Assembly (NCBI GenBank): GCA_947172415.1
Contig: OX359193.1
Span: 7,496,501 to 7,560,500 of the forward strand
DNA: 64,000 nucleotides
Reading direction: 5' to 3'
From: Chondrosia reniformis
Taxonomy: Eukaryota; Porifera; Demospongiae; Chondrillida; Chondrillidae
The notes under the pieces are model-generated. The model ran no database searches and was not told the DNA's origin. It saw only the letters and a program-made list of their open reading frames with translations. Both the position numbers and the translations under genes were made by a program. Below, one piece after another: positions 1 to 64,000 of the stretch (position 1 is its first letter; every line of letters starts with the position of its first letter).

Positions 1-3000
1 GAGAAGCATCAGTACTTTGACCGAGCCCTGTTTCTCATGACTCCTAACAATCCGATTAGGAAGCTCTGCTCAAAGATCCTTACAGCCAAAATGGATGAAC
101 CTGGCTATGAGAGTCATGGCAGGTCCATCTGGAAAGCCCCTTTCAGGAAAATTAAATATTACGTTCAAGTTATTATCAGCCTACTTCCTTATTTCAGTTG
201 GTTCATGTTCCTGGCCACTGTTGGATTGATCTTACTGCAGTTTGTAGAGGACATCCCCACAGCCCCTGGTTCCACCTCCTACAATGTCGTTCCTTCAACA
301 TTCTATGATGTCACTCCTGAAGTGACTTCTTCAGTTACACAATTTCAGAGCTTTCGCTTGTCGCATGACATTCTCTTTGTTGCTATCACCCTTATGGAGT
401 TGTTGCTGAAGATTGGAGCCAATGGACTATTGTGCAATCCTTATGCAGCCATATCAGGTATCTTTGATATCCTGGATTGGATCATTGTCATAGCAACCAC
501 AATCAGGGTCATCATAGTATCAGTAGATGTAGGGACCCTCACTGGTCCCAGTAGGGAAGTAATGGGCGTCCTTTTAATCTTGTGGTCCCTGAGACCACTG
601 AGAATCATTTCTATCATTCCTTCTGTCAAAGAAGTGCTTTTGGACCTTTGGAAAGGGAGAAAAAGATTTTTCTTTGGATTTTTCCTGTTTGCTATATTTG
701 TGTTTGTATTTGCTAGCATGGGAACACAGCTATTCTCTGGAGCTCTTGGAAAATGTAATGATCCAGATATTGAACTGGAAGAGAGTTGCACTGGAGAGTT
801 TGAAATGAACATTTTACTTTCCTATGATATCATGTTCGATGAATTGAATGTAGCTATCACGGTCCCCAGAGTATGGATACAAGAGCCGAGGGATTTTAGA
901 TTTAGTCATATTGTGTATTCAGCTGTCAGTTTATTATCACTGTTGCCTTTGGAAGGATGGCCGAATCTGAAGGAGTACCTCAGTGTCAGGCAGCAGTTGT
1001 TTCCCTTTGTAACACTGGTCTACTATGAGTTTAACTTATTCATGCACGTGTATATATTCATTGGTGTGAATCTTGGATTGACACTCTTTTTGGGACTTGT
1101 TGTTGCAAACTACAGGGAGAATAAGTCTGATCATGCTGCCATGCTCACCTATCAACAGAGCCGGTGGAGGGACCTGATACTTCGTATTAAGATAGCAAGG
1201 CTCAAGAAAGTTCCCCCGGTGCCCTCTGGTGAGTAAACCATAATTGGATAGATTCTTTCATACGCTCCAATGCCCCCTGATGTTGTCATTAGTGCAACAA
1301 ATAGAATCTCGTAGAATATATGCTTTAATGGTAAAATGGTATAAATTTTGTTAGTGACATTTGTTGTAACCTGTTGTGATTTCTTCTCTCTTTAGAGGCA
1401 AATAAGCTGAAGTACTTTCTTTACCACTTTGTCAGTGATACCTACCACATTGGCAACCAGTGTGGATGTCCCTTCAACATAAGAATATTCAGAGATTCAA
1501 GTTCCTTTGTCATTTTAATAAATGCTCTCACACTCTGCATCCGATGGGCAGACAACATACCAGCTATTGAAGTGGCCATTTTCTTCTCAATCATATGTAA
1601 TACCTACTTTATATTTGAAGTACGTAATTAAACCCCTTTTAATACATATCCCATATAACTCCTCCCACTCACACTTAACTCCTCCCACTCCCACTTAGCC
1701 CTTTCACATAACTCCTCCCCTAGTTAATACCCTCCTCTTCACACCTCACCACATTGACAACTTCCTGTATTTGTTGCATACGTTCTCTGTAGACAATTCT
1801 GAAGCTAATTGGTTTTGGCATAAGACCCTATTTCTACAGTGTCTTAAATCGGCTGGAGTGTGCCCTGAGCATATTCAGTTTTGCTTACATAATAGTGGCC
1901 ATTATCAGTCTCTCAGATCAGTCCCTCATCTCCTATGAAGTACTCAGCCAGATTGCCTTAGCTTCTGCTGTTACTAGGTGGTTCACCCTGTTAGGGAAAT
2001 ATGTGAGTCTTGACTGCCCTCGTAGTAGACACAATAATTATATTAGCCATTTTCAGTTTAATGCTATTATTTTTGACTATTAGAAATTTTGGTAACAGTT
2101 AAATTGCAAAATCTAACTGGTCCAAGTATATATATATATATTATACAATTCTTCTTCTCACTTGTTTACTAACCTCTGCAGGAAGTGTTGACAGCTATCT
2201 TTAAGTTGGTTTTGAGAACATTTCGTAAGGCTGTCTTTCTCATACTGCTGCTGTTAGCAGTTATCTTGACTTTTGCTAACATTGGAACTGCCCTCTTTGG
2301 AAGAATTGAGAAAGGAGAAGGAACAGAACTCAAGTTAGATCAAGTCTACTTCAATAGAATAGAGTCTTGTCTCCAATACATGTTCATAGTGTATAAGATC
2401 TATCAAGTTAGTTTGACACCTCTGTATACCTGGTCCTCTCTGTCCCTGGTCCTCTTTGCTACCAACCCCACTCTCTCCAACTCCCTCTATCCCTCTAGAC
2501 CTCCCTCTGGTCCCATCAAAGTTCTATAAACCAGGGTTTTGCTGCCAATTGTTGCTGAATTGTTTGTTTTGGCAGGACTAATTTGTTCATTCTTCCTATT
2601 TAGAAATGCTAATTTCAGGACGCACGAGAACTCTCTATTCCTGGGTATCCGCATCATGACTGGTGAGGACTGGTATCAGTTGATGGGAGATGTCTCTGCT
2701 ATACCACCTTACTGTTCCCCTGATTTCTCCAATTGTGGCTCACCCTGGTGGGCACCCATCTACTTCTTGTCCTTCTTCTTTACTGTAATATTCATCTTCC
2801 TGAATATTTTCCAAGCTGTTGTGTGGGAAACCTTTTCACTGTTCTACAATGAGGATGACACTTTGCTGGACCACATGTTCATGAAGACCTTTAGACACAA
2901 CTGGACAAAATTTGATGAACAAGCAAAGGTCCTGTATTATCTACATACATGACTGGAAAACTAGTCCCTAGCTGGACCTCATACATGATTTCATTTTCTA

Positions 3001-4674
3001 TATATGAACATTAAATAGTTTGATCCTCCTAGTAAATTCTAAATAGCAGATCTAATTTAATAGTCCATCTTTTTAACATTCCTCCTTGTATTTGCAATAC
3101 TACAGGGATCCATTCCTTTGAAGGTAGTGAAGTTCTTCATAAGATCTTTACCATTGACTCAATACTATAGTTACTTGGTCAATGAGAAGACAGGAGAAAA
3201 GGTTAGTACATGTACTTACAGTTAAACACATTTAATGCAGAGTAGGGAGTTTTCAAGATGTTTAGCATGGAATGAGAAAATACTTACACTTCAAATAAAA
3301 ATTGATGCCCTTCTATAGAAGACTTCGTGAATTGATTTGTGCTGTTACAGAATTTCAAGACTAATCCTTACAATAATTAATAACAACATAGAAATGGAAC
3401 TCTATTCTATCTATGCATAGTTAATAAATTAATGGTACATACGTACAGTATATAGTTAAATTTATTTTTCTTCCTGTTTAGGAGCGGTGTAAGGTGTATG
3501 TCAACATAAATGGCTTGGTTTTACAGGAGATGTACACAGAACTGAATCCATATCAGAGAAATGAAGGGAAAAATGAAGAAGAGGATAAAGAGGAGAAGCA
3601 GAATAAAAACACAGAGCTGAATCCTGATCAGAAAAAGGAAGGGAGAAATGAAGAAGATGATGAAGAGGAGAGGCAGAATAAAATCACAGAACACAAGAGA
3701 GTATCTTTTAAGAAAGTTTTGATGTGAGAAATACTCAATAAAGAAGACATACAAATACCATGCCTGTTGCATGTATAACTGTATAATATACATATATATA
3801 TATTCTTTGTTTTATGATTAATGTGTATATGTGAGGTAAAGATCTCTTTTTGGAGACTGGTGACAATAGGTCATTGAATTATTTAATCTCAGTTCTCCTT
3901 CTCTTGTACAGGTTACTGGCCTACAGAGCTGAAGACATAGAAGAGAGATTGATACCAAATGAATTAAAAAGAAGGATTACATTAGAGCAAAATGTACAGG
4001 AGGAGGTAAACCCTGTCATTATTAATAAGTATTAAGATTTGAATAATTAAGGTTCCTCCTCATGGCTTCTTTGCAGGCAGCTACTGAGTGTATTCACATC
4101 TGGATGAAGAAGTACCTTAAGCCAGTCCTGGATTCACTAACCTCAACACCAGAAATCCAAAGTATGTCCAGTATGGAAGAGATCGAGTATACTGAGACCA
4201 TTAGGAATTCACACTTTCTGTAGATAGCAGTGTCCTTGCCTAAATAGTCCCCTTTAGTGGAATTGTTTGAATACTAGCAATCCATACAAATGTATGAGTG
4301 TTGCTATTATCTACCAATGTATTACATGGTTAATGCATATTTGCACTCAGTATGTCCTATCTTGCAGTTACACCACACACTATTGTGCTCCTATTTGTTA
4401 TGTAGTTCAGTTAGCAACTAACCAACCAGTAGTAACTACCACAGAATATTTCACCTCTACTAATGAAGGAGAACAGACTTTTTCTCCTCCTCGATGGCTT
4501 TCTCCGCCTCCTAGATCAGCTCAGGATGAATCATCTCGTCCTAATAACCTGGATTCTGCTCTACCAAAAGACCTCTTTATAGCTGCTGAGGAGGAGGAAG
4601 AAGACCCAAATCATGCTTGGTTGGAGCAACAAATGATGTATGAATCAGATGATGATGAACTCTTCAATTTATAA
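1..4674 (+). CDS. NALCN: Sodium leak channel NALCN-like, domains III-IV and C-terminus (5' partial)
   Basis: This is the 3' part of a four-domain cation channel of the NALCN (sodium leak) family, a plasma-membrane pore setting resting excitability. The open frame runs off the left edge. Exons: 1-1228, 1396-1619, 1793-2002, 2182-2333, 2604-2928, 3106-3201, 3482-3723, 3912-4005, 4077-4161, 4430-4674; all phases agree (about 966 residues). Visible parts are domain III (S4 with RPLRII; pore LEGW, Glu codon 952-954), a cytoplasmic stretch after S6 ending RLKKVPPVP, domain IV (pore GEDW, Glu codon 2665-2667), and a NALCN-type C-terminal tail with an acidic end (YESDDDELFNL). Vertebrate NALCN has Lys at the domain III filter position; here it is Glu. 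Two splice choices are uncertain: the donor at 2334 (an alternative is 2391) and the last acceptor at 4429. An AATAAA at 3737-3742, just after an intronic stop, could allow a shorter isoform. Confidence 0.9.
3530..3696 (+). repeat. In-frame tandem duplication in the NALCN C-terminal region
   Basis: Two imperfect copies of a roughly 25-residue block starting TELNP and running into a Glu/Lys/Asn-rich tract (NEEEDKEEKQNK, then NEEDDEEERQNK). They interrupt a stretch that is contiguous in the remembered vertebrate NALCN C-terminus. The copies differ at several codons, so the duplication is not brand new. Confidence 0.75.
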
Positions 4675-5671
4675 TTTACACCTAATTATTAAATCAACTT
4701 CATAGCATAGTTTATAATTACGAACTGTTTTGAATTTCTGCTATATATTTGTGTGTATATATATGATGCAGCATATACAGACCATTTTATATAATATAAT
4801 GAGCTGTTGAGGTACATAGGTTAGTCCATTGGAATGAACCTTAAAAGTGTGCTCTGTGTAGTCTATTAAAGTGTGATTATATTAGTGGTGCATGATAGAA
4901 CAACATTTGACCAATGATTGGCTATAACAGCAGCCAACCCACAGATTTATTTTTCACAGCAATGTGTGCCTACCTACACATAGAAACACGTATAAATATT
5001 TGAGACATATTTACACATCATATAGATTTAATTTCATAGGTATATCACTTGAGGTAGACATATTTTGAAAGTAACTTATAGAGAGAAATTGACTACAAAC
5101 TATTATTTTATGAGGGTCTGCAAATTTAACAGTTGCAGGTAATGTATTAAGAGTATTTATATAAAATGTATGGGTAGTTACAGTATAACTGACAGGCTCT
5201 CTAAATTGATATATTGCTAGGTATGTACATAGAGTTCTACAGGAATTGAGAATTTGTGTAGGCAGCTGGGAAACTATCCATTCACTCCATACCATGCATT
5301 CTCTGGGGGACTACCGTGACCTCTACCAGATAACACATACAAGTGTGGAAATGATGACTATATATGTGTGACTGTGTATCTGTGTATATAAACAGTATGT
5401 TGATGCAGGGACCGGAATTAAATGGATTCCTTTGGAATTCATAATGTAATATAGATAAATATATATCAATATAAGTGGTAAGGCATGGTTAATTCCAATA
5501 TTAACTCCCTCTAGTTATTTTTTCTACAGAGTATTTGCTACCAGTATAAAAGTATAGCTGAAGCAAGGCAGCTATTTCTACTATATTTTGGGAACAAGAG
5601 TAAGACTGGACTAGCCTCTCCTAATTAGTTCGTTATCACTAAACTTCTCTAGCTCTGGAGAGGCCCTAATC
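4675..5671. other. Intergenic region between the NALCN-like and PH-costars genes
   Basis: AT-rich, no convincing exon on either strand. An ATTAAA near 4866 could serve as the poly(A) signal of the upstream gene. Short TA-rich runs occur near 4745-4790 and 5385-5400. The proximal part presumably holds the promoter of the PH gene, but I see no definable element. Confidence 0.5.
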
Positions 5672-8053
5672 ATGTCTCGCAAGAATCATGAATGTGAGAT
5701 GGGGGAATACTGCCCCACCTGTAACCTAATCACATGCTCTGGGTTTCTCCAACAGCGGCTGAGGTTCGGTAGATGGAAGAGAAGATGGTTCAAGCTTTAT
5801 CAGAAAGGGAGACTTCTTATATATGAGGATGAGACAGCCAAGACCCTAGTATCTGATATAGATACAGGTTTGAATTGCTACGATGTCCAGCACGGTCTTC
5901 AAAGTGGAAAATTTCCACCTGGTATTCCCAGAATATGCTCCTTTGTGGTCATATTAAGCAAGACAAAATTATATCTATATGCAACTTCAGTTGGAGATAC
6001 TGTTAAATGGGTAAAGGCATTGAAGGCCTCCTCCAAGGTAGTTGCTAGGCGACAACAGGAACTAGAGCAAATGCAGCACCACCTTTCCATCTATCGTGAA
6101 TCTGGATTGGAGGCGGCACAGGTAGCCTCTGGAATAAAAACTAACCAGTCATTCACTTGCACCAACAAGGTAGCCAAAGCTTCACTAACTACAACTGTTA
6201 CTCCAAGAAGTCGTGATGCTGGCACATCCACAAGAGAGGATAATTTACCTTTTAAAGCAATCAGAAATAAGGAAGTTTCGCTTTTATCAGATGTACAGAG
6301 CGAAGAAGTCACTATGTCCACCTCTAACCTTCCATCTAGCTTTCAAAGACATGATCTATACTCTTCCAACCGCAAAAGAAAAGAAGCTTTACAACATTTG
6401 CAGAAAAAAATCTCAAAGGCACCTGAGATGGAAGATCTGAAAGAAAGAGAGAACAAAGAACCTATATCTAAAACTCGACTCAGAGCTGTAGCTGTGCCAG
6501 GAATACCTTTCAGTGCCAGTCAGGTAGTTGGGGACAGTGATATTGCCTTTCCAAGCGATGACAGAGCCCATTTTTATGCACTGACAGAACCGTTAAATGA
6601 TGACCACAAATATATGACTGTCTCACCGAGTATAGAAGGCACCCATCACTCTGCACCTGACAGTCACACTGCTAGGAGTAAGGAAGATCTATCACATGCA
6701 TCCCAACAAGACCTTACCACAAACTATATTTATTCAACAGTTAAGAAGAACAAGCCATCATATTCTGCTCCATTGTCAAAGAGGATATCACCTGAAGGAT
6801 CCTCAAGGAACGAGGATTGTGGAATATTAGGTGAGCAAGAAGCAAGATTGAGAACGCAGAGTGTAGGAGATTTTACTTCAGCCAACTACAGCAGCAGTGC
6901 TGTTGAGTCTAAAACATCTGACATACCAAGATATTCAAGTATGCTTCTGAATGGACCTGGGTCATCGTTCCAGGACAACCAAGCTCCAAACCGTACTACA
7001 TCACGTAAACCTGGACATTTTTTCATGTCCAAAACTGATGCACAAGCCACTGTACCAAATGGGAATGGGAAGGGTGCTAGCAGAGACTCAAGAGGTGGTA
7101 ATGTCCATGAAGTTATCAGCCATCATCAACCGTGGTACAATGAAGCTAGCTCAAGTCAGAAACCATCTCATTACCGCAGGACAGGAGTCAAGTATAAGAG
7201 CTCCAGTCCGTCTCCCAGGATACCGGGTCAGTCTCCCAGGATACCAGCTCAGTCTCCCAGGATACCAGCTCAGTCTCCGAGGATACCAGCTCAGTCTCCC
7301 AGGATACCAGCTCAGTCTCCCAGGATACCAGCTCAGTCTCCGAGGATACCAGCTCAGTCTCCGAGGATACCAGCTCAGTCTCCGAGGATACCAGCTCAGT
7401 CTCCGAGGATACCAGCTCAGTCTCCGAGGATACCAGCTCAGTCTCCGAGGATACCAGCTCAGTCTCCGAGGATACCAGCTCAGTCTCCCCCGAGGATACC
7501 AGCTCAGTCTCCAAGGACACCAACTTGGTCTCCCAGGATACCAACTCAGTCTTCCAATCAAATGAAACTTCACAGACAATCAGAGCAGTGCAGCAATGAG
7601 ACAAAACTTGTAAGCCATGTTATTATGTGACAAGGGTTTCTTCTAACTGCATTGAATTATCTTTGAAATATTTCATCTTGTGATCACTTTTGAGCATCTA
7701 AGGAAGCATTTTTGGTTGGATCCTGAGGGAAGTCCTGGATTAAAGCATTCAACAAGAAGATCAAACCAAACTTTGAAATCTTTAGATGCTTTTAAAAGGA
7801 GATTGAGAGATGAATCTTTTCAAAGATACAGTAAATCACTTATTGTCCTATTTATTGGAAAACAATAAATACTATGAATACATATAGTGAATAAAATTAT
7901 GTATCTTTTATGTAGCTAATTAATGAAATATATCGGAGAGGAACCATAAATGATGATGGAAACCCAGTCATATCATACAAGATATTAAGACAGGAGTCAG
8001 GACGCCAATTTAGTGATATCTTAAAAGTAATCAAAGATGCAGCCAAGGAGAAG
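5672..8053 (+). CDS. PH domain / SPRIPAQ repeat / costars-domain protein
   Basis: Exon 1, 5672-7609, is a single long frame (646 codons). An N-terminal PH domain (about residues 20-125, with RWKRRWFKLYQ in the first strands) is followed by a low-complexity region and, at about 512-625, a tandem SPRIPAQ heptad. Donor 7610 (GTAAGC) joins in phase 0 to 7916-8053, which encodes the first half of a costars domain (LINEIYRRGTINDDGNP, then DILKVIKDAAKEK). Costars domains occur in the actin-linked ABRA/STARS and ABRACL proteins, so a membrane-to-actin adaptor role is likely but inferred. The second half of the domain (usually a TY.GELL strand) is not found downstream; readthrough gives KVSY and then a stop at 8096-8098, while a possible exon at 8174-8377 is in frame but unlike costars. 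If donor 7610 is skipped, a stop at 7628 and AATAAA at 7864-7869 would yield a PH-repeat isoform. A related gene lies at 61017-64000. Confidence 0.75.
7207..7556 (+). repeat. Coding minisatellite, 21-bp unit (SPRIPAQ)
   Basis: About 16 near-identical 21-bp units encode SPRIPAQ heptads inside the PH-costars gene. The array keeps frame except for a 3-bp insertion that adds a Pro (SPPRIPAQ) near 7487. Long open frames on the other strand and frames are by-products of the repeat. Confidence 0.95.
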
Positions 8054-8098
8054 GTCAGCTACTTATATCTCACAAGTAATAGTCAAATTAAAACTTAA

Positions 8099-8640
8099 TT
8101 AAGTATTGAAGTTATGCATCATCTTTCATTAATCACTTAATTAAATTATAATTACATCATAGCCTTTGCACAGGCATTGATTCCTCTTTTTGTGGTGTAT
8201 AATTGCAAATTCTTTCTGAACTTATGTAGATTATTATGTACTCAGCCGATTCTAAAAGTGGAGAAATATTCATTTCTGTTTCCAATGGCAATTTCAAAGC
8301 TACATCAGTATAATGGAGTACCAGCATATATAATATTGTTTAATTTACAGATAGCAATAAATTTTGAGTGCACCTGATAGGCAAAGAATCATCATTTTTA
8401 TTTTATGTCATGGTTTTAATTAAATCATAAATAGATCAACAGCTATATATATGCATGAATGCATTTCAAAGGCTTAATACCAAGTCATTTTTGTGAGCAA
8501 AACTAAAACCTCAGTGATTTCTCAATCAGAAACCTTGCAATTAAACGTTATTCACACATTCATGTATAGAAGAATGTAATTAATAAATTACAGTGATAAT
8601 ATCAAGCGTTGGCTTAAAGTTACAAAGTAATAAAAAGATC
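8099..8640. other. 3' flank between the convergent PH-costars and DIS3 genes
   Basis: AT-rich. A 204-bp open stretch after a good acceptor (8174-8377, +) could be a terminal exon of the PH gene but shows no domain. On the minus strand an AATAAA (reverse complement at 8397-8402) is a plausible DIS3 poly(A) signal. Confidence 0.4.
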
Positions 8641-11600
8641 TCATATTTTGCTTTTCACTGTCTTTCTCTTCTTGCTGGGAGGAATTTCAGAGTCATGTCT
8701 TTCAATTGGAGCTGCACTGATTCCCTTGATGAAGGGTTTTACCAATGAAATGGTCACTTTTGAACTTTGAATGTTAGATTTCTCAATACACAGCTGAACC
8801 TTAAGCTTGTCAAAGGAATGAAAAACATGGCTGCCGACAGTGAGGGTAAAATTAAGTTCATTATAAACTAATTTAGGATAGTCTCCTTTTGTACCGTCTC
8901 TTTGAGTATTATTGAAGAAGATGTGGCCTTCATAACCATATTTGGGGAGGAGGACCTGAAGAGAATTTCTCTTTGGCATTAGAATAAATGCCTCCTCTTC
9001 GACTGTCCTGTCTTTGAAGAAGAGTTGAGTATGCAGGTGTACAGAGGCCCTCTGGGCATACTGAGCCATTTTATGTCTTCTGTTCAGCCGGTCGCAGAGA
9101 TGATGCGTTCTTTCCCTGTCCAGCAGATCTGGATAGGTACTGTCTGCGCCAATGGCAGCTGCTAACAGCCTGTGTACGATAATGTCGGCATACCTACGTA
9201 TGGGTGATGTGAAGTGGGTGTATATGGGTGTGGCAAGGCCATAGTGAATGAAGTTAGCTTCCGGTAACTTGCCTGAGCTAAAATAGAGAGCCTGCATCAT
9301 ACATCTTGTACAAAGGATACGAAGTAGAGTGTTAAAATATGGCTCTTTAGGGATATTTGCCTCCGATAGCGATGAAGCAAGGGATTTGGCTGTTTCCACG
9401 GCAATGTGAACACCTTTACTTAGGCCCACTTTAACAAGAACATGATAATTAGAAGGTGGGGGAGCAGGGTGACGACGTAGCAAGGCACAATGGGGAAATT
9501 CCTTAAAGATTCTCTTGGCCACAGAAATATTGGCTAGAAGCATAAATTCTTCAACTAAAGAATTGGTGTCCTTCAAATCTTTCATCTCAATGTCAATGGG
9601 ATCATGTGTCTCGCTGTCCATCTCAAAACGTACCTCTGGTGAAGCCAGAGTGAGAGCTCCTTCCTCTATTCTCTTCTGTTTCAGATTCTTAGCCAAACCA
9701 TTTAGCTTGCGCAAGGATAGAGTCAAAGAATCATTTTGTCTTGCATCATCAACTTTCATTTGTGCCTCTGCGTAAGTGAATGCCTTTCTTGACTTGATAA
9801 TGCTCTTTGCAAAGGCTGTAGACACTATATCTGCTTGTGGTGTAAGCTCCCAAATACAGGAGAAAGCTAGTCTCTCCTCTCCTTCCCTAAGAGAACACAA
9901 ATTTGAGCTGAGGAGTTCAGGAACCATGTCAATGCGCTTATCACAAAGGTAGACGGTTGTACCCCTGTTAGATGCTTCCTTGTCTAGAGATGTGGATGGC
10001 CTTATAAAGTAAGTAACATCGGCTATATGCACGCCAACCTCAAAGTTTCCTCCTTCTAGCTCCCTACAATGCAGTGCATCGTCAATATCAGTGCAACCCT
10101 GAGGATCAATGCTACAAACTTCCAGAGACACAAGGTTGGTTCTTTTTTGTCTTTCTTCCTCAGGTATGGTCCAGGGCACATTTGGCAGGTCTGCCAACAC
10201 TTCAGAGGAGAAGGGCTGATAAGGAACACTGTGCTCAAGGAGAAGAACCTCATTCTCAGCGGCCTTAGCTCCAATATCCCCCAAAATCCTCACCAAATGA
10301 CCCCTCGGTAACCTTGACGACCTTGGCCACTCATCAATGTTGACTACAATTCTCTTTCCAAAGAGAAGGCTAGCTTGCTTTGTAATTATACCAACAGGAG
10401 GAATCCTACTATCAGCTGGTACAAATTTGTGACTTGTCGCATCTGCATTGGTTAATGGTAGAAGTGTGCCACAATATGGCCGCCATTTTCTCTTGATTAT
10501 TCCAACGACTTTACCTGTTGGTTGAATGAGAGAGATGTCAACATGTGATGACTGAGTAACATTAGTTTCCATTAACTCTTCAGAGATATCTTCTTCTTCA
10601 CCAGTCACTTCCTGTCGAGCCAGTGCTTCATTGTCCTCCACCAGTCCTGAAGGTGTAGTCCACTCACTCTCTGGATACATCTCAATAGCTACTACATCAC
10701 TATCCACAGCACGATTCAAGTCCCTCACTCCTTTAATCAACACCCACTGCTCCTCTCCAGGCACAGCTACGTGTCCCTCCCTGTGTGTCTCCCTGGAGCC
10801 ATGAAAGACGCCTTGACTCAGCCGGCCACTCTGAATGCCCTGCTTAATGGCAATCATTGAAAGGTGCTCTTGATACAGACTCTTCCTACTGTTGCCAGGA
10901 GTCACGCTACCATCACTATCAGTCTGGTTTGATTGGCTGAATCTTGTCAGTCTTTCTACCAAGAAAGGATTCCCAGAGATACTGGCGACATATTCATAAA
11001 CCCCAAATGCGGCCATGCCATCTTTCTTAGCCTTCCTTACGTTATCTACATCTTCAGACAGTAACACTACTTTTGTTCCTATGGCTACTTTTGACTTATT
11101 CAAATGCTCATTGTACCAGTCAACCGACTTCCTAATGGCCCTGTCATTCTGATCATTAGGGGATTCCCCCTGCATTCTCTCCTGGTAAGTCTCTTGGTGA
11201 TGCTCATTGCAGAACACATAAAAGTTCTTGTCTTTCTGGCCAGTCAACTCCCTCAATCTATGAACAAGAAACACAGACAGGTAAAATGACTAAAAGTAAA
11301 AGATCTTTACAATTTGATACTTTGTTAATACACAAGAGACGAAAGCAGAATAGAAATCGAGAAGAAGTGACTGTAACTGCGTGTGCCAAGGTTGTGTAAA
11401 TACAGTAAGTCTTAACGAACCTTTTGTAAGCAGATAGGTTCTGATGCTTCACTTCATTAAGGACTGTTTGTAAAATGACCACATTGCGAATGTACTCGTC
11501 CTCTAGAAAGTCCAACTGATGCAGAGCAACATTAGTGTCCGGAACAAGGTAGTGAGAGAAGGCGCACACCTTTGCAATGGAGGCAGGATTGGGTTCCAAC

Positions 11601-11755
11601 ACTTCTGTCGATTTCGCTTCTTTGGAATAAATTCCCTTACATGCAACGCATCTCTGAACACCGCAAGCAATATCGTCTCGGAGATAGTGCTCCCTCACAA
11701 CCTTCAAGACACTACCGCTCCTTGTCTTCTTTACAAACGTCTTTGAGGACAGCAT
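8641..11755 (-). CDS. DIS3: Exosome exoribonuclease/endonuclease DIS3 (Rrp44)
   Basis: Catalytic subunit of the nuclear RNA exosome, degrading RNA 3'-5' and also cutting internally. Two exons, complement(11421-11755, 8641-11257), give 983 residues, close to the roughly 958 of human DIS3. The start at 11755 begins MLSSKTFVKKTRSG, matching the conserved DIS3 start and the CR3 motif region. An N-terminal PIN domain carries acidic catalytic residues (PDTNVALHQ; NDRAIR; SED). Cold-shock-like OB folds follow, then the RNB domain with GCTDIDDALHC, the Asp cluster that binds metal, then HPAPPPSNY and an S1-type end. The sole intron, inside the PIN domain at YK-RLRELTG, uses a GTTCGT donor; the other 872 codons are one exon. 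The N-terminal CR3 Cys motif and the PIN make this DIS3 rather than DIS3L2. It starts 96 bp from the WDFY-type gene on the other strand. Confidence 0.95.
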
Positions 11756-11851
11756 GGCGTGGCGAGTTGGAACTGAATTTGGAATCGAAATCAAAACCGT
11801 TCTCTGGTCAGTCACGAGGTGATCAGCTGACTGACATTGTGAATCGCTCTG
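11756..11851. promoter_or_regulatory. Bidirectional promoter region DIS3 / WDFY
   Basis: Only 96 bp separate the two divergent start codons, so both 5' UTRs and core promoters must overlap or lie within the neighbouring gene. No TATA box is evident. The assignment rests on geometry alone. Confidence 0.6.
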
Positions 11852-14800
11852 ATGGCTGCTGTGCAAGGAAGAAGAACGAGGAAGACACCGGAGGTGAAGA
11901 GTATCCTAACAGGAACAACGTCATCTGGATCTGTGAATGACGCTCTTTTGGTAGATCACGAGGACGCTATCATATCAGTCAGCGGAGACAAGTTAGAGCC
12001 ATAGCATTTCGCCTCATTTCTTCCTTCTACATACCATTGTCGCTTGTTTAAATGTTGTGATTTACAATCAATCGTGACAGCTTACTCTACATTTTAGCTC
12101 CTTAAAATGAGTACAATTTCTAGTTGGCACCATAGATTTGCGGTCACTTTGATGGCTCCTCTTTATAATTTTAGGACCCTGCGGGTCTGGGCCAAGAGGT
12201 CGACAGGCCAGTATTGGCCGACCATATGTCACGTGATGAGTGGTAAGTGTAGTCTTGTAAGAAGTGCACATCTCATGCCTTATCATGTGTTGTTGTATAC
12301 ACGGTATATATGGCATGATTGATGTGGACCATTTTTAGTTGCTATTGACTGTTTTCAGCTCTTAATCTACAAACTGTGTAATGGTGTACGTTGCACTATT
12401 TCTGTAGCTGCTTGCACGGCACTTGATTACCACAATGAATCCAGGAAGATATTTATTGGCCTCAATAACGGACAAATCCATGTGAGTACCATATAAGAGA
12501 CATCAACGGATGATGTAATAGATCTCACACTAAGTACATTGCTCACATATGACTGCAATCTGTTTAGCATGTGTCCTTAATTGCATGTAACCATGGTGAC
12601 ACTAGGTGTGTGGTAAAATGGCTGCCAGCCCCAAGTACTGATAAACTTGTCTGCCACACTCGTGTGTCTCTCTCTTTTTCTGACAGGGTTTTGAGCTCTC
12701 TGAGGATGTAAACCGTATTACTCCAAAGCAGACCTACAATGGTGAGCTATTGAATATTTCACTCCATATAGTGGCACGGGGCAGTATATGTGATTGCAAA
12801 GAGCTTACAAAATCCACCTTGTTCAGGTATCCTGACTCAGACATTCCTTCTGGTTTAAAAGTATTGTGTTAAGTTCTCTTTAGCTACAATGTTGTCTTCT
12901 GTTGTCTTCTTGTGCAATTCTGTTGTCTTCTTGTGCAATTCTGTTGTTCTCTTGTGCAATCTCTTTTGGATGGATTGATATTTATTGTGCTGACCAATCT
13001 ATAGGATTGTGTTAGGTGAACCTCTGCTGTTCTGTATTCCCTTTCTCTGCCATTCAAGCTCATTCTAAAGGGGTGACCTGTGTAAAGTATGTGCCAGACC
13101 ACAGCTGGATCCTCAGCACGGGCCGGGACAAGAGGTTCTCCTTCCACTGCACAAGAACTGGTGAGTATGGAGTGGTTCCACTTCATTATCCAATTAATTA
13201 ATGAAATTATTCTCATGCTATTACTTAACTACTGCTAGCTCCATCAATGACCTATTTCAGTACTTGAAATGAGGCTAATTTCTACTTCACCTCTAGGTAA
13301 GGTGTTAGGCTCTTATGAGGTGTCTGCGTGGTGCATGAAGGTGGAGTTTGATATGGAAGCCAAGTTTGCTTTCATAGGAGATTACTCGGGAGTGGTGCAC
13401 GTGTTGACACTAAAACCTGATGGACTGACCCATATGACCACTCTAAGGGGGCATCAAAGTGAGAAGTGGGAGGGGTTGCCACACCTCCTTCTGTCCCTTA
13501 CCCTTAGCCTGATTGTTATTGCTACACTCTCTTTTACATGTTTCAGATAGCATTCGGGCCATGACTTGGGACCAGGGGAGAAGATTGCTATTCACAGGTG
13601 GTTATGATGAAATTGTGGTGATTTGGGATATTGGTTCAAAACAGGGAGACGCCTTTGAATTAACGGGACAAAAGTTAGCCACACAACATGCATTAGATAT
13701 TTGTAATTAATGTTCTCTGTGGTGTAGTGTGTGTTAGTATTGCTCTATTTCTCAAAGGTCTATAATTGTGAGCTTGGGATATTTCAGTGAGACCAGACAG
13801 CTCCTCTCGGCTGGGGAGGACGGAAGCATTGGTGTGTGGGACGTGGCTGTAGACCGTAAGGAGGTTGGTCCTCTAAGTCTAGCGGAGCCTCATTAAGTGA
13901 TCATGTGGGCGTGGCAGTCACTTGGGTGTGGTAGTCACATGGGTGTGGCAGTCACTTGGGCGTGGCAGTCACATGGGCGTGGCAGTCACATGGGCGTGGC
14001 AGTCACTTGGGCGTGGCAGTCACTTGGGCGTGGCAGTCACTTGGGCGTGGTAGTCACATGGGCGTGGCAGTCACATGGGCGTGGCAGTCACATGGGCGTG
14101 GCAGTCACCTGCATGGGTTGGGTAATCACGTTTTTTGACAGGAGTCACTACTGAAAGTCCTTTTCTTAGCAAGATGGGTGTGGTTTTGTGAGGCGTCCTA
14201 TCTGTGTATCAACCAATAGATATAGTCAATCCCCTCATCACTGTTGTTTATGTTTATGTTTATGTTTATGTGCTGCAGTCTGTGGAGTGGCAGGACAGTA
14301 ATATATGTTCCAAGTGTCAAACGCCTTTCTTTTGGAACATCAAGGGAATGTGGCATATGAAGAAGATTGGGAGGAGACAGGTAGTTAATCTTGTGTGTCA
14401 TTGAGCTGTAACTAATTTTTAATTTATTAACAGACTTTTGCATACTTGATGAATGTTTGTACCTTTTTTATACTTTATATGCTTGTCTACAATGTTTTAA
14501 GTTGTTTTCTTGTTCCTGTGTGCCTCTTTGTGGCAGCATCACTGTCGGAAATGTGGCAGAGCACTTTGTGATAGCTGTTCAGCTGAGTTATCCACATACC
14601 CAAAAATGGGATTTGAAGTGGAAGTCAGAATGTGTAAAGAATGCAATGATTCGATCAGTACAGATGAGTTAGTCCCAAATGAAATGAGGTCACTTCATGT
14701 TCCAAGGATTGTACACCATTTCTTCTTTTTATTTGCTACTGTAGCCGAAGTCCTATGGCTTCTTTCACCAAGTTACATCCACCCATTAGACACATGCATG

Positions 14801-15181
14801 TCAATGAGAAGAAAGGCCTTCTTGTTACAGTGCACTCAGACGAGTCTATCAGAGTTAGTATTATTAGCTCATGTGCTTATATACTATTAGACCTTATATA
14901 CCTCATGTACTTATATACTAGTACACCTTATATACCTCGTGTGCTTATATACTAGTAGACCTTATACCTCACGTGCTTATATAATAGTAGACCTTATATA
15001 CCTCATGTGCTTATATACTAGTAGACCTTATACCTCGTGTGCTTATATACTAGTAGACCTTATATATCTCATGTGCTTATATAATATACACATCATGACA
15101 TACGTATTCATAGACTGGAAGTAATGATGATTCCTTTCTTCACTGCTATAGCTTTGGGATGTTACGGAAATGGTTTCTTAA
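11852..15181 (+). CDS. WDFY2: WD40-repeat and FYVE-finger protein (WDFY1/WDFY2 type)
   Basis: Endosomal adaptor family: seven WD40 repeats with a FYVE zinc finger, binding PtdIns3P on early endosomes. Twelve exons: 11852-11991, 12175-12242, 12408-12481, 12687-12741, 13059-13160, 13297-13458, 13547-13673, 13758-13863, 14279-14380, 14537-14667, 14745-14853, 15152-15181. The total is 402 codons, almost exactly the length of human WDFY2. Blades include VSGDKTLRVWAKR, STGRDKRFSFHC and SAGEDGSIGVWDV. The FYVE finger (about residues 280-345) has CSKC, the basic core RRQHHCRKCG and CKEC; it is inserted before the last WD repeat, which ends LWDVTEMVS, as in the vertebrate proteins. I cannot separate WDFY1 from WDFY2; a pre-duplication ancestor is likely. 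Introns 8 and 11 hold minisatellites. Confidence 0.93.
13896..14112. repeat. Intronic minisatellite, about 17-bp GC-rich unit
   Basis: About a dozen copies of a 17-bp unit (GTCACATGGGCGTGGCA with C/T and A/T variants) in intron 8 of the WDFY-type gene. Open frames across it on the plus strand are artefacts of the periodicity. Confidence 0.9.
14868..15088. repeat. Intronic minisatellite, about 33-36-bp unit
   Basis: Roughly six copies of an AT-rich unit containing TGTGCTTATATACTAGTAGA in intron 11 of the WDFY-type gene. Confidence 0.85.
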
Positions 15182-15418
15182 GTCGAAGAGATACAAGGTC
15201 ACTGTTATCTGTCAGCGCGCAGGTTATCTGAATTGTACTCAAAACTTTTTATGTGCACATCTGTATCATTTCAATTTTGTACTAAAGCTGTAATTTGTAA
15301 CAATAATGAGTTACCGGAACTAAATGGAGAGGGGATTATTTGTCAAAATGGTGTGTTTACTGCATTAATGATAGATTGTACAGTAATATTTTAAGAGTGT
15401 AAATATGAAGTGGCAAAA

Positions 15419-16066
15419 TTACACTGAAAACGCTTCCTTAATATAAGCCTCTATCTGCGGAAATAAAACATCAGATTTATCACCAGAAAAGGTTACTAAA
15501 AGATTCTTCTGATTGTAGTAATCTAGGAGAGGTAGGGTATCTTCGTTGTACTGCTGCAAGCGTTGCTGCACCGCTTCAAGGCGGTCATCTTCGCGCTGAA
15601 CCAGATCCTCTCCGGTCACGTCGTCTTTACCAGGCAGCTTTGGAGGATTGTAGGAAAGATTGTAGACACGCCCACTGGATGGGTGGATCCATCTCTCCGA
15701 AACTCTACGAATGATCTCCTCAAACGGAACGTCCAAATGTATGACCCTTGAGAGTGCAAAGTTCTCGTCAAGAAGCCTAGCCTGCGCAATGGTTCTTGGA
15801 AAGCCATCCAGCAGCCATCGATCTGCAGTACACTGCTTCAACTCCTCTAATACCAGTTTTGAGACGATATCGTCAGGGACAAGCTTTCCTTCAGTAACAA
15901 AAGTCTTGGCCGCTCGACCAACTTCACTCTCCTTTGATATTTGAGATCTGATCAGGTCCCCACTGGACAAGTGGGTCAGACCAAAGGCTTTGACCAACCG
16001 CGTTGCTATGGTGCCCTTTCCCGAGCCGGGAGGACCAATAATGAGTAGCCTCAGAAGCTGGCTCAT
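15419..16066 (-). CDS. AK3: Adenylate kinase 3-like (GTP:AMP phosphotransferase)
   Basis: Intronless 215-residue nucleoside monophosphate kinase. The start at 16066 gives MSQLLRLLIIGPPGSGKGT, with the P-loop GPPGSGKGT immediately after the start as in AK3/AK4. Other family marks are HLSSGDL (AMP-binding), WLLDGFPRT and a long LID (RWIHPSSGRVYN, NPPK, QREDD). The Arg-Trp-Ile-His LID is the short-zinc-free form typical of mitochondrial AK3, which phosphorylates AMP using GTP in the matrix. AK3 versus AK4 cannot be settled by eye. It converges on the WDFY-type gene (237 bp gap) and diverges from the USP gene with only 38 bp between start codons. Confidence 0.92.
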   Translation of the reverse strand: MSQLLRLLIIGPPGSGKGTIATRLVKAFGLTHLSSGDLIRSQISKESEVGRAAKTFVTEGKLVPDDIVSKLVLEELKQCTADRWLLDGFPRTIAQARLLDENFALSRVIHLDVPFEEIIRRVSERWIHPSSGRVYNLSYNPPKLPGKDDVTGEDLVQREDDRLEAVQQRLQQYNEDTLPLLDYYNQKNLLVTFSGDKSDVLFPQIEAYIKEAFSV

Positions 16067-16104
16067 GTTGGTTTAGGGAAATCCCCACTTAGTCACATCA
16101 TAAA
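16067..16104. promoter_or_regulatory. 38-bp divergent spacer AK3 / USP
   Basis: The start codons of AK3 (-) and the USP gene (+) are 38 bp apart. Either a shared bidirectional promoter exists with start sites inside the opposite gene, or the USP start lies further downstream. The first USP coding exon is only 26 bp, which makes that start the less certain of the two. Confidence 0.5.
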
Positions 16105-19100
16105 ATGGCTGCTGCCAACGATATGGACCAGTGAGTGAAGAAAGCGTTGTAAAGTTGTATTTTTATTGAAAATTTATCATTAGATCTCAGGAATTGGTTG
16201 ATTCATACAATAAGAGTGACACGAAGAAGGATGACAACACGAAGCAACCGTTCTCTGTAGCCTCAATCAATCAGATCGTAACTCCGATACAAGAAACCGG
16301 AACTGCTACTTCTACACAATTAACAAGTGAGAAACCAATTGTTGTACCTGTAATACTGTAGCGAGGTGTCGTTTACGTATACGCGTGTCTCTCTTAGCTG
16401 AAGCACACCCTACTACAAGTATGGATGATCAGGAGGGCTTACCCTTAGTGCAGGGGGTGTGTGGTCTTCGTAACCTTGGCAACACGTGCTACATGAATGC
16501 GGGCCTTCAATGTCTGTGCTCAGTGTCAATGTTCTCACAGCCTTTCCTAGGTCAGTGACTCCCTATCTACCTTAACAACTGCGTCACAAGTGACTCGGAT
16601 TGGTATTTATGCTTAAATTCCACAACACAAATCCACCTAGCCGAATGTAAGGGGAGACGGTATGTCCCGTCTAATGGACCTTGGCCTACCCTATACGCCA
16701 TTGCACTCCTCAGGAGACATGAGTGGGTGGGATAAATCCAGAGTCTTGTAACTATTACTTAATATATGAGCCTTTGTAGTTGTAACGTGCTCTATTTACT
16801 TGAACACAGAAAGCCCATCTCTCCCCTCAATTCCGGAAAAGGAAAAGGATCCCTCAAAACAATGGTTCAATGTAAGGCTCATATTACCTATGTATGTATG
16901 TGTGCAACAAACTGTACCACATCTGCCTTGCCAACCTAAAGGAACAGTTGGCCGCCCATCTCGGTACTCTTGTGAGAAAGGTGTGGTCAGGACAATTCAC
17001 AGCTCTTGCTCCCAGAGCCTTCAGACTCCTCTTGGGGAAGATATACCATCCCTTCTCCAGCCACAGGCAGCAGGATTGCCAGGAGTTCCTGGCAGTCTTG
17101 CTGGACAGTCTTCATGAGAATAATCTTAGCAAGAGGTGGTCCCTCTCAAAGACATCAGAGGAGCCAGCCCAGCAAGTTGAAGAAATGGAAGTTGACGAAC
17201 CAGTTGAGCCAAAAGGATTTGAAGAGAACACAAAGGATGATATCAGTAACAAGGACCCTTCATCCAGCACTGATCCTTCAAGTGAAACTACTGTAAAACC
17301 ATCCACTTACAGCTCGTTTGTCACAGAGATATTTCAGGGGACACTCAGAAATGAGGTTTGTCACATGGAGATGACCTCTCTAAATGACCTTTACACTTTG
17401 TATTTTGACCTTACACTTTGTACCCTGACCTGTACCTGTTCAGGTATTATGTATGCAATGCAGTTTTACTTCTGTAAAGAGAGAACCATTCATGTACCTC
17501 TCTATCCCCATCCCGCGGGGCCTGGAGGAGCAGGTGGTAGTGAACTGGTTTGTGCCCCACAGCCTTGTCAATCCCACCAGGCAAGTAGCATGCATTACAT
17601 TCTAATCCAAAGCTCTATAAGGGAAGAAGTGTTTTAGATTGTCCATGTTATGTGTCAATCGTATTCCTTAGGAGTATGAAAGGTGTACATTTGAACCATA
17701 TCATGACCAACTTGCATTCCATTACCATTCTGATTGCCATTCTGATTGCCATTCTGATTGCCATTCCGTTACAATTCCGATTGCCATTATGTTACCATTC
17801 TGATTGCCATTCCATTACAATTCCGATTGCCATTCCGTTCAAATTCCTATTCCCATTCTGGTTGCCATTCTGTAGTCTTCTCCATTCACTTATTTGTAGA
17901 TATTATTCTTCACCCTCACCCACCTGCAGAGTGTTACTGACGGTCATGAAGTACCATGGCATCATAAATTTAAAAAAGGAACTCATTTCCACTCTCAGTC
18001 TCAATGAAATACTGGATAGTGATATTATTTTTGTGGAAGTGAAGAACAGTAGAATCATCAAAGTATTAGTTAGTTCCTATGCTGCTTGTAAAGTCCCCTG
18101 TGGTTACTTGGAGTATTACATTTACAGCCAAATGATGTGATGCTAAAGGTGATTGACAGAGCTAGCAGCATGATAGTTGCCATGTATGTTGGTAGTGGCC
18201 CAGCTGTTGGCGGCAATAAGGAGGCGGAGTCAGCGGTCATTGTACAATGGCACTCTTGTGCCATATGTTTGGAGGAATTTGAGGACTCTAAACTGACCAT
18301 TCACCACAAGTGTCAGGGAATGCTCTGCAAGACTTGTCTGGAGGTGCGTAGGATGGGACATTTGCCATTTCAAGTGGTATATTTTGTTCTCCTTCTCTAG
18401 GCTGCCTTTGCACACAATCCCGTCTGTGCAGTATGTCAGATGCCTATTGACAAGGATAAAGATGTAGTCTGCATGGCAACACAGGATCCATCCAGTCAAG
18501 ATGTAAATAGGTAGGTGGTTTATTAAACATACTTGCAAGTATACGGAGGCATTAGTGGTCAATGTTTTCTAGACTCTTGCAAGTGACAGTGTTTTTTCGT
18601 CATGTCTTTGCTGAAAATGATATGAAAACTTCAGAATTGTTTGGCTTTCCTGTAATTATCAATCTGCCTTCGCCTGTTGAAGGAATCAAAATGCATGAAA
18701 TAATTAAAGGAATTACCCCATCACACCTCCAAAACTGTAGTCACACTTTAGCTGTCACAGGATATATGGTAAGTAAGGGTACCTATGGAAAGTGGTTGCT
18801 AGGTAACAATGTTTGATTTGCCTTGTTAGGGGAGATACTGCTCCAGATGTAAGTTTAGCTCCCAGTGCAGTGGTTGCATCATTCCCAAGAGTGAGGAACA
18901 GTTCACCCTCAAACCTGGTGACTACATCGCTGTGTCCTTCGATCAGATCTCTACTGATATGAAATCAAAGGTTGTCATAGCAATGGGTGTCATGGTAACA
19001 TACTGAGAATCAGTGTTTCCCACTGTAGGTAGAAAAGGTGGTGGACCACTCATCAATGAACCAGCAAAACATTGAGGAGGTTAAATTGGAGGAGTGCATA

Positions 19101-20446
19101 GAGTTGTTCTCCAAGCCGTAAGTATTCATATATAATACAACTATAATAGAGATAAAGGTTCTAACACATTGAACCTACCTTCCTGTTGCTGAACTAAAAG
19201 TCTAGTTTGATAATCTATTTGATGTACGTATGTATGCTCCAGGGAAATGCTTGGAGGGGAAAACCCTTGGAGCTGTCCACAGTGCAAGAAGCAGTGTATG
19301 GCTCGTCATGAACTTAAAGTACAGGCTCTACCTCAGACACTAATCATTCAATTGAAGAGGTTGGATGTCAATCTTGAGCTGTTTCATCAATGTCATGACA
19401 AGACATCTCTTGTTGAATAGGTTCCTATTTCGAGATAACTTGAGTAGCAAAGTTGAGAACGAGGTAAAGATTCCCCTTGTACTGGAGGGAAAGTACCTTG
19501 GAGATGAATCGGTTACTCTCAATCTAACTGGCTGTGTGTGTCACTCGGGCAGTGAGTAATATTGATACTTTACCCAGTGCCTGTAGTAGAGTGAGCTGCA
19601 TCTTGACTTGCCTTTCTGTAGCTTTAAGTGCAGGTCATTACACTGCTTGGATTTTCCACCAAAACACCATGAAATGGTTTTACTGTAACGATGAGTCTGT
19701 CACGGAGGTACGTACATACGTAGGTCTGTCACTTCTATGAAGGGATACCATTGCAAAGTGACCATGCACTCTCCATTGCTTGTGTTGCAGTGTCCATCGC
19801 TGGCCATTAAAGAGGATCAAGCCTACATCTTGTTCTACCAACAAGGTGAGCCACATCCACTGTAGTGACACACCCACTGCTGGTGTACACCCTCTGCTAT
19901 TGGCAAACACCCTGCATGTGACCTGCATGTGACCTACACATGACCTGCACACACTCCAGAATGTGATCTACACATGACACCCCTGCATGTGACCTGCATG
20001 TGACCTATTCCTGTCTGAGACTAGTTCACTGATGAACTGTTAAGAATGTAGTTTTTTTCATGTCTTAAACAGGCAACCAATCTCTCACGTGTACAACTGA
20101 CAACATGGATTTTTCATGGGACAAAGAGGTTGAGAAAACTGTCGTTGAATGGCTGGAGCCACCAAAATCTGATAATGTAGTTTTTGGGCCAAGCTTACCG
20201 AGATCATCAAGTGACAGTAGGTTTTACTCTACAACAAACTTTAAATGAAATATTATCCCGTTTATCTATACAGCTCAGTTATCCAGCAAGACCAAGGCAT
20301 CGTCTCTTGCTGATGTCCTAAGCCTAGATGACTCTACCTTAAGCACAAAGAAGAAGGACACATTAGTGAGGAAATCCCTTGAGGACATCAGTGGAAGTGT
20401 AGTCTTAAAATCTGTTAAAATGTTAGATGATGTGTATAGAACTTAA
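16105..20446 (+). CDS. Ubiquitin-specific protease (USP4/15/19 type) with internal RING-like zinc module
   Basis: Cysteine deubiquitinase of the USP (C19) family. Exons: 16105-16130, 16184-16326, 16398-16550, 16810-16871, 16942-17355, 17444-17580, 17930-18062, 18128-18343, 18401-18510, 18573-18768, 18830-18970, 19029-19117, 19243-19359, 19421-19551, 19622-19707, 19791-19845, 20073-20216, 20274-20446; 841 residues, every phase consistent. Cys box GLRNLGNTCYMN (Cys about 87), QQDCQEFL, zinc CMQC plus CPQC, LIIQLKRF, and His box LSAGHYTAW (His about 695). Between the two halves (about residues 400-441) sits a RING-like module, CAIC...HHKC...CKTC...CAVC, where USP19 carries a MYND finger. Intron 17581-17929 uses a GC donor (CAG/GCAAGT). 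The C-terminal 100 residues are low complexity. The orthology group is uncertain. The gene could act as a DUB with built-in E2 or protein binding, but that is inference. Confidence 0.88.
17706..17872. repeat. Intronic short tandem repeat (CCATTCTGATTG-like)
   Basis: About a dozen 12-bp pyrimidine-leaning units in the GC-AG intron of the USP gene. No coding role. Confidence 0.8.
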
Positions 20447-20493
20447 TTAAGTCAAGCACTTGAATAAACTGTTTTAAATGGTTTGTAGTATTG

Positions 20494-20764
20494 TTATTTA
20501 ATATCTGAATCATCAAAGAGATCTCCAAAATCTTTCTTGAAATCTTGATGAACCACCCAATCGTAGTTCAACTCGTGCCCCCCGCTAGCTCCCTATTTGG
20601 TAATGGATATGACAGTCTCTTATGTGGACAGTAATTAGCATTTAAACATCGAGTCGTCGACTAACTTCATTTATCTTATTTTCATTTGAAGAAGAGGCAT
20701 TTTCGGTTGGGCTTGGAGGAGTTCGTTTAGCTTTAGGAGGTGTCAGTTCGGTTTTCTTATCCAT
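20494..20764 (-). CDS. COPS9: COP9 signalosome subunit 9 (COPS9/CSNAP) homologue
   Basis: Two-exon microprotein gene, complement(20666-20764, 20494-20592), 33 codons each, phase 0, with a GTTAGT donor; 65 residues. The C-terminus HQDFKKDFGDLFDDSDIK closely matches the invariant C-terminal tail of human COPS9 (a Phe-Asp-rich tail ending LFDDDDIQ), including the spaced aromatic residues that dock into the COP9 signalosome. The N-terminus is Pro/Ser/Lys-rich and not conserved, as expected for this disordered subunit. The CSN complex removes NEDD8 from cullins. Each exon is below 100 bp, so the gene is easily missed. It ends 48 bp from the USP stop and starts 80 bp from the CH-like gene on the opposite strand. 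Confidence 0.82.
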
Positions 20765-20844
20765 TCCTATACTAGGCAGGGGCTAGCTCATAGACAGGCA
20801 GCCATTTTGAATAGTCACATTCCTCTCGGAAACCACAAGAAATA
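20765..20844. promoter_or_regulatory. 80-bp divergent spacer COPS9 / CH-like gene
   Basis: Start codons of two divergent genes are 80 bp apart; a shared promoter is inferred from geometry. No core element is recognisable. Confidence 0.5.
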
Positions 20845-23800
20845 ATGTCCGAGAATTCGAAGGAGGAATTGGAGCGCCAGGTGAGATGCCAATAAACCCA
20901 ACACCTTCCTGATAAGGTACGAGTACATATCAGTTTGTTTGCGTGTAGCTGGAGAATGCGTCGAGCTACGAGGAGAGAGCCTCCATTCGTAAAGCTCTTC
21001 GAGAATTGAAGAAAAGCAAGGGAGATGCAGCATCCAAATCTCTTGCATCTAGAAGGGGAAGTTCTGGCTACAGAAGGTTTACAGGAGGTGTGGGGGTCTC
21101 AGGGACTTATGTCCCATCTCAGAAATCAGTTCGTTTTCATATCAAGCAGTGTATGACTTGTATTATATTTGATTGTGTGTGTTTACTAGTTTACTGGAAG
21201 TCTCAAAAGTGTCGATGAAGGAAAAACAGTTAGTAGTGCGAAAAGGGAGATATCTCCTTCGTTTACTCTAAGTTCTCAGCGCAAAATCGATGATAGGAAG
21301 AAAGACCATCACTCAACGGTGATTCAACAAACTCCACCGGACAACACTCCATCAATTCAGCCAGATGAAACTCCATCAACCCAACCAGATGAAATTCCAT
21401 CAACTCAGCCAGACCAAACTCCATCACCTCAGCCAGATGAAATTCCATCAACCCAACCAGATGAAATTCCATCAACTCAGCCAGACCAAACTCCATCACC
21501 TCAGCCAGATGAAATTCCATCACCTCAGCCAGATGAAATTCCATCACCTCAGCCAGATGAAACTCCATCGCCTCAGCCAGATGAAATTCCATCACCTCAG
21601 CCAGATGAAACTCCATCGCCTCAGCCAGATGAAATTCCATCACCTCAGCCAGATGAAACTCTATCACCTCAGCCAGATGAAATTCCATCAACTCAACCAG
21701 ATGAAACTCCATCAACTCAGCCAGATGAAACTCTATCACCTCAACCAGATGAAACTCCATCAACTCAGCCAGATGAAACTCCATCAACTCAGCCAGATGA
21801 AACTCCATCACCTCAACCAGATGAAACTCCATCAACTCAACCAGATGAAACTCCATCAACTCAACCAGATGAAACTCCATCAACTCAACCAGATGAAACA
21901 CCATCAACTCAACCAGATGAAACTCCATCAACTCAACCAGATGAAACTCCATCAACTCAACCAGACACAAAAGTTACTAAATTTGCAAAAGCTGATGCTA
22001 GGGAAGAAACAGATTTTCATTTTCGTCTGCGTTCTAAAACTGAAGTTAAGAAACGGAAGCCTGAAAGTAAGCATTCAGCACCAGAACCTAAAGCTGAATT
22101 TCAAAACTTTAAGCTCCGCTCGACCCCTAAATCAGCTGCATCAAACCATCCATCTCCATGGAAACATGATGTGCCAAAGAAATGGGAGCCAGAGTTTCAG
22201 AAAGTTGAGCTTAAGAAGACTGCCTCTCACAGACCCAGAGCGGCCACAGTTGCTACATCAACTCGACCTCAAGTTAGACATGCATTGAGACGAATGTAGT
22301 CCATAAATATTAGATGCGTAATGCAACATTGCCTAAATATCACAAAGTGAACAAGTGTTTGGGAATTAACCTTGAGTTTTGTTTCTTTGCCCTCCCACTA
22401 TGCCATGACTATATACCACAATTATGCAATATTCATTATACCTCTAATATATACAAGATTATATGTCAACAGCTTTCATTGTCTAATAATTAGCTAGTTG
22501 GTGAGTAATTCACAGACAATGACTCAACTACCCACAATATCTGTTCTCCTTAATGAAGGTACATAAGAGGGATTTTGCAACTCCTGAACCGAAAAGTGGT
22601 GAGGGAGAGGGAGATTTGAGTATTACTGAGCTGGAAAGCTGCTTGAACCAGTTTGTCAACCGTGTTCTCAAGTATCCTCTGGGCAGACAGAAGCTAGCAG
22701 ACCTGTCTAAGGAACCTAAAGTACTGTGGTCAGTTTGATGTACCATGATCTTGCACATGTGTTTAACCAAGAAGAGTGTCAGTTGTTTAATTTACAGAAA
22801 TATCCTGATTTTTTACTATAATATCTTGACTATATCCTTTTAGTTTACTGAAATATCCTGACTATATCCTTGTATATCATTATCATTGAACTCTGGATAT
22901 TACCCCTGCCCACTCATGTCTCCTGAGGAGCACAATGAGCTAATGGTTAGAACCAAAGTTTGCTTGATGGGAACCAGAGTCTCCCCCTAGCCACTCAAAA
23001 AGATGGTTGAACCATAGACAGCTGTTTTTTTCCTTATTAGGACTCATCAGTATTGCATACGATTGAGGTTTAATGGAGAGGGGTAATATCCAGAGTTCAA
23101 TGTTTTAAGATTGGCTTATATCTTAAAGTTCCCCTATATCCTTTAGTTTACTGAAATAACCTGATAATATCCTCATTGTATAATGAGATATCCAACTGAT
23201 ATCCTTTTAGTTTACTAAGATATCCTAATGATGTAGTGAACTGATAAACAAAAGTGTTCCTGGAACAGTGGATCTGCGTGCCCTGACTGTTATAAAGCCA
23301 GGTGACAGCCGTTCAAAGCAGCAAGCAGCTAGGGAAGAGAATATGACATTAGCTGTTGAATCTGCCAGATCCATCGGGATCTATGTGAAGGATGAAACAC
23401 CCAACCTGTTGCTAGGGGGTGATCCCTTAGCAACCAGAGAGTTTTTCATGGGCCTTGTTAAGGTATGTTTACCTGTGTTGTTGCCCAAGATTGTTTGTGC
23501 TTACTGAAATCTCACACTACCTCAGGCAAAAGCTGTTCACATGCCAGCAATGAGGGATGCACCAGAGGGAACATTCCAAAACCCAATTCTCATTTTTGCT
23601 GTTTTTGGAATAAAACCTTTATCTCAGAATACGAGCACTGACAGTTTCACTGATGGCCCAAATGTTATGCTCACTCATAAGGATGATGGGCTGAATAAGA
23701 GAGAAGACAGATCTTATCAGAGGGAAGAGAAGCCGTATCGTAGAGAAGACAGATTACGTCAGAAAGAAGAGAGGTCACATCAAAGAGTAGAGAAACCCAG

Positions 23801-24047
23801 CATAAGAGAGGAAAAGGTATACCAAAGGAATAATGGTTCAGCCATCACAGACACCAAGAAACATGTGAAGGAGGAGACTATGAAAGCCAAGGAAGGTGAA
23901 CCTAAAACATCTGAAAAGCCAACCCAGGTCCTTCCGTCTGGTGACATAGATACGACTGCTTTGTCTTACGAGGAGCGCAGACAGTTAAGAAAGGCAGCAA
24001 GAGAGAAACGTCAAGAGGAAAGAGCTGCATTGGCAGCCAAAGTATAA
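20845..24047 (+). CDS. Smoothelin-motif and calponin-homology-like protein with PSTQPDET repeats
   Basis: Exons: 20845-20880, 20949-21128, 21190-22272, 22559-22728, 23255-23462, 23526-24047; 732 residues if joined as one gene. The N-terminus (about residues 8-40: LENASSYEERASIRKALREL) resembles the smoothelin motif, and a similar block recurs near the C-terminus (LSYEERRQLRKAAREKRQEE). Residues about 110-320 are an octapeptide array (PSTQPDET). Residues about 445-560 look like a plastin-type CH domain (FVNRVLKYPLGRQK...ENMTLAVESARSIGIYV...FFMGLVK). A role at actin or other cytoskeletal filaments is therefore likely. Weak points: donor 22273 (GTTAGA; otherwise a stop at 22299) and the acceptor at 23254, which lacks a pyrimidine tract though it is the only in-frame choice I found. 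No AATAAA follows 22299, which favours one gene. A Lys/Arg/Glu-rich linker leads to the end. Confidence 0.65.
21340..21966 (+). repeat. Coding minisatellite, 24-bp unit (PSTQPDET)
   Basis: About 26 copies of a 24-bp unit encoding eight residues (PSTQPDET, with P/T, I/T and D/E-N variants). The Thr-Pro, Gln and Asp-Glu content predicts an extended, disordered, possibly phosphorylated spacer between the N-terminal motif and the CH-like domain. The opposite-strand open frame across it is an artefact. Confidence 0.95.
22884..23102. mobile_element. MITE-like element with 24-bp perfect inverted repeats
   Basis: Positions 22884-22907 and 23079-23102 are exact reverse complements over 24 bp (starting CATTGAACTCTGG). 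The intervening 171 bp contain no ORF. The 219-bp size, location in an intron and lack of coding capacity fit a miniature inverted-repeat transposable element. No clear target-site duplication is seen, so the class is open. Short direct repeats (ATATCCTTTTAGTTTACTGA type) flank it on both sides. Confidence 0.6.
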
Positions 24048-24383
24048 TTCCTTCAATTGAACTTATTTTTCACTTCATTAATTTTGTAGTACAATCTCCT
24101 GTAAAATAGCAGAATTAATACAATGTAGCATATAAATGAATAAGATTAAAGTGTTATTAGATTAGCTTTTGTTATCATGTATTGTGTATCCAGTTAACAA
24201 CACATTGTATGTTTTGCACATAAAGTATCAACTACATTAATACCTAACAATAGACTACCAAAATTCAAGTTGAATGTGCAACAAATTGACGATTCCAAAA
24301 CAACCAGACATGCAAATATCTTATAAATACAACATAATCACATCACAATAAACAGGATAACAAGGCAATACATAAGCATAAAA
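24048..24383. other. 3' flank between convergent CH-like and ING3 genes
   Basis: AT-rich with no exon candidate. An ATTAAA around 24147 and an AATAAA near 24348 on the plus strand are possible poly(A) signals for the upstream gene. Confidence 0.4.
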
Positions 24384-25367
24384 TTAATTCTTTCTTTTCT
24401 TCTTTGGTCCAAAACTTTCCACACACCTTGGACAGTACCACTTGCCTTTGGGTGGTTCAGTAATATTGACACAGCCATAATGAAACCATTCAATCTCACA
24501 GTCCTGGTTGTCACAGGCAACCATCTCCCCAAAAGAGACTTGATTGCAAAGGCAGTAGCGTTCCTCATCTGGGTCAATTTCTCCCAAGCCCAACTCACCT
24601 AACCCAGAGGTAGTCCCTAGGGAGAACTCATCATCAAAGAGACTGCTTGATCGATGGCCCAGTCCTCGCTTTCTACTAGTCTTTGGATCATAGAAAGGGG
24701 TGGTTACCAAAGGGGGTTTTCCCCCTGTACCACTGTACAATTTGGTGGGAGATATCAACATTGGGTCTTCAGAGTCCAAAGTATCGTTATCATCATTCAG
24801 AAAGAGAGAAGCAGCTAGACCTGCCCTGGATTTTCTTCTACGTGCTTGTGTTCCATCATATGCCGAGAGCATGGGAGAAAAGTAATCATCTGGATCATAA
24901 TCTCCACCTCCACCTAACGGATCAATCTCCATCATGCTATACTTCTTTCGTCCAGTGGTAATGGGTTTCTCTGGAGTTGGTGGACGGTCCAATGTATAGG
25001 ATTTCTGCTCCAGTGTTTCAGTAATACCGGCAGAGTCAGCTTCCAATTCAAATTTAAACTTTTGCAGGTCCATATCAAGTCTTCTCAGATGTTTGTCCAG
25101 GAGGTCCTTAACTTCGGAGGCTCCCTTTGTTCTGTCTTCTGCCTCCTTGAGAGCCTTCTCATATTCCACAGAGAGGTTATCGTACTGGTCCTTCTTCCAA
25201 TCTGGTTTACTCTTTCTAGCCAACGTGAAAAACGTTTTCGCTTTGTCTTCTAATAATTGAAAGTTTTTTTCTACCGTGCCATCGATTCGGGCAAGCTGTA
25301 TCAGTTTCTTTCTTAGTTCAGCCGGAAGAACTTGAACAATTTCGATGTAGTCTTCTAAATAGTGCAT
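24384..25367 (-). CDS. ING3: Inhibitor of growth protein 3 (ING3), PHD-finger chromatin reader
   Basis: Single-exon, 327-residue ING-family protein. The first ATG (25367) gives [15 protein letters not shown], aligning with the conserved start of ING3; the frame is open further upstream but only with non-ATG codons. An N-terminal helical ING domain (about 1-115) is followed by [14 protein letters not shown], which is characteristic of ING3, then a Ser/Asp-rich linker. The C-terminal PHD finger (about 270-318) has [26 protein letters not shown] and KGKWYCPRC, the H3K4me3-reader layout with Cys4-His-Cys3. A basic tail follows (KKKRKN). In other animals ING3 serves the NuA4/TIP60 acetyltransferase complex. 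Human ING3 is 418 residues; here the linker is shorter. Confidence 0.95.
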
Positions 25368-25971
25368 TACAGTGTCATTTAATTTTGGTACTCCACTCCC
25401 CAAATTACATTTATATGCAAAGCACCTGCATATTTACGTAATAAATTTGTATTATATAGGAACGCCATTTTAGCGCCGGACATTTTTATCCTGCTGGGTA
25501 TGTGTGTATATACCCGGAAACAACCTCTGCCATTGATGGTGTATACTTTTGTGTTCCTGATAAGTTCCTTTTGATAAATTGCAACGAAAACGGCAAAAGT
25601 AAATTTATCGAAACGCAAAGTTTACTAAAGACAAGAAGAGAAATTGTTTTGTTAAATTGCCTTCTTCCTTGTCGATAGCGATCAGATTGTTAAGTACCTG
25701 TTCCGCTGAACGTAGAGCTAGGGAAGATTCCGGTCACACTATCTAGCTAATTAGCGTCAAATTGTCATATTTTAGTGCTTCAATTTCTTTACTTACGGCG
25801 CAGTTGTCAACTGTCCTTTACTGCTAATGCTGCAGGTACATACGTGTGACTGACTGTCTACTAGTAATTAGTTAGTGCTGTCGTTATTGTAAATATTTAT
25901 CATGTATTGTGATAGCGGTATGTCATGTAATAGTCATGTAATATGATTACTCATGCACATTTTCCTTCAGA
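25368..25971. promoter_or_regulatory. Divergent intergenic region ING3 / SHIP
   Basis: Shared 604-bp 5' region. The SHIP start codon directly follows a good acceptor (TTCCTTCAG, ends 25970), implying a non-coding 5' exon; a donor-like CTGCAG/GTACAT near 25835 would fit. Confidence 0.5.
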
Positions 25972-28900
25972 ATGTCTGCTAGTGGCAATATGCCCTGGTA
26001 CCATGGGCCCATCCCTCGTTTAGAGTGCGAGCGGCTGCTATCAGAGAATGGCCAAGATGGAGCGTACTTAGTCAGGAGCAGCGAGACCATTAAGGGAGCC
26101 TATGTGTTATCAGTCATGTGAGTGCTTGTATGAGTCGGGTAGAAGCTGTGCAGTGCTTATATTTCACTAGGTATACTTGGACGCCCACGCATGCCATTTG
26201 CCCTACCTCTTAAACCTTCCAGCAGCACAGTATATGCACCTATGAGTATAGGGTATATGGTCATTATTACATGCAGGTGGGCATTTATAAAAATGGTGAC
26301 CAAGATTTGTGGAGTCATTGAAAATTTATAAGCTTTTAAAGGCTGTATTACTAATAAGATTTCTTTTATACGGGTTTGTGTTTATGAAATATTAACCAAA
26401 GGTTATTTTTACAGAATATCTGTTTCTGTTGTTGGCATGCAAATGTACATTATCAACAGACTGACCTTTGAATATATTACAAATGGATCTGCCATGTTTT
26501 CTCTACCTGCATGAGTATTTAAATTTGTTAATGTGCATGACTCCAATGCAGTAGAAAGGTTTCAGTACAATACATTCTAATGGCTTCCTTGTAAATTTTT
26601 AATAATGGTTCCTCCACACATTATCACTTTCAAGAGGTGTGTCCATAGGTGTGGTACATTCACCACTGGTGCTCTCAAGCAGTCAATTTGAAATACTCCT
26701 TGATTGTAACCACTAAGAGAATGTCCACATTCCTTTTGCAGAATTTATTTGAAACTGTAAATGTGTATATTTGATGAAAGGTATTAAACACAGAAGCCTT
26801 TGTTGAGTGAATGACTTGTTTTATTGTAAGATCAGAGTGCAAGCTTGCTTACTTAAATTTTAAAATTGCTAATGATGGAAAGCCTTGGTAATTCCATCAC
26901 TGGAGGTGTCTGGCAGGGCTGTAGGAGCCAGTCCGGTTGCCCAGGCCATGGCCTGACCAACTCTTAACAGCTTCCTACAGCCCTGTCTGGTATGTCTAGA
27001 CTGAATCATAGGAAATGTCTGTTGATTGAACTTGATAGCAGTTGAGTAAAACCCTTTAATTATGTCTTAGGATGTTCCCAAAAGATATATTTTAATGTCT
27101 TAAAGCTTTTCTCTGCTTTTGTCTGCTTTCTGGCTACTTTAGTTTAACTGACAATTAAGAATGTTTAGTTACAAGCATAGAATATTCTAGATCTATACTT
27201 CAAAGGAATTTAATTTGTATTGCCTTGCAATGCTGTTCCTTATGTACAGGATAACTATATACAATTTATATGTGATAGTATGCCATGGTTTGGTACAGTG
27301 ATAATTGGCTTATTCAAGTCGTGTACAGGATAACTATATACAATTTATATGTGATAGTATGCCATGGTTTGGTACAATGATAATTGGCTTATTCAAGTTG
27401 TGTACAGTTAACTCTGTAAGTAACCTTTCTACTGTTTGTGCCCTCAACTGATGAGATTATCCCCCCTTTTCTAAATGTTCCTATAGTAGGAATAGTTAAA
27501 TGAAGCACCTTATATGGGGGAAGGTTGTGTATCGTTTGTGTCCTGAAAGTCTCTAGCTATTGTTGAATCTCATTAAAGTGTTGTATTCTTATATAATACA
27601 CACACGTAGGTTCCAGAGAAAAATAGTTCACTACCGAATAGTTCCTGATGAATCAAGTATGTTATATCTGCAGGTAAGTAAAGCAAACTGCTCTTTCATT
27701 ACTTTTTTTGACTGTCGAGGAAGACAAGACAGCTGTGTCTGTCTGTGACAGGCTCCATTCCAGAAGTCGTAGTTGTTCCAGAACCAGTGTGCCTCTAAAG
27801 AATTTAAATTTTATATCTAAGCGTCTGGTAGTACTAGAAAATGCTTATTAATGGTACTGTATTTTCAATCATTATGCCAGCATTAGATAAGATTCCTTCT
27901 GTACTATGTTTTGATATCTACATGTACTGTCACATTTTGTCTGTTTTTTGGTTGTCAGGCAAATCGTCAGAGTGGTGTCCGTAGTTTCTCCAATCTCTCC
28001 GATCTTGTGAGTCATTACCAGAGTGGTAAGCATGGCTTGTGTAGCCAGTTGGTAAATCCAATAGAACCACCACGGGACGACTTGGATGCTGACGAGGACT
28101 CAGGTCAGTCCATATTCACTCACACCAGGTGCATTCTTACACCACCCATTATACGACATGTCATGTCCATTTTCACTAATATTCTGTACCAGCAATGGTT
28201 TAAATTTTAATTACATTAGTTTCACTTTCTTCTTTGGTGATGTATGAATTTCAGTTTCTCTCCTATCCACAAATAAACTAATCTACAGTAGTGTTTCCTC
28301 GTCATATGACTGCCACTTCACTTATCATTTTTTTCATTCTTTAAATTGTATTACAGTTCCTCCTATTGACATTTGGAAAATGAAAATTTTTGTAGATTTG
28401 TATGTCTATAACATAATATGCATTGTTTTCTTTAAGAGTCATGTGATAACCACATGACTGTCATGTGATAACCACATGACTGTCATGTGCTCTCTGTTGA
28501 AATTAGATGATGAATGCGATGATGGTGATGTAGAGGAGAGTGTTACTGAGGGAAGCAGTTCAAAGAACAATTCCATGGTGGCTACCTTTCTTACACATTC
28601 CCTTGATTCTGCCCCAACTGAAGGGTTAGTAACAGAGCTCCTTGACTGATTCTTTGTAGTGTTTCAAAGTTAATTTATCATTCCTGTGAATAACATAAGT
28701 TGAAGGATATTGTCACTTGTAATTAGCCATTCTGTTTTACTGACAGCTGATACCACTGCAGAATGTTCTAGATAGTGCTATAATAGAGAGCTGTTTTTAT
28801 CCTCTTTTCTTGGCTGCCACTAAATAAGGATGTTCTGACGTGGACTGTATTTTTCCCTGAAAATGGTTCTAATTGACATGTCTAATGAAGTAATGGTTAA

Positions 28901-31900
28901 CATTACCTACGTACTAATTATCAAATGTCACATGGTTAGTACATATAGGGCTGTGTTGTGTTACATTTGTCCTTATAATATGAATGGGACTATTGTAATT
29001 CAACATTGGATATTCTTGGCTACAATTAAGTGTTTCAATATATTCTTGGATATTATTTTGTATATTTTTGTATATTTTCAAGATATTAATATTTTTGGGT
29101 ATTGTAGGGTATTTTTGATAATATTGTGTATGTACTTGTATACTTATGTACTTGTACCGTGTATATGTATATTATATATGTACTTGCAGGACTAACCAGG
29201 ACTTTAAGGATAAAGTGGGCGACTACTTGAGGTTTGGTGCAATTAAGGATGTAGAGGAGATCCAGTACGACGGCTCTCTTGTGCATCTAAACCTACTTCT
29301 CAAAGGCTCTTATTCGGAACTTCAGAGGTATGTACGTATGTATTTTGTAATTGACCAATCATCTCTCAGTATTGCATAATGTACATCCACTGCAATATAT
29401 TAATTTTATATGTGTAACTGCTTGCTACTTTGCGACAGACAAGTGAGAGCTGTAAAATCACAGACTAATCTACTGCAAGCTGTATTTGACAAAGCAAGTG
29501 GCTCCAAAGAACTGTGTGACGGTGGTGCTGCTAAGAAACAAGTCTCTGTAATCCTGCACTTTTCTCCTTGTGTGAAGATGTTTTAACATTTTTTTTATTT
29601 AATTAGTTTGATTCCAAGAGTTTGCCAGACAAGCTCAGAGACCTGGCTGGCTCCATAGAATCCTTAGAAAAAACAGTGGGTTGGGCAGAGGATTGGATGT
29701 TCTGTTATAACCTTTGACCCTTGACCCCACCCTTAGGCTGCAATGGTGTACCGTGACTTGGCGGTTCACGTTCTGGGAGCTAGAGGTGTTCAAAGCCGCA
29801 CTGCCTCAATATCTGTGGCAGCCAGGCACGTCTCTCGACCCCCTGCCCTCTTGCCAAAGGAGGGTGCAAAGGATAGCAAAAAAGTTATGGATGAATACAC
29901 CTTCGATGTTAGTGCTAATTGGGCACTTTTGAATAAACAGTTGTGGTTCTATAATCTGACCTCTACTGTATTCAATATAATACATAGGTAGCAGTTGATG
30001 GAGGATTACAGACTAGCAAGCGTGTGTTCAAGATTATCATGGCTGAATCAAGGCTCCTAATCTTCAAGCCTGCTGATGAGCATTCTTCCCAGGTCTATGA
30101 GCATCATCAAGGTTGGCAACCTCATGATAATCATGTGATTTACTGGCTACATATGTTTCTGTTATTTTACAGTCAAGCAGTTGATAAAATCAAGATCTAA
30201 AGAAAGAAAACTTGGAATCATTTTTGATGGACAAGGGAGAAGAGATTATCTCTTTGAAACATTGTCGGTTTGTGGTTAATTTCATTATCAGTGTACGTAC
30301 GTACGTATGTAGAATATCATGTGACAGAGGCATTATGTACTGAAAGGGCTGTTCTACCTGATCCTTTCAGCTGTAGTGCCTTCAAGGAGGTGTTCTGCTT
30401 GCATAGTGATTTAATAACTTTCATTTTCTGTAGGCGAGAGAGAGATTCTGTCAAATTATTCAGTTAGTGAAGAAGAAGAACCAGAGGCAAGATGATGGAG
30501 AAAATAAAGTTACTCTTTTCATTGGAACATTCAATATGGGTGAGATATGATCGTTGTGTATACATTGCATACTGTCACTTTGATGTTAAATCTTTAGGGG
30601 ATTCCCCTCCTCCCCCTGAGCTTGACTCGTGGTTTCTAAGTCAAGGCTGGGGGGCTACCCTTAGTGACTCAGAAAATGAACCACATGATATTTATGCCAT
30701 TGGTATTCAAGTAAGAGCTGATAGTGGATATTTATAATACTTGTGGTTGCTACTTATCGTGACGTGTTCTTCATGTTTTTTCGGGTCAGGAGAGTGGATG
30801 GAACGATAAAGATGTGGTTGTCAGAGTAAAGAATATCCTAAAAAGGTTGCATGGAATGGATTTTGAAAAGGTAGCCTAATTGTAATTATTTAAGGGTCGA
30901 GATTTGTGCATGTAAGATAAATTTTGCTTGCCTACAAAGATTGCTTTCAAGGAGTTGTGGTTCATGAAAGTAGTTGTGTTGGTAAAGCCAGAACATCGAA
31001 ACAGAATCAGTCATGTTCAGACAGACAGTGTGAAGACAGGCATTGGAAATACTTTGGGTAAGTCACATGGTAGTCACATGATTGTCACATGAAGCTCTAA
31101 AACATATCTACAAGATGGCTGCCATGTCCACAGGTAACAAAGGTGCCATGGGGATATCTTTTACATTTGACACCACGTCACTCTGTTTCATCAATTGCCA
31201 TCTCACTTCTGGTGTTGAAAAACTGAATAGGTGAGTGTGGAAAAACTTGTGGTTGAGGAATATAGATAATACTCTCCTTTTTCTTGCAGACGTAATCAGA
31301 ATTACCATGATATTCTCCGAGGGCTTGCTAACCTGAAGCAGGGCCAACAAATCAGAACCTTTGACCTCACCCACCAGTTTCATCACCTCTTCTGGTTTGG
31401 GGACCTAAACTACCGAATCGACATGACTGGTCCGAGGATCGTGGAATTAGCCAAGAGCTCTGAATTTGTGGAGCTACTTTTGGAGGATCAGCTCCAAAAA
31501 GAACAGAAAAGTGGAAGAGCATTTGTTGGTTTTCGTGAGTACATGCGTACCTATTGTTGAGGTCAAGCAAAGGCAATCTTACTTGTGTTACTATGCAACC
31601 ATGTTTATATTACAGATGAGCACGACATCAAGTTTCCTCCCACTTACCGCTTTAAGAAAAATACCAGAACATTGGATGACTATGTTTGGATTAAACAGAA
31701 GAGTGGTGGTCGTGTGAGTTTTGGTTTCTCATAGCTGTTAACCACAAGCTTCATTTTCATAATCAAACTCTGCCATTACAGTCTCTATCTTCCATGTTTA
31801 GACTCGCATTAATGTGCCCTCATACTGTGATAGAGTTTTGTGGAAATCCTATCCTGGAACTAGAATAGAATGTTTAGCTTATGGTGAGACAACTTTGCGT

Positions 31901-34900
31901 GTATATTTGATTTGTATACATTTAGCTTCAGTTAGCCACTTAACAAATTTCCAAGTTGTCACTGATCAGCTTGTGAGGTATTCTCACTGGTGAAGTTCCA
32001 TGTATTGTATTAGGTTGCACTAATAATGTGATGACTAGTGACCACTCACCAGTATTTGCAGTGTTCTCCCTGTCCAATGTGGCCACCTACATCCCAGCTG
32101 CAAGTAAGTAAACGGCCATAGCACTCAATATTCATCACGTATGTAAAAGTACTCAATACCTATACATCATGTATGTAAAAGTATTCAATACCTGTACATG
32201 ACATATGTACAAGTATTCAATAGCTGTACATTGTGTATGTATAAGTACTCAATACCTGTACATGACGTATGTACAAGTATTCAATAGCTGTACATTGTGT
32301 ATGTATAAGTACTCAATACCTGTACATGACATATGTACAAGTATTCAATAGCTGTACATTGTGTATGTATAAGTACTCAATACCTGTACATGACATATGT
32401 ACAAGTACTCAATACCTGTACATGACGTATGTACAAGTACTCAATACCTGTACATGACGTATATACAAGTACTCGATACCTGTACATGACATATGTACAA
32501 GTACTCGATACCTGTACATGACGTATATACAAGTACTCAATACCTGTACATGACGTATGTACAAGTATTCAATACCTGTACATTGTGTATGTAAAAGTAT
32601 TCAATACCTGTACATGACATATGTACAAGTATTCAATACCTGTACATGACATATATACAAGTACTCAATACCGGAACATGACGTATATACAAGTACTCAA
32701 TACCTGTACATGAACCAGTCCACCATTTCTTGATCTCAGCATCCACTTTAGCTCAGAAAGCTGAAATCAAATTTGATAGCTGTCAGTGTGATGTAAGTTA
32801 TGCATAATTTATAAAGAACTGAAGAGATTTTCTCTGGTGTGGTGTAGCAACTTTCTCTGTCTCTCTCTCTCTCTCTCATGCACACACTGACTACAGATCC
32901 AGACAAATAGCAGAACACAGTTCTACTTGGAGTTCTATTCAGATTGCTTTGAGGGTATGATTTTGGATGAAAAGCCATTTTATGATAAACTTGACTGTCT
33001 AATTTGTAGGTGTGCATCGCAGTTTGAATAATTCACTTTGGAGTGATTCAGTTTCAGGAAATACAGTTAGACCAGCTTGGAATGCCTCAGAATTACCCAA
33101 AGCAGTAAGAAAACATCCACCCATCCACCCATCCACCCATCCACCCATCCACCCATCCACCCATCCACCCATCCACCCATCCACCCATCCACCCATCTAC
33201 CCATCCACCCATCTACCCATCCACCCATCCACTCATCCACCCATCCACCCATCCACCCATCCACCCATCCACCCATCCACCCATCCACCCATCTACCCAT
33301 CCACCCATCCACCCATCCACCCATCCACCCATCCACCCATCTATCCATCCACCCATCTACCCATCCACCCATCTACCCATCCACCCATCTACCCATCCAC
33401 CCATCCACCCATCCACCCATCCAACTCACAATATATTACTCCAGATCAGCCCAGTTATCAGTGATTCCAAGTACTTAGAGATGCAGCATATTCTTGTATC
33501 TGTCAAGTCAAGCACTAGTGATGAATCTTATGGTGAGTGCGTCTGTATGATGTGCTGTTGTGCCGTATCACCAAAGGTTTCCTTCCTCTTTGCTTCAGCT
33601 GAGTGTTGTCTCAGTCTAGGAAATTTCATCAACGCTCCTCCCGTACCTTATGTGTGTCCACTGACTCATCAGGGTCAAGCAGTAGGGAATATGGAGTGAG
33701 TTAGAGTGAAGAGAACACTTTACTACTTATACTGCCTGTCTCTCTCATAAGACTATGGTTCAATAAGCTATAATTGTTAATAGTCCCAAGTCCTCTCCCT
33801 TTAAAAGCACTATTAATTCCTCATTTCTTACTGTATATTAGTTTATATATTCTTTGTATTGTACACAGAATAAAATGTCATGTTGACATCCCAGGGATGG
33901 AGAAGGCTAACAAGACCTCGGCAGACTATGGTAACTATGGTAACTGTTGTCTCTGTTTTCCCTTGATAATTTATACCTTTCTGTACCTTTTCTGATAGCT
34001 GATGTTGTGGGTGACTTTATCTACACTGAACTTGATTCAAGTGAGTGGTAGTAGTTCTTTTCTTTACATGTATAAATTAAAACAGTTGTGGTTTGATTAT
34101 CACATCACTATTCTATAATATGTTTACACATGTATCTGTTTATCATAGTGTCCCTACCAAAGCTGCCTCCACAACCAGTCTCTCCAATACCTGGGGTAGC
34201 ATCTCACTTGCCCATCAATGGCTCTGCTAACAAGAGCAAGCCACCAGTGATTCAAGCCAGGAGATCACTTGAGAACAGAAGCACCTCCTTCACAGAGTCT
34301 TACTCTGAGGGCCCTCCCCTACCAATGAAAGTGAGCATGCCCCTATCCACCCTCTCCAGGTGCTGGTACCAGAGGGTGGTACAATTTATCTTTTTGTGTA
34401 GACTCGAAATACTGTCGGAAGCCCTGTCCCTGTTCCTAGGACTCCGCCCCTTCCTACTAAGCCTAAACTACTAGCTGTAAGATTCAAACTGGTCACATGA
34501 CACTCACATGACAGTCACATACATGTTATATTTGTTTATCTTGAATAGCCACCCAAACCAGCACCGAGGAATTCTCCCACTTCAGTACAGGACCTCTTAA
34601 CCATGAATGGTATGGAAGATTACAGTTATTCGTTGGTGGACAATGGTTATGACGACCTGAGATTTATCCACGAGACCACAGAAGAAGAATTGGCAGATAT
34701 TGGGGTTGACTCACAACAAGACAGAGAAAAGGTTCGTACTGCTGCTTTAAGTAATTAACTCTTGGTAATCAGAATGATCTAGGATGTATGGCTTATTGTC
34801 CCTGAGGACTTTGTTTGAGTGCAATCGACAAGAAAAAGCTTTGAAAGGCAGTCAGATGATGCCCTACTGAGTTGCTTACAGTGCTCTACCAACACACACA

Positions 34901-35075
34901 GGATCTCTTGGTTACAGGGAAGACCTTCCACTTATGGGATCATAAACCTTCAATAGCTGCATACATGTTTACATGATTGCTTGTGCAATGAGCTGTTAAT
35001 ATAACAAATTTTTATATTAAATCTCTGTAGTTGCTCAGAATATTCCAAGACTATCACAATACCAGCCACCAGTGA
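25972..35075 (+). CDS. INPPL1: SH2-domain inositol 5-phosphatase (SHIP1/SHIP2 type) with C-terminal SAM
   Basis: Thirty coding exons, 1060 residues, all phases consistent. Starts: 25972, 27610, 27959, 28507, 29190, 29439, 29607, 29737, 29988, 30173, 30434, 30598, 30790, 30940, 31134, 31290, 31616, 31802, 32014, 32740, 32897, 33010, 33445, 33599, 33869, 33999, 34149, 34402, 34549, 35031. Ends: 26117, 27673, 28103, 28624, 29327, 29541, 29675, 29907, 30111, 30267, 30539, 30710, 30870, 31057, 31230, 31534, 31713, 31883, 32103, 32792, 32954, 33104, 33532, 33695, 33930, 34040, 34330, 34476, 34731, 35075. SH2 at the N-terminus (AYLVRSSE), PH-like fold (about 300-395), 5-phosphatase core ([42 protein letters not shown]), C2-like region, Pro-rich tail, and SAM (about 990-1060), as in SHIP2. 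It converts PtdIns(3,4,5)P3 to PtdIns(3,4)P2 at receptors with phosphotyrosine. SHIP1 lacks the SAM. Confidence 0.95.
26914..26985. repeat. Hairpin-forming inverted repeat in SHIP intron 1
   Basis: 13-bp exact arms (CAGGGCTGTAGGA at 26914-26926 and its complement at 26973-26985), with a palindrome CAGGCCATGGCCTG in the loop. Could be a remnant of a foldback element; the arms are too short to classify. Confidence 0.5.
27244..27401. repeat. Tandem duplication, 79-bp unit x2, SHIP intron 1
   Basis: Two adjacent copies starting at 27244 and 27323 (GTACAGGATAACTATATAC), differing at only a couple of positions; a recent duplication. Confidence 0.85.
32113..32712. repeat. Intronic minisatellite, about 32-bp unit, SHIP intron 19
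   Basis: About 18 units around the core CTGTACATGACATATGTACA, itself near-palindromic, then AGTA(T/C)TCAATAC. It fills almost the whole intron 32104-32739. Confidence 0.9.
33117..33424. repeat. (CCAT/CCAC)n array, SHIP intron 22
   Basis: About 300 bp of CCATCCAC units with CTAC variants, filling most of intron 33105-33444. Four long open frames over it come from its 4-bp period and are not genes. Confidence 0.95.
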
Positions 35076-35389
35076 CCTATATGTTTGAAGCAACAATTGT
35101 CACAAGTTCCTCAGAGTATGTATGTATTTATAAAATTTTGTAAGATTGAATCTGTTTTTGTGTGTAAAAAGTGATTTAAATTAGATTTAATGAACAGATT
35201 TTGGAGTGAACACTTGAAAAACAATCATTTTCATCTGAACTACTATACAATCATTTTGCGAAGTGATAATTATCATCTTAAACGTTACACAATTATATAT
35301 TACAGGATAATCTGAACACATTCCTAAAGTACAGATATACAAAAACTAGAAATTTACACTCCAAAATTCATGAAAACGTCACGGAAGGA
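35076..35389. other. 3' flank between convergent SHIP and glycogenin genes
   Basis: AT-rich; nothing beyond likely 3' UTRs of the two genes. Confidence 0.4.
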
Positions 35390-37462
35390 TTATTTCTTGA
35401 TAATAGAATCCAACTTTGCTTGTATATTTTCAAATTTATCTGTTCCCATGTAGTCGGGGTGACCCTGTGACCAAGCCATCTTACGCAATTCATCTGTAGT
35501 AGTAATAGAGACAGTAGTTACATCCCCTTGCAAAACTTGCTGTTGCCCAGCTACCATGGTTGTCATGGTATCTGGTTTAGTAGAGCTAGTTGGCTGAGGA
35601 ATAAGGGGGACAGACGTTGTAGCTGGGTATTGCATAACCTGAGGCTGAAATTGCGTAACCTGAAGTTGAGGTTGCATAATTTGGGTCAAAGGAATATTAG
35701 TGTTCGGGTTGCCTTGTGCAGACGCAGTAGTTGAAATAGTGGAAGAAGTACCTTTCATTGTGCCAACAGCTGGGCTACCACTACTATCGCTCGGGCTACA
35801 CATCTCCTGTAGCAAGACAAAGAAAGACACCGTCATGAGATGAGAGTAAAGAAGAAGATGAGAGCGAAAGAGACATTGAAGGAGAAATACACATTATTTT
35901 TAAACTCTATATTCTCCTCTCCTTCTCTCATCTTTCAATGTAAGGAAGAGGAGAGAAAAGTAGATAATATAAAGCACACCTTACATGAAATGACTTACTG
36001 TGGCACTTAGAAAGGTATCCCACCACTTCTGTATGTACTGTTGGATAACATTCTGTGTTGAGTAGGTACCTGGTTTAAGGAACACTTGACCAGAAGACGT
36101 CATAAGGTGGTGCCAAGGCTTAATAGCACCAATGAAATGGATTATTTTTATATTATGCCCAAACCTACAGCAGTAAAGTGTTATTCATCAATAGTATACT
36201 TATGTAGGATAACAAATTGAATCAAATGGAAATAGAAATATGAAGCTCTACTAGTTAGCCTCAATAACCACACCTATCAGTTACCACATATTTAAGTGAT
36301 TGATCTCAAAGATCTCACACTAAGGCAGTCACTTATAACTATGACAACTATGAAAACATGGCTTCCTTTGCATCCTGTAGGAGAGACTATTGAACATACT
36401 TCTTGAATGCAGGCATGTATCCGTATGCCACATTTGGTGTGACATTGTAGATGAAGGGGAGGTGTTTGCTAATGTCCTTTGTAGCCCAGTCATGGAAAAA
36501 GAGGTTTAAAAGACCTTGGTCACCGCCTAGTAGGAGAAATGAACACAAAATATTTCATTAGGAGAAAACTAATATTGATTTGTCTGTAAAATTAATTGTC
36601 TGTCAGAATTATAATGATTGAACTAGCATACCATCAAAGCTGTCATATTGCTCAGCAAAGTCTAACAACCGTGAGTATGTCTCCAGGGAGGGCCGAAACA
36701 CAAAGACTCCAGAGTTGAAGCAATCGGGCCAACCAACATCAGGTGCGGCAGACAGCTCTTCTCTCTCAAATAATTCATCTACGTTGTCCAAAACAAGAGT
36801 GTCAGCATCCAGGAAGACACACTTTGAGTAGTGAATCAGTTTCCACGCATGCAACTTTGTGAAGGTAATGCCCAGTTCCGGTCGCTGTAGTAGAAGTAAG
36901 TTCTCTCTCTGACCACTGTTCATTGGGTTAACTACTACAAGCTCATCCCAGATTGCGGACAGCTGTTGTCTGAACAAAAAGGAAGTTGTAGCAGCGCAGA
37001 GGAACAAACATAGTTGCTAAAGTAATACGTACATACTCTTTAAATTGCAGACATATAGTCTCGACAGGTACATTCGTACAGCGCCATAGTCGACCCATAC
37101 AATTTCTGCTGGCAACCCAACGAGTTGCTTCACTCCTTGGATCGACTCGCCTCACAAAACAAACGCTTGCACTTGCTCGACTCACCTCACGTTTTCAGTC
37201 ACGCTCTCAGTGACCATGAGGGCTAGTTTCTTAACGGTTCTGTTGTTTCTCAGCGACTGCCCCAGGGCGAGGGCACCTCTCGCGTATTCGTCGTTCGTCG
37301 CCAAGGATACGTATGCTTCTATAAACGAAAGAGCAACAAACATTAGACACCAAATTTAAGCAATGAAAAATATAAAATGACAAATACTTGTGAATCTAAA
37401 TCGCTTAAAAAGTTGAAAGAGGCAGAAAGGAGCTTGCAAGGATAGAGTAACTTACCATCCAT
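35390..37462 (-). CDS. GYG1: Glycogenin (self-glucosylating initiator of glycogen synthesis)
   Basis: Six exons: complement(37456-37462, 37186-37318, 36632-36969, 36400-36526, 35999-36164, 35390-35806), 395 residues. GT8 glycosyltransferase domain: [20 protein letters not shown] at the start, [14 protein letters not shown] (DxD manganese site), [21 protein letters not shown] and [11 protein letters not shown]. The autoglucosylated Tyr region reads [13 protein letters not shown], matching the Tyr-x-Tyr of animal glycogenins. After a Gln/Pro/Thr-rich linker the C-terminus ends [18 protein letters not shown], the conserved glycogen-synthase-binding tail. The first coding exon is only 7 bp (ATG GAT G), which explains why no ORF shows the true start; the phase and the near-universal Ala-Tyr-Val-(S/T)-Leu continuation support it. 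Divergent from CCDC39. Confidence 0.93.
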
Positions 37463-37580
37463 TTTTCCAGGAAAAGCTTTAAAGGTCAAATTGCATCACT
37501 TCCATGTGCTCCTGGAAAGTCCCCATATTTGTGTTTGTTGCCATTGGTAACCATAACCAATCTACAAAGAAACCTAAACG
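37463..37580. promoter_or_regulatory. 118-bp divergent spacer glycogenin / CCDC39
   Basis: Two start codons on opposite strands are 118 bp apart, implying a bidirectional promoter. No TATA box or other motif stands out. Confidence 0.5.
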
Positions 37581-40500
37581 ATGGAACTTCCACTCGATTT
37601 AGCCGAAATGGGAATACCTATCGCTAATGCGGAAAATAAAAAACTTCAGGAAGAGGTATGTTCAGTGAAAACTCTATTTATGAAAAATAACGAATTCAAA
37701 TTGAGTTGCACTTTCTGTTGGTATTTCAGGTTGTTAGGAACGAAGCTAATATTCGAACTTTTCAGAGCCAAATTGAGGAACATGAGGACAGAATACAGGC
37801 ACTTAGAGAGCACCGTAAGAATGTAATGCAAGAACTGAATCAGGTGCAGGGGCTTTATGAAGCAAGGAAACAGGATCATATCACAGAGGACCATCTTGGA
37901 CAGATAGGTAATTCCCCTTCCTGCTGTACTACAATCATAATGTATTCTGTGCCAGAAGTACACTTTAAAAGTGGATATGTGCATATATACATGTGACTCA
38001 TTCGGATGATGGACCATTTGCAGTTTCAAGCTAAAGTATATATTATATAGTCTCATGAGGAGAAACAATTATTGTCACACACAATGTATTTGTCTATATG
38101 CTGTGTGTATGGAGTGCTATATAATATGCTTTTGTAGCTCTTGTAGGCTTTGATTGCCATTAAAACTGTACTTGAAGCATGCTCTTGTTGTACTTCAGCT
38201 GAACGGGAAAGTGGTCGTCTAAAGGTTGAGATGAAGCGAGTTCGGTCAGAGCTGGAAGGACTTAAAGATCAAATGAACTCACATGAGGTTTGCATACATG
38301 CTATTGAAATTGTCAACTGCCCAACACTTTTCAAAGAAGTTGATTGTCTTATACGTAGAATGACATCTACAAGATTGTTCAAGAGATTGAGGATTTGAAG
38401 AGCCAAATGAAATGGGACCAACAGACACTGGATACTTATCTTGAGAAGACTTCACAAAAAGACGAAGATGCATTAATCCTCCAAAAATATGCTCGGCAGG
38501 ATGAGAGTAAAATTAAGGAACTTACTTTGAAAAATCAGGCTTTGCATGAAAACATGATCAGGAACAGGAAGGCCCTCGACAGTGAGAGGACAGAGGGTAT
38601 AGCAGCACAGGTAGGGCGGGGACAGGTGGATGGGGCATGTGATGGTCACATGACTTTGACCATTTCCTTTTTATATGTAATGGTAGATTGAAATGGATAA
38701 GCTTGCAGAAGAGTTTCGTAAGGCTCATTTGGAGAGGCAGGAGCTGCTACAGCAGTGGGAAGGCACAATAAATCAGATGAAGAGAAGAGATGCAGAAATT
38801 GATGCTTCAGCTGATGTTAGTATATATACGTACATGTTCAATAAGAGAAAAGAAAATCTATTTTCTAATAGCAAAAAATATATTGAACATGCTACCCCCT
38901 ATGTAGCTCAATATTGTATTGCTATTCCTGTGTAGTTTTCAAAAGAAACCCTATTAGGCCTATGTTGACTTGTTTGTGGTGTAAATTAGCTAGAATTAAA
39001 TTTATTCTTCTGAATTTGTAGGACTTGGCTGCCACCAGAGGTGAGGTTAGGGCAAAGAGGGGCTTCATCAAGGAGAAACTAGATTTCCTTGAGAGGGAGA
39101 AGCGAAACAATGAAGAAGTTGACAAAAAGATAAAACTGAGCGAACGTGAGGTGGCAAAACTAAGACTGGATTACCAAAGTGCAGAGACAATGAGAATTCA
39201 GTTTAAGGATGAAGTGAGTCTGCTTGTGTAGTATGTCCTACAACTACATGTACTAAGCTTGTCGCAACTCTAACTGCTTCTAGTTGGAGACACTGAAACA
39301 CTCTGTCAATCGTACGTCCACTGACCTTGAGGCTGCGAGGGCGCAGAGCCACCAGCTAGTAAAGCAAGTGGAGGAGCAAACGGCCAAGGAGGACCTCTAC
39401 TGCTCTCAGAGGAAGGCTCTCCAGGACGAGCTGAGGAGGAAGACTGTCAGCACTCTGAGCGCAGAGGAGAGGGCTCAGGAGATGGACGAGGTGCTGAACA
39501 TTGAAGAAGGAAACATAAAACAACTTGAAAAGAATGTTGAGAAAACAAGGGAGAAGCAGGTTAGACCATGCTTCGGCCTTTCTCTGTAGGTTGCACCACT
39601 CACTATCTGATTAAATAAAAACTGTAGTTTAAGAAATCTCAAGGAGTCTTTGAGTGTAAACAGAGGGAGACTGTAGCTCAAGCTGAGCTCCAGGGTAGCT
39701 ACGTGGCTGCTAAGAATCTCGCATCCAAGCAACAGAAGTTGGATGAGGAGGCTTTGAAGCAGAAAGAAATTTTGTATACCCAAGACTTTAAACTGCAGCA
39801 ACTTGAACACAAGATGTCTCGGATGATGGGTGAGAGAACAGACGAGGAGAAGGTACAGCTGAACCAGAAGCTAAAGGACTTGGAAGAGGAGTGGTCCCAG
39901 CAGCACCAGAAGGAGACATTGCTAAAGAACCAGCTCAAAACCCTTCAGGATGACTTGAGGAGGGTTGATAGAAGTCAGCAAAGGACCACAAAGGAAAAGG
40001 ATGTGCTAGCTGTCAGGATTGATGAGATTAACCTGCACATTGACAGCACACAGAGGGAACTCAAGAAGCTGACAGCGCAGAAACAGGTAACTACCCAGCA
40101 AGGTGGGAAGAAAGTTTAGTATATTGAATGTGAAAATGTCCCTGAAGGGTATCCATGGAAACCTCCAACCTTCCTAATGGAAGAAACCTCCCTAATGCAT
40201 AAACAGTCTCATAGTCAGTTAATATGCCTTCAATTTAAGAAGTTATTTCTGAAGTTAGGAAGGTTTCATTTTATGAAGTCATGCACAATCTCCCCATTTA
40301 TGGTGCATTAGGACATGATGGTAGAAGAGAATATATTGAAATTGGAAGTGAAAAGACTACGTGAGATTCTGTTTGTCCATTCTGACCAAGTCATGTCACT
40401 TGAAAAGAGAAAATTGCAACTGCAAACAGTAAGTTATATTATTCAACATCTGGTAGTGCTTTAAGGGTCATCATCATCTGATAGTGCTTTAAGGGTCGTC

Positions 40501-42930
40501 ATCATCTGATAGTGCTTTAAGGGTCGTCATCATCTGGTAGTGCTTTAAGGGTCGTCTTCATCTGGTAGTGCTTTAAGGGTCGTCATCTTAATTCCTTATA
40601 TAGGCAATGGCAGAACGGATGAGGGAGATTGACATTCACAGAGACATGTTGAGGGCAGAAATAAAAACTGCTAACTCTGAGAAGCAGAACTCCAGGTATG
40701 TATGTATATATGTATATACGTATATTTACATACATAGATATGATATTGTAATTACGATTTTACAAATATACACACCAACTCTGTAAAGTGAGCTATATAG
40801 CTATGTAGCTGGTTTTGGAGTGTAAATACATCACTGCAAAACATTTACATGTCATTCTCAATTCTGTCCAATGTACGTATACGTAGTTCAGAGGTTCATG
40901 ACAGATTATCCAAGATTGACAAGTTGCGTAAGAGGTATGAGATCCTAATGGTTGCCATGGCACCACCCGAGGGCCAGGAGGAGGAGGAGGCCTCTCAGAC
41001 CTACTATGTCATCAAAGCAGCTCAGGAGAGGGAGGAGCTGCAGCGGAAAGGTGACGACTTGGATGCCAAGATCCAGAAGGCTGAAAGAGAAATCAAGGCT
41101 TTGGAGAATACCCTGAAATTGATGAATGGACGTAATGAAGTTGTCAGGAGAGGGTTTACTAAAGTTGATAACCAAGGTATGTATGGTTGCATGTTCGTAT
41201 GTAGTCTTTTATTTGTACAATTTAACATACAAGTCTGTATCTGTATCTGCTATAGAGGCAGAGCAATATAATTCTATTCATTAATATACATTGAAAGTGT
41301 TATTCATACGTATGTATAAAGACTTATAAGTTCAAAATGGTATGAATGCTCCTTTAAAATTGTGCTAATTACACTATAGTGTAGCAGTCTGAAACATCAC
41401 TTAATGTGTACCTTATGAATGCCATGTATGTGTAACCCCAGGAACTGAGGCTTTGGAGCTGGAACAGCTGGAGGGAAAATTGAAGACTTTAATGGACAAG
41501 TTCAAACACAAGAGGAGAGAACTAAAACAAACTAAAGAAGATGCAAAGGTACTAGATAAACATAATGCACAAGTACATACGTACTTTGAACCCAGAAATA
41601 TGTGTATTTGTATATTACTCTGTAAACTTTGACTAATATATTAATGCTATATATACGTATATAACCTAAGTAGAACTTGCAGTACCCTATTGCCCTTATA
41701 TGGACGTGGGTACTGTATGCATAAAACATACGTATACGTATGTAGGCATAATAATATCCAGCTATACGTACATAAATTAAGAATTATTATTACTCTTTGA
41801 TCTTTCAGACGATTACTTTATCACAATGGTATGCATCTATATTCTCGTAGACTATGACACAGACCTTAAGTGGGTTAAATATCCATGAAGATATGTATGC
41901 TGCTCGCGTTCAAGAAAGTCAGTCAACAGTAAAATCACTGCAGAAAGACATTGAGGATCAAAAGACAAAACGAGATCGTGTCTTGAGGCAGTGTAGCAAA
42001 TTACAAAAGGAAATAAGAACAAAAAAGGGAGTTCCCCCCCATCAGCAGACGGAGGAAGAGGTTTGTGCAGTTATATGTCCATATTTGGTGATAGAGTTAA
42101 AAAGGATAGCTAATTTAAATGGTTGTTCCACTATCTTCTGTGCTAGCTTGATATTATCTTGAGGGAGCTCCAGGACCTCAACTTGAATGTGGCACAGCAG
42201 ATGGCCCAGGCCACCCTCCAGCATGGTGACCTCACAGATGCCATGAAGCAGATGTTTGCAGAAGCCAACATCCCACCTCCAGCCACGCCCACAGGAAGTA
42301 GAATTGGATCACGTGCATCCTCAACAGCTAGGAGCTCGAGATCCGGAACTGCATCCTTGAGGTATTCCTCGAGTACACCTCTTAATCAGTATATACGTAG
42401 TATAATACATTTATCCTCCTGCTGTATACTTGTAGAAGTAGCTTGTCCTCAAGAGGGGGATCTACTCCATTAGCAACTAAATCATTGGAGTTTGGACAAG
42501 ACTCTGTCAGGTCAACTCCAAGAGGTATGTATATACAGTGTATGTATGCATACCATATGGCTAGAACTTTTGGCAAGAAGAATGTTTGGTGAATTGCTCA
42601 CCAATCTGCACCAAATGTAGGAGAATAACTGTCTTGTCAGTAAAATCCACCAAATACCCTAATTTGGGTGATGGAAATATTGGCTGAATGTTCTCAAACC
42701 CACTGAAATAAATTCTCTACCTAAATTTCTATCTATACAGTATATATTGACATACTCTAACACCTCTTGCTCTTCCTCCTCCAGTTGGAATGTCTTCTCA
42801 CAGTAGCACCAGTTCCATTGGACACAAGCCACCATCCTCACGAGCCAGCTCTAAAGCGTCCTCCAAAGTATCTTCCAGTTCCAGAAGTACACCAAGCAAA
42901 ACACTGGACTTGTCCATTGGACCGGTATAA
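37581..42930 (+). CDS. CCDC39: Coiled-coil protein CCDC39, axonemal 96-nm ruler subunit
   Basis: Sixteen exons: 37581-37655, 37730-37907, 38199-38287, 38359-38610, 38687-38815, 39022-39213, 39284-39559, 39628-40086, 40312-40428, 40604-40695, 40887-41176, 41442-41548, 41851-42060, 42147-42361, 42436-42524, 42785-42930; 971 residues (human 941). It starts [20 protein letters not shown], like the CCDC39 N-terminus, then an almost continuous coiled coil. Family landmarks: [64 protein letters not shown] and YYVIKAAQE. The last 100 residues are Ser/Arg-rich, as in vertebrate CCDC39. With CCDC40 it forms the ruler that sets dynein-arm spacing in motile cilia, so the organism makes motile 9+2 cilia or flagella. 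A 20-bp exon-like segment at 41809-41828 would break frame and was left out. Confidence 0.94.
40448..40590. repeat. Intronic minisatellite, about 28-bp unit
   Basis: Five copies of a unit with TAGTGCTTTAAGGGTCGT in CCDC39 intron 9. Confidence 0.9.
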
Positions 42931-43107
42931 GCAGACTTTATTGAGTTTCACATACACACAGAACACATGCCATTATGGAAGAATTGATCTGGTTTTGACT
43001 CTAAGATACACTTTTTATTATTCTCATTATTCTAAATATGTACAGATTATGTATACATACATACCACACAAGGTATGAAAAGTGCACATGGTTGGCTAGC
43101 TGTAAAG

Positions 43108-44413
43108 TTAGCTAGGGGGTGGGGACAGGGGTGTGGGAGGGGACATGCAGAGTTTGTTTAACTCCTCTTGGTCTTCTTGAATCCATCTTGCTGATATTGC
43201 AGCTGGACCATGCCGCCAAGTGTTTACCATCAAGGATGGTGTCAAGTTCTCCACAACATGAATCCATCCACGGGGGAGGTAGAGCACCTCTCCCTCCTCC
43301 AAGACAAACTCTAGTGGATTAGTGTTTACAGTGAGAGGAAACTTAAAGAGACTAGGTTTATCGCGAGTGTTTAGAGCTCGACTCCATTCTAAACCACCCT
43401 TGGCTGGTACAAAATAAAGATTGTCATAATCAACGGGTGAATAAATGGTCCAACGCTTTCTGCCAATGAGCTGGTAGGCAAAGTTGTCTTTGCTGTCAAA
43501 GTGCCCTTGAGTGAAGGTGTCTTTGGCTCCAATCCTACAACAGAGTACTAGAGGTAATATTCTTGGCTACCAACACACTCATGTGACTCACCATCCAGTG
43601 GGCTCCAGGTAGCACTTGAGACCTTTGCTTGGATAGAAGGGAGGCCATACGAAATCATTCATTAATATTTCTCGAGGAAAATGCTGTTTTGTGATGTACA
43701 GCTCTCTCTCTTCCTCAACCGGTTCCCTCGCACCAATGACGATGTCGATAAAGTCGGAAAGCTTGACAGACACACGATTGATCTCCTAACCACAACAAGT
43801 GTACCATAATAGATTACTCGTGATCTAACAATTTTAACTTCAATGTTATTCATACAGTGTGATTTCGATCACTTAACAATTACGTCTACTAGCTCAATCA
43901 CCTCGTATACCAGTGTACACCATATATACGTACGTATGATCTGTAACTCGCCTGTTTTCCGCCTTTACTTGCTGATTCCAGGTACTCGCCTTGCCTCGTG
44001 TTCTCAAAGACGACATCTCCAAATTTATTTCTAAGAGAGGTCCAAGTCCATTGGGCAAGTGCGCTTCCTTCCAGCATGTCTGTGAATATCACTGGTATAC
44101 CCTGGCCAGCTATGTGCTCGCGGAAGTATTCGGGAGAAGGCGTTTTCATTCTAGGAATACCCTCCAACTTTGGAGACAGGCTGGTCAAAGCGACGACTAT
44201 GTCAAATTCGGCTCTTCTTGGGTCCTCCATATTAACGTTACTAGCCAATCTATTTAAAACGTCCTTCTTCTTTAAGGACGTAAAAGCAGCTTCTAGTTCT
44301 GCCGGTAATGAAGTCGTCAGCAGTGTACTTGGCTGTCTCGTCAGGATCAAGTAGGCAAACGTCGAGATGATGAGACCGACGACCGCGTATGCAGATCTGG
44401 CTCGCCTGACCAT
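43108..44413 (-). CDS. JmjC/cupin-8 Fe(II)-2OG oxygenase with N-terminal membrane anchor
   Basis: Three exons: complement(43952-44413, 43592-43785, 43108-43534), 360 residues. Residues about 9-26 (AYAVVGLIISTFAYLIL) form one transmembrane segment preceded by Arg residues, suggesting a type II signal anchor with the catalytic part in the secretory pathway. The double-stranded beta-helix has the iron triad HxD (His230, Asp232 in GHFD) and a distal His311 (LPRGWIHVVEN), and Lys/Arg after the HxD for 2-oxoglutarate. It therefore looks catalytically intact. The substrate is unknown: JmjC-only members hydroxylate proteins or RNA, and I cannot assign this to JMJD8, KDM8 or HSPBAP1. Intron 1 appears to use a GC donor (CAG/GCGAGT, 43950-43951). 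The tail is Pro-rich (SPPTPLSPPPS). Confidence 0.82.
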
Positions 44414-44842
44414 TGTGGTACTGACATTTATCTAATGCTTGATGTAATAAATGGAAGACTGCTAGCGACAACTTTCCAGATAATATAGACACACCTACTT
44501 ACCACCCGAAATCCGAGATCCAGTATTTTGTATCACTTATCACCCGTATCGATAAGAGTGTTACGCATTAATTGCCCCCTCGTCTGACTTCCGTATGGTA
44601 GTTGCATCACTTTCAAAACAATGACATACAAAATGTACCTGGTTGCATCGCAAAGAATTGAGCTAGCTCACAATATATAATTACATATCAGACTTGAATG
44701 GATGCTAAATAAGTGTGATAATTTGCACAAAAAATAAATGCTGGTCTAAGACAAGCTCTTTATGCTTATAAGGGTGAAGTCACTTTCTGAGGATGAGGCA
44801 AACTATAAATACATACAATAACAAAACTTATAATAACCTGTT
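44414..44842. other. Spacer between JmjC and Rac-like genes
   Basis: Both genes read leftwards, so this holds the JmjC promoter and the Rac-like 3' UTR. No exon or RNA seen. Confidence 0.4.
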
Positions 44843-45659
44843 CTACAATAAGCTACACTTTCCTTTTGACGCCTTTTTGGGTTCAGGAAAAAGAACAATT
44901 CTGATCGCTTCATCAAATATATCTTTAAGTCCAACCTGAGTTAGCGCTGAACATTCCTTATAAGAAACTGCTCCTATTTTCTTCCTCATCGCTTCTCCCT
45001 GTGCCTGGGATATGGGTGCTTTGTTCTTCTGTTTCAGCTTTTCAACTTCTGAAGGATCCTCTCTCAGATCCACCTTTGTGCCAACTAGTATCTTGGGACA
45101 ACCTGGACAATGGTGCTCAATTTCAGGAGCCCATTTATCAGCAATGTTGGCAAAGGAGTTTGGGTTGACTAAAGAGTAGCATAACAAGAAGACGTCAGTG
45201 TCAGGATATGAAAGAGGTCTCAATCTATCATAGTCATCTTGTCCGGCCGTATCCCATAAACCCAAACTTATGGGCCGTGAATCCACAAATACATTGGCTG
45301 TATAGTTATCGAAACTGAAAGAAGAGAGTGACATGCAAGGTAAAGTTGAAAAGGATGGATCTATCTACTTAGCATTACATAAGTAATCAAAAAATAACAG
45401 GATATTTACACAAGTTGGCAAGATGGCCGAAAAATCAATTAGAGAAAGAGTCTAGACTAAAGAACGTATAACATTTCCTGGTTAATATGACTCTTTATGT
45501 ATTGCATTTAAGGGTACCTCACAGTTCCTGACTTACGTACATTGTTGGAACATACTCTCCAGGAAATGAATTGGTTGTATACGATATTAACATACAGGTC
45601 TTCCCAACAGATCCATCCCCAACTACAACGCATTTAATGTCTCGTTCTGAACTTGCCAT
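44843..45659 (-). CDS. RAC1: Rac-like small GTPase (Rho family)
   Basis: Two exons: complement(45541-45659, 44843-45314), 196 residues. P-loop GDGSVGKT, switch I YVPTIFDNY (Thr35 equivalent present), switch [19 protein letters not shown], NKxD equivalent GTKVDL and ECSALTQ. The Rho insert region is present ([12 protein letters not shown]). The polybasic C-terminus ends KGKCSLL, a CAAX box with terminal Leu, predicting geranylgeranylation and plasma-membrane targeting. The junction lies inside switch I (PTI/FDNY) with a GTACGT donor. It resembles Rac and RhoG more than Cdc42 or RhoA, mainly by LRPLSYP and the TQ-G region. It differs from vertebrate Rac1 at several otherwise invariant sites (Ser13, Asp63), so it may be a divergent Rac/RhoG paralogue. 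No inactivating change is seen. Confidence 0.9.
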
Positions 45660-47028
45660 TTTCTAGATTCAAATTCTTCAACTATGCAAGTAAAATCAAA
45701 AATATATGACTAATGACAAAAAGAAGGATTGTTACTAAAAATAGACTTCTAATTTTAGAAACAGTTGACATAAACTTCTTTTAACACTACACATACACAT
45801 CACTGCTAAACAGAATAAAGAAACAAAACACTACTATTGATTGAATGTATTAAATACTCATCATCATATAGCTACTACAGATACAAAGTGTCTGGGTAAT
45901 AAAGGTATGGAGGAGGGATATCTTCAAGATATACAGCTGATCATCATCATCATCAATGGATCATCATGGAATGATTATGAAAAACTTTTTTTAGTGAATG
46001 GAAAATTGTTATTAACATTTTATATTAACTCTGGTCATCAGGGTCATGTGACTTGCACATATTGATTAGCACAAGTCTTATGAAATTAAGTAAAAGCTTT
46101 TAAATTAGAAGATGTACAAAAGTGCACACCATAGTAATACAGTAGGAGAAGAATAGGAAGGCCTTCAAATCAGTATCTAAGGCTCCCTTGAGTCCAGGAG
46201 CCCTACACATCCAACAACAGCATATCTCAGTTATATACACTTCCAGGTACACTATTTATCAACCCAGGTAACCACTTTAACACAATTAACGCATCTCTTT
46301 CATGTCCACCTTCACCTACGCCTAACCCGCTTTGCACAACCTCGTACTTCAATACAATACAACACGCATGAGATCTCCTGGAAACCAAAGATAGTTTTCT
46401 TCTCGGCCTTCAAACCTGTCTACAAGGCATTCCCTTCAATTGAAACTGCATTGACAAACGCTAAGCGCTAAAAGGTTAATGTGTTCAATTTATCAAAATA
46501 ACCAAGCCATCGTTGATTCTATAGAAATCATTGGAAGTGAAACACAACCGTCCTATTAGGGTATTGATAAATTAGAAAAGGTGAAAATATATTCCTTTAT
46601 GAGTGGAGCAGTAATACTCACTCTCATCTATGATCATTAGAGTAACGTATAGAAAGCCAATACGTCCCGACAACCACAATAAAGGGATTGAGCGCTTACA
46701 TTACCAGGGTCGTATTCTGATGCTTACCTAATAAGTTAGCTTCTCTTTAATCCTATCCGCGAGAGGGAGTAATATCCCGTGTCTACAAACTTCGATCTCG
46801 GGCTTGATTTCCTTTGCGATGAACACCACAAATATTTACAGCCCCGGGCGTTTGTTGAGTTTCATTAAGAGACTAGGCGTTTCATTAGCCAAAGGGAACG
46901 CCCTAATATTACGCCCATCAACCCCAAGCAGTGAAAGAAGATTCAATTTTAATGTAAAGCACCGACAAAAGGTATTAACCGAAGGCCTACAATCCACAAC
47001 CCTTTCCATATAAAACGCGAGCGAGACA
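45660..47028. other. Intergenic region Rac-like / GCKIII kinase
   Basis: 1.37 kb between divergent genes. I see no exon with splice sites; a 69-codon open frame near 46804 has no Met-led homologue I know. A TATAAAA at 47009-47015 lies 14 bp before the kinase ATG, too close to act as a normal TATA box. The stretch probably holds 5' UTR exons of the Rac-like gene. Confidence 0.4.
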
Positions 47029-49916
47029 ATGGCGTCAACGAGACCAAAGGTAAATGGAAATGAACAATAAGGTCATTTTTCTGTGTCCTCTACTAATAAT
47101 AGCTTGCTTGAAGTGTTTACTGCAAATAGATATATCGTCTAAAGTAATTTTCAAGCTGCAGTTCTGCAGAAATCATAGTATTTGTAGTTACTGTATTATC
47201 ATTTGCATACACAGTCACGACCGTCAACAGTTCAGTATGATCCGGAAGAACTTTTTACCAAACACGAGCGTATTGGTAGAGGATCGTTTGGAGAAGTTTT
47301 TAAAGGGTAAAGGTTTCTTTAGTGTGATTACGTATGTGAAGAATATCTTGTTGAGATTGATTGTTTGAGATCGAACCATCGACTATATATGATCAGGTCA
47401 TAGGTTATCTATACGATGTAACTAATATTTTCCATTTCCAGAATCGATAACAGAACGAAGCAAATCATTGCAATCAAGATTATAGACTTGGAGGAAGCAG
47501 AAGATGAAATTGAAGACATTCAGCAGGAGATTACTGTTCTCTCACAGTGTGACAGTCCTTATGTGACCAGATATTATGGATCCTACCTCAAAGGCACAAA
47601 ATTGTGGATTATAATGGAATACTTAGGAGGTGGATCTGCTCAAAGATTGGTAGGGCTGCTTAGTAAGGACCGTCCTTACTAGCAAACCAATGGTGTGACT
47701 GGGTGTGTGTTTATAACATTGTTTTCTTGCTTCCACAAAGAGAAAACGTGGTCCATTCACAGAGAACCAAATTGCTACTATTTTAAGAGAAATTATACGA
47801 GGTTTACTGTATTTGCACAGGCAAAGAAAACTTCACAGGGACATTAAGGGTTAGAATTCAATTATAGTAATAATCTACCCCTTAAGGGGAATTTCTAAAC
47901 AAAGATAGACTAGCTCCCAAAATTTTGTTTGTTTTGCCTGTTTCTCTGGAGATTTATGCAGTGTGTAATGTATATATATAGTAAAATTGTAAATAATTGT
48001 GTCACTTTCTGACCGCATTTGGGGGCAAAGGTGAATATCACATCCCACAGATGCTGACATCATAACTGGATTGTGTTATCAGTTTCAGGAGGTCTTGTGT
48101 CGGTATATATGTCTTCCCCTTGTATGTTGCCATAGCTGCCAATGTACTGCTCTCAGAACAGGGAGCAGTCAAGCTGGCTGACTTTGGAGTTGCTGGTCAG
48201 TTGACAGAGACACTGAATAAGTGTCATACATTTGTGGGTACTCCATTTTGGATGGCGCCTGAAGTTATAAAGCAATCTGCGTATGACACAAAAGCAGATA
48301 TCTGGTCATTGGGAATCACAGCTTTAGAGCTTGCAAATGGCGATCCTCCATTGTCAGATCTGCATCCTATGAAAGCCTTGTTGCACATTCCTCAGAGAGA
48401 CCCTCCTAAACTATTGGGAAATTATTCCAAGGCATTGAAAAACTTTGTAGCTACATGTTGTGTGAAAGACCCAGTTGAAGTGAGGTTTACAATTAAATAA
48501 ATGATGCTTCATTTTTATGTTTTCAATTCAATTTTCAGCGACCTAGCGCAGCTGAGCTATTAAATCATAAATTTATCAAGAGCTACTCTAAGAAGACTTC
48601 AATTTTAGTAGACCTGATTAGCAGATACAATAGATGGATTAGGTCTGGTCAGGTAGACTCTGATGATGATGATGATGATATTAATAGGTTAGCCAAATAG
48701 CACAATGGAGCATTGCTGTGGCAGTTGTAGCTCAGTGGTAGGGCACTGGTGGTCACTGTGCCAGCTGTCCTTTGTTCAATTCCCAGCAACTGCTTCTTTG
48801 GTTTTTTTTCTGTCTTTATGGTGATTCTACTTGTGGTTTGATTATTATAGTAGAAAGATAGCACTAGCTAATAATAGAGAGGTGACCCTATATCATGATG
48901 TATTAAATATATATAGGTAATTCAATTTGTACATTGTAAGGAAGTGTCTACATCTCAGAGAGTAACTTAAGGAAGGTGTCACTGTAAACATTACTTGTAT
49001 TATATGAGAACTAAACATCAGTCCTTCTAAATGTGATTTTTTACACATTGCAGAGGACCAACTGACTACAATATCTATGACGATGATGATGAAGGATGGT
49101 TATTTGAAACTGTAAGGCAAAGAGGAATGGTGTCACCTTTAAAGAATCCTGCTCTTGTCAATGGCTTTCCCGAAGTGAAAAATACTCCAAAATTTACAAC
49201 ATCCCAAAGAGAGCCAAATTTCCACCTTAAAACAGATGATAGTCCAATAGATCTCCCCGATGTAAGCTTACCAACATGTCACCTGTGTATCTACACTAAT
49301 GATTAGTAGTGCGTTGTGCATTAGTCAAATAAGAATTATTAATTTACCTCTGTTCACAGATCTCCTGTCCTTTCTTTTTGTCTGTAATTTTAGACGGCAA
49401 TGTCGCAGTCTCCAGCTGTTAAAACATCCAAGTGCATGCAGACAATAATCAAACCAGTTTTACAGCAGGTAACCACTTTGCTGATAGTCTCTTAGTCTCA
49501 TTTAATGAGTATGTATTGGTGTACTAGATTAAGGAGAATGCAGCCTATGAGAATATGGATGATTTAGATGCCATCGATGAGCTAATGAAAGGTTTTGAAT
49601 TTGCAGAAGTGTCCAGTCCTGGTGTCACTGACCAAATGGTCCATTACATGAAATTGCACATATCAAGGTACGTATCAATGCATGCACCTTGTATTACCCC
49701 TCTCTCCTTCACATACTGTCAATGAGTAAGAGCTATATATGAAAATATTACCAATGTGTGTAGTTATGTAGATAATATTAATTGGTAAGAAATATAATAT
49801 TGTAATGTAGTTCTTTTGTTGTACTCCTGCTATGTGCATTTCTTCTTTTTAGATCTTCAGCCAAACTAAGAATGGGAAATGATGTTACCAGTTTATCCAG
49901 TCTAACTGCTCTCTAA
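47029..49916 (+). CDS. STK24: GCKIII (MST3/MST4/STK25-type) serine/threonine kinase
   Basis: Ten exons: 47029-47049, 47215-47306, 47442-47649, 47741-47849, 48136-48479, 48539-48687, 49054-49261, 49394-49468, 49528-49667, 49853-49916; 469 residues. A short N-terminus then [20 protein letters not shown], the Lys site in [12 protein letters not shown], catalytic [19 protein letters not shown] and activation loop [17 protein letters not shown]. The kinase part strongly resembles STK24/25/26, which act in the striatin/STRIPAK complex and with CCM3/PDCD10 in cytoskeleton and Golgi polarity. The C-terminal part has an Asp run (a GAT microsatellite at 48659-48680) and a GWLFETVR motif like the WIFTIR of vertebrate GCKIII, followed by a divergent, presumably CCM3-binding tail. 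It is one pre-duplication GCKIII gene by inference. Intron 6 carries a tRNA-like sequence. Confidence 0.93.
48721..48793 (+). ncRNA. tRNA-like sequence (pseudo-tRNA or tRNA-derived SINE head)
   Basis: A 73-bp segment folds as a cloverleaf: 7-bp acceptor stem GCAGTTG/CAACTGC, A-box TAGCTCAGTGGTAG, D stem GCTC/GGGC, a 5-bp anticodon stem with two wobble pairs around a 7-nt loop reading CAC at the anticodon, and B-box GTTCAATTC. The T stem has two mismatches and there are two bases instead of one before the anticodon stem, so a working tRNA is doubtful. It sits on the sense strand in GCKIII intron 6. Confidence 0.5.
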
Positions 49917-50035
49917 TGACTTGTACACTGCACATTCGTTATACTTTTTATTCATTCGCAATGCCTTTCATGTTGGATATGGTATATAAGAGTTGTGAAA
50001 TGCGCAGTATCGATCTAGTGTTTATCAATACAAAA

Positions 50036-53000
50036 ATGGACGTCCCGGGCTTCGTGGCTGTAACTGGGTCTTCTGAAGATGTTGCCAGGCGATTTTTAGA
50101 GGCTTTCGCAGGAGACCTTAACCAAGCCGTCGAAAGCTACTTTGAGAATCCCCAGGGTTTCCAAGAGAGACCGTCTTCTTCGAATGCATCCACATCCACG
50201 GATGTCTCCAATGAGGAGTGAGTATATGGCCGTGGTCCTGTTCACCATTTGACTATCATATGCAGCACATTTAGTCAAGTTTGGTGTAAGGATGAGTGAA
50301 ATATCTATTGTGTTTATAGTGTTCGTACGCCCATAGCTCCTGTAAGAGGAGTGTTGGTAGAAGATAACTCGGCTCCACCAGGTAATTCACAAGAAATAAA
50401 TGTACTTTAGTATCACTGTTATCTCACAAAATAACATCTTTAATCAACCTCTTCATACCTCTCAATCTTTCAACTCCTCTCCCCTCTCCCCTCACCCCAC
50501 ACCCCTCACCCCACACCCCTCATCCCACACCCCTCATCCCACACCTCTCATCCCACACCCCTCATCCCACACCCTCTCCCCTCTCCCCTCTCCCCTCTCC
50601 TCTCATCCCACACCCCTCATCCCTCTCCCCTCTCCCCTCTCCTCTCATCCCACACCCCTCATCCCACACCCTCTCCCCTCTCCCCTCTCCTCTCATCCCA
50701 CACCCCTCATCCCACACCCTCTCCCCTCTCCCCTCTCCTCTCATCCCACACCCCTCATCCCACACCCCTCATCCCACACCCCTCATCCCACACCCTCTCC
50801 CCTCTCCCCTCTCCTCTCATCCCACACCCTCTCCCCTCTCCCCTCTCCTCTCATCCCACACCCCTCATCCCACACCCCTCATCCCACACCCCTCATCCCA
50901 CACCCCTCATCCCACACCCTCCCCCCTCTCCCCTCTCCTCTCATCCCTCTCCTCTCATCCCACACCCCTCTCCCCTCATCCCACACCCTCTCCCCTCATC
51001 CCACACCCTCAGTATGGTGAATGTACTTATTCCCGTTTCCACCTCTACATAATGTTTTAGTCAGAAAACGTAAACTTCCACCAACTGTATTTACTCAGAA
51101 TCCTTTCGAAGACTTTCGTTCAAGTTAGTACACAACTTACCATGCTCCATGACTGTGCTTATCAGACTATTTTAGCCTATTTCCTGGATCTAGGTTGGCA
51201 CTTAGAGGCAGTTATCTGCGACCAATAGAATGTTTATGTCTCTTGTCCTGTTACTGTGTAGACATCTACAAGGAAGGGAACAGCAGTAAAGTAGACACCT
51301 TGGCAGCCATGTTTCGGCCTCCTGTTGACATGATGTTCCCAGGAACATTTAGAGAAGTAGGTCTTGTTGAAAGAAATGTATTTTTGTGTTTTGCAAACAC
51401 ATAATCCTTTTGGTTACTAGGCGAGGGAGGAGGGAATTAGGACTCAAAAATGGGTGCTTGTGAACATCCAGGATCCGCATGATTTTGCAAGTCAGATCTT
51501 GAACAGAGACGTGTGGAGTAACCAGGAGGTTAAGGCCATGGTTAAACAGTATTTTATATTTTGGCAAGTTAGTATACACTTTATGCTATTGCTGTTAGTG
51601 CAGGCCTAGTGAAGGCTATTTGAGATGTACTGACCTAACGAATCTTTGAGAAGGACTTAGGAGTCGTGGGGGAACTGTAAATAGGATTTGTCACTTTCCA
51701 CTGAAATGTTACTATTCAGACACATAAAGCAATCTGTAGTTTAGTTAGGCAATCCTTGAACTAGACCAATGCTGATATGAAGTACCATATTGGCTGATCT
51801 CTCAGCTTGTGACATCAGTATTAGGCCACTAGTGTGGGGTTGTGAGAAAGATAACATTCGGAGCTGCTTATTCAGTATGCTGTGCCTTGCTGTAGTATTA
51901 AGATATGATAGATGTGATGTGTGAGAAAGATAACATTCAGAGCTGCTTATTCAGTATGCTGTGCCTTGCTGTAGTATTAAGATATGATAGATGTGATGTG
52001 CGAGAAAGATAACATTCAGAGCTGCTTATTCAGTATGCTGTGCCTTGCTGTAGGAGAGTCGCATTATGGATGATGCCCTGCAGTTCATTCAGTTTTATAA
52101 TGTAAGGGATTTCCCCTATATTGCCCTCATTGACCCTCGGACTGGAGAGAACATGCTTAACTGTTCTAAAGTCTCTGTCAACAGTCTACTATCACAAGGT
52201 ATGCCTCCCTCCTTGGACTGTGTAGGATCTGTAGTTATGTAATAGCTCTACTGTTCCCCTTTCCAGTGAATGACTTTCTGGTGGATAATACCCTCGAAGA
52301 CCAAACTCCTGCTTCAAAGCGAAAAAGATCAAATGTAAGTTAAACTACACTTTTAATCCTCTAAGTGATACAATCACTTGGTTGGGCGGGGCCATCACCT
52401 AGGCGGGGCCATCACCTAGGCGGGGCAGTCACCTGGGTACAGCAGTCTGGGAGGGGCCATCACCTGGCAGTCTGGGCGGAGCCATCATCTGGGTGGGGTG
52501 GGGCAGTCACCTACTATATTGCAGTGACTACTAAATGTCCCAAATAATTTCTAAAGAGCTTGTTTACATTTCTAGTCTATTTAGGAAGAGGTTTACCTTA
52601 AGGTGAGAGTGTTCACCACAAAGATTTGGCACAGTGTCTTTTTATGCTTGCTATCTTATGCTCATTCTTGCATTTCTATTAGAGTAACGAGCCCATTACC
52701 ATCCTGGATGATTCAGAAGATATACAGTTAGCTAATGCCATAGCAGCTTCACTAAGGGATATGCAGCCGTCAGAAGGAAACACATCCAAAGTTGACATGT
52801 GCCATGGAGGGGAAGACATGGACCAGCAGTGCCAATCCAGTAGACATAAAATTCTTCCCGTGAGGGAAGTAGATATTGATCTCACAAGAGAGTCTGCTCC
52901 AAGCAAGTTTAGTCACTGCGAGGAGACATTTTCCCGACAAGAAAGTGCTAGTAATGGGATAAGACAGCTGAGAAATGATTTAAAACTGCTTCAAGTTGAT

Positions 53001-53611
53001 AGATTTGGTCTGAAGGAGTCCAAAGGCAAGCAACCACGAGGCAAGAACAGACATCTTGTTAAAGTGTCTCCAGGAGGGTCCACAAAGGTATCAGGGCAAA
53101 ATATGACCTATCTGTTGCTACGGTTACCTGATGGATCCAGGGTTGAGCAATCATTTCCAGCAGACCAACCTATAAAGGTATTCTTATTGTACATCACCAT
53201 TGACCTGTTTCTGCTGCTCTTCATTAAAATTAAGTTACAATATCACCTGTTGCTCTGGCAGCCAGACTCTTTCACTGTCTCTATAGCAACATATTCTGTA
53301 GAATGAGGTTTATTTTGTGTATAACAAGTTTGCTTACAGATAAAAATGGTGGTTTAAAAGAGGTCTAGTGTGCTACAAAGCAATGACTATTATGAACAAG
53401 CTGTTTAATCAGGATTGTTTATTGTCCTTCTTTTGGTATTCTGTAGATGCTGTTCGATTTCTTAAAGAGTCATAACTTTGACTGCAGTAAAGGAGAATAC
53501 GAAGTCATTTCAACACATCCACGTTTCAGTGTCTCTGCATTAGACTCTAATTTGTCATTCAAAGAAGCAAATATGTATCCCAGATATACCCTCTATGTTC
53601 AGAACATCTAG
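50036..53611 (+). CDS. UBXN7: UBX-domain protein 7 (UBXN7), p97/VCP adaptor
   Basis: Nine exons: 50036-50217, 50320-50381, 51061-51123, 51262-51356, 51421-51567, 52054-52198, 52267-52334, 52683-53177, 53447-53611; 473 residues (human 489). N-terminal UBA-like domain (FVAVTGSSEDVARRFLEAFA), a UAS thioredoxin-like domain (TLAAMFRPPVDMMFPGTF, WVLVNIQDPHDFASQ, RDVWSN, DFPYIALIDPRTGE), a UIM (DDSEDIQLANAIAASLRDM) and a C-terminal UBX domain (LLRLPDGSRVEQSFPA to YTLYVQN). This is the full UBXN7 layout linking ubiquitylated cullin substrates to the p97 ATPase. It begins 120 bp after the kinase stop codon, in the same orientation. Introns 2, 5 and 7 contain minisatellites; the exon 6 acceptor lies inside one. 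Confidence 0.94.
50470..51010. repeat. Polypyrimidine minisatellite in UBXN7 intron 2
   Basis: About 540 bp of irregular CTCTCCCCTC and ATCCCACACCC units on the plus strand, almost free of G, filling most of intron 50382-51060. Long purine/pyrimidine asymmetry can form triplex or R-loop structures. Open frames across it are artefacts. Confidence 0.95.
51842..52053. repeat. Tandem repeat, 79-bp unit x2.7, ending at a splice acceptor
   Basis: Copies start at 51842, 51921 and 52000 (GTGAGAAAGATAACATTC). Each copy contains TTGCTGTAG. In the last, truncated copy this is the acceptor of UBXN7 exon 6 (exon begins 52054). Confidence 0.9.
52375..52512. repeat. Intronic short tandem repeat (CACCTAGGCGGGGCCAT-like)
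   Basis: Several degenerate 17-20-bp GC-rich units in UBXN7 intron 7, similar in flavour to the array in WDFY intron 8 (both contain GTCAC...GGGCG). Confidence 0.75.
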
Positions 53612-54001
53612 AGTGGATTGTTGTTTTATTAGACCAATGGTAATTTTTCAATGATCCAATTTTATGCAATTTATTTATGTAAGATATTGTTGCAGTACTA
53701 GACAAGTAACCCAGAAATCTCCTCAGTCTTTCTGAATGAGCTAAGAATGTGACCTGGTGTCATGTTGGATTGAAATTGAATCGAGGAAAAGTCTTAATAG
53801 AAATAATCTAGGAAATAAATTGCTACACAAACATTAACTTTTACAACTTTAATTACATTGAGTTGTAAATTAAAATATTGGAAAGTGTACGAAACTTACT
53901 AAATTGCTAGTCTTCTGAATACGTTCAAGATTATCCATTTATGCAAACAATAAAATTATGAAGTCTTGTCTAAACTGTTTAAAAATCAAACACACAAATA
54001 C
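53612..54001. other. 3' flank between convergent UBXN7 and Rab6-like genes
   Basis: AT-rich 3' UTR sequence. AATAAA at 53814-53819 (+) is a plausible UBXN7 poly(A) signal. No exon seen. Confidence 0.45.
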
Positions 54002-55769
<1,768 letters not shown>

Positions 55770-56026
55770 CCTAACTCCTTGACCCAACCCAGATTTATTA
55801 TACAGTGCAAGTTACATATACGGGGAGGGGTCAATATAGAAACAAAATATGTATGCTTATTGCAATAAATTTAAATTACGCAGATTGTTTAATTACTTAT
55901 TCTTACATGTAATAAGTTACAGTTCTTATTTGTATATATAAACAAATAAGAAATGATTTCGGATGCAAGCAATAATTAGTCTCGCGTAGCCAGACCGCTG
56001 TCTCGCCTCTATTTTTAAAAGTTAAA
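55770..56026. promoter_or_regulatory. Divergent spacer Rab6-like / CEP63
   Basis: 257 bp between divergent start codons; likely shared promoter by geometry. TA-rich tracts but no convincing core element. Confidence 0.45.
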
Positions 56027-59000
56027 ATGGCGGAAAATATAAAAACTGCACTTCGCCAGGAAGACCTCTTGGATGTCTTACAGAGAAGCGCCAAGCAGGG
56101 GTAAGTTGGCGCTTGTGTAATTATGTGTTGGCTCTTATTTAATTGCAAGCTAACTATGAGGTCGCGAGTTTTGCTGTATTATTTTCCCAGAACATTGCTA
56201 GCCTCGTGTGCTCCAGAAATAAGGGAATTTATGCGCCAACTTGATACGCTACTATCAACCAAGAAAAAGGAGTGGAAGGAAAAGGAAGAAGCATATAAAA
56301 TGGAGCTGCAGTCGAGAGAGACGGAACTGTCTTCAATGCGAATAGCCCTCGGGCAGAAAGAGCGGGAAGTGAGCGCCTTTCTCTTGAACGTGTTTGAGTG
56401 CAATAATATTTAGCATAACGCAAGCATTTTAGTATTTAATAGAACAGAGATTGAATGAGCATATGTTTCTATAGGCTGAATGTATCCATAGTGAACTGAG
56501 GTGTCACCAAGTGACTAAAAAGGAGTATGGACAGCAGGTTGACAATCTTAAGGAAGAGGTACAATATAACACAACCCAACATGTCCAATGCCCACCATCA
56601 TATATATGTACATATACGATCAAAATGATGAAACAGTTGTGGTTTGGTTATCATGTCAGCTTATATGTATAACACATAACACATGTCCAATAACCTCCAG
56701 TGATATTAACATACATACAATACCCAATGTACATGTATAGTGTCATATTGTCTAGTTTTCCATTTATAGCTGCAGCGTTTAGCTCGGAAATACGAGCAAC
56801 TGAAATCCAAAAGAAAGGGCTTGACATCTTCGTCTTCCAACAAAGCAGCTAAATTTCAAGTGTGTAAAATGAATTTTATGCATGACGAGATAGTAGGTGA
56901 TAGAATAAAGGTTCATTGCTACCTTTCTTGTATGATAAACTAGTTTTTGGTATCAGCATGAAACAATTAATAAATAGAGTGTAGAAATGAGATAGTGTAT
57001 GTTTAATCAGTTCCAAATTGTACATTTTAGATGTCTGAAGTGGCAAGGTTAAAAGACAGATGTGCTCTCCTGGAGTTACGCTGTCAAGAGTCGTATGCTG
57101 AAAAGACAAGAATGGTGGAACAACTGTCCTTTTTTAAGAATGAAGTCGCTGCCCTACAGTCAAAGTATTAAATGTATTACCTAACTAAATTCATTGCCAT
57201 TCAAATGTAGTGTCTGATGCATATACAGTGTGGTGTAGGGATTAGGGACATACAGACAACAAAGTTTTGGTCTTAATTTCAAGACACTCCTTTTTCTGAA
57301 ATGATAGTTATATTGAATTTTTGATAATTATACAGTACATGTACGTAGGAAGTCCTATATTTAGTGTGTGTATGTGTGTATGTAGCAATCCTGTGGGTGA
57401 CAGTGTGTGCATATGAGGTTATGTGTGATCTATCTGTAGATGCATGAGGCTACAGGAATCACTGGATGTTGGTGTACAGAGACAAAGCACTTCAGTGGAT
57501 ACATACAAAACTAATATCCAACAGTTTGAGAACCAAGTAAGTATTCCCTCGAGTTTATAAGGATTTCCGGAACTGAAAACATTTCCTTGAAGTTAAATCA
57601 CTGAATAAAAAATCTTACAATGGATTTTTCATTATACCTACATTGCTTGGCTGTACGTAGGTATCAGAATTGCAGGAGGTACTTAGTAGGAGAGAGTCTC
57701 TTATTAAAGCATTGCGATGTGAACATGATGAGTTACATGAGAAGTACAGAATGGCAGTCTCCCAGGTTGACAAGCTGACAGTCGCCTCCCACTCACTGCA
57801 GAACGAGTTGGATGCAGCCCAGAAACAGTTCAGAGAGCTGCAAGACGACCTTAGAAAGAAGGACGATAGCATAAAGGTCAGTGTAAGCTCAGAGAAGTCA
57901 TCTGTATCAATCCTTACAGTTAACTACATGATCTCCCTTGCTGTGAAGGCTTTCAGAGCTTCCTTGCACCAGAGTAAGGAGTTGTCAGAGGAAGATCAGT
58001 TGCTCCAAGAGGACTCAAGAGCCAGAAGATTGCTACAGAGCACTGGAAATAAGAGGTATAGCCTTCAAGACCTTGAAAAGTTACTCCTGAAGCTGATAGT
58101 ACAGTTGCTAATATACATGACTTGTGTTGTTGTTAGGAATCGCTGTAGAGGAATGTCAAGTGACTCGGAGCAAAAATCTGAGGAATTGAAAAGGCTCAAG
58201 AAAAAGTGATCATAAAGCTGTAACTAATTTATTTTCCATTTTTGTCAGTCTCTCCTTCCTCCCTACCTTATTAGGTTGATGGCATACAAGCAAGAGTGCT
58301 CACAATTAAGAAGCCACTTGTCATTGAAAGATGAACAGTTGGAAAGTGAAAGAAGAAAGATCTCACAGCAGCAGGATCAAGCACTACTTGACATCCGAGG
58401 CCAGCTTCAAAAATTTGAAGAAAAGAGCAAACTGGAAAAACAACAAGCTGAAGAAGAAAACAGAATGCTAAAAGTGTCTGTAAATAAAAAGTATGGCTAA
58501 TGAGGACATATCAAATGGATGTTTCTGTTACATGTGAACCAGCTGGACGTGTATTGTGCACAGGGAAAAGGAACTAGAAGCTCTAAACGAAAAGATGTTG
58601 AAACTGGAAATGCAGCAACTATCTAAAGGAAATGCAAGGTAGCTGAAGTACTAATTTATTGTCACAATGTAGAAATAAAAACATACAGTAAATATCACTA
58701 CTGGAGCCTAGAAGATATAAGAGCCCATATGAAGCCATAAAAAACTTTGTTTGTGGATGAATATTTTCAAGAAACCTGTAGATACTCAGGTGAGAAACAA
58801 GTGCACTTCGCTCCCTCTCTAGTGTGCTGCCAGCAAGTGAAGGAGGGAGGGCGCCGCCAGTGCTTACAGACCACAAGAAAGGAGGAAGCAATACTATGTA
58901 TGTTGGTGTTGCTTGCATGTAACCTAGAGACTGATGGCCACCCAGAAATGCCTGTTCTGCACTTTCCCCTGTAGACCACATACACCAGAAGACCACAGAA

Positions 59001-59278
59001 AAGGAGTAATGGACTCTACACATTTATCAAAAGGTAAGAAAGGATGTCTACTGGGTGTAAAACTATAATTATGCTTCTCCTTTCCAGATAAACTGTCTAC
59101 CAACAAGATGGCTGCCGTCAGCCTTTCTGAGGTAAGGCCATGAATTCCATTTAACTGATCCTAGATCACTCTCTGTGTATGTTTGTAGGAACAGAATGAG
59201 GAGACGTTGCTGTCCGGAAAACTCAATGACATTTTATCCAAACATTTTAGTGACCTGAAAACTGTTCTTTCTCAATAA
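56027..59278 (+). CDS. CEP63: CEP63/DEUP1-type centriole-assembly coiled-coil protein
   Basis: Fourteen exons: 56027-56100, 56191-56368, 56475-56558, 56770-56859, 57031-57164, 57440-57536, 57661-57876, 57949-58055, 58137-58205, 58275-58490, 58564-58638, 58975-59033, 59088-59131, 59189-59278; 510 residues. The second exon (SCAPEIREFMRQLDTLLSTK, then KEWKEKEEAYKMELQSRE) matches the conserved N-terminal block of CEP63/DEUP1, followed by coiled coil throughout. These proteins recruit CEP152 to start centriole duplication; one ancestral gene before the CEP63/DEUP1 split is expected here. The C-terminal segment (KLNDILSKHFSDLKTVLSQ) is short and helical. Intron 57877-57948 is 72 bp, stop-free and in frame, so retention would simply insert 24 residues. 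The stop codon TAA (59276-59278) lies within an AATAAA (59274-59279). Confidence 0.85.
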
Positions 59279-59397
59279 ATACAAACCATTTCCGTTGCTA
59301 TGCGTGTTTAATCGTTAAGAAAAGCGCTGTAAATATATAGGCATAGAATTAGTGATATTTATTTCGACTATTTATTAGCGAAGTGGAGTGTCTAAGA

Positions 59398-60573
<1,176 letters not shown>

Positions 60574-61016
60574 CACTACTTACATAGGCTCCTTCATTGC
60601 TAGTTAATGTCACTCAGTTTATTCTGATTATATTTCCATTATTTAAACTTAGCATATTTACTGATTAGCAAAACTTTAGGTCTTTTTATTATTAAATTGA
60701 TCATACATTATTATAGTAATATTCATATGCTACTATATATATATAATTGTCATCAATTCTACAACTGTCCATTTGTACACATGCTACAGTTGATTATCTT
60801 GTATTTGGGTTCCATGTAAAAAGATTTAATTTCATTCTCGATCATGAATGTGCAAGAGTATATTATTCATTATCCATTCGCTTTTCCTATATGTTTAAAT
60901 ATTTGTATTATCTCACCCTAGTTATGTATGTGGACATTTAATTTACTTAATCAACTTGTATAAGATATTATATTTATTAAAGAAAAAGAAAAATATATTA
61001 ACAAAATAATTAGTTT
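60574..61016. other. 3' flank between convergent AMMECR1 and PH-costars-LIM genes
   Basis: Very AT-rich; no coding signal on either strand. Confidence 0.45.
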
Positions 61017-64000
61017 CTAAAGTTTGCTGTAATCTCCTTTCTCCATGTAAAGCCTTTCGTAATGAGGGATACAGTAGAATTTGTTATTGATAGTGGCAAA
61101 GGCGCTTGGTGTAAGTTTTTTGCCACATTGCTCACACCTAGTATATAAAAGGAAATGATTATCATTATAACATACATTAGATTAGATTATTCATTTTATG
61201 TACAATAAAAATATTTAGACATTCAGAAAGGTATGAATGTACTTATCTACAGTTTAATCAGCTGAACAATAAAACTGTTTTTTTTTTCGAAATTTACAGC
61301 AGCTGAACCAACTGACTGGGATTGTACAGTACCTCTCACATCATTGAATTACTCACTTGAAACAAGCTTTGTGCATGGCTTTGTCATTGGCTGCCACAAA
61401 CTCTGTTGCATACACACTACGGCTGCAAATATAGCACTATATAAGGGAATAGATAGTATACATACATTGTCTATCCTCAACAAATCCAATGTATACTTCA
61501 AACTTACTTTTGCATTTCCTGTAAATGCTGTCCCAGCTGAAAAACCAGATGTTTTCTTCCTTGCTCCATCTGACAAGTCTGTCCTTTTCAGTCCCTTGGG
61601 TTTGGTAGTAGTGTATTTATCTACAGCAGAGTCCTCTATGCTTTCTGTCAGTAGTGTGATAACCACGTGATCATGGTACTTCTGAAACAACAGCTCTCCG
61701 TCATATGTCAACACCTTTGAAAAAAATGTCACCATTATATACCATATAGACTAGTATGGCCGCATAACTTGGCATACCTTATGTTTCTTTGCTGTTTTTA
61801 AGATACCTGACAATGCTTCAAACTCATTGACAGTTTCTTCAAAAAGAATTCCAAACTCTACTTCCCATTGATCATTTTCATTTTTCCTTCCAAGACGCAT
61901 GATTTCATGAATAAGCTAAACAGTTGGAAAATTGCAATGCCGTGAATGCTTATATATATAGCAAGATTAGACTAGTATAATTAACCTTTCTTATTTCATT
62001 GTCCACCCACTTGGCTGCAGCAAGTACCCTATCCTTATTCTCATCCTCCTTCTCCCAAGGCATTGGTTCACTCTTTACTGTCACTGTGCTAGTACTATAA
62101 AATTTTGTCATACCTTTCTTCTCATCTTCTTTGGGTAAGCTACCTGACTCTTGAGGCTGTATTTTCATTTGCTTATGTGATTGGTAGGACACCTTCACTG
62201 GTGGTTCACTGGTACGTCTGTGCCTCTTTGAGCCCAAGTTACTGGCTCCGGGTAAAGGCGGAGGACTGAGTGATCCAGCAGCTCTAAAAGCATTCACTTT
62301 ATCCAGAACACTACTTGATGTACTTACTTCAGATTCAGGTACACTAGATAGAGCCATGGTAGGGTGTACAATGCTATCATATTTAGTAGGGCTGACTACA
62401 TCTACTTTGGTGTTTTCTTGTAAATCTTCAAAGATAGTAGCCTCTTGGTGCTTTTCTTTGTCCTGCTTGATTCTTTGTAGGCCTATCTCCATCTTCCTTT
62501 CCTGAGAAGCTGTGATTGGTTGCTCTCCCAAAACTTCCTCTCCTCCTTTGATAAATTCCTTTTCAAGTATTTTCTCATCCTCTTGATCTCCAGGAGGCCA
62601 TGATTGTCTGCTCTTGCTTGTAGATCTTCTCTTGGTAGGTTTATCTACTTTACTTGACAAGCGATGCACTGCAGCTTCATAACTTTCCTCCATGACAGAA
62701 TTATGAAGATCCGTTGAAGGAGCAGCAGGAAACGTTGCAGTAGATTTGATTGGGGAAGTTGCAGTTACTGCAGTATGAGAAGGTGTGGTTGCAGTTATTG
62801 CAGCACCAGGAGGCGTGGTTGCAGTTATTGCAGCACCAGGAGGCGTGGTTGCAGTTATTGCAGCATCAGGGGGCGTGGTTGCAGTTATTGCAGCATCAGG
62901 GGGCGTGGTTGCAGTTATTGCAGCATCAGGGGATTTGGTTGCATTTGCATCATTGACTGAAGTAGCCACATGGAGCTTTGAAGTATTGGCGAAAACAACT
63001 TTAATGTTGCTTACAGAGATGGTGTTTACTTCTTTATCTATAGGTACTTCTTTGTTGTCATTTGGAATGCCATTATCTTGAGGTAAAGACGAAACGTCAT
63101 CTACCAAAGAGGACTGCTCCTGCGCTGCACCCTTTTCCATCTTCGACTTATAAAAGGGTGGCTCTTTGGAATTGGAGGATGCCTGGATCTCAAACGTCGA
63201 CATGCGGTCTTTAACACTAGCAGGGTGCAGCATTTCGGAGCCTCCAGAAAATACATCATACGGACTAGCGTACTCCTCCTTAGATGGTGTCACTCCTTCT
63301 GTTTTCTGCGTCTGTACAATCTTAGCAGTTTCATTGTCAGGCTTTACAGTGACCGTATCTTCACCAATTTCAATGATAGTCTCAGAAACAGACTAAAGGA
63401 TCCAAAAAACATTGTAAAATAAAAAATTAAATCAAGTGAATATCATATTTTGTATTAATTAAATTACTGACAATAATTTTAATTCATGATAGTGACATAC
63501 TTCTTGAACCTCTTGCGTTTCCATCGCCAAAATATGATGGATAGCTGGTTTCACGATCGTTCTATTCTCTTTGATCTCCGGAGGCAGCGATGCATTTTGT
63601 GGTTTAGTGGTCCAGTTAGACCGAAATCCCGTTCCAGCAGTCTTTTCCAAGACTTCCTGCAACTTCTCCTGCCATACCTCCGCATCTTCAAGCGACTCAA
63701 AGTAAAAATGATAAGTTCTATCTATATTGATCAGAGAAAGTCGCTGTTTATTTTCTACATTCTTAGGCCAATTTTTGCAGTAGTCATCGGTTGTGTCGTC
63801 TCCGTATTTGAACCTCAGACATGTTTCCTGCAGATCTACGAAGCGCCTCACATTTCTCATTAACTCGTCCGTATACAGGTACAAATGACCTTCGGAATTC
63901 AATACACCATAGCGACGATGCCACCGGGGCAGCAGTTTTCGATTGCGGGCTAGCTTGTAAATTACGCCTCTTTGTATAATTTTCACTTCATCCTTCTCCT
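61017..64000 (-). CDS. PH - disordered - costars - LIM domain protein (5' partial)
   Basis: Exons in the window: complement(63501-64000, 61986-63392, 61778-61915, 61508-61714, 61357-61436, 61017-61137), about 817 residues. The frame is open to the right edge, and the Met-like first codon visible is a GTG, so the start lies outside. Order: PH domain (VIYKLARN, LLPRWHRRYGVL, YHFYFESLEDAEVWQEKLQE); a long polar linker with an AITATTPPDA decapeptide array; a complete costars domain (LIHEIMRLGRK, EVEFGILFEE, AKKHK then VLTYDGELLFQKYHDHVVI); and a C-terminal LIM zinc finger (CYIC, HKACFKC, EQC, FYCIPHY). Costars and LIM both point to actin. The first costars exon starts and ends at the same points and phase (0) as in the PH-costars gene at 5672, marking them as paralogues. 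The LIM exon at 61436 was placed because its acceptor restores the first CxxC in phase. Confidence 0.85.
62783..62938 (-). repeat. Coding minisatellite, 30-bp unit (AITATTPPDA)
   Basis: About five copies of a 30-bp unit in the linker of the PH-costars-LIM gene, encoding AITATTPPDA/PPGA decapeptides on the minus strand. Plus-strand frames over it are artefacts. Confidence 0.92.

Follow-up and report, generated by a model that had tools for sequence, protein, structure and literature searches.

The window analysed here is the 64,000-nucleotide stretch C5:7496501-7560500 on chromosome 5 of the demosponge Chondrosia reniformis, the kidney sponge. Its high-coordinate end is occupied by a minus-strand gene whose six exons are spliced in our model into a single frame of 831 codons followed by TAG (Table 1). 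The ATG, at 64043 on the window scale, lies 43 bases past the window edge, and the TAG is at 61017; in chromosome 5 coordinates the gene covers about 7,557,517-7,560,543. On the 5' side of this ATG the frame is closed by an in-frame stop, and an alternative in-frame ATG upstream could add 15 residues. The five introns are all GT-AG, with lengths of 108, 70, 63, 71 and 219 bp and phases 0, 0, 0, 0 and 2. A polyadenylation-type signal follows shortly 3' of the stop; the only further AATAAA on the minus strand between 60800 and 64400 is at 63752, within exon 1. The preliminary description had joined a PH, a costars and a LIM domain into one protein across the junctions 63501/63392 and 61508/61436, and both prove to be GT-AG, in phase 0 and frame-keeping. 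With one frame running across six exons and five GT-AG introns, a single spliced gene is the simplest model, and there is strong support for a real and complete-looking gene encoding a PH-costars-LIM protein by predicted splicing.

Table 1. Exons of the PH-costars-LIM gene and other features in and beside the window (window-scale positions)
Feature	Position	Strand	Description
Exon 1	64043-63501 (in-window part 63501..64000)	-	acidic N-terminus and PH domain, residues 1-181
Exon 2	63392-61986	-	linker and first costars residues, residues 182-650
Exon 3	61915-61778	-	middle part of costars domain
Exon 4	61714-61508	-	costars end, then costars-LIM linker up to residue 765
Exon 5	61436-61357	-	LIM first part, ligands C766, C769, H787, C790
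Exon 6	61137-61017	-	LIM second part (C793, C796, C814, H817), C-terminus, TAG stop
AATAAA polyadenylation-type signal	60973..60978	-	shortly 3' of stop
30-bp tandem repeat, 5.8 copies	62758..62930	-	linker; encodes ten-residue TTPPDAAITA-like repeat
Second PH protein	5672-7627	+	Pfam PH
21-bp tandem repeat, 16.8 copies	7203-7556		SPRIPAQ repeats in linker of second PH protein
DIS3-type exoribonuclease	8644-11286	-	long single frame; PIN, cold-shock, RNB, S1 (Pfam)
Minisatellite, 24-bp unit	21346-21965		in long open frame
tRNA-Val	48720-48796	+	anticodon CAC
SH2/ankyrin/kinase gene (L003:831-4553)	64331-68053	-	outside window; SH2, ankyrin repeats, tyrosine-kinase-type domain

Several neighbours were recorded alongside this gene, among them a tRNA gene and a DIS3-type exoribonuclease. 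A second PH protein near the low-coordinate end scores 36.5 bits against Pfam PH, has no costars or LIM match by Pfam in its frame and finds PLEKHB2 as its nearest solved structure (E 7.6e-6 over a 71-residue part); its linker consists in part of tandem SPRIPAQ repeats. The minisatellites of the window, one of them in the linker of the PH-costars-LIM protein, lie in long open frames and have units of 24, 21 and 30 bp. Because these are multiples of three, gaining or losing repeats would lengthen or shorten the protein while keeping the frame. Just outside the window on the same strand is a gene for SH2, ankyrin-repeat and tyrosine-kinase-type domains (Pfam matches in two of the three pieces scanned), which we take to be SHARK-like. 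It ends 287 bp upstream of the PH-costars-LIM ATG, and shared transcription of the two genes is possible.

The domain order PH, costars, LIM holds as first proposed, and the costars and LIM domains are both complete. Costars (PF14705) spans residues 643-718 and matches profile positions 1-76 of 76 with 93.5 bits and an E-value of 8.7e-27 (cut-off 24), and LIM (PF00412) spans residues 766-821 with 45.8 bits and an E-value of 7.3e-12 (cut-off 22.9). Both exceed their Pfam thresholds, whereas PH (PF00169, residues 23-132) reaches 24.0 bits in the whole protein (E 5.9e-5), 1.1 bits below its cut-off of 25.1, and exceeds it at 29.9 bits (E 8.5e-7) when the region is scanned alone. All eight LIM zinc ligands are present, and their pattern recurred in none of 20,000 shuffles of the 831-residue protein. 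Apart from those of the LIM, the chain contains only the cysteines at 75 and 89, which fall in the PH region. A single-sequence AlphaFold model of the in-window PH exon had a mean pLDDT of 40.8, a quality too low for the model to be used.

PH and costars are separated by a linker of about 510 residues that is probably disordered. Its exon 2 part is rich in Ser, Thr, Ala, Glu, Lys and Pro, poor in aromatic residues and free of cysteine. A motif scan picked out two similar stretches in it, DRMSTF (residues 243-248) and DKVNAF (545-550), as a possible repeated linear motif. From the end of the costars domain, 113 residues, LIM included, remain to the C-terminus.

The closest solved match to the PH domain is that of PLEKHB2, also called evectin-2 (E 7.1e-6). 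In an alignment whose evectin-2 numbering was set from the Ile15-Leu16 pair, the sponge domain has Arg at the positions aligned with evectin-2 R11 and R18, and its loop is basic. R11 and R18 are basic positions belonging to the evectin-2 site. A third position differs, evectin-2 Lys20 being replaced by His. In the part of PMC8740049 available to us, the evectin-2 PH domain is described as binding phosphatidylserine and no phosphoinositide, with Lys20 required. The phosphoinositide-binding head of the preliminary description is therefore unsupported, since the closest solved PH domain is reported to bind phosphatidylserine and none of the phosphoinositides and its Lys20 is replaced in the sponge. 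In the same portion of that review, specific binding of phosphoinositides is stated to have been demonstrated for about 10% of the roughly 300 human PH proteins, with a number of PH domains having protein ligands instead. Both statements, like the His at the key evectin-2 lysine, speak for ordinary domain shuffling, in which the PH would bind a protein or nothing and the chain would serve as a cortical scaffold of a generic sort, its costars domain having no special function. The two aligned arginines and the basic loop weigh against this reading, which we regard as unlikely though worth keeping in view.

The best solved relatives of the LIM domain by sequence are CRP1 (E 2.9e-16), EPLIN (4.7e-14) and LIMD2 (6e-13). 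With EPLIN (LIMA1) and LIMD2 it shares a final His ligand and a KGxY tail, and it is identical to each at 23 of 64 positions. Identity to seven other LIM domains ranges from 29.7 to 37.7%. In an eight-row tree the sponge LIM fell, with weak support, outside a group (82/88) formed by EPLIN, LIMD2, the C3 LIM and the C4 LIM of the sponge genome, and it formed a polytomy with the CRP rows; the tree as a whole has no well-supported branch. In this tree its class leans away from EPLIN.

Inclusion of the LIM domain hangs on one acceptor, ending at 61437. As read from the sequence, an AG 14 bases downstream would lead to a stop and a protein with no LIM, and read-through of the 71-bp intron 4 would give a tail that also lacks it. 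The main isoform might be a LIM-less one, produced by retention of the intron at 61507-61437 or by splicing to the acceptor that ends at 61423, with PH-costars as the working protein and LIM as an occasional or regulated addition. The retained intron contains no in-frame stop and the downstream TTTGCAG resembles a good acceptor, features that speak for this arrangement. Of the two acceptors, however, the first alone preserves both the reading frame and the initial pair of LIM ligands, and a complete LIM signature across two further exons is unlikely to persist unused; we consider a LIM-less main product improbable and retain the full PH-costars-LIM protein as the preferred reading.

Among solved structures the costars domain is closest by sequence to ABRACL (2l2o, E 3.5e-18) and then to ABRA (2krh, E 4.8e-10), with identities of 52.6% (40/76) and 39.7% (29/73), respectively. 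A second copy in the same genome, on C2, is 46.2% identical (37/80). These sequences were aligned together, the PDB rows comprising only their HMMER-aligned parts. In 28 columns, a tally that includes gap columns, the two ABRACL rows agree with each other against ABRA; at these the sponge domain agrees with ABRACL 15 times, with ABRA four times and with neither nine times. It resembles ABRA in lacking a two-residue insert and in carrying the DHVVITLL end. From the tally and the shared traits, the costars domain is therefore to be classed, at the level of sequence, as ABRACL-like with a few ABRA-like traits.

A nuclear or DNA-binding role was also considered, with a costars winged helix that reads DNA and a LIM serving as a protein-binding zinc finger. 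According to the sections of PMC4682817 at hand, the ABD2 of rat Ms1 (ABRA) folds as a winged helix and, jointly with an AT-hook that precedes it, binds DNA, and costars binds neither DNA nor actin. The sponge protein has short basic clusters (KRR at 435, RKK at 748) that might serve a nuclear role, yet GRP, the AT-hook core, occurs nowhere in its 831 residues. Its α1–β1 loop reads GRKNEN, like the GSKNA of costars and unlike the ARHRR of Ms1 (PMC4682817, same sections), and an N-terminal PH suggests membranes. A DNA-binding function is, on this evidence, very improbable, and we return to a cytoplasmic protein.

The length of exon 2 adds a separate argument for a single transcript. Its open frame runs for 469 codons, and none of 20,000 first-order Markov copies contained an open frame of at least 468 codons (the longest in three frames was 216), so the frame is beyond chance. 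That the locus instead holds two adjacent genes or transcripts, one for a small protein with the PH and the other for a costars-LIM protein, is very unlikely, since although exon 1 stays open for a few codons into intron 1 before a stop (63462-63998, 179 residues in the window), an ATTAAA lies at 63483 in that intron and exon 2 has internal ATGs, the joining intron is short (108 bp), GT-AG, in phase 0 and without an AATAAA, and exon 2 is open from its acceptor with its first ATG well inside.

The rest of the genome (117,379,552 bases in 15 contigs) was searched as well. A genome note for C. reniformis, as far as its accessible portion goes, reports 117.37 Mb in 14 chromosomes plus a mitochondrion and names gene models for the species (GCA_947172415.1) from Ensembl Rapid Release and BRAKER3 (PMC12181767). 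The Costars profile, run exon by exon in six frames so that intron-broken copies could escape, matched two loci: the present gene and C2:953470-953700. The latter is a stand-alone ABRACL-type gene, a single 82-residue open frame that starts with MDVNHEIKLL. The LIM profile gave at least 44 matches in the genome, and the split LIM of the present gene was absent among the matches listed. With the sponge LIM itself as query there were 13 matches, two of them the query gene; among the rest, classed by eye, are exons of CRP-like type (C7), one of MICAL-like type (C4) and others of EPLIN-like type (C3). The C2 gene and the C3 exons therefore exclude two descriptions, in which the present gene would be the only costars gene of the sponge or its only EPLIN-like LIM gene. 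A PH domain on C6 is 31% identical to that of the present gene and scores 49.1 bits against Pfam PH.

Searches beyond the sponge returned no confirmed relative. Two pattern scans of contigs from prokaryote species gave 46 and 26 matches and a protein scan of viral contigs gave two pattern matches, none of them confirmed as related. A degenerate HKACFKC pattern run against the viral contigs hit five stretches, none LIM-like by eye after translation. In the open-licence PMC literature searched, no protein with PH, costars and LIM together was found described.

Published work on ABRACL and ABRA frames what the C-terminal half may do. In the part of PMC7922284 that we could consult, ABRACL reportedly associates with cofilin and slows cofilin-stimulated disassembly of F-actin. 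Purified ABRACL alone, by the same account, neither promotes polymerisation nor inhibits depolymerisation, and ABRACL does not interact with the ABLIM proteins that ABRA binds. The preliminary description had called costars actin-binding; F-actin binding by ABRACL is indeed reported there, as weak only and alongside the cofilin association, and it went undetected in another study (PMC7922284, same part). Loss of costars raised F-actin in Dictyostelium and lowered it in human cells, opposite results that leave the sign of the effect uncertain (PMC7922284, same part). The LIM proteins ABLIM-2 and ABLIM-3 act together with ABRA and regulate it, as set out in the available portion of PMC3520124, and for that reason a chain that carries both costars and LIM is functionally plausible.

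We propose that the six-exon gene encodes an 831-residue cytoplasmic adaptor that tethers an actin/cofilin regulator to membranes, a reading of the sequence to which we give about even weight. The PH domain would dock on an acidic membrane surface, with phosphatidylserine at least as likely a ligand as a phosphoinositide, and the long linker would let the C-terminal half reach cortical actin. There the costars domain, if it behaves as its homologue ABRACL does, would restrain cofilin-driven disassembly and touch F-actin weakly, and the LIM finger could contribute an actin-associated partner. The net effect would be actin stabilised at chosen membrane sites. The idea of a membrane-to-actin scaffold put forward at the outset agrees with the domain parts, and the scaffold role is what we infer from them.

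A broader and more tentative suggestion is that the gene represents a hitherto undescribed animal family of adaptors between membrane and actin, with costars between PH and LIM, in an animal without muscle. If so, the partnership of costars and LIM, which acts in trans for STARS and ABLIM, would be united in one polypeptide and brought to membranes by the PH domain. The protein would also allow a connection of membrane lipid with cofilin control and LIM-type actin adaptors to be tested in an early-branching animal, and it would raise the hypothesis that the costars module of STARS and the LIM modules of ABLIM are functionally paired.

Comparison with known systems places the protein between several of them. 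ABRACL and the Dictyostelium Costars protein share with it a complete costars domain. ABRACL is a small stand-alone protein, as an orthologue would be, whereas the sponge domain is embedded between PH and LIM in a chain of 831 residues. ABRA (STARS, Ms1) resembles the sponge protein in that a long, largely unfolded chain precedes the costars domain. It differs in having an AT-hook; an ABRA orthologue would carry GRP ahead of a C-terminal costars, and in the sponge the costars is followed by LIM and GRP is missing. The LIM partners of ABRA are supplied in trans in mammals, while the sponge LIM is in the same chain. To our knowledge, ABRA ends with its costars domain and has neither PH nor LIM, EPLIN has no PH or costars, and costars is otherwise either a free-standing protein or the terminal part of STARS; we know of no PH-costars-LIM order elsewhere. 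Multi-domain actin adaptors are already familiar as a kind, and this domain order is a candidate new variant of them.
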